DNA of 64,000 bases, from NCBI GenBank assembly GCA_030378005.1, contig JAUCGF010000078.1, forward strand, positions 1-64,000. The letters run 5' to 3'. Below are positions 1 through 64,000 of this stretch, in pieces. The stretch is from Desulfococcaceae bacterium HSG9 (GTDB lineage: Bacteria > Desulfobacterota > Desulfobacteria > Desulfobacterales > JAUCGF01). Under the pieces are notes generated by a model. The model ran no database searches, had not been told where the DNA came from, and worked only from the letters and a program-made list of their open reading frames with translations. A program made the position numbers and the translations under genes. How positions within the stretch are numbered: position 1 is the first letter of the stretch; every line of letters starts with the position of its first letter.

Positions 1-100
1 CAGCGGTGAACGCGGACGTCGGGGGTTGAAACTGCCACGCGGCTTTCAGAATGTTAAACATGCTGAGGCACTGCCTTTGACACAAAAACCTTTGGTTTAG
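1..100 (+). CDS. C-terminal end of an unidentified gene (partial)
   Basis: The window opens inside a reading frame that starts at base 2 and stops with TAG at 98-100, giving 32 residues. The other two plus-strand frames are closed by stops within the first 30 bases. The visible tail is basic (it contains GERGRRGLKLPRGFQ) and has no motif I can assign. It faces the minus-strand hisG-like gene, so the two genes converge. With so few residues it could be a chance open frame, and no function is proposed. Confidence 0.35.
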   Translation, partial: SGERGRRGLKLPRGFQNVKHAEALPLTQKPLV

Positions 101-295
101 AAGATAATCATTATGGAAACAGTGTAAAGTTTTTAAGTGTAAACTGACCAAATGAAGGATTTTTGATATGCCAGTATTTTTTATAAAATGGTATTAATTT
201 TTAAATTGTCAAGTGTAGATCAAAACTGCTAAAATAAGCTATGTGAAGAAATAGAGACATGTGTTGAAATTCTCATTTTCTATATAATTTTGAAT
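101..295. other. Convergent intergenic region, nothing identified
   Basis: This AT-rich spacer lies between the end of the partial plus-strand gene and the stop of the minus-strand hisG-like gene. A very short inverted repeat (AAACC-TTT-GGTTT) sits near 88-100 at the end of the partial gene. It is too small to call a terminator. No gene or RNA was recognised. Confidence 0.4.
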
Positions 296-1063
296 TTATG
301 AAGCTTGTTCTGGTTGAAGATAATTTCTAAAAAGCGTGAAAATACCTTCAATAATTTCATTTTTAGAAGAATTTTGCATACTTTCCGGGTTGGCAATCAG
401 ACACCCTTCTGATTTCTCGGTGTCTAAAATTTTTAATGTGTCAATAATTTTCAGCCTGTTTTGCGTTAATGTGTTGCCCGTTTCCGTATTTTCAATAATC
501 ATATCACAATCTTCAGGGATCAGGGATTCAGTCGCCCCATACGTCATTATCACACGATAGGGATACATCTTTTTTGCCTGAGCGAATGTATCAGCGAGAT
601 AAACATATTCCGATGCGATTCTGATATATTCACCGCTGAAAGATTGAACAAAAGCGGGCAGATTGTCTTCCTGATCTTCCTGCACCGCTGCGACAATACG
701 CACCTTGCCAAATCCCAGGCGGAGTATATGCCTGTTATCTTCTTCATCCATTTTCAGCGGGCTGTCCGGAAAACATTTGAGGTGTTCATCAACCCAATCA
801 GTTCCGGTTATGGCAATATCAAAATTACCGTTGGCCACATGGACAGGCATATCCTGGGGGCGGATTATTTTAGCAGCAACCTGTTCAGGTGCTTTGATAA
901 GTTTCTTGGCGTTGTCAGTTATTAACTTTAATATGGGACGTCGATTGTTATGTGCGGTTTCATATCCCTTGAAAGCGATTCCCGCGCCTTTGATAAAGGG
1001 CAGAACGTGCGCCATCATGTGGCCATCCGGTAATGCGAAATTCAGTTTTTCATTGTGTGTCAT
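296..1063 (-). CDS. hisG: HisG-like ATP phosphoribosyltransferase, catalytic-type copy
   Basis: This 255-residue protein belongs to the ATP phosphoribosyltransferase (HisG) catalytic family, which joins ATP and PRPP in the first step of histidine synthesis. The PRPP-binding loop is well kept as ENTETGNTL at residues 191-199. An upstream segment NGNFDIAITGTDWV matches the family's N-terminal substrate-binding region. The C-terminal regulatory domain of long HisG enzymes is absent, so this is a short form, which in known cases needs a HisZ partner. It is the last gene of a three-gene minus-strand operon. Its ATG at 1061-1063 lies upstream of the stop of the preceding hisG-like gene (1050), a 14-base overlap that implies translational coupling. 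No other his genes are nearby, so a role outside histidine synthesis cannot be excluded. Family assignment is strong; the exact pathway is inferred. Confidence 0.8.
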   Translation of the reverse strand: MTHNEKLNFALPDGHMMAHVLPFIKGAGIAFKGYETAHNNRRPILKLITDNAKKLIKAPEQVAAKIIRPQDMPVHVANGNFDIAITGTDWVDEHLKCFPDSPLKMDEEDNRHILRLGFGKVRIVAAVQEDQEDNLPAFVQSFSGEYIRIASEYVYLADTFAQAKKMYPYRVIMTYGATESLIPEDCDMIIENTETGNTLTQNRLKIIDTLKILDTEKSEGCLIANPESMQNSSKNEIIEGIFTLFRNYLQPEQAS

Positions 1064-1727
1064 TGTTCATCTCTGTTTGTTCGGAAAAAAATTGCAGTAC
1101 ATGGGAAAGGTCTTTTTCTAAAAAACTCTTCCGGTTAATCACGATGCAAAGTGCTGACTCTGATTCCCTGCTGATTTTATGAAGCCCTATTCGATTCAGA
1201 GTGTTTTCATTGTATGCTGCGAGAATGACGACATCTGCATGTTCCGGCGGATAGGCTTCCGCACGCCCCCATGCTGAAAAAATTTTAAACTTCTTCAGTC
1301 GATGACGGATAGCAAAGTCTTCCGCAAGATTCGGATATTCACTGATTATAGTCACAAAATCATGTTTGGCAGTCAAATCCCGGATAGATTGCAGTTTTCC
1401 CTTTAAGCTCGTGCAGGCATATAAATTCTTCCGGTTTAATTCCAATTGCTTAAAAACATGAAGTTTCGTTCCTCGATAGCGGACTCTCAGTTCCTGTATC
1501 CAATCCATACCGCAAAAGCCGATATCATAATTTCCTACGGCAACTTGAATGGCAACATCTTTTTCAGCCATTATCTTGGCGCGCACTTGAAGGTCTTTGA
1601 TTTCCGGCCGGTAGGTGCGATTTTTGGCATTATAATCTTTGACCGGAAAACCGATTGTTGCAAAGTGCTTGGCCAACGCCGCCATGGCCTCCCCTTTAGG
1701 AAGACTGATACTTATTTTATCTGCCAT
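1050..1727 (-). CDS. HisG-like protein with a degenerate PRPP loop
   Basis: A 225-residue paralogue of the downstream HisG protein. The fold signature is visible (SISLPKGEAM at the N-terminus, VGNYDIGFCGMDWI, and IISEYPNLAEDFA before the PRPP region). The PRPP-binding loop, however, reads YNENTL at residues 172-177, where active HisG enzymes carry ETGxTL. Loss of the acidic residue and Gly suggests this copy binds PRPP poorly or not at all. The gene overlaps hisZ at its start (1717-1727) and the second hisG-like gene at its end, so all three are likely made in equal amounts. A plausible reading is a heteromeric enzyme with one catalytic and one non-catalytic HisG subunit plus HisZ. An alternative is that it works on a different phosphoribosyl acceptor. 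Confidence 0.72.
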   Translation of the reverse strand: MADKISISLPKGEAMAALAKHFATIGFPVKDYNAKNRTYRPEIKDLQVRAKIMAEKDVAIQVAVGNYDIGFCGMDWIQELRVRYRGTKLHVFKQLELNRKNLYACTSLKGKLQSIRDLTAKHDFVTIISEYPNLAEDFAIRHRLKKFKIFSAWGRAEAYPPEHADVVILAAYNENTLNRIGLHKISRESESALCIVINRKSFLEKDLSHVLQFFSEQTEMNNDTQ

Positions 1728-3024
1728 TAAGCCCTCCGAACAGGTTCACAAGAAGCGGTTTGCCAATTTTTTGGCTGAAAAGAATTTGGTATCCATCATT
1801 AAAGCTTTCATGGTCAACTTCAATGACAAGACCAAAGCTTTCATATTGTTCCCGCTTGACTTTGCTGAAAGTGATTCGGGGTGTGAAACCTAAGCGCAAA
1901 AATTCATCTGAAAGCCATTGTCCGGTTTCGACGTTTCTTGCAGATATATTGCAGATATAAATGTTTATGTTTTGCAAGTTGTTAGACAGCGCCCCGGTAT
2001 GTTCACTGATATGGCGTTCATTCAAAATATTTCTTACATAAAAAGCAAATCCGACCGCCGGTACAGGGGGGACTGTGGTTGGGTCTTGCTTGTTTCCGTT
2101 TAACAATCGGATCATATCGGCAATTAAATTGTCGTAACGCCCCCCTGCGCATAAAATATCCCGGTCAGGTTTTTTAGTGGGCCGGGAGCGGAATTGAAAC
2201 CATATACCGGTATAGTATTTTAAATCTCCTAAACGTGAAAAATCGATCTTGTACGGACATTTTAACTTATCCAATAATTCACACAAGCGGATAAAATTAT
2301 CTAATAATGAACGAATTTTCTTAAATTCAGCTCCTTGCAATAACGTTTTCAGGTTTTTTAAATGGCCTGCCGAACCATCGGCTAATAATGAATTTTCAAG
2401 TATCTCTTTTTCCTTATCCGTATTGCAAATTGCTTTGATACGCTCTGTATCAGAATTTTTAATGGCGGCTTCAAGCTCTTTTTTGTCCTGCTCTTGTGTA
2501 TGAAATATGTCTATAAGCGCTTTGATATAAGCAGGATATGAAAGATACAGATGAACATCGTTAAAACCGATTTCCTGAAGCACTTTATAGGCCATATAAA
2601 TGACTTCAATATCGGTTTTCATCTTTTTATTACCGATATTTTCAATCCCACACTGCCATCTTTCTGACAGAACATCCCCGGAATCCGCCCATTCAAAATG
2701 ATTTTCAACATAACAAAGCTTTTGTTTGGGGTTTTCGGCATAAAGATGGTCGGAATAAAAGCGGGCGACGCAAGCTGTGGAATCCGGTTTAAGAACGACG
2801 CGTTCCCCACTCCAACCATCCCAATCGATAAATGAATACATGCGCTTTAATTTAGCATCACTTAAAGTGCCTAAAGATGTAAAAATATGCAGGGGTTCAA
2901 TCGTCGAAGTTTTAATTTCCTGATAACCAAAGTAGCGACATTGTTTAAGAAACGCGTTTTCGAGCTTTCTAAAAAATAAATTATCATCGAATTTAAGATC
3001 ATTTCGGAGGCTTTTTTGTTTCAT
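1717..3024 (-). CDS. hisZ: HisZ-like / class II histidyl-tRNA synthetase-like regulatory subunit
   Basis: A 435-residue class II synthetase-fold protein related to HisRS and HisZ. The HisRS-type signature LKYYTGIWF is at about residues 268-276 and the motif GGRYDNL at 294-300. A motif-2-like region (RWQCGIENIG) lies further upstream. HisZ is the allosteric, non-aminoacylating partner of short-form HisG, and the overlap with two short HisG genes supports that role. The protein is longer than a typical HisZ: residues from about 350 on form an extra C-terminal segment that could be a remnant anticodon-binding-like domain. It is the first gene of the operon and has a 645-base upstream gap with tandem repeats. 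Being a true HisRS is less likely given the context. Confidence 0.7.
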   Translation of the reverse strand: MKQKSLRNDLKFDDNLFFRKLENAFLKQCRYFGYQEIKTSTIEPLHIFTSLGTLSDAKLKRMYSFIDWDGWSGERVVLKPDSTACVARFYSDHLYAENPKQKLCYVENHFEWADSGDVLSERWQCGIENIGNKKMKTDIEVIYMAYKVLQEIGFNDVHLYLSYPAYIKALIDIFHTQEQDKKELEAAIKNSDTERIKAICNTDKEKEILENSLLADGSAGHLKNLKTLLQGAEFKKIRSLLDNFIRLCELLDKLKCPYKIDFSRLGDLKYYTGIWFQFRSRPTKKPDRDILCAGGRYDNLIADMIRLLNGNKQDPTTVPPVPAVGFAFYVRNILNERHISEHTGALSNNLQNINIYICNISARNVETGQWLSDEFLRLGFTPRITFSKVKREQYESFGLVIEVDHESFNDGYQILFSQKIGKPLLVNLFGGLNGR

Positions 3025-3669
3025 TAATATTCCTTTATATAGTCATCGGTTTTTGGTTTGTGATGGCATGATTTTTGCATATAGTCTTTATATGGCCATA
3101 TTGTGCCGTTTTGACTAACAAACTGTGCCATATTATCCCTAACTGTGCCATAATTATCCCTAAAACGGTCTAATTTGGTACAAGGGCAATTTTTATGCCA
3201 GAACAAACCTAAATCCGACAACTATGCTATTTTAGCACCAAATTCGGCATCCTTCAAAATTGCCAATAAGCTGTTTACACTTTTTTATTGTAAAAATAGC
3301 GAAAGCCGACAAATGAAGGACGCCTAAAATTAATAAAGCTTTCTGATTATCACCATCATTTTTTATGGTCAAGTAAAAGAATCGTGGCGGATGGAAATTA
3401 GACTGAAATTATATAAGTTGCAAATTACGAGTTGCAGTATTCGATTGTCTTAAATTGCTACAAAAAAAGGTTGTGTTTTGGATAGAAAAATTGTATATAA
3501 ACTGTTTGCCGATAATTAATCGGTTACATTTTTATATAAGTTACTGACAACTTGGCTATCATTTTTTATCAGTTGTCATATCGGATTTTGGTAGCATGTT
3601 ACGAAATAACTTGAAACTTCTAACTGTCAAAGCGTACTTAATTGTATCAGAGTGTAAAGAGGATTTATT
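3025..3669. other. Long divergent intergenic region between hisZ-like and lapA-like genes
   Basis: This 645-base AT-rich gap separates the divergently transcribed hisZ-like and LapA-family genes, so it must hold both promoters. On the hisZ side it has a tandem repeat (3121-3163, listed separately). On the lapA side an 8-base inverted repeat, TGACAACT at 3545-3552 and AGTTGTCA at 3571-3578, could be a regulator site or a small hairpin. No convincing gene was found in either direction; the short open frames here have no homology-like features. Confidence 0.5.
3121..3163 (-). repeat. Two tandem 22-23 bp repeats upstream of the hisZ-like operon
   Basis: Two nearly identical units lie head to tail at 3121-3142 and 3141-3163. 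Each reads aactgtgccat, then an AT stretch, then tatccctaa, and they differ by one base pair of spacing. A third, partial match (attgtgcc) lies at 3100-3107. They sit 100-140 bases before the hisZ-like start, the usual place for repeated regulator-binding sites. The half-site GTGCCA/TGGCAC resembles the -24 element of sigma-54 promoters, but no matching -12 TTGC is found at the right spacing. Operator function is inferred. Confidence 0.5.
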
Positions 3670-4104
3670 ATGAAAAAGCTTAAAGTCATTTTTTGGGTGA
3701 TTATTTTTGCCATTTTTTTTATCTTCGGATATCACAATTCGGAATTTTTTATGACCAAGCAAATTCTTGACTTGAAATATGGGTTTGGCGAATATAAAAC
3801 GCCGGAGTTGCCTATTGTTGTCCATTGGTTTGTTTTTTTAGCTGTTGCCGCCGGCGTTTGGTTTATTTATACATTGCCCGGAAAATTAAAAACCAAAAAA
3901 GAGATACGCAAGATGCAAAATGTGGAAATAGGCCATCTTAAAGAAATTGCCGTATTAAGACGCCGAATTGATGCATTTCAGAGCAATGTCACTGAAAATA
4001 AAGAATCGATCAAACAAAAAGAAGGTGATGTTGCCGCCAATGATGTGCCAGTTACCGGAACTGTTGAACAAACGCCCGATTCAGCAAATAACAATGCCAA
4101 ATAA
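3670..4104 (+). CDS. LapA-family (DUF1049-like) inner-membrane protein
   Basis: A 144-residue protein with two predicted membrane segments: residues about 5-22 (VIFWVIIFAIFFIF region) and about 52-72 (VVHWFVFLAVAAGVWFIY). These are followed by a basic, coiled cytoplasmic tail with a run of charged residues from 75 to 115 and a low-complexity C-terminus. This layout, with N-terminal asparagine-phenylalanine residues between the two helices, is that of LapA/DUF1049 proteins, which in enterobacteria help control LPS assembly. A Shine-Dalgarno-like AGAGGA lies just before the ATG. It stands alone between the his-type operon and mutS. The family call is moderate; the function in this organism is unknown. 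Confidence 0.65.
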   Translation: MKKLKVIFWVIIFAIFFIFGYHNSEFFMTKQILDLKYGFGEYKTPELPIVVHWFVFLAVAAGVWFIYTLPGKLKTKKEIRKMQNVEIGHLKEIAVLRRRIDAFQSNVTENKESIKQKEGDVAANDVPVTGTVEQTPDSANNNAK

Positions 4105-4266
4105 CGGCTAATTAAATGCTGTTGATTGTATTCTATTCAAAAATCATGGTGCCAGATATTAAGATTGTGTCGGGAAAATCTGAACACTGAAACCATAGAC
4201 ACTGTGTTTGGCCCCTCCGCCTAACCCACAAAATAATGTGAACTGCTTAATTTAAACGAGTGAAAA

Positions 4267-6906
4267 ATGCGTCCTTCAAAAATCACTCCCATGTTAAAGC
4301 AATACTTAACAATTAAGGATAAGCATCCGGATGCGATTTTGTTTTACCGCATGGGAGATTTCTATGAAATGTTTTTTGAGGACGCCAAGACCGCTTCACG
4401 CCTGCTGGACATCACCCTGACATCCCGCAATAAAAAAGACGACACTCCGATCCCCATGTGCGGCGTTCCGTATCGAGCGGCAAAGGCATATATTGCGAAG
4501 ATGATTGAAGGCGGCCTTAAAGTCGCTGTCTGCGATCAGGTTGAAGACCCTGGTGCCGCCAAGGGGCTGGTCAAACGGGAAGTGGTGCGGGTTATCACTC
4601 CCGGAACGATTATCGAAGATGAACTGCTCAATCCGAAAATAAATAATTATATTCTGGCTGCGGTTCAAAATGGCAAAAAAGTAGGCATCGCTTCCTTAGA
4701 TATTTCCACCGGCACATTCCGATGCACTGAATCGGAAAAAGACCCCGCTCTTGAAGAGATTCAACGAATTGCGCCCAGTGAAATCATTGTTCCCGAATCA
4801 GCGCGTACATCACCTCTGGCTTTGGCGATTAAGCGTAAGTTTTTAACTGAAACCCCTCTGACATTTCTAAAAGATAATGTTTTTAAATACCGTTCGGCCT
4901 ATAACCGTTTGCTTGACCAGTTTAACACACAATCTTTGGACGGATTCGGTGGCCGGCAATTCAGCGCCGGAGTGGAGGCGGCCGGCGCTCTGCTCTTTTA
5001 TGTGAGAGAGACCCAAAAAAATAAAATATTCCATATCACTCGACTTGAAACCTATTTTTTAAGCCATTATCTTTTTATTGATGATTTAAGTTGCCGGAAT
5101 CTTGAGCTTTTTCGTAATTTACAAACCGGCTCTAAAAAAGGCAGTCTGCTCAGTGTGATAGATCGCACCCTTACACCTATGGGCGGCCGTCTTCTGAACA
5201 ACTGGCTGCGATATCCGCTTAAAGATGAGAAAACAATTTTACTTAGGTCGGGTGCGGTTGAAGAAACCCTCAGCAACAACCAGGCTTGCACCCCTCTTCG
5301 CAGGGCGTTAAAAGCGGTTTATGATTTGGAACGCCTTACCGGCCGTATCACAATGGGGCATGGCAATGCCCGTGATTTGACAGCGTTAAAATCTTCGCTT
5401 ATTCAATTGCCGAAAATTTGGTCGACTGTGGCAACTTTTAAATCCGGTTTTTTTCATCATAATGCCAATTCCGATTTTGAAGAAATTTTAAATCAGTTGG
5501 CCGAACTGGCCGCAACCATTGATACAGCCATTCGGGATAATCCGCCGGTTAAAATAAATGAAGGCGGCATTATCAAAAGCGGTTATAATGTGGAATTAGA
5601 TGAACTTGTCAATATCAGCCGGGATGGCAAAGGCTGTTTAGCGCGTCTGGAAGCGGAAGAAAAAAAGGCCACCGGTATTCAGTCGCTCAAAGTAAAGCAT
5701 AATAAAATTTTCGGATACTATATCGAAATTCCCAAAGCCCGTCTGGAATTCGTACCGGCACATTATATTCGGAAACAAACGCTGGTGAACGCCGAGCGGT
5801 TCATCACAGAGCAATTAAAAACGTTTGAAATTAAAGTATTAGGTGCCGAAGAGCAACGTGCAGTCCTGGAATATACGCTTTTTACGGAGATCAAAGATCA
5901 GGTGGTTCGTTACAATGAAGCCCTCCGGCAAGCGTCTCACTTTTTAGCTCGTCTGGATTGTGTGCTGGGATTGGCGGCCATAGCCGATGAAAATAATTAT
6001 TCACGGCCTGAAATCAATTCACAAGGGTGCATCAGTATTCGTGAGGGGCGTCATCCGGTGATTGAAAAAATGATCGCAGGCGAACGGTTCGTTCCCAATG
6101 ATATTATTCTGGATAATCACGAAAATCAGATTCAAGTGATCACCGGCCCGAATATGGCAGGCAAATCCACTATTTTACGACAAGCGGCGCTAACGGTGCT
6201 GATGGCTCAGATGGGGTCTTTTGTTCCGGCAGAGCATGTTTCTTTGAGCCTTACAGATCGAATTTTCACTCGTGTGGGAGCTTTGGATAACCTCTCTCAG
6301 GGACAAAGCACATTTTTAGTTGAAATGCAGGAAACCGCCAATATTCTGAATAATGCCACCTGCCAGAGTTTGATTATTCTGGATGAAATCGGAAGAGGCA
6401 CCAGCACTTATGATGGTCTGAGTTTAGCGTATGCAGTCGCTGAATACTTGCACGATTTCAAACAAAAAGGTGTTAAAACCCTTTTTGCCACCCATTATCA
6501 CGAACTCACCGAACTCGCAGAAACCAAACCGCGTGTACAAAATTACAATATCGCTGTGAAAGAGTGGAATGATGAAATCATTTTTTTAAGAAAATTGGTG
6601 CCAGGCGGAACCAATCGAAGCTATGGTATTCAGGTAGCGCGTCTGGCCGGCATTCCGGATAATGTCATTCAGCGGGCGCAAAAAATATTAATGACCATTG
6701 AAAATCGTGAACAAACGCCTCAAGAGGCCATTGTAAGTGAAGCCGTTGAAAGCGATGGCTATATTCAACTCAGTCTCTTTCGCAAACCGGAAACAATAAT
6801 TATTGAAAATTTGCAAAAAATGGATATGATAAGGACTACGCCTATTGAAGCGCTGACTGTTTTAAATGAATTGCATGAAATGGCGCTGCAAATACCGTCC
6901 GGTTGA
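4267..6906 (+). CDS. mutS: DNA mismatch repair ATPase MutS
   Basis: A full-length 879-residue MutS. It recognises mismatches and small loops in DNA and recruits MutL in an ATP-dependent way. The mismatch-reading Phe-X-Glu motif is intact (GDFYEMFF, residues about 30-37). The Walker A motif GPNMAGKST is at about 626-634 and the Walker B region LIILDEIGRGTS at about 701-712, followed by the conserved ATHYHEL. Connector, lever and clamp regions lie between these, and the length is normal for the family. It starts at ATG 4267 after a 162-base spacer and is followed by amiC in the same direction 126 bases later. MutL is not in the window. Confidence 0.97.
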   Translation: MRPSKITPMLKQYLTIKDKHPDAILFYRMGDFYEMFFEDAKTASRLLDITLTSRNKKDDTPIPMCGVPYRAAKAYIAKMIEGGLKVAVCDQVEDPGAAKGLVKREVVRVITPGTIIEDELLNPKINNYILAAVQNGKKVGIASLDISTGTFRCTESEKDPALEEIQRIAPSEIIVPESARTSPLALAIKRKFLTETPLTFLKDNVFKYRSAYNRLLDQFNTQSLDGFGGRQFSAGVEAAGALLFYVRETQKNKIFHITRLETYFLSHYLFIDDLSCRNLELFRNLQTGSKKGSLLSVIDRTLTPMGGRLLNNWLRYPLKDEKTILLRSGAVEETLSNNQACTPLRRALKAVYDLERLTGRITMGHGNARDLTALKSSLIQLPKIWSTVATFKSGFFHHNANSDFEEILNQLAELAATIDTAIRDNPPVKINEGGIIKSGYNVELDELVNISRDGKGCLARLEAEEKKATGIQSLKVKHNKIFGYYIEIPKARLEFVPAHYIRKQTLVNAERFITEQLKTFEIKVLGAEEQRAVLEYTLFTEIKDQVVRYNEALRQASHFLARLDCVLGLAAIADENNYSRPEINSQGCISIREGRHPVIEKMIAGERFVPNDIILDNHENQIQVITGPNMAGKSTILRQAALTVLMAQMGSFVPAEHVSLSLTDRIFTRVGALDNLSQGQSTFLVEMQETANILNNATCQSLIILDEIGRGTSTYDGLSLAYAVAEYLHDFKQKGVKTLFATHYHELTELAETKPRVQNYNIAVKEWNDEIIFLRKLVPGGTNRSYGIQVARLAGIPDNVIQRAQKILMTIENREQTPQEAIVSEAVESDGYIQLSLFRKPETIIIENLQKMDMIRTTPIEALTVLNELHEMALQIPSG

Positions 6907-7032
6907 TAAAAAGCATTGCTTCAAATAGCATCGCCATCTGAGCCTGGCGCACGTCGTAATATTTAGAAATATCCTCGCTTTTATCGGCTGCAAAAATTCT
7001 TGCGCAATATCCACAATTTAAATTAAGAGACT

Positions 7033-8763
7033 ATGTCAAAACACATTTTGTTTATATTAAGCGGGCTGTTTGTAAGTTTGCTTCTGCTGATTTGGCCAAG
7101 CTCAATACTGGCCAATCAGATTAAAACTCAATATATCAATGCTGAAAAATGCTATGCTGAACTACATGCAAGTCCGACTAAGCAGAAATATCGCAACAAT
7201 TGGCTGATGTGCATTGAACAGTTTCAAACGATTTACAAGCAAGCTCCTTCGGGGCGGAAGGCGACAGCCTGTCTCTATATGAGCGGTAAACTGTATCAGG
7301 AACTATACCAAATATCCGCAATCGAGTCTGATCGAACTGAAGCGATTGACCTTTTTATACGTATTCTCAAACGTTTCCCGGATAGCGAGTACAAAGATAA
7401 AGCAATTGTGGCATTGCGTATCTTTTCAAAAGAAGATAGCAAGCGCAATAAAACCACTCGCCCTCTGCCGCCGACCGGTGCTAAAGATTCACTCTCGCAA
7501 TTGATTACTGAAGATGGGAAAGCCGCGGACAAGGAAAAGAAACCGACCAAGACACAAATTCAACCCCGTATTCAAATTCCAGCACAAGATGATTTGAAAG
7601 ATACCGCTTCAACCGGTCAGTATAGTGTGGTCACCGGACTGCGTTTTTGGTCGAATCCCAGTTACACTCGCGTTGTCATTGATGCTGATAAAGAAATCAA
7701 CTATCTGCATGAACTCATTCCTAAAAAGCGCTCTATCAACAAACCCCATCGTTTGTATATTGATTTGTCTGAGAGCATCCTTAAACAGGGATTTAAGAAA
7801 TTTGTTTCAATTAATGACCATCTGTTGATTGACGTTCGCGCCAGTCAGCGTTCGCTCAAAACAGTGCGTGTTGTAATCGACATAAAATCTTATAAAAGGT
7901 ATAAAATTTTTTCGTTAAAGCATCCGTTCAGGATTGTCGTTGATGTGTGGGGGAAGGAATCTGAGAAAACCGTTGCCAAGCACAAGGGCAGTGTAACACC
8001 TAAAATTAAGGGGAAACAAACCATTGCCCGGCAGTTTGCCTTGGGGGTCAGGCGAATTGTGATCGATCCGGGCCATGGCGGCCATGATTTCGGAGCACCC
8101 GGTTATCGCAAGGGGGTGCATGAAAAAGATGTCGTTCTGGCAATATCTAAAAAACTGGCCCGTAAAATGCGCCGTGAACTTAAATGTGAAGTTATTATGA
8201 CCCGTACCAAAGATCGCTTTATTTCACTTGAAGAGCGCACCGCCCTGGCCAACACTAAAAATGCAGATCTTTTTATTTCGATTCACACCAATGGGTTTAG
8301 CAACCGTCGGGCCTATGGTATTGAAACCTATTTCCTGAACCTTGCGACCGATAAAGATGCCATGCGCGTCGCCGCCCGTGAAAATGCCACTACCACTAAA
8401 AATATCAGTGATCTTCAAACCATTCTGACCGATTTAATGAAAAATGCCAAAATTAACGAATCCAGCCGAATGGCCGGTTATGTTCAGAAATCACTCTATC
8501 GCACCTTGCGTAAAAAATATAGCCACATTAAGAACAAAGGCGTCAAACAGGCTCCGTTTTATGTTCTTATAGGCGCTCAGATGCCGTCCATATTGGTTGA
8601 AACTTCTTTTATCAGCAATCCCCGGGAATGTAAGCGCTTAACCAGCCCAACCTATCAAAAACGATTGTGTGATGCCATTATACAAGGTGTCAAAGAATAC
8701 ATCCGTTCATTGAATCCCACTGCGTTTCGGCGCAAATCCCAACTAAAACGCTCATCATCATAA
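7033..8763 (+). CDS. amiC: N-acetylmuramoyl-L-alanine amidase with AMIN domain (AmiC type)
   Basis: A 576-residue exported peptidoglycan hydrolase that would cut the bond between muramic acid and the stem peptide, usually at the division septum. A signal peptide/membrane anchor covers residues 1-28. Residues about 35-130 look like helical TPR-type repeats, then comes a charged linker, and an AMIN septum-targeting domain spans about 195-310. The zinc-dependent Amidase_3 domain occupies about 337-565. It keeps the metal ligands: His in DPGHGG (about 346), Glu in HEKD (about 362), His in SIHTNG (about 416), and the catalytic Glu in LVETSFISN (about 521). The N-terminal TPR-like extension is not present in the E. 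coli enzyme. Confidence 0.92.
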   Translation: MSKHILFILSGLFVSLLLLIWPSSILANQIKTQYINAEKCYAELHASPTKQKYRNNWLMCIEQFQTIYKQAPSGRKATACLYMSGKLYQELYQISAIESDRTEAIDLFIRILKRFPDSEYKDKAIVALRIFSKEDSKRNKTTRPLPPTGAKDSLSQLITEDGKAADKEKKPTKTQIQPRIQIPAQDDLKDTASTGQYSVVTGLRFWSNPSYTRVVIDADKEINYLHELIPKKRSINKPHRLYIDLSESILKQGFKKFVSINDHLLIDVRASQRSLKTVRVVIDIKSYKRYKIFSLKHPFRIVVDVWGKESEKTVAKHKGSVTPKIKGKQTIARQFALGVRRIVIDPGHGGHDFGAPGYRKGVHEKDVVLAISKKLARKMRRELKCEVIMTRTKDRFISLEERTALANTKNADLFISIHTNGFSNRRAYGIETYFLNLATDKDAMRVAARENATTTKNISDLQTILTDLMKNAKINESSRMAGYVQKSLYRTLRKKYSHIKNKGVKQAPFYVLIGAQMPSILVETSFISNPRECKRLTSPTYQKRLCDAIIQGVKEYIRSLNPTAFRRKSQLKRSSS

Positions 8764-8798
8764 AAGCGAGTATTCTTGCTTAAAACTCTTGCTTAAAA

Positions 8799-8833
8799 CT
8801 CTTGCTCTTAATATCTAATAAAAAGAGCAAGAG
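8799..8833. terminator. Hairpin between convergent amiC and Trp-rich protein genes
   Basis: A perfect 11-base inverted repeat, CTCTTGCTCTT (8799-8809) and AAGAGCAAGAG (8823-8833), with a 13-base AT-rich loop. It lies between the ends of two convergent genes, where a shared bidirectional terminator would be expected. No strong T-run follows on either strand, so the call is tentative. Just downstream at 8843-8862 is a short palindrome-like GGGGAAGTTA...TCCCC motif that recurs after the Dpp operon near 55,801. Confidence 0.5.
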
Positions 8834-8873
8834 CTGGAAAATGGGGAAGTTATTTTGTCCCCGATCCATAGAT

Positions 8874-9311
8874 TCAGTAACGCACCCAAACCTTTTCTGA
8901 ACGCCAGTACCCCGGTTGCGTTTCAATCTTGATCCAGCGACCCGGAATCCAGTGTTTTCTCCGATTATAATGGCCCGGATTCCATGTTTTTTGACATACA
9001 GGCGGAACCCAGATTTTTTGCCATTCCCAATGGCCGCGTGGGCGCGGCGGACAAGACGGGGCCGAATATACCACCTGCTGCTGCTGAGGATAAGACTGAT
9101 GATAAACCGGGCGCGAATGATTCCGCCGCGGCGGCTGGGCATGATGAAGTAACGCCCCCCCAAGTAGAGCAGCGCCAACACCGATGGCAACACCTTCCCA
9201 GCGATGCCGCTGGGGATTGCCCTTGCCCCTGCCCGCCCAGGCTGGAAGCACAGCTACAGTCCATACCAAAACAATGCTAATTGACAAAATGAATAATGTT
9301 TTCTTCTTCAT
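8874..9311 (-). CDS. Secreted Trp/Pro/His-rich protein of unknown function
   Basis: A 145-residue protein with a clear Sec signal peptide (residues 1-26, ending ...LPAWAG). A glycine-rich hydrophobic stretch follows (about 42-55, VAIGVGAALLGGALL), then a Pro/Gln/His-rich linker. The C-terminal half is built of short aromatic repeats: GHWEWQKIWVPP, WNPGHY, WIPGRWI and GYWRSEKVWV. Such W-x-P-G repeats occur in small envelope proteins of unknown role, often next to sigma/anti-sigma loci. A strong Shine-Dalgarno (AAGGAGG) precedes the ATG, supporting the start. It lies downstream of the ECF sigma cassette in the same direction, so it may belong to the same envelope-stress regulon. Confidence 0.7.
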   Translation of the reverse strand: MKKKTLFILSISIVLVWTVAVLPAWAGRGKGNPQRHRWEGVAIGVGAALLGGALLHHAQPPRRNHSRPVYHQSYPQQQQVVYSAPSCPPRPRGHWEWQKIWVPPVCQKTWNPGHYNRRKHWIPGRWIKIETQPGYWRSEKVWVRY

Positions 9312-9369
9312 ACGAAACCTCCTTTTAAAGTGTTGTTTGTTTATTTAGACACCGATATTATCAAAATCT

Positions 9370-9837
9370 TCAAAAAGAATTTGAAATAATAAAAATAATA
9401 ACGCCTGAACCATGCTGAGGCCCGCCAACAATGATTCGTCCGTTATTCAGAAGCTGGATTACCGTTTGAAAATTCGAGCTTCCGTTTTTAAAAACCGCCA
9501 GTTTCAGCTTGGCACGATTACCGGCGACTCCTAAGGGCGTTATTGATAGAACCCGTCCTCCCGGGAGGGGCGCATTGCCTGTTTGATTCAGTGCCAAACG
9601 CTTATGGGTCTTGTTCACAAGCTGATAAGAAGAATAGCGAAATGAGGCCTGCAGCTCCTTTATCTGCCCGCCAATGCGGCGATCAACGCCCTTATTTCCA
9701 TGAGATGCCACAATAGTTGTAATCGTAACATTAAATTGTGATGCATACACAATATTTGTCATCAATATAAAAAATGATGCCAGTGCCAGAAGCGTCTTTC
9801 CGATTGTCAGAACAACTTTGATTTCAGACTTTTTCAT
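9370..9837 (-). CDS. Secreted protein of unknown function in a sigma/anti-sigma operon
   Basis: About 155 residues from the chosen ATG at 9837 (MKKSEIKVV...). An in-frame ATG lies at 9846 and another at 9867. All overlap the end of the anti-sigma gene, so translation is probably coupled. A signal peptide covers roughly the first 32 residues, ending ...IVYAS. The mature part is about 120 residues, predicted mostly beta and rich in Gly and Asn, with no cysteine and no motif I recognise. Third genes of this kind in ECF cassettes are often the sensed or regulated envelope component. That role is inferred only from position. Confidence 0.65.
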   Translation of the reverse strand: MKKSEIKVVLTIGKTLLALASFFILMTNIVYASQFNVTITTIVASHGNKGVDRRIGGQIKELQASFRYSSYQLVNKTHKRLALNQTGNAPLPGGRVLSITPLGVAGNRAKLKLAVFKNGSSNFQTVIQLLNNGRIIVGGPQHGSGVIIFIISNSF

Positions 9838-10354
9838 TTTTCTCATTGTACCATAAAATAGTTTCATGTGAATGTGGCGTTTCCATGATCATCACGGTAG
9901 TGGTTTCTCCGCTGAAGGAATCAACAATGGCGCTCGGAGCGGACACCGCTGATGTAGGAACAGTAAGGCGGTTTACAGGCCCATCTGAATTCCGGTATAT
10001 AAACTGATATGAAAAACAGAACAAAATCACCAAAACCGAAGCCATGGCCGATGTCGGAATCAGAATCTTGTCAGAAAAAAGAATACGCTTTATTTTGTCC
10101 AGTAAAATTTCATTCTTATAATGTATTTTTTCAAGTACCTTCGTTTCAAGGGCTGATGGATTGATTGCCGATGTGTTCAGACTTATATAGTTATTAAAAT
10201 GGGAAGATAAAAAAAGATTATCATTCATTGCTTTGCGGCAGTCCGGACAATCGCTGAGATGTTGTCTGATTCGCTCGGCTTCATCCGGTTTGACTTCCCC
10301 ATCTGCAAACTGAGATAACATGATCGGCTCAATGTGATAAAGATTTTTTTGCAT
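9824..10354 (-). CDS. Membrane-bound zinc-finger anti-sigma factor
   Basis: A 176-residue protein with an N-terminal zinc-finger anti-sigma domain: the H-x3-C-x2-C cluster is visible in RQHLSDCPDCRK at about residues 30-41. A single membrane segment (MASVLVILFCFSYQFIY, about 103-119) and a short periplasmic tail follow. It starts 2 bases after the stop of the ECF sigma gene and overlaps the next gene, a standard sigma/anti-sigma operon layout. In known relatives the cytosolic zinc domain holds the sigma factor inactive until an envelope signal releases it. Confidence 0.85.
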   Translation of the reverse strand: MQKNLYHIEPIMLSQFADGEVKPDEAERIRQHLSDCPDCRKAMNDNLFLSSHFNNYISLNTSAINPSALETKVLEKIHYKNEILLDKIKRILFSDKILIPTSAMASVLVILFCFSYQFIYRNSDGPVNRLTVPTSAVSAPSAIVDSFSGETTTVMIMETPHSHETILWYNEKNEKV

Positions 10355-10356
10355 TT

Positions 10357-10977
10357 TTAACGGTCTCCTTTTAAGAGTGCTTTTTTCAGTTTCAGACGGG
10401 CATGATAAAGTCTTGAACAGACCGTACCTCGTTTAATGTTCAAAACACGCGCAATTTCATCATACGACAAGCCCTGATTCTCTCTAAGCACAAAAACGGC
10501 GCGCGTTTTTTTAGGAAGCGCCTTTAATTCTTTTTCAAAACGCCAGGTGAGTTCCTTTTCTTCAAACAGATCAGATGGTGAATATTTTTCCGAGCCTAAT
10601 TCCGGTTGGTTAATGCCATCGCCGGATGTTTCCTGAGTTAATGATTGATGTTGCCATTTTAACCTGCGCTTCCATGTTCTAATCCAATTCAAACTTTGAT
10701 TGACAGTTATGCGATAGAGCCATGTGCGAATGCTGGATTTTTCATTAAAGGAATGAATACTGCTGTAAACCTTTAGGAAAACTTCCTGTACAATATCCTG
10801 GCTTTCTTCACTGTCTGATGTGATACCGTATGCGATATTAATTAAAGCGGCGCGATATTGGCGCATCAACGACACAAACGCATCTTCATCACCCTGTTTA
10901 AGACGCTCGATCAAAAGATGTTCGGCGTGTTTTTTTGCTTTCACCTTTTTAGACACCGTTATTGATGAAAAATTCAA
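10357..10977 (-). CDS. ECF-type RNA polymerase sigma factor (RpoE-like)
   Basis: A 206-residue sigma-70 family protein with only regions 2 and 4, as in extracytoplasmic-function sigma factors. Region 2 includes DIVQEVFLKVYSSIHSFN and RTWLYRITVNQSLNWIR, and region 4 includes the helix-turn-helix LSYDEIARVLNIKRGTVCSRLYHARLKLK. The following gene is its zinc anti-sigma factor. It lies 60 bases downstream of the TPR protein gene in the same direction, so it may be read from its own promoter in that gap or with the upstream gene. No specific autoregulated promoter could be assigned with confidence. Confidence 0.92.
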   Translation of the reverse strand: MNFSSITVSKKVKAKKHAEHLLIERLKQGDEDAFVSLMRQYRAALINIAYGITSDSEESQDIVQEVFLKVYSSIHSFNEKSSIRTWLYRITVNQSLNWIRTWKRRLKWQHQSLTQETSGDGINQPELGSEKYSPSDLFEEKELTWRFEKELKALPKKTRAVFVLRENQGLSYDEIARVLNIKRGTVCSRLYHARLKLKKALLKGDR

Positions 10978-11037
10978 TCGAAGTTTTTTTTTATACTAAT
11001 CCGATTTTGGCTGTTACAGAATAGCGGGGTGTGAACT

Positions 11038-11574
11038 TCAGTTAAAATGATTTTTATCTTTTTTCAATAGGGACAATTCATCATATAAATTACACGCCCA
11101 GCGATAATAGCGATCATCCTTATCTTTATTGACACGCATCAGTTTTTCCAGATGCGCCTGAGCGGCGCCCGCATTGCCGAAGCTCTCCCAAAGAATCTGA
11201 GCTTTTAATAACAGTGCTTCGGGAAAATCGGGTTCAAGCGCCAGAATTGCATTGATATGGATTAACGCCTGTTTAGGGTGGCCTTTCATTTTAGCGTATC
11301 TGACCTGATGCAGCTCGATATCAATTAACTCCTCACGACTCCATTGGCCTTCCCGACCGGTTCCGCAAAAAGCATCGCCTAAAAACTCGCCGGTTTTATC
11401 CCGTAATTTGAACAGGATTCGAAATGATCCTGAAATAAAATCCAGACCGTCAAGCATCATGCCAATCACACTAGGAAAAAAATTGGCACAAAAATCAATG
11501 ATGACGTTCATGCCAATATCTTTAAGTGAACGTCTGAGAGGCGTTGATTTCTTTTTTCTATTGATGATTTTCAT
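11038..11574 (-). CDS. TPR-repeat protein of unknown function
   Basis: A 178-residue protein. Residues 1-70 are basic then hydrophobic/amphipathic (DIGMNVIIDFCANFFPSVIG), possibly membrane-associating. Residues about 85-165 form at least two TPR-like helix pairs (HPKQALIHINAILALEPDF, then PEALLLKAQILWESFGNAGAA). TPR units act as protein-docking surfaces, and no enzymatic motif is seen. It is the first of a run of co-directional minus-strand genes leading into the ECF sigma factor 60 bases downstream, so it may modulate or be regulated with that cassette. The link is positional only. Confidence 0.7.
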   Translation of the reverse strand: MKIINRKKKSTPLRRSLKDIGMNVIIDFCANFFPSVIGMMLDGLDFISGSFRILFKLRDKTGEFLGDAFCGTGREGQWSREELIDIELHQVRYAKMKGHPKQALIHINAILALEPDFPEALLLKAQILWESFGNAGAAQAHLEKLMRVNKDKDDRYYRWACNLYDELSLLKKDKNHFN

Positions 11575-11680
11575 GGCTGGCAGCGTGCTTGTTTCAAAAT
11601 ATAAACAGTCATATATTAAATCACACTGCGTTATCGGTCGTCGGCGTATTACAATACAGCTATGTTTGACGCTAAACTAA

Positions 11681-11713
11681 CCGGAGCCTTTTTGCGGACA
11701 AATTAAGCTCCGG
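11681..11713 (-). terminator. Hairpin downstream of the sugar ABC operon
   Basis: Inverted repeat CCGGAGC (11681-11687) / GCTCCGG (11707-11713) with a 19-base loop, placed about 70 bases after the last permease gene read on the minus strand. It could end that operon's transcript. The T-run is poor, so it is a candidate only. Confidence 0.35.
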
Positions 11714-11779
11714 CTGATGAAGGATACCTAATTTTTTATTAAAAAATGGCTGCCAACTGTTTTCACCTCATCACAACCA

Positions 11780-12589
11780 TCACTTAATTCCCGCATGTAA
11801 GAAAGATTGAACAAATTGGCGCTGAAAGAGAAAAAACGCAAGCAACAGGGGAGCGACTGCCAAAAGGGTGCCGGCTGAAATCACGGACCAGTCCACACCG
11901 GATTCCGGCGCTCCGAAGATAGCCAGGCCCACGGTCAAAGGTCGGGTTTCAACCGAATTGGTCACTACGAGCGGCCAGAGGAAGTTGTTCCAGTGATAAC
12001 TGACTGAAACCAGGGCGTAGGCCAGATAGGTGGGACGGGCGCAGGGAACATAGACACGCCATAACACGCCCAGCACGCCGCACCCTTCCATGCGGGCGGC
12101 TTCTTCCAATTCACGGGGAATGGTTTTAAAGCTCTGGCGCAGCAGAAAAATGCCAAAAGCGGATGCCATATAAGGTAGGCCGATACCGGTGATCGTATCA
12201 ATCAAATTGAATGACGCCAGGGTGCTGTAATTCTGCACAATCAGCACTTCAGGCACAATCATCAATTGAACCAGCACCAAAGCAAACATAACCTCCCGCC
12301 CTCGAAACTCAAAGCGTGCAAAGGCATAAGCCGCCAATGTGCAGAGGAGCAATTGTCCTGCCAGAATCATTGAAACCAGGATAAAGGTGTTCAAATAATA
12401 ACGTAGAAAAGGTGCTTGTTGCCAGGCCACTTTAAATTGGCTCAACGTAAGCGGAGCGAACAGGTCGAATCGCACGGCAAATTCATCCGGGTGAAACGCC
12501 GCCCAAAACGCATACAACAGCGGCGCAATCCAAATAATCGCCAATAGCCAGGCCGCCAAAGCCTCTGAATATCCGAATTGCTTTTTCAT
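11780..12589 (-). CDS. Sugar/glycerol-phosphate ABC transporter permease (UgpE/MalG type)
   Basis: A 269-residue membrane permease with about six hydrophobic segments. It has the EAA-loop typical of MalG/UgpE-type subunits: RELEEAARMEGCGVLGVLWR, where the transporter ATPase docks. It overlaps the preceding permease gene by four bases (ATGA), so the two are translated together. As the last gene of the operon it completes a CUT1-type importer with the binding protein, second permease and ATPase encoded upstream. The substrate cannot be read from sequence; sugars or glycerol-3-phosphate are typical for the family. Confidence 0.88.
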   Translation of the reverse strand: MKKQFGYSEALAAWLLAIIWIAPLLYAFWAAFHPDEFAVRFDLFAPLTLSQFKVAWQQAPFLRYYLNTFILVSMILAGQLLLCTLAAYAFARFEFRGREVMFALVLVQLMIVPEVLIVQNYSTLASFNLIDTITGIGLPYMASAFGIFLLRQSFKTIPRELEEAARMEGCGVLGVLWRVYVPCARPTYLAYALVSVSYHWNNFLWPLVVTNSVETRPLTVGLAIFGAPESGVDWSVISAGTLLAVAPLLLAFFLFQRQFVQSFLHAGIK

Positions 12590-13449
12590 CGGTAATGAAT
12601 CCTTTTATCTAAGATGGTAAATTGGAGAATCGCCAGGGTTGCCAAAAGCGCCAGTAAAACGACTGTTAAAGTGGCGGCATTGGCCGTGTCAAAAAATGAA
12701 AACGCATTTTCATAAATATAGTATAACAGCAGATTGGAAGCGTTATCCGGCCCGCCTTTGGTCAAAATAAACAGATGATCCACCAGTTTAAAGCTGTTGA
12801 GCAGCGCGTTGATAAAAACAAATAGCGTGGTGGGCATAAGCAGTGGAAAAGTGACACGCCAAAAAAAGGTGATGCGACTGGCGCCTTCCAGACGTGCGGC
12901 CTCTTCCAATTCAGGTGGATGGGTTTGAAGCGCCGCCAAATAAAATATCATAAAAAAGCCCGCTTCTTTCCATATTGTCATCACCATCAGACAACCCAAA
13001 ACCGTTCTAGAATCTCCTAGCCAATTATGTCCTTGTCCGCCAAACAGCGCACTTAACTGATCTAAAAGGCCGATGTCAGGGGTGTAAAAGAAAAGCCATA
13101 TATTGGCAACCGCTATCATGGGCAAAATCGTGGGCGTGAAATACGCCAGACGCACAAATCCCCGTCCGGGAATGTGTTTGTTCACCCAAATTGCCATCAA
13201 CAGCGCCAAAATGATCGAAAGCGGTACAGTACCCAGCGCGAAAAGCAACGTGTTTTGCATCACTTTGAAAAACACGGGGTCATCGAAAATGGCGCGGTAA
13301 TTATCCAAGCCCACAAAACGGGATGGCCGAAACACCGTTTTGTTTGAAAAAAGAGATTGTACAAACGTGGCTATGGTAGGGTAATGAGTGAAGGCGGCCA
13401 GCAGAATCGTCGCCGGCATAAGCAATAGCCATGCATATACGCCTGTCAT
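12586..13449 (-). CDS. Sugar/glycerol-phosphate ABC transporter permease (UgpA/MalF type)
   Basis: A 287-residue polytopic membrane protein with about six transmembrane helices. The EAA-loop reads PPELEEAARLEGASRITFFW in the C-terminal half, the contact point for the ATP-binding subunit. It pairs with the MalG-type permease that overlaps its stop codon. The ATG at 13449 has an AGGAGG about 20 bases upstream, which is unusually far, so the true start may be a non-standard codon nearer that site. The 172-base gap before it (to the binding-protein gene) holds two short repeats. Confidence 0.88.
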   Translation of the reverse strand: MTGVYAWLLLMPATILLAAFTHYPTIATFVQSLFSNKTVFRPSRFVGLDNYRAIFDDPVFFKVMQNTLLFALGTVPLSIILALLMAIWVNKHIPGRGFVRLAYFTPTILPMIAVANIWLFFYTPDIGLLDQLSALFGGQGHNWLGDSRTVLGCLMVMTIWKEAGFFMIFYLAALQTHPPELEEAARLEGASRITFFWRVTFPLLMPTTLFVFINALLNSFKLVDHLFILTKGGPDNASNLLLYYIYENAFSFFDTANAATLTVVLLALLATLAILQFTILDKRIHYR

Positions 13450-13541
13450 GCGTTTAGTATACGTATCGAGTCCTCCTGTTGAAGTTCATTCGGGTGCGAT
13501 CTTTTTGCTGATCGTGACGAGGCCCAAAAATCGTCACTCGT

Positions 13542-13567
13542 CATTCGGCTGTTCGTTATTCGATTGT
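13542..13567 (+). repeat. Dispersed 26-bp repeat, copy 1 (ATTCGATTGT type)
   Basis: The 26 bases starting cattcggctg and ending attcgattgt recur with one mismatch at 15669-15694. Both copies are preceded by a poly-A/CGTCA stretch. The two copies bracket the binding-protein and Uma2 genes inside the sugar transporter locus. Confidence 0.6.
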
Positions 13568-13582
13568 CAGGCATTTCTACTC

Positions 13583-13605
13583 GTTACGAGACTCTGCCTC
13601 GTAAC
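13583..13605 (+). repeat. Palindromic repeat, GTTACGAG...CTCGTAAC family, copy 1
   Basis: A 23-base near-perfect palindrome that starts GTTACGAG and ends CTCGTAAC. It recurs with near identity at 26234-26256. It lies between the binding-protein and permease genes, so it could form a hairpin in the operon mRNA and tune distal expression. Similar short palindromes are known as interspersed REP-like elements in other bacteria. Confidence 0.65.
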
Positions 13606-13621
13606 AAGCTTTTTCATATCA

Positions 13622-14896
13622 TCAACGATACGGTTTCAAAATACGTTCAGCACTCTTTTGGGCATCACCAAGCGCTTTTTCAGGCGTTTTCTTGCCTGTC
13701 AAAGCGGCCTGAATGGCATCATCCAACAATTTACGAACACGGCCGGTCTGAAAGGTGGAAAGCTCGGCGGTTGCGTATTGCAATTGATCGCGAGCCACTT
13801 TGGCCGGTGGAAAATCGGTTATATATTTTTCCAACGCCGCTGTTTTATATGCTGCCGCGGAGATACCGATATAACCGGTTTTCATAGACCATTCGGCCGA
13901 ACGTTCAGGGCTGGTCATAAATTTGATCAAGCGCATAGCGGCTTTACGTTCTTCCGGTTTTGTTCTTTTAAAAATATAGAAATTGCCGCCGCCGGTAGGA
14001 GTGCCACGCATTTTGCTTGCGGGCAGCATGGCGACGCCAAAATCAAATTTGGCTTTCTTTTTGACTGTGGTGAGGTTTCCTGTGGAATGCCACATGATTG
14101 CCGTTTTACCTTCCAGAAAATTTTGACGCAAAGTACTCCATTCAATTGCGCCTTTAGGCATCACGCCATGTTTGGCAGACAGATCATTCCAAAAAGTGAG
14201 TGCTTCAACCACCCCTTTTTTATTAAAAAAAGTGCGCTTGCCATCACCATCCATGAGCACTTCACCATTTTGTTTGCACAATGCGCCAAACATCCAATAG
14301 GGATAGCCAGTGGATGGAATCATTGCACCCCAACGATCTTTGGTAGTCAGTTTTTTGCCCATGGTTGCCAATTCTTCCCATGTTTGAGGCGGTTTTTCAG
14401 GATCAAGGCCGGCCTCACGGAACATGTCTTTATTATAATACATGACAATGGTTGAGCGCTGGAACGGGATGCCCCAGGTTTTCCCCATGGTCATACCATT
14501 TTCCATCAGAGCAGGATAAAACGATTTCAACCAGGCGCGGTCTTCATCTGTTTCCGCAAATTCCTCAAACGGAACAATCGCATCTTGTTCAATCAGATCA
14601 TAAATATCAATTGAAAACATCACCGACAATTGAGCCGGTTTACCCGATTTTAGCGCGGCCAGCGCTTTGATGCGAGCATCATTATAGTTGCCGGCATAAA
14701 TTGCCGCGACATCGATATCAGGATTGGCTTTTTCAAAATCGGCAATCATGGAATCCACGATTTTGGTAAGCGGGCCGCCCACAGCCACCGGATAATACAT
14801 GGTCAGTTTGGTCTGCTCGGCTTGCGCGCTCACACCAAATGCCATACAAGTTAAAAAAACAATTGCCAATGTTAACAGTCTGCCACTTTTCTTCAT
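13622..14896 (-). CDS. Extracellular sugar/glycerol-phosphate-binding protein (UgpB type)
   Basis: About 424 residues from ATG 14896 (MKKSGRLL...). The alternative ATG 15 bases upstream contains the GGAGG ribosome site and is not used. A Sec signal peptide (about residues 1-26, ending VSAQAEQ) precedes a family 1 solute-binding fold: TKLTMYYPVAVGG, then DIDVAAIYAGNY and the later YWMFGALCKQNGEVL segment. It would capture the substrate in the periplasm for the two adjacent permeases. The 172-base gap to the permease gene holds repeats that may form mRNA hairpins. Confidence 0.88.
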   Translation of the reverse strand: MKKSGRLLTLAIVFLTCMAFGVSAQAEQTKLTMYYPVAVGGPLTKIVDSMIADFEKANPDIDVAAIYAGNYNDARIKALAALKSGKPAQLSVMFSIDIYDLIEQDAIVPFEEFAETDEDRAWLKSFYPALMENGMTMGKTWGIPFQRSTIVMYYNKDMFREAGLDPEKPPQTWEELATMGKKLTTKDRWGAMIPSTGYPYWMFGALCKQNGEVLMDGDGKRTFFNKKGVVEALTFWNDLSAKHGVMPKGAIEWSTLRQNFLEGKTAIMWHSTGNLTTVKKKAKFDFGVAMLPASKMRGTPTGGGNFYIFKRTKPEERKAAMRLIKFMTSPERSAEWSMKTGYIGISAAAYKTAALEKYITDFPPAKVARDQLQYATAELSTFQTGRVRKLLDDAIQAALTGKKTPEKALGDAQKSAERILKPYR

Positions 14897-14962
14897 TTTT
14901 TGTTCCTCCATTAAGTTAAATTAAACGTTAAAATCTGCTACCGCTATATCATGGGCTTCCGA

Positions 14963-15547
14963 TTAGGTTGCCGTGTTGGCGAACAACGCATCAAGATCAA
15001 TTTCCAAATCCGGCAAAACAGCCAATTTAAGCGTTCCTTGACCTTCGTAAAAGACTGCCGGTGTGTATTTGCCGTTTTCGTCAAGATGACGGACAATCAG
15101 GATATTATCAACCGGATGAACGATCCAGTATTCTTTGACACCGTGTTTTTCATAAAGTGCCGCTTTGGTAATATTGTCTTTAGAGGCCGTATAAGGCGAA
15201 ATGATTTCCGCAATAAAATCCGGTGCGCCTTTACATCCTTTGTCATCCAGTTTTTCATGATCACAAATTACGGAAATATCCGGTTGAACCACCGTTGAAC
15301 ACTCTTCATCAGCTTCATCTGCCTCAGTTAATCGTACATCAAATGGAGCCGCATAAACCGAACATTGACGGTCAACCAAATGATTGGCAATTTGGCGGAA
15401 TAGCTCACCGCTAATTTGTTGATGGCGGCGGGAAGGTGCCGGACTCATATCATACACCTCTCCTGCAATCAGTTCAAAACGGTCATCCTCGGTATATCGT
15501 AGATAATCTGAGTAGGTGTAAATTTCTTTTTTTAATGCCAATGCCAT
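14963..15547 (-). CDS. Uma2-family putative restriction-type endonuclease
   Basis: About 194 residues starting at ATG 15547 (MALALKKEIY...), preceded by AAGAGGG. The upstream in-frame ATG at 15565 is less likely. It is a PD-(D/E)XK-type Uma2 (DUF820) protein: the conserved Uma2 start YTYSDYLRYTEDDRFELIAG is present. The nuclease core VQPDISVICD, PDFIAEIISP (candidate metal-binding Asp and Glu) and VKEYWIVHP is also present. Uma2 proteins are widespread, often in many copies, and their biological role is unresolved. It sits inside the sugar transporter gene order, between a toxin-antitoxin pair and the binding protein. That points to insertion rather than a transport role. Confidence 0.82.
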   Translation of the reverse strand: MALALKKEIYTYSDYLRYTEDDRFELIAGEVYDMSPAPSRRHQQISGELFRQIANHLVDRQCSVYAAPFDVRLTEADEADEECSTVVQPDISVICDHEKLDDKGCKGAPDFIAEIISPYTASKDNITKAALYEKHGVKEYWIVHPVDNILIVRHLDENGKYTPAVFYEGQGTLKLAVLPDLEIDLDALFANTAT

Positions 15548-15668
15548 GTTTTCCCTCTTATACATACAAATATTTTTTAAGCACAGTCAATACACTTGGC
15601 TTTTGAAGAGGTTTTTGACGATGCCTGTCCTGAATTTTATATCAATCGCACAAGCCCAAAAAAATCGT

Positions 15669-15694
15669 CATTCGGTTGTTCGTTATTCGATTGT
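15669..15694 (+). repeat. Dispersed 26-bp repeat, copy 2 (ATTCGATTGT type)
   Basis: Matches the copy at 13542-13567 at 25 of 26 bases. It lies in the 230-base gap between the Uma2 and RelE genes. Confidence 0.6.
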
Positions 15695-15717
15695 TAAGCT
15701 TTATGTCAGTCTAACTG

Positions 15718-15738
15718 GCAAGCTGAAGCTTGCATTCC
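15718..15738 (+). repeat. Short palindromic repeat, GCAAGCTGAAGCTTGC family, copy 1
   Basis: A 21-base element with the palindromic core GCAAGCTGAAGCTTGC followed by ATTCC. A copy with one change lies at 56637-56657, where a larger hairpin of related sequence is also present. Confidence 0.55.
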
Positions 15739-15777
15739 TGTTTGCGGTTTAAATAAAAATATCAGAATAAAAACCGG

Positions 15778-16044
15778 TTATAGCCTTGTTAACTTTTTAT
15801 AGACAGCAGAGTCATTGCGTTTGCCAACAAGCGCAATTTTTAGGACACCTTCTTCAACGCGGTAAATGATTCGGTATTCTCCTATGTCTGTCCCTCGGTA
15901 AGGATATCCTTTCAATTCTTTTGAATCGTGAGGTTCAGGATTTTTCATTAGTGAAAAAATCTTATTTGAAACCTGCTTGAACTGTTTGGGGGGCAGTTTA
16001 TCAAGAAATGTCAGAGCCTTTTTAGTTAAATCAAGCTTCAGCAT
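15778..16044 (-). CDS. relE: RelE/ParE-family toxin
   Basis: An 88-residue toxin of the RelE/ParE fold. Landmarks are LTKKALTFLDKLPPKQFKQV at the N-terminus and the C-terminal core RGTDIGEYRIIYRVEEGV, then IALVGKRNDSAVYKKL. RelE members cut mRNA in the ribosome, and ParE members poison gyrase; sequence alone does not settle which. It overlaps the antitoxin gene by 14 bases, so it is translated only with its antidote. The pair is placed between the ATPase and binding-protein genes of the sugar importer. Confidence 0.85.
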   Translation of the reverse strand: MLKLDLTKKALTFLDKLPPKQFKQVSNKIFSLMKNPEPHDSKELKGYPYRGTDIGEYRIIYRVEEGVLKIALVGKRNDSAVYKKLTRL

Positions 16045-16279
16045 ATTTGCCTTTTAAGAAAGCCATTGATTTTTCCGGCCCGGCATATCCCTCTGTTTCA
16101 GATTTTCCTGCCTTTTTAGCCCAATAAGCATCTTCAATTTGAATCAGGCGTTCATATTCCTCAAAGGATATCAGCACAATGGCCTTACGCCCTGTTTTCT
16201 CAACAATAACAGGTTCCTTTCTGGCAATTTCATAGAAATTTCCAAATTTATTTTTTACTTCGGCTGCTGTAGCCTCCAT
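16031..16279 (-). CDS. Phd/YefM-family antitoxin
   Basis: An 82-residue antitoxin starting at ATG 16279. Longer in-frame starts reach into the upstream ATPase gene and are unlikely. The ATG begins one base after that gene's TAA stop, and its ribosome site AGGGGAAGG lies in the last codons of the ATPase gene. The N-terminal Phd fold is clear: AAEVKNKFGNFYEIARKEPV, then IVEKTGRKAIVLISFEEYERL. The C-terminus would wrap the RelE toxin. Because it is fused translationally to the transporter ATPase, its supply should follow expression of the sugar operon. Confidence 0.85.
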   Translation of the reverse strand: MEATAAEVKNKFGNFYEIARKEPVIVEKTGRKAIVLISFEEYERLIQIEDAYWAKKAGKSETEGYAGPEKSMAFLKGKYAEA

Positions 16280-16280
16280 A

Positions 16281-17369
16281 TTAGCCTTCCCCTGGCACCC
16301 CTGTTTTGCGCCGTCTGTCGGCACCAAAAATGTGCATATTTTTTTCATCCCACACCAGGCCTATTTTTTGGCCATGCTCAAAATACACCCGTCCCGGAAT
16401 GCGCACCATAATTTCAGAATGTTTCAGATCATCGGGGTCACTGCCGATACGAACACCGACGATTGTATCAGCGCCGTGGTAATCTTCAGAACTGACCGTC
16501 ACCGGCAAACAATCTTGATTTTCACTGATATGCAAATGTTCGGGACGAATACCCAATGTGCAATCGCCGTTGCCGGCCATGTTCACCAGCGCTGCAAAGC
16601 GTGAATAGTGTAATGCCGTTTTTTGAGTGTACGTATTTACATTAATCAGATTCATTGGCGGAGTGCCGATAAAATCAGCAACAAATGTGGTTGCCGGTTT
16701 GTGATAAAGGGCTTCCGGCGCACCGGTTTGTTCAATATGTCCGGCATTCAGAAGGATAACCTGATCCGCCATACTCATCGCTTCGGTCTGATCATGGGTT
16801 ACATAAAGAACGGTCATTCTCAAACGACGCTGCAACGCTCTTAATTCCAACCGCATTTCATGGCGTAATTTAGCATCCAGATTGGACAACGGTTCATCCA
16901 TCAGGCATACGGGATGTTCGGCTATGATTGCACGCGCCAAAGCCACGCGTTGTTGCTGCCCGCCGGACAATTGCGATGGTTTACGATCAAGCAACTGGTC
17001 TAAACCGACCAGTTCGGCTACCCGTTTCAAACGTTTTTCCCGTTCCGGTTTAGGAACGCGACGAACTTTTAACCCAAAAAGAATATTTTCGGCGACTCCC
17101 AAATGGGGGAACAAGGCATAAGATTGAAACACCATCGAAATCTTGCGTTGAGCGGGGTCTGCGCCGGTGACATCTTGATCTCCAATAAACACGTTTCCAG
17201 ATGTGGGCTGTTCCAAACCGGCAATCATACGCAATATGGTTGATTTACCGCATCCGGAAGGTCCTAACAAAACAACAAACGTTCCCTGTTTGGCGATAAA
17301 AGAAACATTCTCGGATGCTCTGGTTTCTCCGAATTGCTTACACAGCGAACGTACTTCTACTTGGCTCAT
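16281..17369 (-). CDS. Sugar/glycerol-phosphate ABC transporter ATP-binding protein (UgpC/MalK type)
   Basis: A 362-residue ATPase. The Walker A motif GPSGCGKST is at about residues 35-43, followed by the Q-loop FQSYALFPHL. The signature LSGGQQQRVALARA, Walker B VCLMDEPLSNLDAKL and switch His (YVTHDQ) follow in order. The C-terminal region from about 235 is a MalK-type TOBE/OB regulatory domain (TLGIRPEHL). It powers the CUT1-type importer encoded downstream, but four genes (antitoxin, toxin, Uma2, binding protein) separate it from the permeases. All are on the same strand, so they may still share a transcript. Confidence 0.92.
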   Translation of the reverse strand: MSQVEVRSLCKQFGETRASENVSFIAKQGTFVVLLGPSGCGKSTILRMIAGLEQPTSGNVFIGDQDVTGADPAQRKISMVFQSYALFPHLGVAENILFGLKVRRVPKPEREKRLKRVAELVGLDQLLDRKPSQLSGGQQQRVALARAIIAEHPVCLMDEPLSNLDAKLRHEMRLELRALQRRLRMTVLYVTHDQTEAMSMADQVILLNAGHIEQTGAPEALYHKPATTFVADFIGTPPMNLINVNTYTQKTALHYSRFAALVNMAGNGDCTLGIRPEHLHISENQDCLPVTVSSEDYHGADTIVGVRIGSDPDDLKHSEIMVRIPGRVYFEHGQKIGLVWDEKNMHIFGADRRRKTGVPGEG

Positions 17370-17517
17370 ACAAAATCTTTCGTTATTATTATGAGGTTAT
17401 TGCTAAAAAATAATGTCAGACATAAAATTGGATCAATATAAACCTGACAACCATAGCAAAGTTAAATAGAAAGGTCAAAAGAAATTTCTGACTTAGTAGG
17501 CACTATCGGTTTGTTGC

Positions 17518-19641
17518 TTATGCTTCATTAATTTTAAATTGATCAACCAATTTTTGCAATTGCGCCGCGACTTGCGCCAGTTCACCTGCGGAAGTGCTTA
17601 CTTTGCGGGCATTATTGTTTGAACTTTCAGACACATGGCTGACAGCCATAATATTTTTCGCCACATCAACTGCGGCACCAGCGGCATCCCCGGCATCTTC
17701 GCTCATTTCACTGACTTTGAATGCAATATCAGTGATGGAGGATGAGATACTGCTGATCACAACGTCAGCCTGAAGCATATTTGCGGACATTTCTTTGGTT
17801 GACTGGCTTTGTTGCCGCACCGCGTTGCTAATATCGTTGATTCGGCTGTTCACCGTGCGGATGATCGCAGACAATTCGGCAAACACTTTAATCGCATTAC
17901 CGGTTCTTTTTTGTACACTTTCAATCTGTACAGTGACTTCCGAAGCCGCTTCCGCACTCTGGATGGCCAGCGCTTTAATCTCGTTGGCCACCACGTCGAA
18001 ACCTTTACCGGCACTTCCGGCCGACGCCGCTTCAATACGCGCGTTAAGCGCCAATAAATTGGTGCGCGAAGCAATCTTTCCGATAACATCAATGATAGCG
18101 CCGATTTCATTCACCGCATCGTTAAGCTCGTTCATCGCATCAGATGCGATTTGGGCGGTTTCCTGAGCGCTGGCGGTCATTCCGGCACCCTCTTGGGAAT
18201 TTTCGCTTATGGCGCTGACGACTGTGTTCATCTCTTCAATTGAGGATGCTGCCGAATTCATATTTTGAGACATTTGTTCCGTAGATGATGAAATGGCAGT
18301 GATGTTTTCATTGATATCCTCAGTGGTGACGGCTATCGTATTAATTTTTACACTCATCTCTCCGGCCGCAGACGCCGACCGGCTTGATTTAGATGACACC
18401 GTCTCAACCTCTTCTGACATCCGGCCTGAAACGGAGGCCAAATCTCCGGCAAATCGGTTTACTGTATCGGCATTGCCTGCAATCTCCGCGATCATTTTTC
18501 GTAGGTTAGCCATAAAACGGTTGAATTGGTGCGCCAATGCACCGGTTTCATCTCCGGCAACGGCCAGGCTGACAGTCAAATCACCTTGGCCCGCGGCAAT
18601 CTCTTTGAAGCGTTTGACAATCATGTTTATTGAGCGTGTGATGGTGCGCCCCAGCAGGAAAACGAGAATGCTGACGCTGAAAAGCACTGCCAAAGCCGCC
18701 GAAGTTCCAATGTAGCCGCCTTTTTCAATTTTAGACATCATGGTTTTGGCCGTGGCCTCCATTGTATCAGTCATACGGGTTTTGATCTTTCCTGATTGGG
18801 CTATCAAATCTTCTTCCTTCTGTTTCAACGCCACTTGATGTTCTTTGAACGTCATAACCGTGGGATGTAACAGCTCGGCCGTTTCCCGATAGAGTTTAAC
18901 TATTTTTCTAAGATGTTCATAATAGCCTGAAATCGTTTCAATCGGGGATGTCAGAGATGACAAATGCAAGTAAAGTTGATCAGATAAAATCAGGATGGGA
19001 TGTTCCTTCTTTTTACTCAAGTCAGTTGCAAAATGCTCCAAACCCAAATCAATGCGATGAAAATTAATTTGTAAAAATGATTTGTGCAATTCCGGAATCA
19101 TGGTTGTCAGTTGCTGTAACGGTGTTACGTCTTCACCCTGAATCATCAGATCAAGCAATTTAACGGCAATCTCTTTATCAAGAGCATCTATGGCAGTGTC
19201 AAAATCAGCGCTCAGGGATGTAAGCTTCCGGTGAATCTGATTTATCCGTTCGCACTGCTCCAATACCATACGGATAGTCAGATTGAAATTTTTCAGTGAT
19301 TTGATTAAATGCTCATCTTGCACGCGATTTTGTAAATTATCAAGACGGACGGTAAGTTCATTGCCCGTCTTACTCAACAATTGGTCCTTACGATAAAAAG
19401 CGCTCACCAAATAGCTGGTGTGAGACAAAAGCATGGTCAGTTCTTTACTGGTATAGGCGTTTTGCGCCATTGCCTGGGAATGATGATCAAGCACGTCTTC
19501 TAAAGCGGTTTCTATATGCCGGTATGAATAAAAAATGCCGATGCTAATCACACCTGCCGCGATGTATAACATGCCATTGATCAGCAAAAGCTTGAATGTT
19601 ATTCCTCTTTTTATTTTCTTGAAGGGTTGTTTCATATCCAT
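17518..19641 (-). CDS. Methyl-accepting chemotaxis protein
   Basis: A 707-residue transmembrane chemoreceptor. TM1 covers residues about 13-32 and the periplasmic sensory region about 33-312. That region is long, helical and unassigned to a known ligand domain. TM2 is at about 313-332 ([15 protein letters not shown]), followed by a HAMP domain and a long cytoplasmic coiled coil. The signalling tip that contacts CheA/CheW is intact ([20 protein letters not shown]). No C-terminal CheR-docking pentapeptide is seen. Two orphan periplasmic binding proteins encoded just upstream on the same strand may present ligands to it. An 8-base inverted repeat (19656-19663 / 19690-19697) lies just before the start. 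Confidence 0.93.
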
Positions 19642-19952
19642 CTCTTTGGTATTTTAGGTGTCAAGATGTTGCTACCGAACGCCGAAACATGACACCTGAA
19701 CACTGGTGCATTAATCAACGGTTTTATCAATACGCACCAATTCGGATTCAGTGATAAAAAGTGAAATTTGTATTTTCTGTTAGCGGAAGATAGCACAAAA
19801 CTACATGGAAACCGGATAAAAAAAGGAAAACAGCCATTCCCTTTCTTATCCGCTACCCTTGCAGTGATTATGTACAAACATACCGTCGGCAACATAGGTC
19901 CATGCGAAGCCTGTATGCAAAATCCGTTAGAATCAGTAAAAATTAAAAGTTG
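19642..19952. other. Intergenic gap upstream of the chemoreceptor gene
   Basis: 311 bases between the chemoreceptor and the binding-protein gene upstream of it. The only structure seen is the inverted repeat AGGTGTCA (19656-19663) / TGACACCT (19690-19697), placed where a regulator could control the chemoreceptor promoter. No gene recognised. Confidence 0.4.
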
Positions 19953-20963
19953 CTAATCGGCCGCTTTTTCAAGACGAACCAATTCCGCACTGCGTAAGAT
20001 ACTCGGGCTTGGTTTGATTTTCAATGCTTTAAGCATATCAATATTGATCATGTGCTTGCCGTAAATTTCTGTTGTAATCGGAATTTGCGCCACCGGCGTT
20101 CCCTGCATCGCCTTTAAAAGTTTTTCAGCGGCCTTCGCGCCCTGTGCATGACCGGATACAAGCACACCGCACAAAGCACCCGCTTTAATACGAAAAGCAA
20201 TAGTACCGATGACGGGTTTGCTGTAAGCTTGTGTCAAAATTGACATGGTTTTAGATTCAGTCGGAACTTCGCCATTCTTATCCTTAATTCCTTTTATAAC
20301 AGCGAGATAGAGAAGATCGGCTGTTTTATTAAATTTTTGGGCGGCAACCAGCATTTCATCTATAGTTTTAACTTCTTCAAAAGCGACGATTTTCGCAGAA
20401 TAGGTATCTTGCTCTTTTTTAATCTGATTGAAGCCCGCTTTGGCAGACGGGCTTTCATTGCCCATAATAGCGACCGTTTTTGCAGCGGGCACAAGTTTCT
20501 GCGCCAGAGCAAGTGACTGCCTGACCAGCATCCGTTCCAGCACACCGCTGACATTGGAAGCCGGATAACCGTATTTTTCAGGTTCGGCATTCACGCCGCA
20601 AAACATCACCGGTGTTTTCACCTTATCTTTCAGATAAGGGACGACAAACATCGACTGGGCATTGTCATCCGCTGTGATCACGCCATCCGGTTGAAACTCT
20701 TTATAAACAGCCAAGGCTTCTTCAGCTTTTTGCGGCCCTCCTTCTAAATTTTTTTTGGTGTTCATATAAAAATAGCGGATTTCAGCTTTTTCAGCAAGAA
20801 CGGAATCGATGCCGGCTTTTATCTCCCGCACCCACGGAAAATCCGTTCCATAGCTGAAAACCACTAAAACTTTATAAGCAGCACTTTGACACACCGTGAC
20901 AGACATGAATAAAAGTGAGACAACCACCAAAACCGATACAACATACTTTCTTTGTTCTTTCAT
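19953..20963 (-). CDS. Orphan periplasmic substrate-binding protein (ABC_sub_bind/TrpX type), copy 2
   Basis: A 336-residue secreted protein: signal peptide to about residue 28, then YKVLVVFSYGTDFPWVREI and the typical two-lobe fold of the ABC_sub_bind (COG2984) family. An AGGAGGTCAGG ribosome site precedes the ATG. It is a tandem duplicate of the next upstream protein: the first 110 residues are almost identical, the middle is divergent and the C-terminus is similar again. No permease or ATPase gene is adjacent, so it is not an ordinary importer part. The chemoreceptor 311 bases downstream is a possible partner. The ligand is unknown. Confidence 0.82.
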   Translation of the reverse strand: MKEQRKYVVSVLVVVSLLFMSVTVCQSAAYKVLVVFSYGTDFPWVREIKAGIDSVLAEKAEIRYFYMNTKKNLEGGPQKAEEALAVYKEFQPDGVITADDNAQSMFVVPYLKDKVKTPVMFCGVNAEPEKYGYPASNVSGVLERMLVRQSLALAQKLVPAAKTVAIMGNESPSAKAGFNQIKKEQDTYSAKIVAFEEVKTIDEMLVAAQKFNKTADLLYLAVIKGIKDKNGEVPTESKTMSILTQAYSKPVIGTIAFRIKAGALCGVLVSGHAQGAKAAEKLLKAMQGTPVAQIPITTEIYGKHMINIDMLKALKIKPSPSILRSAELVRLEKAAD

Positions 20964-21022
20964 CCTGACCTCCTTTCATTTAACAGTTAATAATCAGTTT
21001 CTGCTGAAAAGCGATTTCACTA

Positions 21023-22033
21023 TCAATCGACCGCTTTTTCAAGACGAATCAATTCAGCACCCCGCAATGCAGCCGGATTTGGTTTTATTTTCAGTGCGTT
21101 AAGCATATCTATATTAATTATGCGCTTACTGTTGATTTCTCTTACAATTGGGATTTTTTCAACAGGTGTCCCTTGCATTGCCCTGAGCAGCATTTCAGCG
21201 GCAACGCTTCCATCTTGACTGCCAGATGCAATGAGTCCGCACAAACCTCCGTATTGAATGACAGGGTATTTAGTACTGATTATGGGTTTGCCAAAAACAT
21301 CTGTCAGAATTGACATGATTTTTAGAAACTCAAGCGGGTCACCATTTTTATCCTTAATTCCTTTTAATGAGGTGACATAGAGAACATCAGTTTCTTTTTT
21401 AAGCTCTGCGGCCATAGTCACCAACTCTTGTTCAGTGTTGGGCAGTTTAAAATCGACTATACGGGCAGAATACGTATCAGATTCTTTTTTAATCTGAGAT
21501 ATAGCCATTTTGGCTGTATGGCCGCTTCTCATCATAAAGCTCACCTTTTTAGCCGTGGGAACAAGCTGTTGCACAAAAGCGATAGACTCGGCTATATGCG
21601 ATTGTTCCAGAACACCTGATACATTGGATGCCGGATAGCCGTATCGGCCAGGCGCGGTATTAATACCGCAAAACATTACCGGCGTTTTTACTTTGTCTTT
21701 CAGAAAAGGAACTGCAAACATCGACTGAGCATTGTCATTTACCGTAATAACGCCATCCGGTTGAAACTCTTTATAAATAGACAACGCTTCTTCAGCTTTT
21801 TGAGGCCCTTCTTCTATGTTTTTTTTGGTGTTCATATAAAAATAGCGGATTTCAGCTTTTTCAGCAAGAACGGAATCGATACCGGCTTTTATCTCCTGCA
21901 CCCATGGGTAGTCGGTTCCATAACTGAAAACCACTAAAACTTTGTAGGTCGCGCTTTGACACACCGTGGCAGGCATGAATAAAAGTGAAACAGCCACCAA
22001 AACCGATACAACATACTTTCTTTGTTCTTTCAT
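21023..22033 (-). CDS. Orphan periplasmic substrate-binding protein (ABC_sub_bind/TrpX type), copy 1
   Basis: About 336 residues from ATG 22033 (MKEQRKYVV...), chosen because AGGAGGTCAGG lies just before it; an in-frame ATG at 22066 is less likely. A signal peptide precedes TYKVLVVFSYGTDYPWVQEI. The fold is that of ABC_sub_bind proteins, known for tryptophan (TrpX) and related ligands, though the specificity here cannot be told. It lies 59 bases upstream of its duplicate, in the same direction. Near-identity at the ends with a diverged central ligand-binding part suggests duplication followed by change of specificity. Confidence 0.82.
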   Translation of the reverse strand: MKEQRKYVVSVLVAVSLLFMPATVCQSATYKVLVVFSYGTDYPWVQEIKAGIDSVLAEKAEIRYFYMNTKKNIEEGPQKAEEALSIYKEFQPDGVITVNDNAQSMFAVPFLKDKVKTPVMFCGINTAPGRYGYPASNVSGVLEQSHIAESIAFVQQLVPTAKKVSFMMRSGHTAKMAISQIKKESDTYSARIVDFKLPNTEQELVTMAAELKKETDVLYVTSLKGIKDKNGDPLEFLKIMSILTDVFGKPIISTKYPVIQYGGLCGLIASGSQDGSVAAEMLLRAMQGTPVEKIPIVREINSKRIINIDMLNALKIKPNPAALRGAELIRLEKAVD

Positions 22034-22538
22034 CCTGACCTCCTTGCTAAACTGTAAATTCAGCACTCCTTTTCGCTCTACTGAGTGTTAAAAGTGTTTT
22101 ATAATCTGTCATCCCGACAAGCCATCATTCCAAGGTCAGGCATAATTCCAACTTGTTGTTTTGAATATGATTTTTGATTTCCACGCTATATGGCGGATAA
22201 AAAGTTGTTGAATTGAGCCGTAGCTGATTTATTAATGGAGTTAATATCCTTTTTCAGCCCGAACTTCAAGAAAAAAAATACTTTTGGAAGTGAATTCTCT
22301 GTAAATTTCAAATACAGTTATAACACATTGTCAATACGCTTTGACTATATCATAAAATTAAAAAAAACGATTTGTAAAAATAAAGATGTTCATATATACA
22401 CTCTTGAAGGTCATAATTGGTGATTTTATAATTGAGCAACTCCTTAATTCGTGGGTGTAAGCCACAATTTAAAATCACCAATAACGACCGTTCCGAGTAT
22501 AGTTGTTAAATTTAGATTAGTTTTGGGATGATACTGAA
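22034..22538. other. Divergent intergenic region with repeat and long inverted repeat
   Basis: A 505-base gap between the divergent binding-protein and phosphoesterase genes. It starts with a copy of a dispersed palindromic repeat (22046-22084). Near the phosphoesterase side there is a perfect 13-base inverted repeat, ATTGGTGATTTTA (22416-22428) and TAAAATCACCAAT (22470-22482), with a 41-base spacer. This repeat could be a regulator site or a leader hairpin. No gene recognised. Confidence 0.5.
22046..22084 (+). repeat. Dispersed repeat with ACTCCTTTTCG...CTACTGA tail, copy 1
   Basis: Begins gctaaactgtaaattcagc and continues actccttttcgctctactga. The copy at 56395-56433 matches it except at a few positions, and a rearranged, more palindromic version lies near 29512-29562. 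The core gct-aact-...-agtt-agc is palindrome-like. Confidence 0.6.
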
Positions 22539-23735
22539 ATGAAAATGGGTTTTATTATCTTTTTTGTAGTGATGATCAGTGTTATTGTCGGATCGAGTAT
22601 GTATATCAGGCGGCGTCTGATTAAACGTCTTAGGATTCCTAAACCGTATAGACGAATATTGGCACTGGTCGTTCTGATTACACCATTAACTGTGCCGGTC
22701 AATATTATTATAAGAAGATTGGGGGTTTCAGGTATCATTGTGGACCTGTTGGTTTGGATCGGTTATTTGGGATTTGCGTTTCTTTCCTTTATTTTAACCT
22801 ATCTGATTATTTTGGATGTGGTCAGGCTGTTTTCTAAAATAATTGTCAAAATTCTAAACCGGTCTGATAATGAAGAATCATCTGATCAAGATATTGATCC
22901 GGTGCGTCGTCAGTTGCTTGCGGATGTGGTCAATATCGGGATTATATCATCGGCGGTACTGTCAACGGCTTATGGTGTGTCTGAGGCGCGGCGCCTTCCG
23001 GTGGTAAAGGAAGTGCGGTTGCCGGTGCAAGGGCTTCCTGATGACTGTGATGGTTTCAGAATTGCCCAAATCAGCGATATTCATGTCAGCGAGACTGTTA
23101 AGCGTGATTGGGTGCGGATGGTTGTCCGGGAGGTAAACCGGACATCACCGGATATGGTTGCGCTCACCGGTGATCTGGCAGATGGTTCCACGTCGCGATT
23201 GATGGCGGAAGCAGCGCCGCTTTCCGATTTACAAGCGCCGTATGGTAAATTTTTTGTTACCGGCAATCATGAATATTATTCAGGTGTTTTTGAATGGACA
23301 GAGGTCGTGCGGCGTTTCGGGTTTACGGTGCTTATCAATGAACATCGTGTTATTCAAAAGGGCAGCGGACAAATTCTAATCGGCGGCGTTACCGATTATC
23401 GCGCCGGACGTTTTATCAAAAGCCACACGTCCAGTCCGCAAGCCGCAATTGCTGATGCACCGCGGACAGATTTTAAAATTTTGTTAGCGCATCAGCCCAA
23501 AAACATCTTTGAGGCCAGTCGAGCGGGTTTTGATCTGCAAATTTGCGGCCATACCCACGGCGGACAATTTTTTCCGTGGAATTATGCTATCCATCTGGTG
23601 TATCCGTTTAAAGCCGGCCTTTACAAAGTAAATAACACAAGAATGTATGTGAATCGCGGTACAGGCTATTGGGGGCCTCCAGTGCGATTGGGAGCACCTT
23701 CTGAAATCACGCTTTTAATATTAAAAAAAGTATAA
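22539..23735 (+). CDS. Membrane-anchored metallophosphoesterase
   Basis: A 398-residue protein. The N-terminal third holds about three or four hydrophobic segments, and the C-terminal part is a calcineurin-like metallophosphoesterase. Metal-binding motifs are complete: AQISDIHV, TGDLADG, GNHEYY and GHTHGGQFFPW. Relatives (YkuE/YaeI-type) act on phospholipid-linked or cell-wall substrates at the membrane face, but the substrate here is unknown. A 26-base gap separates it from argB, so the two may be co-transcribed. Confidence 0.88.
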   Translation: MKMGFIIFFVVMISVIVGSSMYIRRRLIKRLRIPKPYRRILALVVLITPLTVPVNIIIRRLGVSGIIVDLLVWIGYLGFAFLSFILTYLIILDVVRLFSKIIVKILNRSDNEESSDQDIDPVRRQLLADVVNIGIISSAVLSTAYGVSEARRLPVVKEVRLPVQGLPDDCDGFRIAQISDIHVSETVKRDWVRMVVREVNRTSPDMVALTGDLADGSTSRLMAEAAPLSDLQAPYGKFFVTGNHEYYSGVFEWTEVVRRFGFTVLINEHRVIQKGSGQILIGGVTDYRAGRFIKSHTSSPQAAIADAPRTDFKILLAHQPKNIFEASRAGFDLQICGHTHGGQFFPWNYAIHLVYPFKAGLYKVNNTRMYVNRGTGYWGPPVRLGAPSEITLLILKKV

Positions 23736-23755
23736 AATTTAAAATGAAATGGTAA

Positions 23756-24652
<897 letters not shown>

Positions 24653-24658
24653 CCGCTT

Positions 24659-25774
24659 ATGTCACAAGTACTTATCAAAAAGGCGTCATACAACTACGCC
24701 GAATTACGTCCGATCATCTTTGAGATGATTGATGTGTTGGCTCCTGATCTTATCACCCCACAAGCGCGTGTGCTGATTAAGCCCAACCTGTTGATGGCAG
24801 CGCCGCCGGAACGAGCGGTTCTTACACATCCGCTAATTGTTAAAGCGGTCGCCGAATATGTTATCGAAAAAGGCGGAAAGCCGTCAATTGCAGATAGTCC
24901 TGCGGCTGGTAAGTTTGCCAAAATTATTGAAATCGGAGGGTATCAGGCGGCTTTAAAAGACCTTGATGTTAAAATCGGCCCTTTTGAAACTTATGTCAAA
25001 ACAGACATCGGCGAACCGTTCGGGAAAATTGAGATCGCCCGGGATGCAATAGAGGCCGATGTTGTGATCAATCTGGCCAAATTGAAAACCCATGCCCAAA
25101 TGTTGCTCACCCTGGGAGTAAAAAACCTGTTCGGATGCATTATCGGATTGTCCAAGCCGGAATGGCATTTTCGTACCGGCGTGGACCACGAGATGTTTGC
25201 CAAGCTTCTGGTTCAGATATATAAAAAAGTGAATCCGTCAATTACATTGGTTGACGGTATTCTCGCAATGGAAGGCCAAGGGCCTGCTAAAAGCGGAACT
25301 CCCCGTCATCTGGGCGTGATTGCAGGCAGTCATGATGCCGTTGCGGTTGATTGGGCTATTTGTAATATGCTGGACATTGATCCGGAGCGCTTGCACACTA
25401 TTCGCGCCGCTCGCTATTTGGGTTGGGATAGCTTGGATATACAGGTCAGCGGAGACAGCTTCAAAGTAACTGATTTTAATCTTCCCCAATTAGGCACGGT
25501 TGTTTTCGGCCCCCGCCTATTTCAAAAATGGATGCGCCGGCATTTTATCCAAAAGCCGGTAGTCGAACAATCACTGTGTCGTTTGTGCGGTGAGTGCTGG
25601 GAATATTGTCCGGCCAAAGCCATTACGCGGCGTGAAAAGCAGATTGAATTTGATTATGATATTTGTATTCGTTGCTATTGTTGCATTGAAGTTTGTCCGC
25701 ATGGTGCGCTCAAAGCGGTCAAAGGGTGGGCTGGTGAATTGGCGGATCGAATTTATAGTAAGATGGTTCACTAA
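24659..25774 (+). CDS. DUF362 protein with C-terminal 2x[4Fe-4S] ferredoxin domain
   Basis: A 371-residue protein. The N-terminal 290 residues are a DUF362 domain (VLIKPNLLMAAPPE, then VINLAKLKTHAQMLLTLGVKN). The C-terminal part has two four-cysteine clusters, CRLCGECWEYCPAKAI and CIRCYCCIEVCPHGAL, expected to hold two 4Fe-4S centres. Such proteins are common in anaerobes and are thought to pass electrons, but no reaction has been established for the family. It starts 6 bases after argB, so it is probably co-transcribed. A link to arginine synthesis is not implied by the domain itself. Confidence 0.88.
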   Translation: MSQVLIKKASYNYAELRPIIFEMIDVLAPDLITPQARVLIKPNLLMAAPPERAVLTHPLIVKAVAEYVIEKGGKPSIADSPAAGKFAKIIEIGGYQAALKDLDVKIGPFETYVKTDIGEPFGKIEIARDAIEADVVINLAKLKTHAQMLLTLGVKNLFGCIIGLSKPEWHFRTGVDHEMFAKLLVQIYKKVNPSITLVDGILAMEGQGPAKSGTPRHLGVIAGSHDAVAVDWAICNMLDIDPERLHTIRAARYLGWDSLDIQVSGDSFKVTDFNLPQLGTVVFGPRLFQKWMRRHFIQKPVVEQSLCRLCGECWEYCPAKAITRREKQIEFDYDICIRCYCCIEVCPHGALKAVKGWAGELADRIYSKMVH

Positions 25775-25814
25775 TCATTCTTTCATTTGAAAAGAAACGA
25801 AAAAAGATTACATT

Positions 25815-26129
25815 ATGACAAAAATAATTATGCATAACAGCGAATTTTGGGCTTTTAGGAAAATACAATCCTTAGTCGGCCTGGAAATTAAAATACTGAA
25901 AAAGCAAGTTCTTAACATTCAAAACAAAATAACACATTTTGAGAACCTGTACGGAAATCGCGATAGAGATGCGCTTTACGGACAGGTTGATGATATGGAA
26001 CTGCTTGAATGGGAAGGAGAAATTGAAACGATTAATCGCTTGAAAAAGAAATTGAATTCTCTGTCGAAACACATACCCCTGGCAATATTTGCAATTTTAA
26101 CTACTGCTTTGTTTCAGTTAAAATTGTAG
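25815..26129 (+). CDS. Small protein with coiled coil and C-terminal hydrophobic segment, unknown
   Basis: A 104-residue open frame in AT-rich DNA. Residues about 20-80 are charged and coiled-coil-like (LKKQVLNIQNKITHFENLYG; later EIETINRLKKKLNSL), and residues about 88-102 are hydrophobic, so it may be tail-anchored. There is no recognisable family and only a weak ribosome site. It sits 40 bases after the DUF362 gene and could be the start of an inserted AT-rich segment that continues through the PLD-type protein. Confidence 0.45.
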   Translation: MTKIIMHNSEFWAFRKIQSLVGLEIKILKKQVLNIQNKITHFENLYGNRDRDALYGQVDDMELLEWEGEIETINRLKKKLNSLSKHIPLAIFAILTTALFQLKL

Positions 26130-26442
26130 ATTCAAAACGTATAAATATTTAAATATTAACAAGTTGAAAACAGTCTGCGGCAAAATTCAGATAAAACCGT
26201 GTTCAGCGCAACAAACAAAACCTGAAAAAGAGCGTTATGAGGCAGAGCCTCGTAACGAGCAACTCACCCTCTGGCCTGATTCCAACGCATCCCCCGACTT
26301 AATCATACACGCCGCAGACATTTTGCAAATCTCCAGAACCAGGTCAATGGCTTTGTTTATATTTTCTTGACTATTTATATGCTTTATTCTAAATGCTTGA
26401 ATATTATTGTATGATATTTAGAAGTTAAGCAGAGAGGTCGAA
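26130..26442. other. AT-rich intergenic gap with a palindromic repeat
   Basis: A 313-base gap containing the second copy of the GTTACGAG...CTCGTAAC palindrome (26234-26256). A short open frame across it is created by the repeat and is not considered a gene. Confidence 0.45.
26234..26256 (+). repeat. Palindromic repeat, GTTACGAG...CTCGTAAC family, copy 2
   Basis: Begins gttatgaggc and ends gcctcgtaac. It corresponds to 13583-13605 in opposite orientation, with a few changes, and has self-complementary arms. Confidence 0.65.
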
Positions 26443-27399
26443 ATGGCATTCACACAGTGTAAATGTGGATTTCTTAAAAGAGGTATTTCTGACAAACATA
26501 TTGGAAAAAAAGTGAAATGTCCGATATGTGGTGAAAGCATTCTTATCAGAAAGAAGGATTCCCCAGGTAAGATTGAAAAAAGAAAAAAACAACCTAAGAA
26601 AATGCCTAAAAGTACTTGCCCGAAATGTGGTTATGAACGTAAACACGGTAATGAGCCATGCCCAAAATGTAGAATTATTGACAAAAAACGTATCAAAAAA
26701 CACATAGCCCCTAATTCAAAATGCAAGGTAAAATTTTTGGATACAACAGGTGTTTCCTATTATCTTCAGCAGTTAATCAATAATGCGAATGAAAGACTTG
26801 TGCTGATAAGCCCTTTTCTGAAAGTTAATGAGAGAATAAAACAATCATTACAAGACAAAGAAAGATTGCAGATTGATATTCGTATTATATACGGCAAGAA
26901 AAAACTTCAGCCAGAAGAAATCCATTGGCTAAAACCATTGCAAAGTATCAGAACAAGCTTCTGTAAGAATCTTCATGCAAAATGCTATCTCAATGAAAAA
27001 GAAGCAATTATCACTTCAATGAATCTGTATGATTTTTCACAGATAAACAACAATGAGATGGGAATCTATATACCAAAAAAAGATGTCCCTGATTTATACA
27101 AAGATGTTTATGATGAAGCTATGAGGCTGATAAGATTAAGTGATGAGATTAAATTTCAGTCGAAAAAAAACCGTAAAAAGGAAATAGATAATAATATATC
27201 CAAAAAAGATGCATTCTGTATACGTTGTAAAAAAACAATTATTTTGAATCAATCTCAGCCATATTGCACTAAATGTTTTAAAGTATGGAACCGCTATAAA
27301 AATAATAATTATAAAGAATCACATTGCCATATTTGCGGTAAGGCAAATCAATCATCAATAAACAAACCTATATGCTATAGCTGTATTAAACATCAATAA
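26443..27399 (+). CDS. Zinc-ribbon / phospholipase D-like / zinc-ribbon protein
   Basis: A 318-residue protein with unusual architecture. The N-terminus has CKCGF...CPICGES and then CPKCGYERKHGNEPCPKCR, two zinc ribbons in about the first 85 residues. The middle (about 95-235) is a PLD-like domain (LVLISPFLKVNERI, then the catalytic-type NLHAKCYLNEKEAIITSMN, H at about 178). In the HxK(x4)D motif the Asp is replaced by Glu. The C-terminus has CIRCKK...CTKC and CHICGK...CYSC, two more ribbons. The PLD fold includes nucleases, and the ribbons suggest nucleic-acid contact. The gene is much richer in AT than its neighbours, pointing to horizontal gain. A GAGAGG site precedes the ATG. Confidence 0.72.
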   Translation: MAFTQCKCGFLKRGISDKHIGKKVKCPICGESILIRKKDSPGKIEKRKKQPKKMPKSTCPKCGYERKHGNEPCPKCRIIDKKRIKKHIAPNSKCKVKFLDTTGVSYYLQQLINNANERLVLISPFLKVNERIKQSLQDKERLQIDIRIIYGKKKLQPEEIHWLKPLQSIRTSFCKNLHAKCYLNEKEAIITSMNLYDFSQINNNEMGIYIPKKDVPDLYKDVYDEAMRLIRLSDEIKFQSKKNRKKEIDNNISKKDAFCIRCKKTIILNQSQPYCTKCFKVWNRYKNNNYKESHCHICGKANQSSINKPICYSCIKHQ

Positions 27400-27636
27400 T
27401 AAACTGATATTTAGTATCTGCTGAATTTCTCCTTTAGCGGATGGTGCAAAAAATTTAAACTCATTTCCTCATCACAAGCATACAGAAAGTGGGAGTATTT
27501 ATGATTCATTAAAATTTATTACGAACCAGTTCTTGATTGGCAATATGCTGAACCTTGACGTACAGTCAATCTTATGCAATAAGATATCTAAAGTAGAATG
27601 ACAAATTAAATTTTATAAACAAATAGGAGGTTAAAC

Positions 27637-28281
27637 ATGGCTGGAGCTAGCGTCAATAAAGTGATTCTGGTTGGCAACTTGGGCAGAGACCCTGAAATAC
27701 GTTATACGGCAGATGGCACGGCAGTAGCGAATTTTAGTATTGCTACTACTGAAGTGTGGAATGACAAACAGACAGGTGAAAAACGAGAAAAAACGGAATG
27801 GCATAAAATCGTGGCTTGGCGTCGATTAGGAGAGATTTGTGGTCAATATTTGCACAAAGGCCGTCAGGTTTATGTTGAAGGTAGATTACAGACAAATTCA
27901 TGGGAACAAGATGGCATCACCAGATACACGACTGAAATTAACGCATTGACTGTACAATTTCTTGGAGGACGAGGCGACACCGACTATCAGGGTGGCGGCC
28001 AGTCGGCTCAAGGTGCTGGAGGTTATCAAGGTGGAGGGCAACCTCCTCAAGGTGGTGGCGGTTATCAAGGTGGAGGGCAACCTCCTCAAGGTGGTGGCGG
28101 TTATCAACAAAACAGTCCGGCTCAACCAAGCCCCGGAGGAGGCTATCAAGGAGCCGGTAATGCTAATCAGGCATATAACGGTCAGCCAAACAACGGGCCT
28201 CAGAATGCTGCTCCATCCGGCGGGGGCGTTGATGACGGTTCTCCGGAACAGCCGCCTCCAGGTGATGATATTCCGTTTTAG
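27637..28281 (+). CDS. ssb: Single-stranded DNA-binding protein
   Basis: A 214-residue SSB. The N-terminal OB fold (residues 1-115) has [19 protein letters not shown] and the typical [15 protein letters not shown]. The C-terminal linker is Gly/Gln/Pro rich, and the acidic tip ends in DDIPF, which recruits repair and replication partners. The linker holds a perfect 39-base tandem duplication. A strong AGGAGG site (27624-27629) precedes the ATG. Confidence 0.96.
28021..28098 (+). repeat. Two perfect 39-bp tandem repeats inside ssb
   Basis: The units 28021-28059 and 28060-28098 are identical and encode the 13-residue unit [13 protein letters not shown] twice. A third, partial copy follows and a diverged one precedes ([10 protein letters not shown]). 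The repeat lies in the disordered linker of SSB, where length can change without harm, so it may vary in copy number. Confidence 0.85.
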
Positions 28282-28377
28282 TAAATTTGGATGTTTTTTC
28301 ACTCTTGCTTTTAATCAAATCATACGAGCAAGATTAAGATAAAAAATCCTTATATCTGAATCAATTATAACAGTGAG

Positions 28378-28503
28378 GTAACCGTTTGCTTCCCCTTGAT
28401 CGGAACGGCTTTCCGCTCTACATGGATCCGCCGTACTCAAGGTTGTAGAGCGGGAAGCCGTCCCGCGTCGTTATCCCAAACATAGGGAGGAGTAAACGGT
28501 TAC
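28378..28503 (+). repeat. Nested palindromic element upstream of a membrane-protein gene
   Basis: The outer inverted repeat GTAACCGTTT (28378-28387) / AAACGGTTAC (28494-28503) is perfect. The inner arms 28401-28421 and 28445-28465 are 21 bases each and match at 19 positions. The whole 126-base element ends 4 bases before the next ATG, so its right arm overlaps that gene's ribosome-site region. A second GTAACCGTT occurrence at 43581-43589 suggests the outer repeat is part of a family. Confidence 0.65.
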
Positions 28504-28506
28504 ACA

Positions 28507-29424
28507 ATGCAAATAAACTTAACTGCAACACATAAAAAAGTGCTTTGGAGCATCCTGGCCATTGTATTTGGCGTGTTAGCCTATACATCTACGCTGAATC
28601 GGATGCTTGACCAAACTTTTCTTCAACGGATTGATAACAAAGGCGATCTGTATTTAGACGAAGCTTTGGAAAGATCAATATATACATTTGCCATTGTCAG
28701 GGGGCTGAACGGCGTAATTTCCGTTATCCAGAATACACAGGTGGCAATCTCCCCTGCCGGCGTCGGTGTTTCGCTGGCGGCCGGTGAAATCCTGGATCCG
28801 GTCAATGATTTGCTTGAACGCTTTTCATGGGTGATGATGTTAAGCACCTGTTCGCTGGGACTCCAGAAAGTGCTGAATGAAATAGGCGCCTGGCTGGGAT
28901 TCGATGTGCTTCTGACATTGGCAATGTTGATTATGGTGCTTGCTATCTGGGTACCCCGCATCGGTATCTTTAATTTTCGGTTTCTGGGATACCGGATACT
29001 ACTGGTGTCACTCATTGTCCGTTTTTGCATTCCCATTGTGGCCATTGCCAGCGACAAAGTATATAATCTTTTTTTGGCGGATAAATATTCACAGGCAACC
29101 CAATCGTTGGGACGATTGAAAAAAGAGATAAAAGATACAGGGCTGGCAGATTCGCAAAAGCCGGTCGATGATTCCGTTTTTGCCAATGTTAAGAAATATT
29201 ATCAAAATGCGACCGACATTGTGCAGTTGCGCGCCAAAATTGATGCTTTAAAAGATAAGGTGGGCGATTATGCCAGGCACACCATTGACCTGACAGTCGT
29301 TTTTGTCATTCAGACCATTCTGATTCCACTGCTTGTGTTATGGCTGCTTATGAAAATTGTAAACTACTTTTTTATGAATAATGTTTTGTTTCCCACAGGC
29401 CGAACACTCAATTCACCCACATAA
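28507..29424 (+). CDS. Integral membrane protein of unknown function
   Basis: A 305-residue protein with about five hydrophobic helices: N-terminal TM about 12-28, a central pair around 135-185, and a C-terminal TM about 268-292. A soluble helical loop lies between the first and second groups (EALERSIYTFAIVRGLNG), and a second soluble stretch spans about 190-260. No enzyme motif or known transporter signature is recognised. The start is preceded by GGGAGGAG inside the nested palindrome. A repeat-bearing gap separates it from the MFS exporter. It could be an envelope housekeeping protein; no function is proposed. Confidence 0.7.
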   Translation: MQINLTATHKKVLWSILAIVFGVLAYTSTLNRMLDQTFLQRIDNKGDLYLDEALERSIYTFAIVRGLNGVISVIQNTQVAISPAGVGVSLAAGEILDPVNDLLERFSWVMMLSTCSLGLQKVLNEIGAWLGFDVLLTLAMLIMVLAIWVPRIGIFNFRFLGYRILLVSLIVRFCIPIVAIASDKVYNLFLADKYSQATQSLGRLKKEIKDTGLADSQKPVDDSVFANVKKYYQNATDIVQLRAKIDALKDKVGDYARHTIDLTVVFVIQTILIPLLVLWLLMKIVNYFFMNNVLFPTGRTLNSPT

Positions 29425-29511
29425 GGAGTCAAGACGAAATAACTTCCCTGACCATCCGTGAAAAACGCCGCCAAAGCAATTGACCATAGACCTAAACATT
29501 TTTTTCGATCA

Positions 29512-29562
29512 AAGGAGCGCTGAACTTACAGTCTAACACTCCTTTTCAAGCTACTGATTCTG
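29512..29562 (+). repeat. Dispersed repeat with ACTCCTTTTC...CTACTGA tail, palindromic variant
   Basis: Contains agcgctgaacttacagt, the reverse complement of the core of the copies at 22046 and 56395, followed by cactccttttcaagctactga in the usual orientation. The AAAGGAG / CTCCTTT arms make the element palindromic. It lies between the membrane-protein and MFS genes. Confidence 0.5.
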
Positions 29563-29603
29563 CATAGCATACAATACAAACAAAAGATAAATGGAAACCG
29601 GTT

Positions 29604-31130
29604 TTGAAGAATAAAAATATCACTGTAAAAGGCCGTTATTGGGTAATTGGCGCGGCTCTTCTGGCTCTTTTTCTGGGTGCTCTGGACGCTTTGATTATGA
29701 CTGCCGCTATGCCCACAATTATTGCGGACATGGGCGGCATACATGTTTATAGCTGGGTGTATTCAGCTTATTTGCTTGCGCGTGCGGTTTCCCTCCCCAT
29801 ATTCGGCAAGCTGGCCGATCTTTTAAAAACAAGGATGCTGTTCCTGATTTCCATCAGTATTTTTTTAGTCTCTTCAATTGTCGCCGGACTGGCCCCTGAT
29901 ATGACCGTGTTGATTTTTGCTCGTGTATTTCAGGGAATCGGTGCGGGAGGAAATTTCGCGCTGGTGTATATCGTACTGGCCGATATCGCTCCGCCTGGAA
30001 AAAGAGCCAAAACCCTATCACTCGCCAGTTCTGTATGGGGTATCGCTTCCGTACTTGGTCCGACACTCGGCGGTTTTATCGTAACCTATTTTTCATGGCG
30101 CTGGGTTTTTTTCATCAACATTCCGACCAGTCTCTTGGCGATAGCGTTAATTGCAATCTTCCTTGAAGAAACGCGGCCCAAAAAGACTGAAGCCGAACTT
30201 GACATCGCCGGGGCTGTCACTCTTTCCCTAAGTATTCTGGGCTTATTGACACTGATGATGGCAGGCGGGCGCGACTTTGCTTGGTTATCTCTTGAATCGG
30301 CCAGCCTGGCAGCGGTCACTGTCATCGCCGGATTAGGATTTTACTTCGTGGAAAAACGTGCCGCCGAACCCATTCTTGAATTGCGGTTTTTCAAACTTCG
30401 AGGTTTCAGTATCGGCAACGGTTCGGTGTTTCTCAGCAGTTTTGTTATTTTTTCATTGTTTGCCTACGCGCCCCTTTTTATCCAAGGTGCTCTCGGCAAG
30501 ACACCTATGCAAGTCGGCATTGCCATGCTCTCACTCAGCCTGGGGTGGTCGGCCGGTTCATTTTTACTTGGACAGTTTTCTTATAAATTCGGACTGAAAA
30601 CGGCGGCGATTATGGGAGCCGTTTTTCTTTCGGTCGGTTCCGGGTTCACTTTGACGTTCACAAATCTGACATCCATGTCCGGCTGTTTTTGGGTGTTTTT
30701 GCTGATCGGTGCGGGTATGGGAATTGTCACGTTGTCAACTTTATTGGTCGTTCAGAATTCTTTGGATAAATCCGATTTGGGGGTTGCGACAACCTCCCAC
30801 CAATTTGCCCGTTCAATAGGCGGAACCCTCGGTGTCGGCATCTGCGGGGGATTGGTCACGGCGAAAATCACATCGGCGATTAACTCGTTAAGCCTTTCCG
30901 GCGCACTTGACAGATTGCCGGCCGACATCATACTGCAAATCAGAGAGCATATCGAGCGCCTGTTTCAACCTGAATTTCAATCCTATCTGCCACCGCATGT
31001 TAAAACGGCACTTCAAAAATCGGTCGGCCAAGGTCTTGAAGCCGTGTTCTGGCTCGTTCTAATCGTTTCGCTTATCTGCCTCACTTTTTGCTTGTGTTTG
31101 CCGGGTGGAAAGGACTCTGATGACAGATAG
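29604..31130 (+). CDS. MFS drug-exporter-type transporter (DHA2, 14-TM)
   Basis: A 508-residue polytopic membrane protein of the DHA2 (EmrB/QacA) group of the major facilitator superfamily. It has about 14 hydrophobic segments. Visible hallmarks are FLGALDALIMTAAMPTIIAD in TM1, GKLADLLKTRM in the first cytosolic loop and VLGPTLGGFIV in the antiporter motif C region. These proteins export drugs or metabolites using the proton gradient. The chosen start is TTG at 29604; an in-frame ATG occurs only inside TM1, which would truncate the protein. No regulator gene is adjacent. Confidence 0.9.
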   Translation: MKNKNITVKGRYWVIGAALLALFLGALDALIMTAAMPTIIADMGGIHVYSWVYSAYLLARAVSLPIFGKLADLLKTRMLFLISISIFLVSSIVAGLAPDMTVLIFARVFQGIGAGGNFALVYIVLADIAPPGKRAKTLSLASSVWGIASVLGPTLGGFIVTYFSWRWVFFINIPTSLLAIALIAIFLEETRPKKTEAELDIAGAVTLSLSILGLLTLMMAGGRDFAWLSLESASLAAVTVIAGLGFYFVEKRAAEPILELRFFKLRGFSIGNGSVFLSSFVIFSLFAYAPLFIQGALGKTPMQVGIAMLSLSLGWSAGSFLLGQFSYKFGLKTAAIMGAVFLSVGSGFTLTFTNLTSMSGCFWVFLLIGAGMGIVTLSTLLVVQNSLDKSDLGVATTSHQFARSIGGTLGVGICGGLVTAKITSAINSLSLSGALDRLPADIILQIREHIERLFQPEFQSYLPPHVKTALQKSVGQGLEAVFWLVLIVSLICLTFCLCLPGGKDSDDR

Positions 31131-31472
31131 AATCATCATCAGATTTTATTGATTATTTGTACGTTTTGTTATTTATTTTATTTATATCAACTTTCGGTAT
31201 TGTAAACAGATATATCTTCCAATATAGGTTTCTTATATGGTCAGTAGATGGAAAGTTCAGGAGCGCAAAAATTAAGCGCAGCGATTTTTTGCATCGTCAC
31301 CCGGAAAGGCTGCGGATTCAGGGGCCTGCAAAAAACCGCTTTGCTTAATTTTTGCGCTCCATGTCGTATTTTCAGGCATTTCCCATCTATTGATGGTAAA
31401 AAGTAAGAAAAAACAAACTGAGACGATCCAATGGATGGGCCCTATACTTGACGCATTGCGTGTTTAAATTTA
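31131..31472. other. Intergenic gap holding a 101-bp palindromic element
   Basis: 342 bases between the MFS and receiver-kinase genes. The main structure is the palindrome at 31260-31360 (listed separately). The rest is AT-rich and shows no gene. Confidence 0.5.
31260..31360. repeat. 101-bp palindromic intergenic element
   Basis: Perfect 18-base outer arms: GGAGCGCAAAAATTAAGC (31260-31277) and its complement (31343-31360). Inner arms GCGATTTTTTGCA (31281-31293) and TGCAAAAAACCGC (31327-31339) match with one change. The 33-base centre has no T-run signature. The element would fold into a long cruciform or RNA hairpin in either direction. It looks like a REP/MITE-type repeat, but only one copy is in the window. 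Confidence 0.7.
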
Positions 31473-32654
31473 TTGACAAACCCTTTTTTATTGAAGATGA
31501 GTGACACCGAATCAATGACTGTACAAACCATATTGTTAGTGGATGATGAAGAGGATATCCGGGATGTTTTGAGCATCTCATTGGAAGACCGCGGCTATCA
31601 GGTTTATACGGCTGAAAATGGTCAGACCGCCCTTGATATGTATGACCAGATGAAACCGTCTATCGTGATTACCGATATCAAAATGCCTGGAATAGACGGA
31701 ATTGAGCTTTTACGTGAATTAAAACGGCGTAATCCTGATATCGAAGTGATTATGATCACAGGCCATGGCGACCTTGAACTGGCGATTCAAAGTCTTAAAT
31801 TGGAAGCCACCGATTTTGTAACCAAACCGATCAATGATGATATTTTGGACATCGCCCTGAAAAGAGCGCTGGACCGTATGCAGATGCGTCGTCAATTACG
31901 CGCCTATACTGAAAATCTGGAAAAAATGGTGGAAGAAAAAACCCGCCAACTAATTGATGCCGAACGCATGGCCGCTGTGGGAGAAACCGTTTCAGGCTTA
32001 TCACATGCCATTAAAAATATTGCCGGCGGTTTGAAAGGCGGCGCTTTTGTCCTTGAAAAAGGAATCACGCTGGACAACAAGACCTATCTCCTCCAGGGAT
32101 GGGAAATGCTTAAAGGCAATGTTGATCGTATTCGTAATTTGTCGCTCAACCTGCTTGATTACGGTAAAGCCGCTGCCATGCAATATCGGCTATGCGACCC
32201 CAACCAGCCTGTCAGAGAAGTTTCCAAACTCATGGTGCCGCAAATGAAAAGCAAAGGCATCTTGTTGCAAACGGAGCTGGCCACAGACTTAAAACCGATC
32301 TGTTTTGATCCCGAAAATATTCATCGAAGCCTGCTCAACCTGGTGACCAACGCCTTTGACGCCTGTATTGAAAAAAACGCTTGCCCGGAAAAGCAAGTTG
32401 TTATATTGCAAACATCCAAACCTCCGGGATGGGGTGTCGAATATCGGGTCAGTGATAATTGCGGCGGGATGGATGCTCAAGTGCGAGAAAAAATTTTTCG
32501 CACTTTTTTCAGTACCAAAGGCGTGCGCGGTTCCGGCATCGGATTAATGTTGACCAATAAAATTGTCAAGCAGCATAACGGCGTTATTGAAGTGGAATCC
32601 CAACCCGGCTTAGGAACTCAATTCAGTATTCGGCTTCCGGAAAGGCAGAGCTGA
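31473..32654 (+). CDS. Receiver-domain histidine kinase (REC-HisKA-HATPase)
   Basis: A 393-residue protein. An N-terminal receiver domain occupies about residues 15-135 (ILLVDDEEDIRDVL, phospho-Asp in ITDIKMPGIDGIELL). A coiled linker, a kinase H-box (GLSHAIKNIAGGLKG) and an ATPase domain with GSGIGLMLTNKIV and CGGMD follow. This REC-first order suggests a kinase that responds to phosphorylation by another kinase. The TTG at 31473 is the longest start; ATG at 31497 or 31515 is possible. Its stop TGA overlaps the ATG of the pseudouridine synthase gene by one base, so expression is coupled. Confidence 0.85.
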   Translation: MTNPFLLKMSDTESMTVQTILLVDDEEDIRDVLSISLEDRGYQVYTAENGQTALDMYDQMKPSIVITDIKMPGIDGIELLRELKRRNPDIEVIMITGHGDLELAIQSLKLEATDFVTKPINDDILDIALKRALDRMQMRRQLRAYTENLEKMVEEKTRQLIDAERMAAVGETVSGLSHAIKNIAGGLKGGAFVLEKGITLDNKTYLLQGWEMLKGNVDRIRNLSLNLLDYGKAAAMQYRLCDPNQPVREVSKLMVPQMKSKGILLQTELATDLKPICFDPENIHRSLLNLVTNAFDACIEKNACPEKQVVILQTSKPPGWGVEYRVSDNCGGMDAQVREKIFRTFFSTKGVRGSGIGLMLTNKIVKQHNGVIEVESQPGLGTQFSIRLPERQS

Positions 32655-33376
32655 TGTTGAATGTCGCACAGAAAAAAATGCCGCTTGTTCGGCTGCAAAA
32701 ATATCTTTCACAGGCCGGTTATTGCTCCAGACGACAGGGCGAAGTGCATATCACAAGCGGTCATGTAACGGTAAATGGTGAGACAGTCACGCAACTTGGC
32801 GTTCGTGTCAATCCGGCGTCAGACCGGATTGCAGTTCGCGGCCAGATAATTACGACACGCTCTGAGCGGGTTTATATTGCCTTGAATAAACCTGTCGACT
32901 ATATTTCAAGCTGTAAACACGCCAATGCCCGAATCGTGCTTGATTTGATCGATATTGAAGAGCGGGTCTATCCGGTGGGGCGCTTAGATAAAGACTCGCA
33001 AGGGCTTTTACTTTTGACTGATGATGGCGCTTTACATCAACGTCTGTCACATCCTTCTTATGATCACGAAAAAGAGTACGAAGTCACCGTTGCACGCCCT
33101 ATCTCAAACGGTGCTTTGCGAAAAATGGCGGCCGGATTGCTTTTAAACGGCGTTAAAACCCGACCTGCTAAAATTAAACGCACCGCATCGCAACAGTTCC
33201 GAATAACATTGCAAGAGGGACGCAACCGCCAGATTCGTCACATGGTTTCAAAAGTCGGCGGCCATGTAATCCGGCTCAAACGGATTCGCATTGCCAATCT
33301 GAAATTGGGGAACCTGAAAGAAGGACACTGGCGTTTCCTGACCGCCGCCGAAAAAATGGCTTTGCTCAAAGCTTAG
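32654..33376 (+). CDS. Pseudouridine synthase (RsuA/RluB/RluF family)
   Basis: A 240-residue rRNA-modifying enzyme. An S4 RNA-binding domain (RLQKYLSQAGYCSRRQGEVH) is followed by the catalytic core with GRLDKDSQGLLLLTDDG, where the Asp of RLDKDS is the catalytic residue. The EGRNRQIRHM motif follows. It isomerises a uridine in rRNA, and the exact site depends on subfamily (RluB/RluF or RsuA). It overlaps the end of the receiver-kinase gene by one base. No terminator was seen before the repeat that follows. Confidence 0.92.
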   Translation: MLNVAQKKMPLVRLQKYLSQAGYCSRRQGEVHITSGHVTVNGETVTQLGVRVNPASDRIAVRGQIITTRSERVYIALNKPVDYISSCKHANARIVLDLIDIEERVYPVGRLDKDSQGLLLLTDDGALHQRLSHPSYDHEKEYEVTVARPISNGALRKMAAGLLLNGVKTRPAKIKRTASQQFRITLQEGRNRQIRHMVSKVGGHVIRLKRIRIANLKLGNLKEGHWRFLTAAEKMALLKA

Positions 33377-33432
33377 GAACGCTCCGCCCTACGGTATGTA
33401 CGAAACTCATATTTTTATGAATACTCCGCCAT

Positions 33433-33462
33433 GTAGGGTGCGTTAGCGGAGCGTAACGCACC
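33433..33462 (+). repeat. REP-like GTAGGGTGCGTTA...TAACGCACC repeat
   Basis: A 30-base element starting GTAGGGTGCGTTAGCGG. It has a 9-base perfect stem, GGTGCGTTA (33437-33445) and TAACGCACC (33454-33462). Elements of this type are common as short dispersed repeats in many bacterial genomes. Confidence 0.65.
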
Positions 33463-33716
33463 GAAATTATTAGCAGCATATTGTGTTTTATATCAACGTA
33501 GTACTGCAATTCGGGAGTTCGTGCCCCTTCAAAGAATGCTGACCTGACAAAAATACAGAGTCGCCCATTTAAGGGGTTTTAAAGAACTGACAGACGAAGT
33601 CGGAGAAGCAAAATTGATGAAATGAGAGTGCATGAAATTGCAGTGATGATTTGAGTGTACCCTTTTTGAAAATTGTATAACTATTCCATTCATGTGCAAT
33701 GGGTTGAAGCGGGCAT

Positions 33717-33755
33717 GAAAAGCGAATCAAATTCGCGTGACCGGAAGAACCGGTC
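33717..33755 (-). terminator. Candidate terminator of the AmmeMemoRadiSam operon
   Basis: On the minus strand, two stacked hairpins follow the hybrid kinase stop: GACCGG/CCGGTC (33739-33755) and GCGAAT/ATTCGC with a 3-base loop (33722-33736). A short T-run (TTTTC) follows. This is a reasonable Rho-independent terminator for the operon that begins at 40,788, although the stems are only 6 bases each. Confidence 0.45.
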
Positions 33756-33789
33756 GTAAAAAAGTAAATTGACAAGCACAGGATATTTT

Positions 33790-35964
33790 TCAAGCTGATT
33801 TCAGAATCATTCTGATTTTTTGGGCCAGGCGTCTGATATCAAAAGGTTTTTGAATAAAACCGCGACATCCTTTATTTAAAATTCGTTTCGCCTTGGTGTT
33901 AATAGCGTAACCACTGGAAAGTAAGGTTACAATATCAGGATCGAGCGCTTTTAACTGTTCAAAGGTTTCTTCGCCCCCTTTATGGGGCATAATAATATCC
34001 AGAATTACCAAGTCAATGCGATCATGATCAGCTTTGTAAATATCAACGGCTTCCTGGCCGCTGCGGGCTGTCAATACCGTGTATCCTAAAAGCTCAAGCA
34101 TCTCCCCGCCGACTGTAATGACAATATCTTCATCATCAACCAATAAAATAGTTTCGTTGCCGCCTTCAATGGGGGCATCGTCAGTTTCTTCGACCAGGTC
34201 GGTTTCCAGTTTGCCAGATGCCGGCAGATAAATATTAAACGTCGTGCCTTCTCCCTTTTCACTGTAAACATTGATTATGCCGCCATGTTTTTTAATAATG
34301 CCAAATGCCGATGTCAGGCCTAACCCCGTGCCTTCGCCTTTTGATTTGGTCGTAAAAAACGGATCAAAAATTTTTGTCTGAGTTTCCTGATCCATGCCCA
34401 TGCCTGTGTCAGTAATCGCCAGCCTGACATAATGGCCAGATGACAGTATCTGCGACATAACGGATTCTTTGTTTATGTAAATGTTTTCAGTTTCCAGATA
34501 AAGATCGCCGCCGGAAGGCATCGCATGTGCTGCATTAACAAAAAGATTGAGAAAAACCTGCTCAATCTGGCCCTGATCCGTATCTGCTTTGTAAAGTTCG
34601 GCTTGCATGTTCTTATGAATAGAGATTTCTTTATGCGTGCGGGAAAACAGTTTGGCGCTTTTGGTGATCAAGGCATTCAAATCAGTTGTCTGCATTTCCA
34701 AGGAATCACCTCGGGATAGAGTCAGCAGTTGCTGAGTGAGTTCGGTACCGCGCTGTACATAATGTTCAATATTTTGCAATTTTTCTACAAAAGCCGGAGC
34801 AGTATCTGTGTACATTAACATAAGCGAGGCATTGCCCTGAATTCCCATCAACAAATTGTTAAAATCATGTGCGATGCCACCCGCCAAATTGCTAGTCGCT
34901 TCAAATTTTTGAGCCTGATGAAACTGGTTTTCCAATTTGGTTTTATCTTTCTCGACGCGCTTACGTTTTGAAATATCAAATACGGTTATTTGAACGGCAG
35001 GCACTCCTTCCCATTCAATCGGCATAACGCGCATATCCAGCCAAATCAATTGGTCATCTTTATCCACACCTTGACATTCGTACTGACTGGGAACATTTTC
35101 ACCTTTTATGCGGGCTTCATAATAATCAGATAAGCGTGATCGTTCATGAGCGGCAAAGAGTGGAAGAACCGATTCCATTGCAAGAATTTCATCTACTGAA
35201 TAACCATAAATATCAGCATACGCTTGGTTTATTAAAATTGGTTTGAAATTACGATGAATCAGGATACCTTCAATGGAACCTTCAATCAGGTTGCGAAAAC
35301 GCTTATCGCTGGAACTCGCTGCCTTCCAGGCTTTCCGTTTTTCGGTAATATCCTGAAACACTATAACAACCCCTGTGATAACGCCGTCAGTATTAAGAAT
35401 CGGAGCGGCACTATCTGCAATAGAATGAGTTGTGCCATCTTTGGCGATTAAAAGCATGTTTTCGGCTTGTTCGATAACATTTTTTTCGCGCAATACTTGC
35501 TGAAAAGGACTTTCTAAGGAAGACCGGGTCAGTTCATCCTTAATAACAAACACTTTGTCTATCTGGCAACCACGGGCATCGGCTAATTCCCATCCGGTCA
35601 GCTTTTCCGCCACCGGATTCATGCGTATCACACATCCTTTGGCATCCGTAGCGATGACGGCATCACCAATTGAATTTAAAGTGATTTTCAGATTTTCTTC
35701 ACTTTCCCGTAATGCTACATTTTTTGCTGATAGCAGTTTAATATGGGAAGTCAGCCGACTATTCAGATGTGTTATACGTGAGTAAAACGATCCCACAATT
35801 AAACCCGCAAGTGCGCCAAAAAACACAGGTACAATGAAGCCTTTAAGTTCTAATGGAAGGCCGAGATAGATTTTTTGGATTAATGCCAACAAAGTAAGGA
35901 GCAAAGCTCCTGAGACAATTGCCGTGCCGATAATTCGATAAGAATGAAATTGATTTTTTTTCAT
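33790..35964 (-). CDS. Hybrid sensor histidine kinase with PAS domains and receiver
   Basis: A 724-residue membrane sensor. Two N-terminal TM helices lie at about residues 10-60. Two PAS domains follow ([20 protein letters not shown], then [20 protein letters not shown]). The HisKA H-box is [12 protein letters not shown], and the ATPase domain has [20 protein letters not shown]-terminal receiver domain starts [12 protein letters not shown] (phospho-Asp in LVILDIIMP). The start lies 6 bases after the radical SAM gene's stop, so it belongs to the same operon. This suggests the system senses or responds to a signal. Confidence 0.9.
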
Positions 35965-35970
35965 TATATA

Positions 35971-37167
35971 TTATAGTTTTTTTTCATCCCGCCATACGCC
36001 GGGAATAACAGTTTTGCAAAATTTACAGCGATTGCCGTTCATATTGAATACAGGTATAAAATACCCCTGTCTTTCGATCAACAATTCTTTACAATTGTGG
36101 CAGTAAGTGTTGTTGCCTTCGTGTGTATGCACATTGCCAAGATAAACATAACGGATGCCCTCGTTTATGGCCAACTCTCTGAAACGCACCAGCGTTGAAA
36201 TCGGTGTGGGCGGCAAGCGATTCAATTTGTATTTGGGGAAGAATCGTAGAAAATGTAATGGATAATTCGGCCCCAGATTTTTTAGAATCCATTGACACAT
36301 CCGCTTGGCCATATCTTCATTATCCACATATCCGGGCACTAACAGATTTGTCATTTCAAAGTGAACCCCTTGAGCATGAAGGGTTTTAAACGTATTTAGC
36401 ACCGGTTCCAGACGTCCGCCGTTTAATTTGCGATAGATGGCGTCATCAAAAGATTTCAAATTGATATTGGCGCCGTCCAACACTTTGCACAGTTCGAGAA
36501 GCGGCTTGCGATTGATGTAGCCGTTGGAGATCAAGAGATTATCAATCCCTTGCTTGCGAGATAAACGGGCGGTGTCGATCATATATTCAAAAAAGGTGAC
36601 AGCTTCGGAATAGGTGTAGGCAATCGCTTCGCTGCCGGTGCGTTGCGTTTCAGCAACGACTTGGGCGGGGAACAAGTCGTAATGACGCACATCCTCCGGC
36701 CGAACCTGGGAGATTTCCCAATTCTGGCAATTCAGACAGCGAAAATTGCAACCGGTCGCGGCGATAGAAAAGACTTTGGCGCGAGGTTTGAAATGGTACA
36801 GCGGTTTTTTTTCAACCGGATCGACGTTTGCCGAACAAGGATTGCCGTAAGCCAAACTGTATAGCTTGCCATCAATATTCACACGGGAGCGGCAGACACT
36901 CCGGTCTCCCGGTGAAAGCAGGCAACGGTTAGGGCATAAAGCGCACATCACGCGTTTACGTTCTAATTTACCGTAATGATAACCTTCGCGCGACCACTTC
37001 CATAAAGTTTCAGGGGCATCCCCTTTAAATATTTCACCTTGAATATCGGTCGCGCCGGATGCTATCGCGTTTTTATCGGAAAATGGCCAGAATGCTTGTG
37101 CGGACAATGGCGTTGCCAGCAGAGCGGCACTGCAACAGATAAATTGGCGTCGGTTTATTTTATCCAT
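35971..37167 (-). CDS. AmmeMemoRadiSam-system radical SAM enzyme with Tat-type signal
   Basis: A 398-residue radical SAM protein of the AmmeMemoRadiSam group. The cluster CNFRCLNCQNWEIS (CxxxCxxC for the SAM-binding 4Fe-4S) follows an early extra region with CALCPNRC. A C-terminal segment has paired cysteines (CHNCKEL; CKFCKTV). The N-terminus NRRQFICCSAALLATPLSAQA has a twin-arginine RRxF motif, a hydrophobic stretch and an AQA cleavage site. This predicts export of a folded, cofactor-loaded enzyme to the periplasm. The start overlaps the end of the spermidine-synthase-like gene by 13 bases. Its substrate is unknown. Confidence 0.9.
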   Translation of the reverse strand: MDKINRRQFICCSAALLATPLSAQAFWPFSDKNAIASGATDIQGEIFKGDAPETLWKWSREGYHYGKLERKRVMCALCPNRCLLSPGDRSVCRSRVNIDGKLYSLAYGNPCSANVDPVEKKPLYHFKPRAKVFSIAATGCNFRCLNCQNWEISQVRPEDVRHYDLFPAQVVAETQRTGSEAIAYTYSEAVTFFEYMIDTARLSRKQGIDNLLISNGYINRKPLLELCKVLDGANINLKSFDDAIYRKLNGGRLEPVLNTFKTLHAQGVHFEMTNLLVPGYVDNEDMAKRMCQWILKNLGPNYPLHFLRFFPKYKLNRLPPTPISTLVRFRELAINEGIRYVYLGNVHTHEGNNTYCHNCKELLIERQGYFIPVFNMNGNRCKFCKTVIPGVWRDEKKL

Positions 37168-39302
37168 GATTTACTCCCGATAACGGTTAAACTGACAATT
37201 TTGATGCTAATTAAAACAACGGTCGTCCATACCAAACCCAGGTAAGGAATCAAGACTGCGCTGACACACAATGCCCCCATGGCCGCGCCTAGCAGGTCAG
37301 CCGAAAAAGCACGACTTGCAGCCGGATTGTCATCGCCGCGTAAACAAAGCGCCGCCGGAAATTGGCAACCGCAAACAAGCGCTGTCATAAAACCGAATCC
37401 CAGAAAAGCGGCCGGCGGTAACCGGTCACCACCGAACAGCACGGCAACAATAAAAATTCCCAAAAATAAAATAAGCAGAATATCGGTCAATACAAGCACA
37501 AATTGGCCTTGACGCTTCAAGCGGTCGCCTATCCAGGCACCGGGCAATAAACCGGATAAAAAAAGGGTGACGATAATTCCGATCTGAAAATAGATATATC
37601 CGAAAAAAATTTGAAAAGCAAATATAACCAAAATTTCACTGCCCATGGTCATGGCACCGGTAGTGAATAGCACAAATTCCTCTTTGGAGATACGCATTAG
37701 ATAGAAGGTCAGCAGAACCGCTAAAGCAATGATAAAACTGACGGGCGATGTGCCGAATTTGGCAAACCATTGGGAAAACATCAGGCGCATCAAATAGGGC
37801 GATAGATCACGGTTCACCGGTGTATCAGGGTCTATCAGGCCGTTAAGATATTGGATGCGGTCAGTTGTCAGATTGCCGTAATAATAGCTCCGAATATATT
37901 CTGTGGTGATGCCTTTTTGTTCCAAAAGCTCAGGTATATCGGTATTTAAGGGTTGGTTACGGCAAAGAAATATGATCTCTTGTCCCGGCAGAAGCAAAAT
38001 ATGTTTAAAATATGCGGCTGCGGTGTTGTATAAAGAAGAAATTTTCTGGCGCTGAGGTTCAGCCAGATAATTGTCAAAACCGGACATGCTGAAACTGACA
38101 ATCCCGTCCGGCGCAAGATGCCGTTTGGCCAGTTGAAAGAAACGATCCGTAAAAAAACGGTTCATTTGAAAGGTTTCCGGTTCGGGCAGATTTATAATAA
38201 TCGCATCGTAAAGAGGTTTATGGCCTGAACGACTATGCGCCTGTTGCGATAGATAGGCGCGGCCATCCTGATGAATGATATTGAGACCGGGAATCTTCTG
38301 AAGCAGACCGTAGTGAAACTGGATACGGGCGACTTCCGGATCCAGCTCAACATAATCTGCCTGTTGGGGATGATATTTCTGCAATTGTGTGAGCATCCCC
38401 GCCTGAGCCGAAATCAAAAGAATGCGTTGCGGACGCGCGTTTGCGGAAAGTTGCGCCATCGGATAATGGATGGCCTCCTCTGCCCGGACTATATTTTGAT
38501 TGCTGAAAAGGGGCGAGCCATCAACGAACAGCGTAAATTGCTCATGATCCTGATGCACTGTGATACGACCATAACGTGACTCATTATAATAGGCTGATTT
38601 CCCGGTCTGAGGTTTCAGGGATGCGCGTTCCCAATAAATTCCGGCCGCGAGCAAAACCAGAGTAAACCCCAAACCGCAGATTACCCCGGGTTGCAATCGT
38701 TGCCGCGCTGGAAATAATCGCCAAGCGGCGATCAATAGTGGCAGATTCGCTGCAAAAACCGCTTTTAGTGGTGATAACAGGAAAACCAGTACAAACGAAA
38801 ACAGCGCGCCGCCGACCACATCCCCAAGATTATCTGTGATGTAAAGCCGTGCTCCGGGATAATCCGGCGTTTCATTTCTGATAACATACAGACTATACGG
38901 CAGAACAAAACCCAGGAGCAGGCCATAAGGCATAATGAGGCTGAAACTATAAGCCAGTGTAGGATAAAAGCCTACCGATACGCCATGCGTAAAAAAAAAG
39001 TTTTTAAAAAACCGGATTGCCAGAATTTGAAGCGGCGTTAAAGCAGCCAGAATCAATGAAAGCCATGCTAGACGATTAACCGTCGGGCGCCATGTCCCCC
39101 CAAAAGACCGTTTAGTAATAACGCGGGAGAGCAACGTGCCGATTCCTCCCAGAATCAGCCAATTAAAAAAAATTAAGGCAATGACAAATTCGTTGCCCTG
39201 AAATTGGGCCAGAAATTCACGAATTGTCAGTAATTGGGTCACCACCGATGATATGCCGGTGGCCACAACAACTGCTAAAACCGCGCCTTCATTTTTGCTC
39301 AT
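37155..39302 (-). CDS. Membrane-embedded spermidine-synthase-like protein
   Basis: A 715-residue protein: about seven TM helices at the N-terminus, a soluble Rossmann-type domain resembling SpeE/methyltransferases at about residues 240-440, and about seven more TM helices. In SpeE the catalytic loop carries an Asp (DxxDP). Here the equivalent stretch reads INLPEPETFQ, so aminopropyl transfer is doubtful. The SAM-binding-like segment RILLISAQAGMLTQ is present. It overlaps the Memo-AMMECR1 gene by 14 bases and the radical SAM gene by 13. It may carry the substrate or product through the membrane, or modify a lipid-linked molecule. Confidence 0.85.
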   Translation of the reverse strand: MSKNEGAVLAVVVATGISSVVTQLLTIREFLAQFQGNEFVIALIFFNWLILGGIGTLLSRVITKRSFGGTWRPTVNRLAWLSLILAALTPLQILAIRFFKNFFFTHGVSVGFYPTLAYSFSLIMPYGLLLGFVLPYSLYVIRNETPDYPGARLYITDNLGDVVGGALFSFVLVFLLSPLKAVFAANLPLLIAAWRLFPARQRLQPGVICGLGFTLVLLAAGIYWERASLKPQTGKSAYYNESRYGRITVHQDHEQFTLFVDGSPLFSNQNIVRAEEAIHYPMAQLSANARPQRILLISAQAGMLTQLQKYHPQQADYVELDPEVARIQFHYGLLQKIPGLNIIHQDGRAYLSQQAHSRSGHKPLYDAIIINLPEPETFQMNRFFTDRFFQLAKRHLAPDGIVSFSMSGFDNYLAEPQRQKISSLYNTAAAYFKHILLLPGQEIIFLCRNQPLNTDIPELLEQKGITTEYIRSYYYGNLTTDRIQYLNGLIDPDTPVNRDLSPYLMRLMFSQWFAKFGTSPVSFIIALAVLLTFYLMRISKEEFVLFTTGAMTMGSEILVIFAFQIFFGYIYFQIGIIVTLFLSGLLPGAWIGDRLKRQGQFVLVLTDILLILFLGIFIVAVLFGGDRLPPAAFLGFGFMTALVCGCQFPAALCLRGDDNPAASRAFSADLLGAAMGALCVSAVLIPYLGLVWTTVVLISIKIVSLTVIGSKSWIK

Positions 39303-40788
39303 GGAAATATTGAACCTGATAGGTCTGAACCTCTAATTTTCCGTCTTTCCAAGCGTTGGCGGACAATCCCGCTTTACGGCACAAATGGGAAAGAAACGCT
39401 TCAGGGTCCGGCAACTGCTCCCATACCTGGGGCAAGAAAGTTGCGCTGGCCATCCCCTTGCGGATAATCAGGCCATCAATATCAGGCCGTAGTTTGGCGA
39501 TTAAGTCGGCCCCATCTTTATATGCCAATGGTTGCGGTTCGGTGAGAATGCTGATTTCGATATCTGTTTTATCCAGTTCGGAGGGTTGCAGATTATTAAA
39601 ACGAGGATCGCCGAAAGCCGCGTTGGCCGCGTTGCGTTTTACGCCATCAACAACAGATTCCACGGCATTTAAACTGCCGATACAACCTCTGAGCTGGCCG
39701 TCAATGGTCAGTGTGACAAATGTGCCGCGGCGGTTTTTAAGTTCTTTGGCCTGGAGTGTAGTCACCGCGGATTCAGGAAGTGTGGTTTTTTTGCCAAGAC
39801 GTGCGGCAATGGTTTGGCGCGCCAATTTGACCAGCGCTTGTCCCTGGTCATCACGAAATTTCAAAGTTTTTTTGATTTCTTTTTGATCATAAGCGTTCAT
39901 TGATGAACCTCCGTAAAAGGCGATTGCCGCGTAGCCCACAACGCGCTTGTGATCTCCTGCGGTATCGCCGCTGTTAGAATAATGAAGCAATTGCGGATGC
40001 CATCCGTGCAGGCGGGCCAGATGAAGCAAAATCGCAATCGGAACGACGCCACAGGCGGCATTGTCGCGTTGCAACAATTTTTTCGCTTTTAAAGCGGAAA
40101 TCATTTTAAGCGTTTCTTTATCAAAAGCCACCGCTTTATCGTAGGAAAGAAAGTGAGACAGGTCCGAACTGACGGCGAGTAGCGTTTTCTGATCAAGTCG
40201 CGTATTGATAGCATCCGCCATGCCTTTGATATCTCCTCGTCCTAAAACAATTGGAACCAGTTCAAATTTTTTCAGATAATATTGCAAAAAGGGAAGTACG
40301 GCCTCCAGCGAATGTTCACCGCGGTCCGAAGCTGGAACCGTTTTAAACAGATCGGTTTGTAACAGTTGGGCGGCGTCTTTATGCAATTTGATCTGTCCCA
40401 ACGGTGTTTCGTAAGCTCCGGAATCGGTAATCGCGCCATTAGAAAAGCCGACGCGGTGATCCGGACCTAATAAAATAACCTTGTCAAACTGATTTTCGGA
40501 AAGAAGATGTGAGGCATGAGCGGCGGTCAATCCGGAATAGACGTAACCGGCGTGCGGAAGAATCAGCGCTTTTAAAACGCCTTGCCCGGGTGTGTCAATT
40601 TTGGTTTGCTGTGCCTGGCGGGTTAAGTGTTCAATCAGTTGCGTCAATTGCGCGCGGTCGGATGGATAAAACTGGCCTGCAACGGCCGCTTTACGGACTT
40701 TGGCCGCATTAACACCACCAGCATACAGAAAAACTCCTAAACTCAGCAAACATACCGTTTTCAGAAAATTGCGAAAATACGATTTCAT
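39289..40788 (-). CDS. Memo-AMMECR1 fusion protein with Sec signal (AmmeMemoRadiSam system)
   Basis: About 499 residues from ATG 40788 (MKSYFRNFLK...). The longer in-frame start would place the Shine-Dalgarno AAAGGAGG inside the coding region. The signal peptide ends near YAGGVNAA. A Memo domain (about 35-290, LPHAGYVYSGLTAAHA, GPDHRV, ACGVVPIA) is followed by an AMMECR1 domain (about 325-490, GTFVTLTIDGQLRGCIGSL with the LRGCIG motif). Memo is related to LigB dioxygenases and may bind a metal. It is the first gene of the operon. Fusion of the A and B parts is one of the known AmmeMemoRadiSam layouts. Confidence 0.9.
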   Translation of the reverse strand: MKSYFRNFLKTVCLLSLGVFLYAGGVNAAKVRKAAVAGQFYPSDRAQLTQLIEHLTRQAQQTKIDTPGQGVLKALILPHAGYVYSGLTAAHASHLLSENQFDKVILLGPDHRVGFSNGAITDSGAYETPLGQIKLHKDAAQLLQTDLFKTVPASDRGEHSLEAVLPFLQYYLKKFELVPIVLGRGDIKGMADAINTRLDQKTLLAVSSDLSHFLSYDKAVAFDKETLKMISALKAKKLLQRDNAACGVVPIAILLHLARLHGWHPQLLHYSNSGDTAGDHKRVVGYAAIAFYGGSSMNAYDQKEIKKTLKFRDDQGQALVKLARQTIAARLGKKTTLPESAVTTLQAKELKNRRGTFVTLTIDGQLRGCIGSLNAVESVVDGVKRNAANAAFGDPRFNNLQPSELDKTDIEISILTEPQPLAYKDGADLIAKLRPDIDGLIIRKGMASATFLPQVWEQLPDPEAFLSHLCRKAGLSANAWKDGKLEVQTYQVQYFHEQK

Positions 40789-40932
40789 AATGAAGCCTCC
40801 TTTATTCAATTTCAAACAATTCTCGAAACCAATTTATATGCCTTAATCATCGTCATCATAATTGTCGTATAAGATCAGATATTACGATACAAAATAGTTA
40901 AGCAAAACATAGCAATTTAACCTTAAATATGG
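40789..40932. other. Short gap between tnpB and the Memo-AMMECR1 gene
   Basis: About 140 bases of AT-rich DNA. It includes the ribosome-site region of the Memo-AMMECR1 gene and part of a TTTAACC/GGTTAAA hairpin (40916-40937) that straddles the tnpB stop. This is where the transposon right end and the 3' part of an omega RNA would be expected. Confidence 0.4.
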
Positions 40933-41991
40933 TTAAATAACCTGCTTTGAATATGAGACTTGAGGACTATAAGCTCCCAAGTGTAGAATATTTAAAGAAG
41001 CGTTGAGATCGGCATCCATAATATTTCCACAAGCACATTTGTAAATCTCACCCCTACGGTTTGACTTACAAATAGCTTCGCAACTTGAGCAACGTTGGCT
41101 CGTATATTGAGGTGGGACTTTCTTAAACAAAATCCCCTGCTCTTCACAAGTCAACGCAAGTTTACTCAAAACTTTTGGATAAACCCACCGCGCAAGTTTG
41201 TTGTTAAAAGATTTTCTTATCTTGCCTTTGGATTTATGCTTTACATTCTTTAAATCCTCAGCGTACAAGGCTTTGGTATCACTCAAATCTAAAAGGTTAC
41301 ATGAAGCGTTAACAAGATTATCGCGTTCTGCCAAAGCCCTCTTAAACGCCTTGGAACCTTGCTTCTTTCCAGCTATCTTCTCATAAATTTTGTTGTCTCC
41401 TAAAAACTCACCGTCTGAACTCACGATTAACTTTTTGTACCCTATATCTATCGCTTTCGGCTTGCCTTGAGTCCTTATAGCAGGTGGCTTCTTTTGAAAA
41501 AATAAATCGATAAAACAGCCCTTATCTGTAATTCTCAACCTTGTCGAACCTTTAAGCAGCCACTCATCCCCTGTCAGTTTATTTATATGAGTATGTTTCC
41601 TCGAAGGCAAATTTAAGATAATTCTATTTCCTATGGAAGCCAAATGCACCCAAACATCAAAAGTACTATCATCCAAATCTTGAGTGACAGTCACAAATCG
41701 TGAGTCTAACTCCATCACAAGTTTATTAAATTTCGGTTTCGTTTTTCTCTTCTTTTTTCTTTGAGATTTAACAATAGCAAGAGCTTGCTTTGCGGCGGCT
41801 TGCCTCAACCTGGCAGAAAGCCAGCTCTCAACTGCGGTATTTTTTACAAACTTACCGGAGAATTGTTTTTGTTTCCAAAGGGAGTCAATGAAAAGATTTA
41901 CAACCCTTTGATACTCTATGGCTGTGGTGTGAACTTTTTGGAGCTTTCCGGCATTGGCGTATTTAAGATTCACAGTTGATTTTCTTATCAT
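40933..41991 (-). CDS. tnpB: TnpB RNA-guided nuclease (IS200/IS605-family OrfB)
   Basis: A 352-residue TnpB. RuvC-type catalytic residues are present: Asp in AIDIGYKKL (about 182), Glu in YAEDLKNV (about 242) and Asp in MDADLNASLNI (about 327). The zinc finger RCSSCEAICKS...YKCACG at about 300-320 is intact. The protein has an intact basic N-terminal helix region. Known TnpB proteins use an omega RNA made from the 3' end of the element to cut DNA. No tnpA transposase is nearby, so it is a solitary copy that may persist for its nuclease activity. Confidence 0.9.
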   Translation of the reverse strand: MIRKSTVNLKYANAGKLQKVHTTAIEYQRVVNLFIDSLWKQKQFSGKFVKNTAVESWLSARLRQAAAKQALAIVKSQRKKKRKTKPKFNKLVMELDSRFVTVTQDLDDSTFDVWVHLASIGNRIILNLPSRKHTHINKLTGDEWLLKGSTRLRITDKGCFIDLFFQKKPPAIRTQGKPKAIDIGYKKLIVSSDGEFLGDNKIYEKIAGKKQGSKAFKRALAERDNLVNASCNLLDLSDTKALYAEDLKNVKHKSKGKIRKSFNNKLARWVYPKVLSKLALTCEEQGILFKKVPPQYTSQRCSSCEAICKSNRRGEIYKCACGNIMDADLNASLNILHLGAYSPQVSYSKQVI

Positions 41992-42320
41992 TTTTCAACT
42001 CTTTTATCAATCTTTCGGTTTTTCGTTCGCTTATTCTCAACCCATACAATCTGGCAACAAGGGTATTTGTTATTATTTCGTATATATTTGTTATATAATT
42101 CAAAAGTATTGTTATTATACCTTATCTGCCATTGAAAATCAAGTGGATTATGGATTCAATTGATTCATAAGGATAATATGGTTTACAATTCAACAAATTT
42201 AGTATAAAAAACTGACGTTATTGGCGTATTTATATTTTGGCTATTATCAAAAGGCAGGAAATTGACAACCTGACAGAAACAAGAGCATCCAAACCTTAAA
42301 ATTGAAAACAATATTTCAAG
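41992..42320. other. Gap between tnpB and the ketosynthase cluster
   Basis: 329 AT-rich bases between divergent genes. It should hold the left end of the tnpB element on one side and the promoter of the ketosynthase operon on the other. No clear end repeats could be assigned, and no gene was seen. Confidence 0.4.
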
Positions 42321-43571
42321 ATGACTGATCAAGAAATCGTTGTTGTCGGCTATGACACCGTTTCAGCGTTAGGAACCGATTCAGATATTCAATGGCGCCG
42401 GGCGTTGAATGGCGAAAGCGGTATCGGTAAATTAACGCGCTTTCCCGCAGATAATAATTTTCCGGTTCATATTGCCGGTCAGGTTGATGACTTTGACGCC
42501 AAACATTACCCCTTTCTAACGCCGCGTGCGTTGGCACTTTGGCCATCTCCTCTCTTTAAATTTGGGATGCTGGCGGTTCATCGCGCGCTTGAAGATAGCG
42601 GGATTGAAATCACACCGGCACTTGCGCCAAGGGTTGGCGTTACTTTCAGTTCGGCGGTGGGTGGATTAGATGCGGTGCTGCAAGCGGATCGACGTTTGAT
42701 TGCCAAAGGCAAATTGCCAACGCCTTCGGCCAATCCCAACTCATGTATTAACATGGTGGGCGGTAAAGTGTCCATTTTAACGGGTGCCACAGGCCCCATC
42801 ACAGCAACGATAACCGCCTGCGCCACCGGTGTCACCTCAATTATTATTGGGTGTATGATGCTGAAACAGCGTATAGCGGATGTCGTTGTGTGCGGAGCGG
42901 TTGATTTTGCCCTGGTGGCACCGATTGTGGCCGGCTTTGCAACCATGAACGGCGCTTTCAGAACCCATCCGGAAATTTCCGATGAATCTGCGGCAAGTGC
43001 AAGCCGACCGTTTTCAATTCATCGTCGCGGATTTGTCATAAGCGAAGGCGCGGGCGCGATTATCCTGACTACGGATGAATTCGCAAAGGCGCACGGGTTG
43101 ACGGTTTATTCCGCAATCGCCGGATGGAGTATGACATCAGACGCTCATCATTTTGTAGCCCCCAATTTTGACACGGTTAAACGGTGTATTGCCGAAAGCA
43201 TTATTGATTCTGGAATTGCACCGGAAGATATTGATGCCGTCAACGCCCATGCCACATCGACAAAAGTGGGGGATAAAGTGGAATATGATGCTCTTAAAGC
43301 TGTTTTTGGAAAAAAACCACCCCCGATTTCGGCCAATAAATCGCTTATCGGTCATGCCATGGGAGCTTCCAGTGCGATTGAAGCTGTTTTTGCAATCCGA
43401 GGTATGCAAAGCAGTCGGCTGCTTCCAACGATTAATTACACACCCGATCCCGCTATGGAACTGGATTGCGTCTCGGAAGGCGCGCGCAGGCTAAATCAGG
43501 AATTTGTTTTAAAAAACGCATTCGGATTCGGCGGCTGCAATTCATGTATTGTTTTTCGCAGGGTCGGATGA
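42321..43571 (+). CDS. Beta-ketoacyl-ACP synthase (FabF/KS-II type)
   Basis: A 416-residue condensing enzyme. The catalytic triad is visible: Cys in ITACATGVTS, His in VNAHATSTKVGD, and His in SLIGHAMGASS. The N-terminus VVGYDTVSALGTD and C-terminal NAFGFGGCNSC are typical of the thiolase-fold KS family. It joins acyl groups to malonyl-ACP. It is the first gene of a four-gene plus-strand cluster; the next ketosynthase begins about 160 bases later. The intact triad argues for real catalysis rather than a chain-length-factor role. Confidence 0.9.
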   Translation: MTDQEIVVVGYDTVSALGTDSDIQWRRALNGESGIGKLTRFPADNNFPVHIAGQVDDFDAKHYPFLTPRALALWPSPLFKFGMLAVHRALEDSGIEITPALAPRVGVTFSSAVGGLDAVLQADRRLIAKGKLPTPSANPNSCINMVGGKVSILTGATGPITATITACATGVTSIIIGCMMLKQRIADVVVCGAVDFALVAPIVAGFATMNGAFRTHPEISDESAASASRPFSIHRRGFVISEGAGAIILTTDEFAKAHGLTVYSAIAGWSMTSDAHHFVAPNFDTVKRCIAESIIDSGIAPEDIDAVNAHATSTKVGDKVEYDALKAVFGKKPPPISANKSLIGHAMGASSAIEAVFAIRGMQSSRLLPTINYTPDPAMELDCVSEGARRLNQEFVLKNAFGFGGCNSCIVFRRVG

Positions 43572-43580
43572 AGAATGCGG

Positions 43581-43589
43581 GTAACCGTT
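43581..43589 (+). repeat. Second occurrence of the GTAACCGTT repeat
   Basis: The 9-base GTAACCGTT and the bases after it (cactccccttt) resemble the outer arm of the nested palindrome at 28378. No matching right arm was found nearby, so it may be a solo end. Confidence 0.3.
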
Positions 43590-43663
43590 CACTCCCCTTT
43601 GCAAATTGCGAATGAGGGTAATTTCGAAGAAATAGTGAAGAATGATTGAATTACTTGTAATTT

Positions 43664-43719
43664 CTTAATCATACTCTTAATCGTTTGGGATTAAGATTAC
43701 GATTAAGAGTAAGATTAAG
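43664..43719 (+). repeat. Near-perfect 20-bp inverted repeat before the second ketosynthase
   Basis: CTTAATCATACTCTTAATCG (43664-43683) and its complement (43700-43719) match at 19 of 20 bases, with a 16-base loop of related GATTAAG units. The hairpin would sit 14 bases before the second ketosynthase ATG (43733) in the operon mRNA and could affect its translation. Confidence 0.6.
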
Positions 43720-43732
43720 ACTTCAATTGAAC

Positions 43733-44998
43733 ATGAAAGCACCTTTAAACAGAAAAGTATTTGTGATCGGTTACGGAGCTGCTACGGCCTTAGGCAGCAC
43801 CTTTCAAAGAACTTATATGCGAGCGGTGAAAGGTGAAGCCGGATTCAGAAAAGTAACCAAATGCGAGGTTAATTCTTTAAGCAATGTCGTCGGCGAAATT
43901 CCTGATTGGGATCCGCTGGCAAACGATTTCGTCAATCGTCGAGAGGTTCACAACTGGAACGCCGCTTTTGTTTTATTAACGATGGCTATCTGCAAGGAAG
44001 CGTTAACCCATTCGGGGCTGGAAATCAATCGTGACACCGGCCCCCGCACGGCTTGCATGATCGGATCAGCTTTGAACGGGTCGGATGCGTTCCGCATTGC
44101 GACTGACAACTTACTGAATCGCGGGCCGTTTAAAATCAGCCCTTATCTTTTGCCCAATTTATGCGCGAATGTGCCATCCGGTAAAACCGGGATGATGTTA
44201 GGATTTACCGGCCCGGTTTTTTCCCCTCAGGGAGCCTGCGCTTCCGGCAATCATGCCATCGGAATCGGCGCGCGCATGATTCGGGATGGCGATTGCGATT
44301 TCGTTTTAGCCGGCGGCGTGGATACGTGTATTATACCGGAGATTATTCACGGTTTTGCCAATATGAACGCTACCTTGAAAGTGGTCGAGGGGGATCGCGC
44401 TTTTACCGATCCGACCCAAGCTTCACGTCCTTTCAGCATTGACCGTAAAGGTATGGTACTGGCTGAAGGCGGCGGCGTGTTGGTTCTGGCTGCGGAAGAG
44501 ATGTTGCCGGTTTATGGATTGACGCCCAGAGCCGAAGTGGCAGGCGTCGGATGGACTTCGGATGCGCATCATTTTACATTGCCAAATGCAGAAACTGTCA
44601 CTCGAGCGATCCGGCAGGCCATTGATGACGCGGAAATTCAGATGTCCGATGTTCAGTATGTCAATGCTCATGGAACATCCACACCCAAAGGCGATCTGAC
44701 CGAAATTGAATGTCTGCGCACGGTTTTCGGAGATATGCTTAAAAAAATTCCCATATCATCCAATAAATCTCAAATCGGACATACGCTGGGCGGTTCGGCC
44801 GCTATTGAAGCGGCTTTAAGTATTGAAAGCATGCAAAACGGTCTGATTTTGCCTACCGTGAATCATATTCCGGATCCGCTATTCGCCGGAATAGACGTGG
44901 TTCCCAATACGGCACGTCGGCAGATATATGAATTTTTTCTGTCTGACGCTTTCGGTTTTGGCGGAACCAATTGTTGCATTATTTTTAAAGGTGTTTGA
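43733..44998 (+). CDS. Beta-ketoacyl-ACP synthase (second copy, FabF-like)
   Basis: About 421 residues from ATG 43733 (MKAPLNRKVFVIGYGAATALG). An upstream in-frame start would run through the repeat, giving a low-complexity MGLRLRLRVRLRLQ leader, so it is rejected. Active-site residues are present: Cys in GACASGNHAIG, His in VNAHGTSTPKGD, and Lys-His in SNKSQIGHTLGG. The C-terminus DAFGFGGTNCCI is typical. It is a paralogue of the preceding ketosynthase but diverged, so the two may act on different chain lengths or work as a pair. The thioesterase gene starts 12 bases later. Confidence 0.88.
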   Translation: MKAPLNRKVFVIGYGAATALGSTFQRTYMRAVKGEAGFRKVTKCEVNSLSNVVGEIPDWDPLANDFVNRREVHNWNAAFVLLTMAICKEALTHSGLEINRDTGPRTACMIGSALNGSDAFRIATDNLLNRGPFKISPYLLPNLCANVPSGKTGMMLGFTGPVFSPQGACASGNHAIGIGARMIRDGDCDFVLAGGVDTCIIPEIIHGFANMNATLKVVEGDRAFTDPTQASRPFSIDRKGMVLAEGGGVLVLAAEEMLPVYGLTPRAEVAGVGWTSDAHHFTLPNAETVTRAIRQAIDDAEIQMSDVQYVNAHGTSTPKGDLTEIECLRTVFGDMLKKIPISSNKSQIGHTLGGSAAIEAALSIESMQNGLILPTVNHIPDPLFAGIDVVPNTARRQIYEFFLSDAFGFGGTNCCIIFKGV

Positions 44999-45010
44999 TT
45001 ACAAAATGTT

Positions 45011-45490
45011 ATGAATCCTTCTCCTTTGAAAGTTAAAGCGCTGAAAGCGCATTTAAACTATGTACACACCCAGTCGGATGGCCTTATTTGGCATGTCTGC
45101 AAACATCGTGTGTTGTATGCCGATACGGATTGTTCCCAGACGGTTTACCATTCCAATTACTTACATTATTTTGAACTGGGACGCACGTCTCTGATGCGCA
45201 CGGCGGCGTATCCTTACCGTGAAATTGAAGATAGCGGCTATATTTATCCAATTATTGAGGTCGGCCTGAATATTTATACACCTTTACACTACGACGATAT
45301 GATGCTGATTTATACACGCCCGTCTGAACGTGAACGAGTCAAGCTCCGGTTTGACTATATTATCACACAGGAAACAACGAACACGATTGTTTGTGAAGGG
45401 TTTACTCGCCACTGCGCCACCAACGCCGCGGGTATTCCCGTAGCGGTCGATGAAAAAACGGTTAAACTGTGGAAAAATTTTCCAAAATAA
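45011..45490 (+). CDS. Hotdog-fold acyl thioesterase (YbgC/4HBT type)
   Basis: A 159-residue hotdog protein. The typical segment VLYADTDCSQTVYHSNYLHY carries the catalytic Asp of the 4HBT/YbgC family. FELGRTSLMR follows. Such enzymes release fatty acids from CoA or ACP. It starts 12 bases after the second ketosynthase and overlaps the dehydratase gene by 22 bases, so it should be co-translated. Confidence 0.85.
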   Translation: MNPSPLKVKALKAHLNYVHTQSDGLIWHVCKHRVLYADTDCSQTVYHSNYLHYFELGRTSLMRTAAYPYREIEDSGYIYPIIEVGLNIYTPLHYDDMMLIYTRPSERERVKLRFDYIITQETTNTIVCEGFTRHCATNAAGIPVAVDEKTVKLWKNFPK

Positions 45491-46323
45491 CCAATCGGTT
45501 GCGCTTGCCTCTGAAAATACCGGATGCATCATATCTCCAGGATCATCGGTTTGAAGGACGGACTGTTCTTCCTGCGGTTGAGGCGATGCAGATTTTAGCG
45601 TTGACAACCAAAGCGTACTTACCAAAAACCGATATTCATTTAATCCATGATGCACGCTTTGATAAATTTCTTTACATAGATTCTGAAAATCGGTCGTTCA
45701 ATGCTTTTAATGCAATTCAAGTTGATGAAAATGGTGCTATACATGCCAAACTGATCACCAAAACAGGCTCGTCCAAGACAACGATCACCCGGGTGAAAGA
45801 ACATGTAAGCCTGACCTTTGGCATAACGACGCCTCATAAACAACCGCTGTTTAAAAAAAATTATAACCGAGATCCGCCATACATGATTTCAACATCCAGG
45901 CTCTACAAAGATTTAGTTCCTTTCGGCCCGGATTTTCAAAATATAAAAAAATTGTATCTTTATAAGGACAGCGTTGAAGCGACAATCAAATCTGCTATGA
46001 GCGGTTCGACCGGGCCTGAACCGCTGGGTTCTCCCTTTCCTTTAGACGCCGCCTTTCATGCGGCTTGCGCCTGGGGGCAACGCTATGCTGATGTAGTCGC
46101 ATTTCCCGTTGGATTCGATCATCGCCGGATTATCAATCCGACATATTGCGGAGAAACATACAAAGCCCAAATTAAGTTCGTTCAAACAGAAAAAACCGCC
46201 CTCATTTTTGACATAAACATTTATTCTTCAAACGGCGACCTTTGTGAAATGCTGAAAGGTGTTTGTATGCGGGACGTCAGTGCGGGGCGCATGAAGCCTC
46301 CTCTGTGGATTAAATCCAGTTAG
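45469..46323 (+). CDS. Double-hotdog dehydratase (PS-DH type)
   Basis: A 284-residue protein with two hotdog repeats. The first holds the H(x3)G(x4)P-type active-site motif in DHRFEGRTVLP. The second holds an Asp-containing motif (LDAAFHAACAWGQ). These are the His-Asp dyad parts of polyketide-synthase dehydratases, which remove water from 3-hydroxyacyl chains. It overlaps the thioesterase gene by 22 bases. With two ketosynthases, this could be a small unsaturated-chain pathway, but ketoreductase and ACP genes are not seen nearby. Confidence 0.8.
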   Translation: MEKFSKITNRLRLPLKIPDASYLQDHRFEGRTVLPAVEAMQILALTTKAYLPKTDIHLIHDARFDKFLYIDSENRSFNAFNAIQVDENGAIHAKLITKTGSSKTTITRVKEHVSLTFGITTPHKQPLFKKNYNRDPPYMISTSRLYKDLVPFGPDFQNIKKLYLYKDSVEATIKSAMSGSTGPEPLGSPFPLDAAFHAACAWGQRYADVVAFPVGFDHRRIINPTYCGETYKAQIKFVQTEKTALIFDINIYSSNGDLCEMLKGVCMRDVSAGRMKPPLWIKSS

Positions 46324-46495
46324 AATTCCGATTTAGGAATGCAAAAGTTGTGATATTTGAATCTGTTTGATATAGTGTAATTATGATAAATACAAACAAT
46401 AACGATCACCTTTTTATCGAACTGCTTGACATGAACAAGGTCTTCGTATAGTTTTAAACAATACATAATTTATAAAAAAGGAAAATAATAATAGC

Positions 46496-47008
46496 ATGGA
46501 TATATACAAAATTTTGGCAGAGCATCAGATTGAATACGAACGCAGCGATCATCCTGCGGTTTTTACTGTTGAAGAGGCGCATCGTTTAACGCCTGATATG
46601 CCGGGGGCTAAAACCAAAAACTTGTTTATTTGTGACAACAAGGGTAAAAAGCACTTTCTTATTGTTCTTGAAGCGGATAAACGTATCAAACTTAAACTGT
46701 TAGCAGAAGCTTTAGGCGTCAAAAAAGTGCGCTTTGCCTCACCCAAGCGCTTAATGCAACATCTCGGCATAACACCGGGTGCGGTTTCCATCCTGGCTGT
46801 TATAAATGATCGTGAAAAAGCTGTCGAAGTTGTTATCGACAGCCATCTGTGGAAAACTGCAAAAGCGGTTTTATGCCATCCTTTGGTAAATACCAGTACG
46901 CTCGCTATTACACTGCACGATATTGAACGCCTTTTAAATAGTATAGGTCAGCCATTTCAGGTTTTGGAACTGCCCACGGAAGATTTCATTCCTGAAGTGT
47001 CTGATTGA
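46496..47008 (+). CDS. Prolyl-tRNA deacylase, YbaK/ProX family
   Basis: A 170-residue editing-domain protein. Segments that match the trans-editing family are TEER-type EYERSDHPAVFTVEEAHR, then KNLFICDNKGKKHFLIVLEA and LKLLAEALGVKKVRFASPK. Such proteins clear misacylated Ala (or Cys) from tRNA-Pro. It is preceded by a spacer and AAAGGAA. The next gene's leader begins within its last codons, but the chosen start of that gene is 36 bases downstream. Confidence 0.85.
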   Translation: MDIYKILAEHQIEYERSDHPAVFTVEEAHRLTPDMPGAKTKNLFICDNKGKKHFLIVLEADKRIKLKLLAEALGVKKVRFASPKRLMQHLGITPGAVSILAVINDREKAVEVVIDSHLWKTAKAVLCHPLVNTSTLAITLHDIERLLNSIGQPFQVLELPTEDFIPEVSD

Positions 47009-47043
47009 TATGGGGATTGATAATTTTATCAAGGAGGCCCGTT

Positions 47044-48039
47044 TTGGAAAAAAATCAAAAAGCAGTGTTGGGAGTACACCCCGATGAGGATAACAGTTCG
47101 TTTGTAAACATCCTTATTATCACAAATAAACGCGCCCGTTCTGCCGTTGTCAATCTTGGCCTCCATAATTATCACTGCCATACTGTTTTAGCCCATAGTA
47201 TTCTAAAAGGTTTTGAATGTCTGGCTGCCATGCCCGAAATTCAAATCGTTATTTTTGAAAACACAATTCCGTCTTCCAGAGGGTTGGAAAAACTGGTTCT
47301 TAAAGTTAAAGCCCATCTGCAATGGAAATGTATTCCTGTCATTATGATTTTGGCAAAACCGGATCCCGAAATTGCCCAAAAGTCAATTGAACTGGGATAT
47401 CAGCATGTAATGATTAAGCCTTTAAAAGCCAAACAGCTCCTTGATAAAATTGACCTGGTATTGTTGGAAAATTCTTCTAAAATGCGCTATAATCGGCAAA
47501 TTGGGGGAAAAGGCGCTATTTTTCAACATTTGTACCATCAGGTTGCAAAACTGGCTGTCCGTGCTTACAAGCACGTCAACAGACGATTGGAAAATAAAAC
47601 TATGATCGCAAGCATCAACGAAAGAAGTCAACTCATCAAGGGATTTCTTTATCGTAAAAAGAAGCGAAGTTATACTACTGTGGCTGAATGGTTGTCAAAA
47701 GAACTCAGAATAATCAGACGGATTAAGCCCCGTATGAAAACCAGACATAGAATAGTTACGCTTGGTGAATGGTTATCAGATGAAATCCGAATGATGCACA
47801 GAAGGGTATCGTATCATAAATTTGCAAAAAAAGAAGAGGTCAAAACCACAAAGCCACCTCAGATTGCGCCTTTAATAAACCCTGTCGAACCAGCAGATGC
47901 CCCGCAACCCCATGATAGTACAATAGAACAACCGGACTTTCCAATAAATATTCAGTATATGATTCTTTTTCAGAAAGCTCCTTATCTGTTTTCCAAAGGA
48001 ATGCAAAAGCAGATTGAAAATACAATCTCTAAGGATTAA
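47044..48039 (+). CDS. Pseudo-receiver protein with basic C-terminal repeats
   Basis: About 331 residues from TTG 47044, with AAGGAGG at 47031-47037; an ATG at 47005 is further upstream and has no ribosome site. The N-terminal 120 residues look like a receiver domain (VNILIITNKRARSAV; VIMIL...VMIKPLKAKQLLDKI). The phospho-Asp site reads VIFENTIP, with Glu in place of Asp, and the acidic pair of true receivers is missing. The C-terminal part has two related basic units (TVAEWLSKELRIIRR and TLGEWLSDEIRMMHR). It may bind nucleic acid or a partner protein, but the role is unknown. Confidence 0.65.
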   Translation: MEKNQKAVLGVHPDEDNSSFVNILIITNKRARSAVVNLGLHNYHCHTVLAHSILKGFECLAAMPEIQIVIFENTIPSSRGLEKLVLKVKAHLQWKCIPVIMILAKPDPEIAQKSIELGYQHVMIKPLKAKQLLDKIDLVLLENSSKMRYNRQIGGKGAIFQHLYHQVAKLAVRAYKHVNRRLENKTMIASINERSQLIKGFLYRKKKRSYTTVAEWLSKELRIIRRIKPRMKTRHRIVTLGEWLSDEIRMMHRRVSYHKFAKKEEVKTTKPPQIAPLINPVEPADAPQPHDSTIEQPDFPINIQYMILFQKAPYLFSKGMQKQIENTISKD

Positions 48040-48049
48040 CGCGTAAAAA

Positions 48050-49306
48050 TTAATAAATTCTTCCGAAGAATAAAGTCAGTTTCAACCCGCCATGAAATAA
48101 TGGCAAAGATTTTACTTTAAACGGTATTTTTTGAGCGATTTTTTTATCAGGTACGATAAGTGCCAGTTTCCATCCGCGAAAATCCGATTTCAGTTTTTCA
48201 AAAATTTCATCGAAAAGCTGTTGGCTTTCCTTAAATGTTCCCAATCTGCGGCCATAAGGCGGATTTAGCGCGATAATACCGGGTTCAGCAGAATCGGCTT
48301 GTTGCATAATCCGTTTGGGAGATAAATCTGTAAAATCCTTTTGTTCAATCCGGATTACATCGCTGAAACCTGATTTTGACACCTGCCGTTTCAATGCCTG
48401 GCAAACTGCGGGGTCTTTATCTGAAGCAAATATTATCGGTTTTTTGATTTTAATAGAAGAAGTTTGCGCCTGCCGCTTGATAAACGCCCATCGCGACAGT
48501 TTGAAACAGGGCCAATCAAAAAAGGCAAAATTGCGGAACTGGCCGGCGGGAATATTCAAAGCACGCATCGCACCTTCCAAAGAGAATGTGCCGGAACCGC
48601 AAAGAGGATCTATCAATATTTCCTTTCCGGTATAACCTGCCCGTATCAATGCGGCGGCGGCGATGGTTTCGCGTAAAGGCGCTCGCCCGGAAGCAAGTTT
48701 CAAACCTCTTTTATGAAGAAGCTCGCCGCTGCTGTCGATTGACAGGGTAAATCGATCATCCTGAACCCGTACAAAAATCTGCTGCATCACGGGTGAATGC
48801 TGCGATTGCAGTGCGCCATTTTTTTCAACTGACAACATTTCCAAAGGGATACTGTCACGAACATGCCGAATAATGGCTTTTTTATGAAAAAGCCTGGAAT
48901 GATGAGCAGTTACATGAATCAGAAGTGTTACATCGGCAGGTAGATAAAGCTCCCAAGGGAAATCAGCCAGTTTTTTATCTAAACGCCTGAAATTCGTTGC
49001 TTTGAACGATCCGATACGCATCAACACACGATTGGCCGTGCGCAGATGCAAGTTGGCCTTATAACAATCCGGCAGCCGTCCGGTAAACGTAACGCCCCCT
49101 CCGGAAATAGAGGCATTCCCAACTGAGATCGGCGCGCCATGCAGTTCTTTCAAACAGATGTTTTCCAGCCCCGGTGAAGTGGCGACAAAAAATTCCTGGA
49201 CACGGCCAATGACATGTCGTTTGATTCGTTTGGAAAGAGCACTTGAGTTTGCCATATAGGTTCGTAATCCTTGTTTAATCTTGATTATTTTTGACCGGCA
49301 CTTCAT
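48050..49306 (-). CDS. THUMP-domain RNA methyltransferase (RlmL/TrmN-like)
   Basis: A 418-residue protein. An N-terminal region of about 150 residues with a THUMP-like RNA-binding domain precedes a methyltransferase domain. The domain has the SAM-binding motif LIDPLCGSGTFSLEGA and the base-flipping motif NPPYGRRLG. The NPPY motif is used for N2-guanine or N6-adenine methylation of RNA. The ATG at 49306 is the longest start; ATG 49255 (MANSSALSK) is a possible start with a distant AAGGA. It converges with the pseudo-receiver gene. Confidence 0.85.
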   Translation of the reverse strand: MKCRSKIIKIKQGLRTYMANSSALSKRIKRHVIGRVQEFFVATSPGLENICLKELHGAPISVGNASISGGGVTFTGRLPDCYKANLHLRTANRVLMRIGSFKATNFRRLDKKLADFPWELYLPADVTLLIHVTAHHSRLFHKKAIIRHVRDSIPLEMLSVEKNGALQSQHSPVMQQIFVRVQDDRFTLSIDSSGELLHKRGLKLASGRAPLRETIAAAALIRAGYTGKEILIDPLCGSGTFSLEGAMRALNIPAGQFRNFAFFDWPCFKLSRWAFIKRQAQTSSIKIKKPIIFASDKDPAVCQALKRQVSKSGFSDVIRIEQKDFTDLSPKRIMQQADSAEPGIIALNPPYGRRLGTFKESQQLFDEIFEKLKSDFRGWKLALIVPDKKIAQKIPFKVKSLPLFHGGLKLTLFFGRIY

Positions 49307-49478
49307 TCAACCATAATTAATCCAAGATAATTATAAAATAAGCGGAAAGCAACTGAAAAGAAAAATTGTTCAGAAAAGACACTTCAATCAGTTTAATTTT
49401 CAATTGTATAACTTGACACCAAGGTTCTTTTAAGTTATTCAAGAGATTAAACACTAAGGAAAATAAAAGAGGTAATAA

Positions 49479-49949
49479 ATGAAATGGCCGGAAGTTTGCG
49501 CCCGACGCGACTTACAAAATTTGCCATTTAAGATCGAACTCAATGAACAGGGACAAATCATTATGTCTCCGGTTAAAGTTTACCATTCCGCTTATCAAGG
49601 GAAAATCGCCGCCTTGTTGTATATAAATGCGGACGGAGGCGAAGTTCTGGCCGAATGTGCTGTTCACACTAAAAAAGGTACCAAAGTGGCTGATGTCGCT
49701 TGGGCGTCTGGTAAACTGTTTGAACGTATCAAAAAAGAAACCGAATGTTCAATCGCTCCTGAAATATGTGTTGAAGTGCTTTCTGAGAGTAACACCGATG
49801 ATGAAATCAATGCCAAAAAATCATTATACTTTGAAAACGGTTCCAAAGAAGTTTGGATATGCAGTGAAAAGGGAACTATCCGGTTTTATAACTATGATGA
49901 AGAACTGGAAAATTCAGATTGGATTCCAAAATTTCCAAAACAAATATGA
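49479..49949 (+). CDS. Uma2-family putative endonuclease (second copy)
   Basis: A 156-residue Uma2-type protein. It keeps KIELNEQGQIIMSP at the N-terminus, the nuclease-type core VADVAWASG with a candidate Asp, and PEICVEVLSESNTDDEI with a candidate Glu. The final Lys-type region KSLYFENGSKEVWICSEKG is also present. It is shorter than the first Uma2 protein at 14963-15547 and differs in sequence, so it is not a recent copy. Preceded by GAGGTAATAA. Function unknown. Confidence 0.8.
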   Translation: MKWPEVCARRDLQNLPFKIELNEQGQIIMSPVKVYHSAYQGKIAALLYINADGGEVLAECAVHTKKGTKVADVAWASGKLFERIKKETECSIAPEICVEVLSESNTDDEINAKKSLYFENGSKEVWICSEKGTIRFYNYDEELENSDWIPKFPKQI

Positions 49950-50126
49950 ACTTTATTCTTTTGTTTAATTAGTGTAGTAATCTATGGTTTGGCAGGTGAC
50001 ATTCCATAATCGGAATGCACCTTTTATTACTTGTCAGTCATAAGTTTCCGTTTTTATTAATTCAAGGAGTTACCGGATAACTTGTAACTGACGAATTATT
50101 ATAATCCTTATTTACAGGAGGTAGAA

Positions 50127-51680
50127 ATGAAAAAGATTTTTGTGTGGGGTGTTGTTTTGTTAATGGCGCTGTCATTTAGCGCTACGGCTGGTGCTAAAAC
50201 ATTAAACTTGGCACTTGATGCGGATCCCAAGACTATGGATCCTCAGGAACAGTTGTCAGGCGGGATGCTTCAATACTCTCACATGGTGTTTGATCCGCTG
50301 GTTCGCTGGACTCAGGACTTGAAATTCGAACCGCGCTTGGCTACTAAATGGGAGCGCATTGATGATTTGACCGTGCGGTTTTATCTGCGTAAAGATGTTA
50401 AATTTCACAGCGGCAATCCGTTTACCGCTAAAGATGTCGTCTTTACCTTGAAACGATTTAAAACAAGCGCGGATTTCAAAGGCATTTTCGACCCGTTTGC
50501 TGAACCTAAAGTCGTTGATGATTACACGATTGATATCAAGACCAAAAAACCTTACGCGTTGCTTGTAAACACGGCCACTTACATTTTTCCGTTGGACAGT
50601 AAATTTTATTCTGGTAAGGACAAAAACGGAAAACCCAAGGATGCCTGTCTCAAAGTTGGCGAGACTTTTGCCAAAACCAATGAATCCGGTACGGGTCCGT
50701 ATAAGGTCACTTTCCGTGAACACGGCGTGAAAATGGTTTTTGAACGCTTTGCCGATTATTGGGATAAAAAATCACCGGGCAATGTGTCCAAGATTATCCT
50801 GAAGCCGATTAAAGAAAATGCCACACGCCTTGCGGCTTTGCTTGCAGGCGACGTTGATTTTATAACTCCGGTGCCGCCCCAGGATTTTAGCCGTTTGGAA
50901 AAAGACGCTAATGTGAATTTACACACCTATTCGGGCGGACGTATTATCACCGTTCAAATGAATCAGAAGCGTAAAAAAGAGTTACAGGATGTGCGCGTGC
51001 GCCAGGCGATTGTGCATGCCGTGAATAATGTGGGAATCGCCCAAAAAATTATGAAAGGCACAGCCACACCGGCCGCTCAACAGGGACCCAAAGGCTATGC
51101 CGGTTATAAAGAATCTCTCAAACCGCGTTTCGATCTGGAAAAAGCCAAAAAACTGATGAAAGAAGCCGGTCTGGAAAAGGGATTCGAAGTCAGCATGATT
51201 GCGCCCAACAACCGGTATGTTAATGACGAAAAGATTGCCGAGGCGTTTGTCGCCATGCTTTCCAAGATTAACATCAAAGTAAATCTGAAGACCATGCCCA
51301 AAGCACAGTATTGGGATGAGTTTGACAAACAACCGGCCGATTTACAAATGATCGGATGGCATTCCGACACCGAGGATTCCGGTAATTTCACCGAATTTTT
51401 GGGAATGTGTCCCAACAAAGAAACCGGTTATGGACAATACAACAGTGGCAATTACTGCAATAAAAAAGTTGATGAACTGACCCTGGCCGCTCAGACCGAA
51501 ACCGATCTGGCCAAACGTGCGTCAATTCTACAAGAGATTGAACAAATCCTCTATGATGACGCCGCATTTGTTCCTTTTCATTGGCAGAATCATTCCTACG
51601 GCGCCAAGAAAAATCTTGACGTCGCGCCCATTATCAATACAATGAATTTTCCGTATTTTGGTGATTTGGTGGCTAAATAG
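50127..51680 (+). CDS. dppA: Peptide/nickel-type ABC transporter substrate-binding protein (DppA-like)
   Basis: A 517-residue periplasmic SBP_bac_5 family protein. A Sec signal peptide (to about residue 23) is followed by LNLALDADPKTMDPQEQLSG, typical of DppA/OppA. The C-terminus holds QTETDLAKRASILQEIEQIL. A strong ribosome site ACAGGAGGTAGAA precedes the ATG. The gene is followed by a clear terminator (51714-51759), after which the permease and ATPase genes begin. This suggests the binding protein is made in excess. Family-level call: dipeptides, oligopeptides or other small compounds. Confidence 0.92.
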   Translation: MKKIFVWGVVLLMALSFSATAGAKTLNLALDADPKTMDPQEQLSGGMLQYSHMVFDPLVRWTQDLKFEPRLATKWERIDDLTVRFYLRKDVKFHSGNPFTAKDVVFTLKRFKTSADFKGIFDPFAEPKVVDDYTIDIKTKKPYALLVNTATYIFPLDSKFYSGKDKNGKPKDACLKVGETFAKTNESGTGPYKVTFREHGVKMVFERFADYWDKKSPGNVSKIILKPIKENATRLAALLAGDVDFITPVPPQDFSRLEKDANVNLHTYSGGRIITVQMNQKRKKELQDVRVRQAIVHAVNNVGIAQKIMKGTATPAAQQGPKGYAGYKESLKPRFDLEKAKKLMKEAGLEKGFEVSMIAPNNRYVNDEKIAEAFVAMLSKINIKVNLKTMPKAQYWDEFDKQPADLQMIGWHSDTEDSGNFTEFLGMCPNKETGYGQYNSGNYCNKKVDELTLAAQTETDLAKRASILQEIEQILYDDAAFVPFHWQNHSYGAKKNLDVAPIINTMNFPYFGDLVAK

Positions 51681-51713
51681 GCATGAAAATAGAAATATAA
51701 ACTCATAAACGAG

Positions 51714-51759
51714 TAGGGCAGGCATGAGCATGCATTTGCCTGTCCTATTTTTTTTTTTA
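51714..51759 (+). terminator. Rho-independent terminator between dppA-like and dppB-like genes
   Basis: An 11-base stem, TAGGGCAGGCA (51714-51724) and TGCCTGTCCTA (51737-51747), with one G-U pair and a 12-base loop. A T-run of about 11-12 bases follows. A partial stop here would favour the binding protein over the membrane parts of the importer. Confidence 0.85.
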
Positions 51760-51844
51760 GTTTTCAATTATCATAAGAAGAGAAACCATCGCAACTAATC
51801 ATAGCCCGTTATTTAGGAATTATTATAACGAAAGCAACTAAATC

Positions 51845-52819
51845 ATGTTTGCATTTATCGTAAGAAGAATTATCCAGGCGATTGTCGTAATGATGATCAT
51901 CGGCCTTATCGGCTTTGCGGTTAAAAACAATCTCGGCGATCCGGTGCGCGATCTATTGCCCATAAGCGCGTCCGAAGCCGAGCGTGTAGCGTTGCGCGAC
52001 AAACTTGGCTTAAACGATCCGTTCGTCACCCAATATTTCCGGTTTTTAGGACAAGCTTTAAAAGGTGATTTAGGCGTCTCCTATTTTCATAGTAAACCGA
52101 CCATTGAGGTAATCGCCGCCAAAGCGCCGGCCACACTTGAGCTGGTCTTCGCCACCGCGCTGATCATTGTTTTTATCTCTCTGCCTGTGGGCGTGTATTC
52201 GGCGATTTTTCCCAAAAGCTGGTTTTCACGTATCACCATGGGACTTAGCACGGTGGGCGTTTCGATGCCGGTATTTCTCACCGCCATTGTATTTATTTAC
52301 ATTTTCGGTGTAGAATTGCACTGGCTGCCGTCTTATGGACGCGGCGAAACAGTGAATATTTACGGTTGGGAAAGCGGTTTTTTCACTATAGATGGGCTGA
52401 AACATCTGATTTTGCCCAGTATCGCGCTTTCTTCAATTATGCTGCCGCTCTTTATTCGTTTGATTCGCAGTGAAATGATGGAAGTCTTGGAGACCGAATA
52501 TATCAAATTCGCTTGGGCCAAAGGGCTGCATCGCAAGCGCATCTACCTGGTGCATGCGTTTAAAAACACGCTGTTGCCGGTGGTGACCGTTTTTGGCGTG
52601 GAAATCGGCATCCTGTTCGCTTTCACAATCCTGACGGAAACGGTTTTTCAGTGGCAAGGCATGGGCTTTATGTTTTTGGAAGCGGTGGAACGCTCGGACA
52701 CTGCGCTGCTGGTCGCTTATCTGGTAGTGGTAGGCGCTATCTTTGTTGTTGTCAATACGGTCGTTGACATTATTTACGGTTTTATCAACCCTATGGTCAG
52801 AATAGCAGGCACAAAATGA
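51845..52819 (+). CDS. dppB: Peptide-type ABC transporter permease (DppB-like)
   Basis: A 324-residue inner-membrane protein with about six TM helices. It has the N-terminal MFAFIVRRIIQAIVVMMIIG and EAA-loop TEYIKFAWAKGLHRKRIYLVHA typical of DppB/OppB. It overlaps the next permease by four bases (ATGA), so they are co-translated. Together with the DppC-like subunit it forms the channel for the Dpp-type importer. Confidence 0.92.
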   Translation: MFAFIVRRIIQAIVVMMIIGLIGFAVKNNLGDPVRDLLPISASEAERVALRDKLGLNDPFVTQYFRFLGQALKGDLGVSYFHSKPTIEVIAAKAPATLELVFATALIIVFISLPVGVYSAIFPKSWFSRITMGLSTVGVSMPVFLTAIVFIYIFGVELHWLPSYGRGETVNIYGWESGFFTIDGLKHLILPSIALSSIMLPLFIRLIRSEMMEVLETEYIKFAWAKGLHRKRIYLVHAFKNTLLPVVTVFGVEIGILFAFTILTETVFQWQGMGFMFLEAVERSDTALLVAYLVVVGAIFVVVNTVVDIIYGFINPMVRIAGTK

Positions 52820-53733
52820 ACGCTTGGCTTAGATTTAAAGATTCTTATCTGTTTTATAGTTTTAAACGCGATCCGGTGGCGATTATCAGCTTTACGCTTT
52901 TTTTTATATTACTGCTTGTCGGTCTTTCAGCGCCTGTCATCGCACCGCACAATACATACGATACATCAACCTTCGATATTATGGATTCTGAATTACCGCC
53001 GTCTTGGATGGATGAAGGCAGCCAGGACTTTTTGTTCGGTACTGATATTCAAGGGCGCGATCTTTTTAGCACGATGCTTTTCGGATTGCGCACTTCCATT
53101 ATCATCGGCATCGGCGCGGTTATTTTTCAGGCTTTTTTCGGTGTCGGCATCGGCCTGATCGCCGGCTATCTTGGCGGACGTTTGGATGCGTTTTTAATGC
53201 GTGTCGCGGATATTCAATTTTCATTTCCCTATCTTATTGTAGCGATTATCGCCAGCGCCATTTTTCAGGTGGCTTTTGGTGTAAACCGCTATGAACAACT
53301 CGCCATACCGCTTTTAATCATCATTATCGGCATTTCGGAATGGCCTAAATACGCTCGTACAGTGCGGGCGTCGGTTTTAGGCGAAAGAAATAAAGAGTAT
53401 GTTGAAGCCGCTCGCGTGATCGGTTTAAACCGGCGGACGATTATGTTGCGTCATATTTTACCCAACACACTGACGCCTGTGCTGGTAATATCTACGATTC
53501 AGGTTCCTCAGGCGATTATGAGTGAAGCGGCGCTTTCCTTTCTCGGTTTGGGAATGCCGATCACGCAACCATCTTTGGGATCTTTGATTCGTGCCGGTTT
53601 TGAATATATTTTCTCCGGTTCGTGGTGGATCACTTTTTTTCCCGGCATTTTGCTTGTGGTTTTCATACTGGTCATTCTGTTGCTGGGGGACTGGTTGCGA
53701 GATGTCTTAAACCCCCGTCTTTACAAAGGATAA
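52816..53733 (+). CDS. dppC: Peptide-type ABC transporter permease (DppC-like)
   Basis: A 305-residue permease. The N-terminal membrane helix (IISFTLFFILLLVGLSAPVIA) is followed by LFGTDIQGRDLFSTMLFGLR, typical of DppC. The EAA loop KEYVEAARVIGLNRRTIMLRH is the ATPase docking site, and about five more TM helices follow. The four-base overlap with dppB and two-base gap to dppD keep the operon compact. Confidence 0.92.
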   Translation: MNAWLRFKDSYLFYSFKRDPVAIISFTLFFILLLVGLSAPVIAPHNTYDTSTFDIMDSELPPSWMDEGSQDFLFGTDIQGRDLFSTMLFGLRTSIIIGIGAVIFQAFFGVGIGLIAGYLGGRLDAFLMRVADIQFSFPYLIVAIIASAIFQVAFGVNRYEQLAIPLLIIIIGISEWPKYARTVRASVLGERNKEYVEAARVIGLNRRTIMLRHILPNTLTPVLVISTIQVPQAIMSEAALSFLGLGMPITQPSLGSLIRAGFEYIFSGSWWITFFPGILLVVFILVILLLGDWLRDVLNPRLYKG

Positions 53734-53735
53734 AT

Positions 53736-54716
53736 ATGGCGCCATTGCTTGAAGTAGAAAATTTGAAAGTTAAATTCGCGTTGCGCTTCGGCGAACTGAC
53801 CGCTATTGATGGCGTCAGTTTTACATTGGTACGGCGTGAAAAACTCGGGTTGGTGGGTGAAAGCGGAGCCGGCAAATCGGTGACCGGTTTTGCAATTATC
53901 AATCTGTTGAGCAAGCCGGGTTATATCTCCGACGGTAAAATCACTTTTCAGGGACAGCGCCTTGACAAACTTTCTGATGAAGATATGCGTGATATTCGTG
54001 GGAATCGTATCAGCATGATTTTTCAGGACCCGATGATGACTCTCAATCCGGTGCTGACCATCGGCGAACAAATGGCGGAAACCGTGCTGGCGCATCAAAA
54101 GGTCAGCAAAGCCGAGGCCATGGAAATCGCGTTAGCCAAGCTCAAAAAAGTGTATATTCCCTCACCTGAAGAACGACTGCGCCAGTATCCACATGAATGC
54201 TCCGGCGGTATGCGGCAGCGTATCGTGATCGCCATTGCGCTGCTCACTGATCCGGCGTTGATTATCGCCGATGAACCCACCACCGCGTTGGATGTTACGA
54301 TTCAGGCCGATATTATGGACTTGATGGTGGAATTATGCGCGGACGAGGATATGGGGCTGATTCTGATTACCCATGATTTGGCGGTGGTGTCCCAGGTGAC
54401 TGAAAAAATCGCTGTCATGTACGCTGGTAAAATCATTGAGTCCGGCCCCACCGCAGACATTATTCATACGCCCCGGCATCCTTACACTCAAGGATTGATT
54501 CAAGCCATCCCCGGCAACAGCGAAGCCGGACGCCGTTTAAACCAAATTCCCGGCATGATGCCGACCTTGACCGATATTCCCGATGGTTGTGCCTTTCATC
54601 CACGATGTGGTTTGAGCAAGGATGTATGTCAACGTGAGACGCCTTTATTATTACCGACGGATAATGAAAACCGGTTAGTTGCTTGCCACAAAATCGGTTT
54701 GAAAAATAATTTTTGA
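53736..54716 (+). CDS. dppD: Peptide-type ABC transporter ATP-binding protein (DppD-like)
   Basis: About 326 residues from ATG 53736 (MAPLLEVENLKVKF); a longer in-frame start inside dppC is rejected. The Walker A motif GESGAGKSV, Q-loop FQDPMMTLNPV, signature CSGGMRQRIVIAIAL and Walker B IIADEPTTALDVTI are all present. The C-terminal Cys-rich tail (CAFHPRCGLSKDVC) is typical of the OppD/DppD family and may bind an iron-sulfur cluster. It pairs with DppF as an ATPase heterodimer. Confidence 0.93.
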   Translation: MAPLLEVENLKVKFALRFGELTAIDGVSFTLVRREKLGLVGESGAGKSVTGFAIINLLSKPGYISDGKITFQGQRLDKLSDEDMRDIRGNRISMIFQDPMMTLNPVLTIGEQMAETVLAHQKVSKAEAMEIALAKLKKVYIPSPEERLRQYPHECSGGMRQRIVIAIALLTDPALIIADEPTTALDVTIQADIMDLMVELCADEDMGLILITHDLAVVSQVTEKIAVMYAGKIIESGPTADIIHTPRHPYTQGLIQAIPGNSEAGRRLNQIPGMMPTLTDIPDGCAFHPRCGLSKDVCQRETPLLLPTDNENRLVACHKIGLKNNF

Positions 54717-54746
54717 ATTAGCTAAAATCGATATACAGGTTAAAAA

Positions 54747-55781
54747 ATGAACAACCCGCAACAAGCTACCCATAACGATGCCCTTCTGACAATCCGTAAT
54801 CTCGTCAAACATTTCGACATCTCCGGCGGCTTTCTGGATCAGTTGAAATGGGTGAAAGGCAAAATTAAACGCCAGCGTACCACTGTGAAAGCCGTCAATG
54901 ATGTCAGTTTTAAGATAAAATCCGGAGAGACGCTCAGTGTTGTGGGTGAAAGCGGATGTGGTAAATCCACTTTGGCGCGAACCGTTTTGGGGCTTTATCC
55001 GCCTGAAAGTGGCGAGATTATTTATCAGGGCGCACGCATCGACGATCTGTCTTCGGCTGAAATGCTGCCATACCGCGCCAAAATGCAGATGATTTTTCAG
55101 GACCCTTATGCCTCCCTTAATCCTCGCATGACCGTTGCCCGCACTTTGGAAGAACCGGTCGTATTTCATAAACGTGCGCGCACAGCCAATGACGTTAAAG
55201 CCAAAGTTGCGGAAGTGATGGAGCAGGTAGGCGTTGATCCGCAATGGGCAGATCGCTATCCCCATGAATTTTCCGGTGGGCAAAGGCAGCGTATCAGTAT
55301 TGCCAGAGCATTGACGGTCGATCCTGAATTTATTGTGGCTGATGAGCCGGTGTCTGCCTTAGATGTTTCCATCCAGGCTCAGATTCTTAACTTGATGATG
55401 GATGCTCAGGAAAAACGCGGGCTGACCTATTTGTTTATCACCCATGATCTTTCTGTGGTCAAGCATATCAGCAATCGGGTTGCTGTGATGTATTTGGGAA
55501 CCGTGTGTGAATTAGCACCGACCAAGCGCCTTTTCGAATCACCGCGCCACCCTTACACTCAGGCACTATTAAGTGCCATCCCCGAACTGGGACGCCTCAA
55601 ACCGCAGCGTGTCAAACTGAAAGGCGAAGTCCCTACACCAATCAATCTTCCCGCCGGATGCGTCTTTCATGGCCGTTGCCTGTACGCCGATGATCGCTGT
55701 CGCAACGAAATTCCTCGTCTGTTGTTATATGATGGCGATGTGCATATTGCTTGCCATGGAGTTGAAGAAAAACGGTTGTAG
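54747..55781 (+). CDS. dppF: Peptide-type ABC transporter ATP-binding protein (DppF-like)
   Basis: A 344-residue ATPase. The Walker A motif GESGCGKST, Q-loop FQDPYASLNPR, signature FSGGQRQRISIARAL and Walker B IVADEPVSALDVS are present. The C-terminal Cys-containing tail (CVFHGRCLYADDRC) is again of OppF/DppF type. It starts 30 bases after dppD and closes the importer operon. A weak GGAAGTTATTT...TCCCT motif follows its stop, similar to one after the amiC gene. Confidence 0.93.
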   Translation: MNNPQQATHNDALLTIRNLVKHFDISGGFLDQLKWVKGKIKRQRTTVKAVNDVSFKIKSGETLSVVGESGCGKSTLARTVLGLYPPESGEIIYQGARIDDLSSAEMLPYRAKMQMIFQDPYASLNPRMTVARTLEEPVVFHKRARTANDVKAKVAEVMEQVGVDPQWADRYPHEFSGGQRQRISIARALTVDPEFIVADEPVSALDVSIQAQILNLMMDAQEKRGLTYLFITHDLSVVKHISNRVAVMYLGTVCELAPTKRLFESPRHPYTQALLSAIPELGRLKPQRVKLKGEVPTPINLPAGCVFHGRCLYADDRCRNEIPRLLLYDGDVHIACHGVEEKRL

Positions 55782-55812
55782 AGTAATTATATTTAGGAAT
55801 GAGGAAGTTATT

Positions 55813-56334
55813 TCATCCCTGATTCTTAGCCACTTTCAATTCAAAAAGCTGCCGTTTATTTTCATACGCCCGAATGCGTTTGTTAAGTTTAACCACCTTG
55901 CGCTTGTGAGCTTTGATCCGAGTTTCATCCGCCAGTTTGATATTAAACTTAAAGAGTGCTTGTTGCTCTTTAACGAGCGCTGTTCTTTCCTGTTCCAGGG
56001 CGACCTTCTTTTTTTTCAGTTGAGCTAGTTGTCTAGCTGAATAGGCCGGTTTCTTTTTTTTCACATAGGTTTCCCCTGAACGCTTTTGGGCTTTGAGCCG
56101 AGCGGCCCTTTCTCGCTGTTGTTTCCTATATCGTTGCGCTGGCGTCAGCGCGTCATCCGCTTCTTTAATGATCTCTACATTAGGACGTTGGGCCTCCGGC
56201 ACTTCATGCAAATTGTCGGTGTAGTGTGATACACCGTTGCTATCTTTATATTTATATGACTCAGCGTATCCCTGACTAGGTAGAAACATCAACACCAATG
56301 CAAAAAGAAAAACGATTTTTATTTTAACATTCAT
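55813..56334 (-). CDS. DUF4124-domain periplasmic protein
   Basis: A 173-residue secreted protein: signal peptide to about residue 24 (ending QGYAES). A DUF4124-type segment follows (YKYKDSNGVSHYTDNLHEVP, residues about 27-46). The rest is a long charged helical region with coiled-coil character (KKVALEQERTALVKEQQALF). DUF4124 is found in many Gram-negative envelope proteins, but no biochemical role is known. It converges with dppF and lies downstream of the pilus-type genes on the same strand, separated by a repeat-rich 332-base gap. Confidence 0.8.
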   Translation of the reverse strand: MNVKIKIVFLFALVLMFLPSQGYAESYKYKDSNGVSHYTDNLHEVPEAQRPNVEIIKEADDALTPAQRYRKQQRERAARLKAQKRSGETYVKKKKPAYSARQLAQLKKKKVALEQERTALVKEQQALFKFNIKLADETRIKAHKRKVVKLNKRIRAYENKRQLFELKVAKNQG

Positions 56335-56355
56335 TTTCTGGCATCCTTCATTTTA

Positions 56356-56431
56356 AGTAGATCGAGAAATTTCATAAAATACCGTCAAAGAAGCGCTAAA
56401 CTGTAAGTTCAGCACTCCTTTTCGATCTACT
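56356..56431. repeat. MITE-like element with 10-bp terminal inverted repeats, containing repeat copy 2
   Basis: Terminal arms AGTAGATCGA (56356-56365) and TCGATCTACT (56422-56431) are perfect inverted repeats. Inside lies the sequence gctaaactgtaagttcagc plus actccttttc, shared with 22046-22084. Length and structure resemble a miniature inverted-repeat element, although no target-site duplication was checked. Confidence 0.55.
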
Positions 56432-56551
56432 GATTTTATCTGAAAACAGTGGCAGTCTCTGCAAAACATTACGGCGAGAGCAGGACAATTGGCAATTTAT
56501 CCTACAACCCCAATGATTATAAATTAAATGACTTGCATATATTAACAAAGA

Positions 56552-56605
56552 GGAGTGCCAGCTTCAGCTTGCGTCACGGGCAAAGCTGACTGAAGCCAGC
56601 ACTCC
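56552..56605. repeat. Hairpin of the GGAGTGC...GCACTCC type
   Basis: GGAGTGC (56552-56558) pairs with GCACTCC (56599-56605), and the next bases (GCTTCAG / CTGAAGC) extend the stem with mismatches. The internal sequence CAGCTTCAGCTTGC relates it to the GCAAGCTGAAG...TTGC repeats. Confidence 0.55.
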
Positions 56606-56636
56606 AAGAGGTAAGTTATTTAATTTACATTCCTAA

Positions 56637-56657
56637 GCAAGCTGAAGATTGCATTCC
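56637..56657 (+). repeat. Short repeat, GCAAGCTGAAGCTTGC family, copy 2
   Basis: Differs from 15718-15738 by one base (gcaagctgaagattgcattcc pattern, 21 bases in all). It lies about 10 bases before the end of the PilY2-like gene. Confidence 0.5.
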
Positions 56658-56666
56658 GTGTTATCT

Positions 56667-57038
56667 TTATTGCGGTTTTGCGAGTTTCCATAGTTTGGCG
56701 ATTTCACCTTTTTCATTCAGCATCCAGCCAACAATATTCCCTACGATGATATCTGTTTTACTTAACTGTTCACTATCTTGGGAATAAATTTCGGCTTCAG
56801 AAGCAAAACGGAACAAGGTGTCACCGATGACAACTTCATCATCCGCAATGCGGTCAACCATACCTATCGATTCAATCTCAGCAATGCCATGTTCGATATT
56901 GTCAAATCTCACTTGATCCGGTTTTTCAATAGCGGGCACGGGCTTGATGGGAAGATGTTTGATTTTATCTTCCGCATAGCTGACGGCGCAAATAAAAACC
57001 ATCACAAAAAATACGATTACAGTTCTGATTAACATCAT
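56667..57038 (-). CDS. Small secreted protein downstream of pilY1, PilY2-like in position
   Basis: A 123-residue protein: signal peptide to about residue 22 (ICAVSYAED), then a mostly beta-type domain with IADDEVVIGDTLFRF and GNIVGWMLNEKGEIAKLWKL. Its ATG (57036-57038) follows the PilY1 stop codon directly with no intervening base, so the two are translationally coupled. In Pseudomonas, pilY1 is followed by pilY2, a secreted protein of about 115 residues, and the position and size match. No firm sequence homology was seen, so the PilY2 link is an inference. Confidence 0.65.
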   Translation of the reverse strand: MMLIRTVIVFFVMVFICAVSYAEDKIKHLPIKPVPAIEKPDQVRFDNIEHGIAEIESIGMVDRIADDEVVIGDTLFRFASEAEIYSQDSEQLSKTDIIVGNIVGWMLNEKGEIAKLWKLAKPQ

Positions 57039-60000
57039 TTATAACCTTTCTTTCCAGTAATATATTCCGATTGTCGTTTTAGCTCCTTGAATAGGTGGAG
57101 CTGGTAACGCTGTCGGATTTAGCGGATTAACAAATATTAAAGTGTTTGAGCCGGCTTTCATAAAAGCCGGAGGATAAACAATACCCGGTAAATGAACACC
57201 GGATGGGGCTTTTCCGTCGATCAAATCACCGCTATCCACAACTCCGTCACCGTTAATATCAAACAACGGTTTATTCGGAGCACCGCCATTGCAGACATTC
57301 ATACCCCAAAGAATGGAACTCCCTCCTCCGGTTATACACGGTTCGTCCGAAGGAACGATAGAAACCGCCCATACAATTCCGTCCCGAATGCTAACATCGG
57401 CAATCACCCTTTCACGGCTTGTCGGCAGATCAAAATACCATCCGACATGACAGCCGGGGCCGCTCTCAGGTGAATACCAATTCATTTCACGGTCAGACAG
57501 TATGTCCACGTCGATATTCTCACCATTGATTTGAACAGTTTCAGTTGCAGTTATGTTTTGTTGCACCAGCCTGACATCGGGTGAAAGATCAGTGCCATCA
57601 GGTTCGGGCTCAGGATAGTAAAGCGGGCGTGAAGTGTCAAGTAAGTCATCTTTACCATCCGGAGTTTCACCTGGGCAATCGGTAAGCGTATCCGCAATCA
57701 TGTCGGTTTTCTTTTTCATTTGTCCTAAAGATATTCCGGCGGATTTGCTTTCGTCCCAATCATCTTGCCAATCCCAGATGCCGTATATCGTTTGCATACT
57801 GGCGTCAGAATAATCGTCATCACCGAGGTAACGACCGGTACCAAAAGTAATTAAATAGCCGCTTTGATTGTCATCACAGGCCTCTATTGCATCCGGCCTT
57901 GAGGTAATCGGCTGGTTTTGACCCAGTTCGTTCACAGCATGGAAAAGCGGCCGCGGGTCATTAAATTTATCATAATAAGCCACTTTCCAGTTGTCCGTGC
58001 TCGTGTCCCAATCGTTGGCGCGGCGCAAATCAAATTTCCACATATTGCCCATCAAATCGCCGGCATAAGCGAAATCCACCTTATCATCAAAGTCAACATC
58101 AATCAGGAGCGGTGTGGAAAGACCATTGCATTCCTGATTTGCCCCGCCAAGACAGTCACCAGTGTCCGGATTCGGGTTTGTATCGATCTTTTTGATTTTA
58201 GGCTTGTTATTCATATCACGTTCTATTTTACCGTCAGCGTCTATCTCAATAATGTAAAGCACGGCATGGCCTCTTAAGCTATCATAACCGTTGCCAAAGA
58301 TGACAACCCAACCGGCATTGCTGTTTACAATGTAGGGTTTGCTGTAAGAGTAACCTATGTCAGCGTCCGCTTCGGCACCGCGTAAAATGTTGAGCACTTT
58401 GCCTTTTCCGTTACCGGGACTCTCAATGTCACCACCAGGCTCATGATGTTTCAGAATTTCCTTATCCTTGAACATGCCATTAGGCCCGATTTTAATATCA
58501 TATAGTGTAAAAGTCGGCCCCGCATCACCGTCCTCCACAGCCCCATGATTAGCAGGGATAATCGTAGAAATTCGGGCGGTGGCACCGCTATCTGCACCGA
58601 TCACGGCCTCATTGCAGGAGAATTCTGATTTACCGGAGACACCCATATAGGTAATATCCAATGCGCCTGCCTCAGGGTCGGCGCCGATAATCGGATACTC
58701 CCAATTGGCAATCGAAGTGGCCAGGCCCGTTTCGGTATTTCCACCAGGTCCACTACCTCTAGGATTTGTGATGTCCAAACTATAAATTCCTTTACCTCCT
58801 TTACGCAATGAGCCTGTCATAATGATTTTATCAGGGGCGTCAGATTTACTTACATCTTTAATATTTTTGTAATACTGGTCTCCGTCCACATAATATTTAT
58901 GGCCATACCCCTCTTGCGCCAGTTCATACAAATAAGGAATCACCTGATTGGGGATATACGCCCACAGTTCATCTCCCGTTTTAACGTCAAAAGCATGCAG
59001 CATACCATCATTGGCGCCAACGTAAAGAACATCTGAATCTGTTTCGCTATACTTTACATGCATCGTTGTTGAATGGACAATATCGCCGAGTTTACTGCGT
59101 CGAGCTTCACCTGCCTTGATAAGAGGACGGTTTCGGAAATTGCCACCGTTATCAATCTCATTGCTGTGATCGCCACGGATGAAATCCAGCAATTTGGCGG
59201 CATCGTCCGGATCATCGGAACCCAGCCAACTCTGTTGCTGCGCGCTGATGTTGGCAATTCTGAATGGTTGGCCTTCGGTGCCATCGTACGTGAAAATCTT
59301 GCGCTCATCCGCCGTCTTATCACCGAGTTTATCGGTAGCCGACCATCCTCCGTTGTCTTCATTGATTTCCATGGGTGCGCCGGTTGTGGAATCCAATGGC
59401 CAGGCCAAAATATCACCTTGCCAGCCATCGGATTTATACAAACCCACAAAGAGCAGTGCGCCTTCCTTTAACTGTCCGGTGTTGGTGGTAACTGACGCGC
59501 CGCTGCCTGCGCTGGACCCCATCTCGGAAAGCAGATCTTTTAATGCTTCCACGAGTTCCTGCGGATTTCCGGCACTGTAAAAATTGCCGCGGCCATTGAC
59601 GGCGGCATGCCATAAATCATCCACTTTTCCCTTGTCATTCCCAGTGTTCGGCCAGGGACAAGCAGGCGGGCAATCCGGATATTGGGCACTGGGATATTCA
59701 TTCGGGTCTAAATAGCCGGTAACGCCAAAAGCGACACTGTAAGTACTCATGTGCTGGTGTGGCGCTTTATCTTTCCTGCGGCTGGGAACGATATCGTTCA
59801 AGTCAGAGGAGAGGTCGCGTTCATAGTAGTGCATGGCCACATCGGCCAGGGTCTTAGAATAGCTATCACCATACCCTCCGCCATCAAAATCGGAGTTATC
59901 ATCATTATCAGCGTTGTTAATATTCGAGGGATTATCGCCGTTGTAATAGCCGTCAGTCATGGCAATCGCAAAGGCGTGCTGGCATTCGCCGCCTTCCTCG

Positions 60001-63000
60001 GCCGGCCAGTATGGCGATGCGCCCAGACCAGATGGCTCTATACCGTCAACATCGCTGTAATACTGACCAATGCGTTGCAAACCTTTTCTTAAAGGCGTAC
60101 CGTCGTCAGAATCAATAGCGTATAAAGCTTCCAGCAGCGAGTGGCTCATATCGTTCTTACCTTCCACCCACACCGGCTGTACCGGCAGGGATGCACGTTT
60201 GTGAATCGTGTGGATACCCACCATCAAGTTTTCGGACTCGGCTATCACCCGGCCAACAGCGGCCTTGGCGGTCAGCTCTCGTTTCCGGTAATAAGAGTAC
60301 CAATTGGCGAAATTCTGGCGCGCCCAAGTGTAAGTCAATTTCCGCTTGACCGGATTTTTCGGATTGGACAAATCCGTATATTGTTTAATTTCATCAGGAA
60401 CAAAATCAGCTTGAGCGGAATCGGTCTCAAGAGGATTCATTAATATTAATTCACCCCCGTCAACATAATCTGTTGCACCCACGTAGATGATGTCATTCGG
60501 ATTACTGCCATCCAGCACAACACTGTCATCTTTGAAATGATAATAATCAATACGCTCGGAGCCGTCGTCTGAATCATCTTTAATCAATTCGACTAACCAT
60601 ATCCCGCCGTTGTTATCCTTGGTGTAGTAATGGGAGTTGGGAATATCATGAATTCGCCGCTTTGTGCCATCTTCCATCAGACCTGTGAAAGTAAAGACCT
60701 TGCCGGGCTTCCCTGCCTGCGTTCCCAACGCAATCCAGTCCAACCCATTCCAGGACCAGGTTGCATTGTGGCCATCGTTCGGCCTGTTCGTCGGCGGACT
60801 GATGATGTAGCCGTCGTCATCTTTGACCCAGTCAGTGTCCGCATCCGAGTAAGGCTGGCCGCCATTATAATATTTATGCCAATATGCCTTCCAACGATCA
60901 TTCCAATCGGCCAAATCGTCATTGTCCCAGTCCCATTCAAAACTGGGAAAATCAGGCCTGCCGAGTTTTTGATTAAGCTCAATGGTAATATCGGTGTTTC
61001 CTCTCTCTGAATAGACTGTATAAGGCGCATGTTCGGCACGATCAATCTCATTAAATTTTTCATAGCGCACCCACTTGAAGGGATCGGTACCTGTATCTGT
61101 CTCCCAATAGCCCCATACAGCCGTTACTTTCCCGTCGTCCGCCACATTAATCTTTTTTTTCTTAGTCGCAGTTACAAAGACATAATAATCACCGGCAGGC
61201 ACATCTAACAGCCAGGTGGCTTGGGCGCCATTGGTTTTTGTATATACACTTTCGCTACCGTAGTAGTCTGTCGTACTACTGTCCTCCCATGTTTTGGTGG
61301 TGAAAAACTGGCTCGCATTCTGATTGTCGATAATGATAACATTCGTCTGGTTTTCAATGGCGACCCCCTCTCGCCATTCAGAAATATTGACAAGCGCAAT
61401 GGCATCGGCCGCGGTTTCATCAGCGTCATTATCATCAACACTACCGTCACCATCGGCGTCGATTTTCACACGCGTTACCGTTACACGTTCTCCACCAATT
61501 TGGGAAGGAATGCTGACGTACGTCGCACTCAAGCCCACGCGGTCTTTATCATCCTTCACATCAAAGGGTTTGCTAGCCTTAATGGGGTCCTGAAGCGGTT
61601 TGTTCGGATCGGCATTGCCCGGTTGCGCCAGATTTGTCACTTTTCCGTCTAAATTTGGCCAGGGTTCATAAGTAACACCCGGGCTATAGTACATTTTATT
61701 ATAGCCCCCCCATTGAGTCTTCCAATTACGGCGTTCATAACCTGTCACAGTTTTGTAGCTGCCACCAGAGTAGTTATTATCTCTGTGGGGATTGTCAAAT
61801 ATATAGGTATGCTTATCGTGTTTTCCATTGGATGTTAAAATCGACCAGTCCATGCTTCCTGAGTCATCTAACAGGAACATCACCATCGGTGGTGCCGATT
61901 TGACACGCACGTCTAACGGAACATCGGCAATATCAACACATCCCGAAGCCAATGAGCAGAGTAAGTCCACGCCGTTACAGTCCTGATCCTTAGCATCACC
62001 GCAAACCTCCGCATTACCCGGAAATCTGTCGGGATCGCCGTCATCACAGTCTCCCGCACCGATGGTCCAACCGTCATTATCATTGTCGTCATCAAAATCA
62101 CAAGTTTTAAAGGATGCGCTGATCGTATGGTTTTGGCTGACATATTCAAACGTGTAATCAGCCAGAGCCCCATGATCCGTAGGTGTCTGCGGATCGGCGT
62201 TAGCCGCCAGGGTCAATACACTCTCCGTACAATACGCTTCATCATCAGACTCAATCACAAAACTGACATCCGAGCCGAAAGGCACGGATACGGTATCGCC
62301 GCTGAAAGGATAATCCTCAACCACGGTAATAGTGCCATGTACCCCGGGCGCCATTGTGATTTCCATATCAGCCGGCTGATCTCCACAATCAACATTCAAG
62401 GTATAAGCGCCGAGATCTGCATCATTCCGGTTTTTAACCTTAATATAGTATGTTCCAGGCTGTAGAACACGTTCAATATAAAAATTCCGGTCAGATCCAT
62501 CTCTGTCATCATTGGAATCGATGTCCGATGTGCAATCATCCGGCGAGGGCGGCTCGGACGCCTTATACAGGTACCCCTCAGTGTCCGTCATCGGATCACT
62601 GGTGGTATAAATTTGCACTGTCTGCGCTTCGTCAAGCACCAGTTGAAAATAATCGCCGTCTTTGCCGAAATCGATATTGCCTTCGGCGGTGCCGTTGGGG
62701 CAACTGATAGTGCTGGCCGTCTCACAGCTATTACCGTGATCGTCAAAATTCACTTCGATGGTATGATCATCATTGACACCGGTAAATACACAGGTTCCGA
62801 TTCTACTATTGCTATCAATATCAAACGTCATCAGGGTGCCATCGGGCAATGTTGCGGATGCGCCATCAACATATTCCTGGTCATCAATTGTAATTGTATT
62901 GCTGGAGATTGAATAACCGTTATCCGGCTTCATCTCGAATTCCTTGTCTTCGCCCGGCGTCACTGTCACCGTGCCGGAAGGGCTTATGGTACCGTTATCA

Positions 63001-64000
63001 CCGGCAATGGCTGTGATGAGCGGCGCTCTGCCCACATGACTGTAAACGCAGTAACGTGCATACGGATCGAGCTTTGCCCAATCGTTCCACATGGCATACA
63101 CTTCATACGTGCCGGCAGTCGGCAGATTTGGACGCCAGGTGGCAACCGCGCCAACGGTCTCCGTATAGCGTGGTTTTGTTCCGTAATAGCCTGCCTTATT
63201 ATTGGAAGTCTTCCATTCTCCATCTGCCTCCTTATACCCCGTATCGCCGTTATCAACGATGACTTCACTGCCGGTATCGATATTTACAAATTTAACCGCA
63301 TCAGCCAGGGTGAACTTACCATGATCGACCGTCGGACTGTTCGGCTGACGCTCCACCGTAACATAGCCGCCCTGACCTTTAGCGAATACAAAGGAACCCA
63401 CATGCTGCCAACTCCCGGCGCCGCTGGTTTGATCCATTTTTTCACATCCCTCTGGTTGGGCACCTATGACGCCAAAGTTCACATGAATTTCATGGTCGTT
63501 TTCAATTACATTTTCAAAAGTGTAACTCGATGGCGTTGAGTTCAGGGGATCATCATCTACAATCACCTCTTGTACAAAATAACCCGTATCCGGTGTGAAG
63601 GTGAATATCTGGTCCGTGCCATAATCCACTTCCACCTCTCCCGGTGGATTTCCGGATGGACTTATAGAACCGTCATGGCCGGCGGTTGCGGTGATAATAC
63701 GCGTTGCACGGCGACACTCGACGTTCAATTCATATTGCAACGGATATGCTCTGCTACCCCCTTGGCGCTGTACTCTGACATAATAAGTGATGTCCGGTTG
63801 TAATTCCAACTCTCCGATACTAAAATCCTTATCATTATTGCTAATATCTCTATTGGAAGCATAACTTCTGTCGAGATTATCACATCCATTCCCATCGAAG
63901 AGTAAATACCCTTTAGGGTTGGTTCCGTAATCCTCGTAACCTTCTGTGAAAATTTTAACCAGACTGGGATAGCCTGCCGGCAGTACAAAGCTATAGTAGT
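57039..64000 (-). CDS. pilY1: Giant PilY1-like pilus-associated protein (5' end beyond window)
   Basis: The frame stays open to the right edge, so the start is outside. At least 2,320 residues are visible; the apparent start at 63809 is only an internal TTG. From the N-terminal side: a PPC-type segment (63715-64000), InlB-like repeat, golvesin-like module in swapped order (63025-63440), InlB-like repeat, second PPC (about 62385-62735), and MopE-type Cys/Asp-rich segment (DDDNDNDGW...CDDGD). A VWA domain follows with MIDAS FLLDDSGSM at about 61,875, interrupted by about 600 residues. The C-terminal PilY1 beta-propeller has a calcium loop (DVDFDDKVDFAYAGD) near 58,080. It would act in pilus biogenesis, adhesion or surface sensing. 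Confidence 0.9.
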   Translation of the reverse strand, partial: YYSFVLPAGYPSLVKIFTEGYEDYGTNPKGYLLFDGNGCDNLDRSYASNRDISNNDKDFSIGELELQPDITYYVRVQRQGGSRAYPLQYELNVECRRATRIITATAGHDGSISPSGNPPGEVEVDYGTDQIFTFTPDTGYFVQEVIVDDDPLNSTPSSYTFENVIENDHEIHVNFGVIGAQPEGCEKMDQTSGAGSWQHVGSFVFAKGQGGYVTVERQPNSPTVDHGKFTLADAVKFVNIDTGSEVIVDNGDTGYKEADGEWKTSNNKAGYYGTKPRYTETVGAVATWRPNLPTAGTYEVYAMWNDWAKLDPYARYCVYSHVGRAPLITAIAGDNGTISPSGTVTVTPGEDKEFEMKPDNGYSISSNTITIDDQEYVDGASATLPDGTLMTFDIDSNSRIGTCVFTGVNDDHTIEVNFDDHGNSCETASTISCPNGTAEGNIDFGKDGDYFQLVLDEAQTVQIYTTSDPMTDTEGYLYKASEPPSPDDCTSDIDSNDDRDGSDRNFYIERVLQPGTYYIKVKNRNDADLGAYTLNVDCGDQPADMEITMAPGVHGTITVVEDYPFSGDTVSVPFGSDVSFVIESDDEAYCTESVLTLAANADPQTPTDHGALADYTFEYVSQNHTISASFKTCDFDDDNDNDGWTIGAGDCDDGDPDRFPGNAEVCGDAKDQDCNGVDLLCSLASGCVDIADVPLDVRVKSAPPMVMFLLDDSGSMDWSILTSNGKHDKHTYIFDNPHRDNNYSGGSYKTVTGYERRNWKTQWGGYNKMYYSPGVTYEPWPNLDGKVTNLAQPGNADPNKPLQDPIKASKPFDVKDDKDRVGLSATYVSIPSQIGGERVTVTRVKIDADGDGSVDDNDADETAADAIALVNISEWREGVAIENQTNVIIIDNQNASQFFTTKTWEDSSTTDYYGSESVYTKTNGAQATWLLDVPAGDYYVFVTATKKKKINVADDGKVTAVWGYWETDTGTDPFKWVRYEKFNEIDRAEHAPYTVYSERGNTDITIELNQKLGRPDFPSFEWDWDNDDLADWNDRWKAYWHKYYNGGQPYSDADTDWVKDDDGYIISPPTNRPNDGHNATWSWNGLDWIALGTQAGKPGKVFTFTGLMEDGTKRRIHDIPNSHYYTKDNNGGIWLVELIKDDSDDGSERIDYYHFKDDSVVLDGSNPNDIIYVGATDYVDGGELILMNPLETDSAQADFVPDEIKQYTDLSNPKNPVKRKLTYTWARQNFANWYSYYRKRELTAKAAVGRVIAESENLMVGIHTIHKRASLPVQPVWVEGKNDMSHSLLEALYAIDSDDGTPLRKGLQRIGQYYSDVDGIEPSGLGASPYWPAEEGGECQHAFAIAMTDGYYNGDNPSNINNADNDDNSDFDGGGYGDSYSKTLADVAMHYYERDLSSDLNDIVPSRRKDKAPHQHMSTYSVAFGVTGYLDPNEYPSAQYPDCPPACPWPNTGNDKGKVDDLWHAAVNGRGNFYSAGNPQELVEALKDLLSEMGSSAGSGASVTTNTGQLKEGALLFVGLYKSDGWQGDILAWPLDSTTGAPMEINEDNGGWSATDKLGDKTADERKIFTYDGTEGQPFRIANISAQQQSWLGSDDPDDAAKLLDFIRGDHSNEIDNGGNFRNRPLIKAGEARRSKLGDIVHSTTMHVKYSETDSDVLYVGANDGMLHAFDVKTGDELWAYIPNQVIPYLYELAQEGYGHKYYVDGDQYYKNIKDVSKSDAPDKIIMTGSLRKGGKGIYSLDITNPRGSGPGGNTETGLATSIANWEYPIIGADPEAGALDITYMGVSGKSEFSCNEAVIGADSGATARISTIIPANHGAVEDGDAGPTFTLYDIKIGPNGMFKDKEILKHHEPGGDIESPGNGKGKVLNILRGAEADADIGYSYSKPYIVNSNAGWVVIFGNGYDSLRGHAVLYIIEIDADGKIERDMNNKPKIKKIDTNPNPDTGDCLGGANQECNGLSTPLLIDVDFDDKVDFAYAGDLMGNMWKFDLRRANDWDTSTDNWKVAYYDKFNDPRPLFHAVNELGQNQPITSRPDAIEACDDNQSGYLITFGTGRYLGDDDYSDASMQTIYGIWDWQDDWDESKSAGISLGQMKKKTDMIADTLTDCPGETPDGKDDLLDTSRPLYYPEPEPDGTDLSPDVRLVQQNITATETVQINGENIDVDILSDREMNWYSPESGPGCHVGWYFDLPTSRERVIADVSIRDGIVWAVSIVPSDEPCITGGGSSILWGMNVCNGGAPNKPLFDINGDGVVDSGDLIDGKAPSGVHLPGIVYPPAFMKAGSNTLIFVNPLNPTALPAPPIQGAKTTIGIYYWKERL

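Follow-up and report, generated by a model that had tools for sequence, protein, structure and literature searches.

A putatively exported AmmeMemoRadiSam system with a SpeE-like membrane protein in Desulfococcaceae bacterium HSG9 and its relatives

Our study reports on a locus in a 64,000-nucleotide stretch of DNA from Desulfococcaceae bacterium HSG9 (the window), which probably encodes an AmmeMemoRadiSam system in an exported form that acts on the outside of the inner membrane. AmmeMemoRadiSam is a little-understood three-part system that is normally intracellular, and radical SAM enzymes, which need SAM and a strong reductant, are treated as cytoplasmic. The components of the locus are already catalogued; what appears to be new is the exported location of the system and of its radical SAM enzyme. 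An initial annotation had placed the whole system on the outer side of the inner membrane, and the comparison presented here strongly supports that placement at the level of sequence, through conserved signals, a positive-inside bias shared by all 52 homologues of the membrane protein and a sister branch carrying a CxxCH motif. The same annotation would have given up the idea had both signal peptides been missing from close homologues; the comparison of loci gave the opposite outcome, with the signals conserved.

The locus comprises genes for a fusion of the Memo and AMMECR1 proteins, a membrane protein with a SpeE-like domain (SPE), a radical SAM enzyme and a hybrid histidine kinase, and these four open reading frames were recovered with the coordinates, order and near-overlaps that had been claimed for them (Table 1). 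By these coordinates the fusion and SPE genes overlap by 14 nt and the SPE and radical SAM genes by 13 nt; the ATG of the kinase lies 6 nt past the radical SAM stop on the same strand. The fusion gene has a good ribosome-binding site (AGGAGG). A scan for promoters and terminators returned counts close to the shuffle expectation and is of no use as evidence, and looking for an arbitrary DNA pattern upstream gave no lead. Directly upstream of the trio lies an open reading frame for a TnpB-like RNA-guided nuclease (window 40933-41991, minus strand; NF040570 at 83.8 bits, under the cut-off of 100), and on the plus strand 42321-46323 is occupied by a cluster of fatty-acid/polyketide type, in which two ketosynthases stand in a row with a 4HBT thioesterase and a PS-DH dehydratase; genes corresponding to the ketosynthases are found close to the trio in locus L114 and, in part, in L116.

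Table 1. Features of the locus (window coordinates) and radical SAM enzymes of the sister branch (locus coordinates).
Feature	Position	Strand	Description
Memo-AMMECR1 fusion	39289..40788	minus	499 aa; AmmeMemoRadiSam proteins B and A in one chain
Sec-type signal peptide of the fusion	40705..40788	minus	residues 1-28, predicted cut between GVNA and AK, from sequence
SPE	37155..39302	minus	715 aa; membrane protein, 7 TM, SpeE-like domain, 7 TM
SpeE-like domain of SPE	37743..38630	minus	residues 225-520; predicted outward-facing
Radical SAM enzyme	35971..37167	minus	398 aa; TIGR04337, PFL-activase-like
Tat-type signal peptide of the radical SAM enzyme	37093..37167	minus	residues 1-25, NRRQF...SAQA, followed by FW
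Radical SAM CX3CX2C motif	36727..36750	minus	C140, C144, C147
Membrane hybrid histidine kinase	33790..35964	minus	2 TM, 2 PAS, HisKA, HATPase, REC
CxxCH radical SAM enzymes	L127:7150-8406(-), L128:8077-9411(-), L131:8773-10056(+), L132:7141-8478(+), L134-L147, L164-L174		

The locus was compared with a set of about 120 loci, 80 from public genomes and some 50 more from relatives, sampled with the window's radical SAM enzyme as seed, gene-called by simple means and drawn mostly from draft metagenome-assembled genomes; the compared sequences are related, and the counts given below are not counts of independent events. The trio of fusion, SPE and radical SAM enzyme is conserved in Thermodesulfobacteriota, Bacteroidota, Ignavibacteriota, Verrucomicrobiota and other phyla. 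An all-against-all comparison of the loci revealed no ferredoxin, cytochrome, transporter or other neighbour conserved beyond the trio across lineages. In the Bacteroidales loci L080, L082-L086, L088 and L093 the trio sits inside a longer conserved block (families f5-f9 and f11) that is confined to this order. In two loci, L100 and L112, the radical SAM enzyme has no signal, the adjoining Memo fusion is exported and the SPE beside it is far longer, at 1212-1303 aa; in L090 the radical SAM enzyme is likewise without a signal while Memo is exported.

The radical SAM enzyme passes the NCBIfam model TIGR04337 (342 bits, cut-off 220), and the best Foldseek match of its fold is the pyruvate formate-lyase (PFL)-activating enzyme (8fo0/3cb8, E 3.5e-15). 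Its CX3CX2C motif is invariant in all 44 aligned homologues, exported and cytoplasmic forms together; four N-terminal cysteines and the C-terminal CxxC pairs are likewise invariant in these 44 enzymes, and the motifs around the radical SAM cysteines are also unchanged between the two forms. The N-terminus reads MDKINRRQFICCSAALLATPLSAQA up to the predicted cut, followed by FWPF, and contains RRxF, a hydrophobic core and an A-x-A end. This arrangement, with RRxF, KRxF or RKxF, a hydrophobic core and an A-x-A-like end, recurs in Thermodesulfobacteriota, Bacteroidota, Ignavibacteriota, Verrucomicrobiota, Planctomycetota and others. By a loose rule, 49 of 61 radical SAM genes near an SPE gene are Tat-like, against 30 of 606 unrelated neighbour genes (about 5%), and the RRxF Tat-type signal reported earlier for this enzyme is thus more than a product of chance. 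The same rule scores 10 of 21 radical SAM genes without a visible neighbouring SPE as Tat-like, because many genes of the exported type are on truncated contigs or at a distance from SPE. Where SPE is encoded on the same strand, 59 of 65 enzymes have a Tat-like N-terminus, and the six misses include start-call errors or a cut contig as well as the true exceptions L100 and L112. The tables produced by the simple rules contain start-call errors, with L050, L060, L132 and L166 scored as signal-less despite a visible RR/KR signal or CxxCH.

TatC is present in the window's own genome (E 9.7e-73) and is matched in 33 of 38 further genomes to which the loci led, the five without a match being draft genomes. 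The sequence marks of a Tat substrate are found (twin arginine, hydrophobic core, A-x-A-like cut, conservation and TatC in the genome), and variants exist: KR or RK replaces RR in some exported-type enzymes (Bacteroidota, L045-L048), making a strict Tat reading less secure in those lineages.

The fusion passes the models for both of its parts, with 242 bits for Memo (TIGR04336, cut-off 26) and 203 bits for AMMECR1 (TIGR04335, cut-off 99), and contains the Pfam domains PF01875 and PF01871. The metal ligands H79, H111 and C246 and the RGC motif of AMMECR1 are invariant in all 38 homologues; the three ligands pair by motif with H49, H81 and C244, the metal ligands of human MEMO1 (PMC11081632). 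The predicted signal of the window protein is MKSYFRNFLKTVCLLSLGVFLYAGGVNA, with AK following the cut. A hydrophobic signal, sometimes with a lipobox, is present in 35 of the 38 fusions and missing from L078, L107 and L113, whose radical SAM enzymes also score without Tat. The Sec-type signal first seen in the window is a regular companion of the Tat-type enzyme, since a Memo signal is found in 45 of 45 scorable Tat-type loci.

An AlphaFold model of SPE (52 homologues, mean pLDDT 91.8) has seven helices, the SpeE-like domain and a further seven helices, the helix counts being those of the model with the final long helix (659-709) counted as two. The loops on the N-terminal side carry 14.7 lysines and arginines per protein, versus 2.9 on the opposite side, and the same positive-inside bias is seen in 52 of 52 homologues, which places the SpeE-like domain outside. 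The best Foldseek match of this domain is the aminopropyltransferase 1uir (E 5.8e-10). By sequence, the PF01564 match is weak and the protein falls far under curated cut-offs (PRK03612, 114 versus 472; speE, 31.5 versus 249.6); it scores 32.2 against NF037959 (fused MFS/spermidine synthase, cut-off 40), a model that a Bacteroidota homologue passes with 58.6. In the sequence alignment to 1uir, E319 and D346 are kept in 51 of 52 homologues; from known aminopropyltransferase structures we take these to be adenosyl-binding acids. The position of the SpeE catalytic aspartate is occupied by Asn371 in the window and the glycine loop is degenerate, in agreement with the earlier description of a domain lacking the catalytic Asp loop; across the 52 homologues the position is N in 22, D in 11, L in 7 and other residues in the rest. 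SPE may therefore hold or carry adenosyl compounds, as it keeps the adenosyl-binding acids without the catalytic aspartate. Close SPE genes adjoin a TIGR04337 gene in 14 of 16 cases among 40 relatives, and the other two lie on contigs without a TIGR04337 match. A haem b conduit in the SPE helices was considered and set aside, as the list of invariant residues holds no conserved membrane histidine.

The genome that contains the window also encodes a second TIGR04337 enzyme (C197), which has no N-terminal extension, and a second Memo (C22) that lacks a signal, while the only AMMECR1 of the genome is that of the window. A tree of 122 enzymes places the signal-less copies from the same order in a clade of their own (support 99), apart from the exported ones, and the Tat label requires only 10 changes on it; we conclude that the exported form is an old and distinct lineage. 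Close to the cytoplasmic copy (G000:C197; L133:857-1657 and 6407-7417) lies a gene of a SAM-methyltransferase-like family, members of which turn up in 18 loci, chiefly around cytoplasmic copies.

In 15 genomes of the same order, an insert with an invariant CxxCH (15/15) separates the Tat signal of the radical SAM enzyme from its core, and this motif is found in 0 of 67 other Tat-type enzymes; in nearly all of the inserts a histidine follows 10-20 residues further on. Most of these loci with a long enough contig also carry the Memo-AMMECR1 fusion and SPE, in the order radical SAM enzyme, Memo, SPE. Cytochrome c assembly protein is encoded in all 15 genomes, TatC in 14 of them. Attachment of c-type haem happens outside the membrane, so that haem at this CxxCH would independently place the radical SAM enzyme there. 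CxxCH can also bind metal other than haem; we infer that haem is the probable ligand, and the presence of the motif in this sister branch fits a periplasmic site.

These observations bear on whether the N-terminus of the radical SAM enzyme is an export signal at all. The RR/hydrophobic segment could be a mere membrane anchor or start-site noise, with the enzyme itself cytoplasmic and only the Memo fusion exported; the weak KR and RK variants of some lineages point this way, as do L100, L112 and L090, where a signal-less enzyme accompanies an exported Memo. We nevertheless judge this quite unlikely, as RRxF with an A-x-A-like cut is conserved over many phyla far above background, a haem-c-type motif follows the signal in the sister branch, the SpeE-like domain is predicted to lie outside and the genome keeps a separate signal-less paralogue. 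It is also conceivable, if unlikely, that the proteins are outside and conduct no radical SAM reaction there, the clusters serving in electron transfer or the enzyme binding a SAM-like nucleoside without radical chemistry. No source of SAM outside the membrane is known to us, nor is a low-potential donor there, and the haem variant resembles an electron-transfer module; against this reading stand the invariance, between exported and cytoplasmic forms, of CX3CX2C, the N-terminal cysteines, the C-terminal CxxC pairs and their surrounding motifs, and a fold match to a PFL-activase with SAM. With cluster and metal ligands all kept, the exported system looks functional as judged from its residues.

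The position of the kinase gene led the initial annotation to tie the system to a sensor, and the trio could on this basis make or modify an envelope signal that is read by the adjacent hybrid kinase, whose start lies so close on the same strand and which is kept in a same-genus genome. The tie is weak: besides the window, only that one genome (G001/L114) has an orthologue behind the trio, the other trio loci being without the kinase, and any match at E<=1e-150 is found in just 3 of 40 relatives. The protein has two N-terminal helices joined by a loop of about ten residues, followed by cytoplasmic PAS domains, with no evident periplasmic sensor, and kinase-like genes are abundant in these genomes, with 446 first-look candidates in that of the window. 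We therefore regard a signalling unit as very improbable and reject the kinase link as a general feature; the kinase may be co-transcribed with the trio and stands outside the conserved system.

Our structural and comparative data suggest a model for the activity of an exported AmmeMemoRadiSam system. The radical SAM enzyme would receive its clusters in the cytoplasm, be exported by Tat in the folded state and act at the outer face of the membrane together with the fusion and SPE. There it would generate a radical from SAM, as a PFL-activase does, on an envelope substrate that could be a protein, a peptide or a small molecule, and the Memo site, with two histidines and one cysteine binding Fe or Cu, may act on the same substrate or on the product. 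SPE would most plausibly serve the radical SAM enzyme by binding, supplying or removing adenosyl compounds (SAM, 5'-deoxyadenosine, methylthioadenosine). The electron source would be a periplasmic donor or, in the sister branch, the built-in haem-c-type module at CxxCH. The weakest points of this mechanism are the source of SAM and the electron donor, and no conserved gene for either was found in the loci. The full picture, in which many anaerobic bacteria conduct radical SAM catalysis outside the inner membrane, a 14-helix SPE handles SAM or its nucleoside products and one branch takes its electrons through covalent haem c, is put forward tentatively, as a possibility that we hold to be somewhat doubtful.

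A conserved exported version spanning several phyla raises the questions of the route by which SAM exits, of the reductant for the cluster and of the substrate in the envelope. It also gives the AmmeMemoRadiSam trio a physical setting and, in SPE, a testable partner, and both Memo and AMMECR1 have human homologues. Our search of published, mainly open-access literature turned up no account of a radical SAM enzyme that is exported, periplasmic or secreted and, for AmmeMemoRadiSam, neither a characterised activity nor a report of an outer location; for Tat in combination with radical SAM, the matches examined held only incidental co-mentions.

A comparison with known systems highlights both the kinship and the departures of the locus. 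All three components exceed the cut-offs of the AmmeMemoRadiSam models (TIGR04335, TIGR04336 and TIGR04337) with invariant cluster and metal ligands, whereas the window system differs in the signal peptides on the radical SAM enzyme and on Memo-AMMECR1, in the fusion of A and B, in a dedicated 14-TM SPE and, in the sister branch, in the CxxCH module. The PFL-activating enzyme, a glycyl radical activase, is nearest to the radical SAM core in solved fold and in sequence, but the window enzyme has an extra N-terminal cysteine cluster and C-terminal CxxC pairs, is predicted to be exported and has no adjoining glycyl radical enzyme that we could see. SPE shares with PRK03612 (NF002956) and the fused MFS/spermidine synthases (NF037959) the order of N-terminal helices followed by a SpeE-like domain, and the aminopropyltransferase fold; it differs in lying below their cut-offs, in the loss of the catalytic aspartate, in a second block of seven helices, in the predicted outer position of the domain and in adjoining the genes of an exported AmmeMemoRadiSam system. 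Human MEMO1, for which we know of no radical SAM partner, has the same H, H, C metal site by motif; it is intracellular, whereas the Memo of the window is predicted to be secreted and is fused to AMMECR1.
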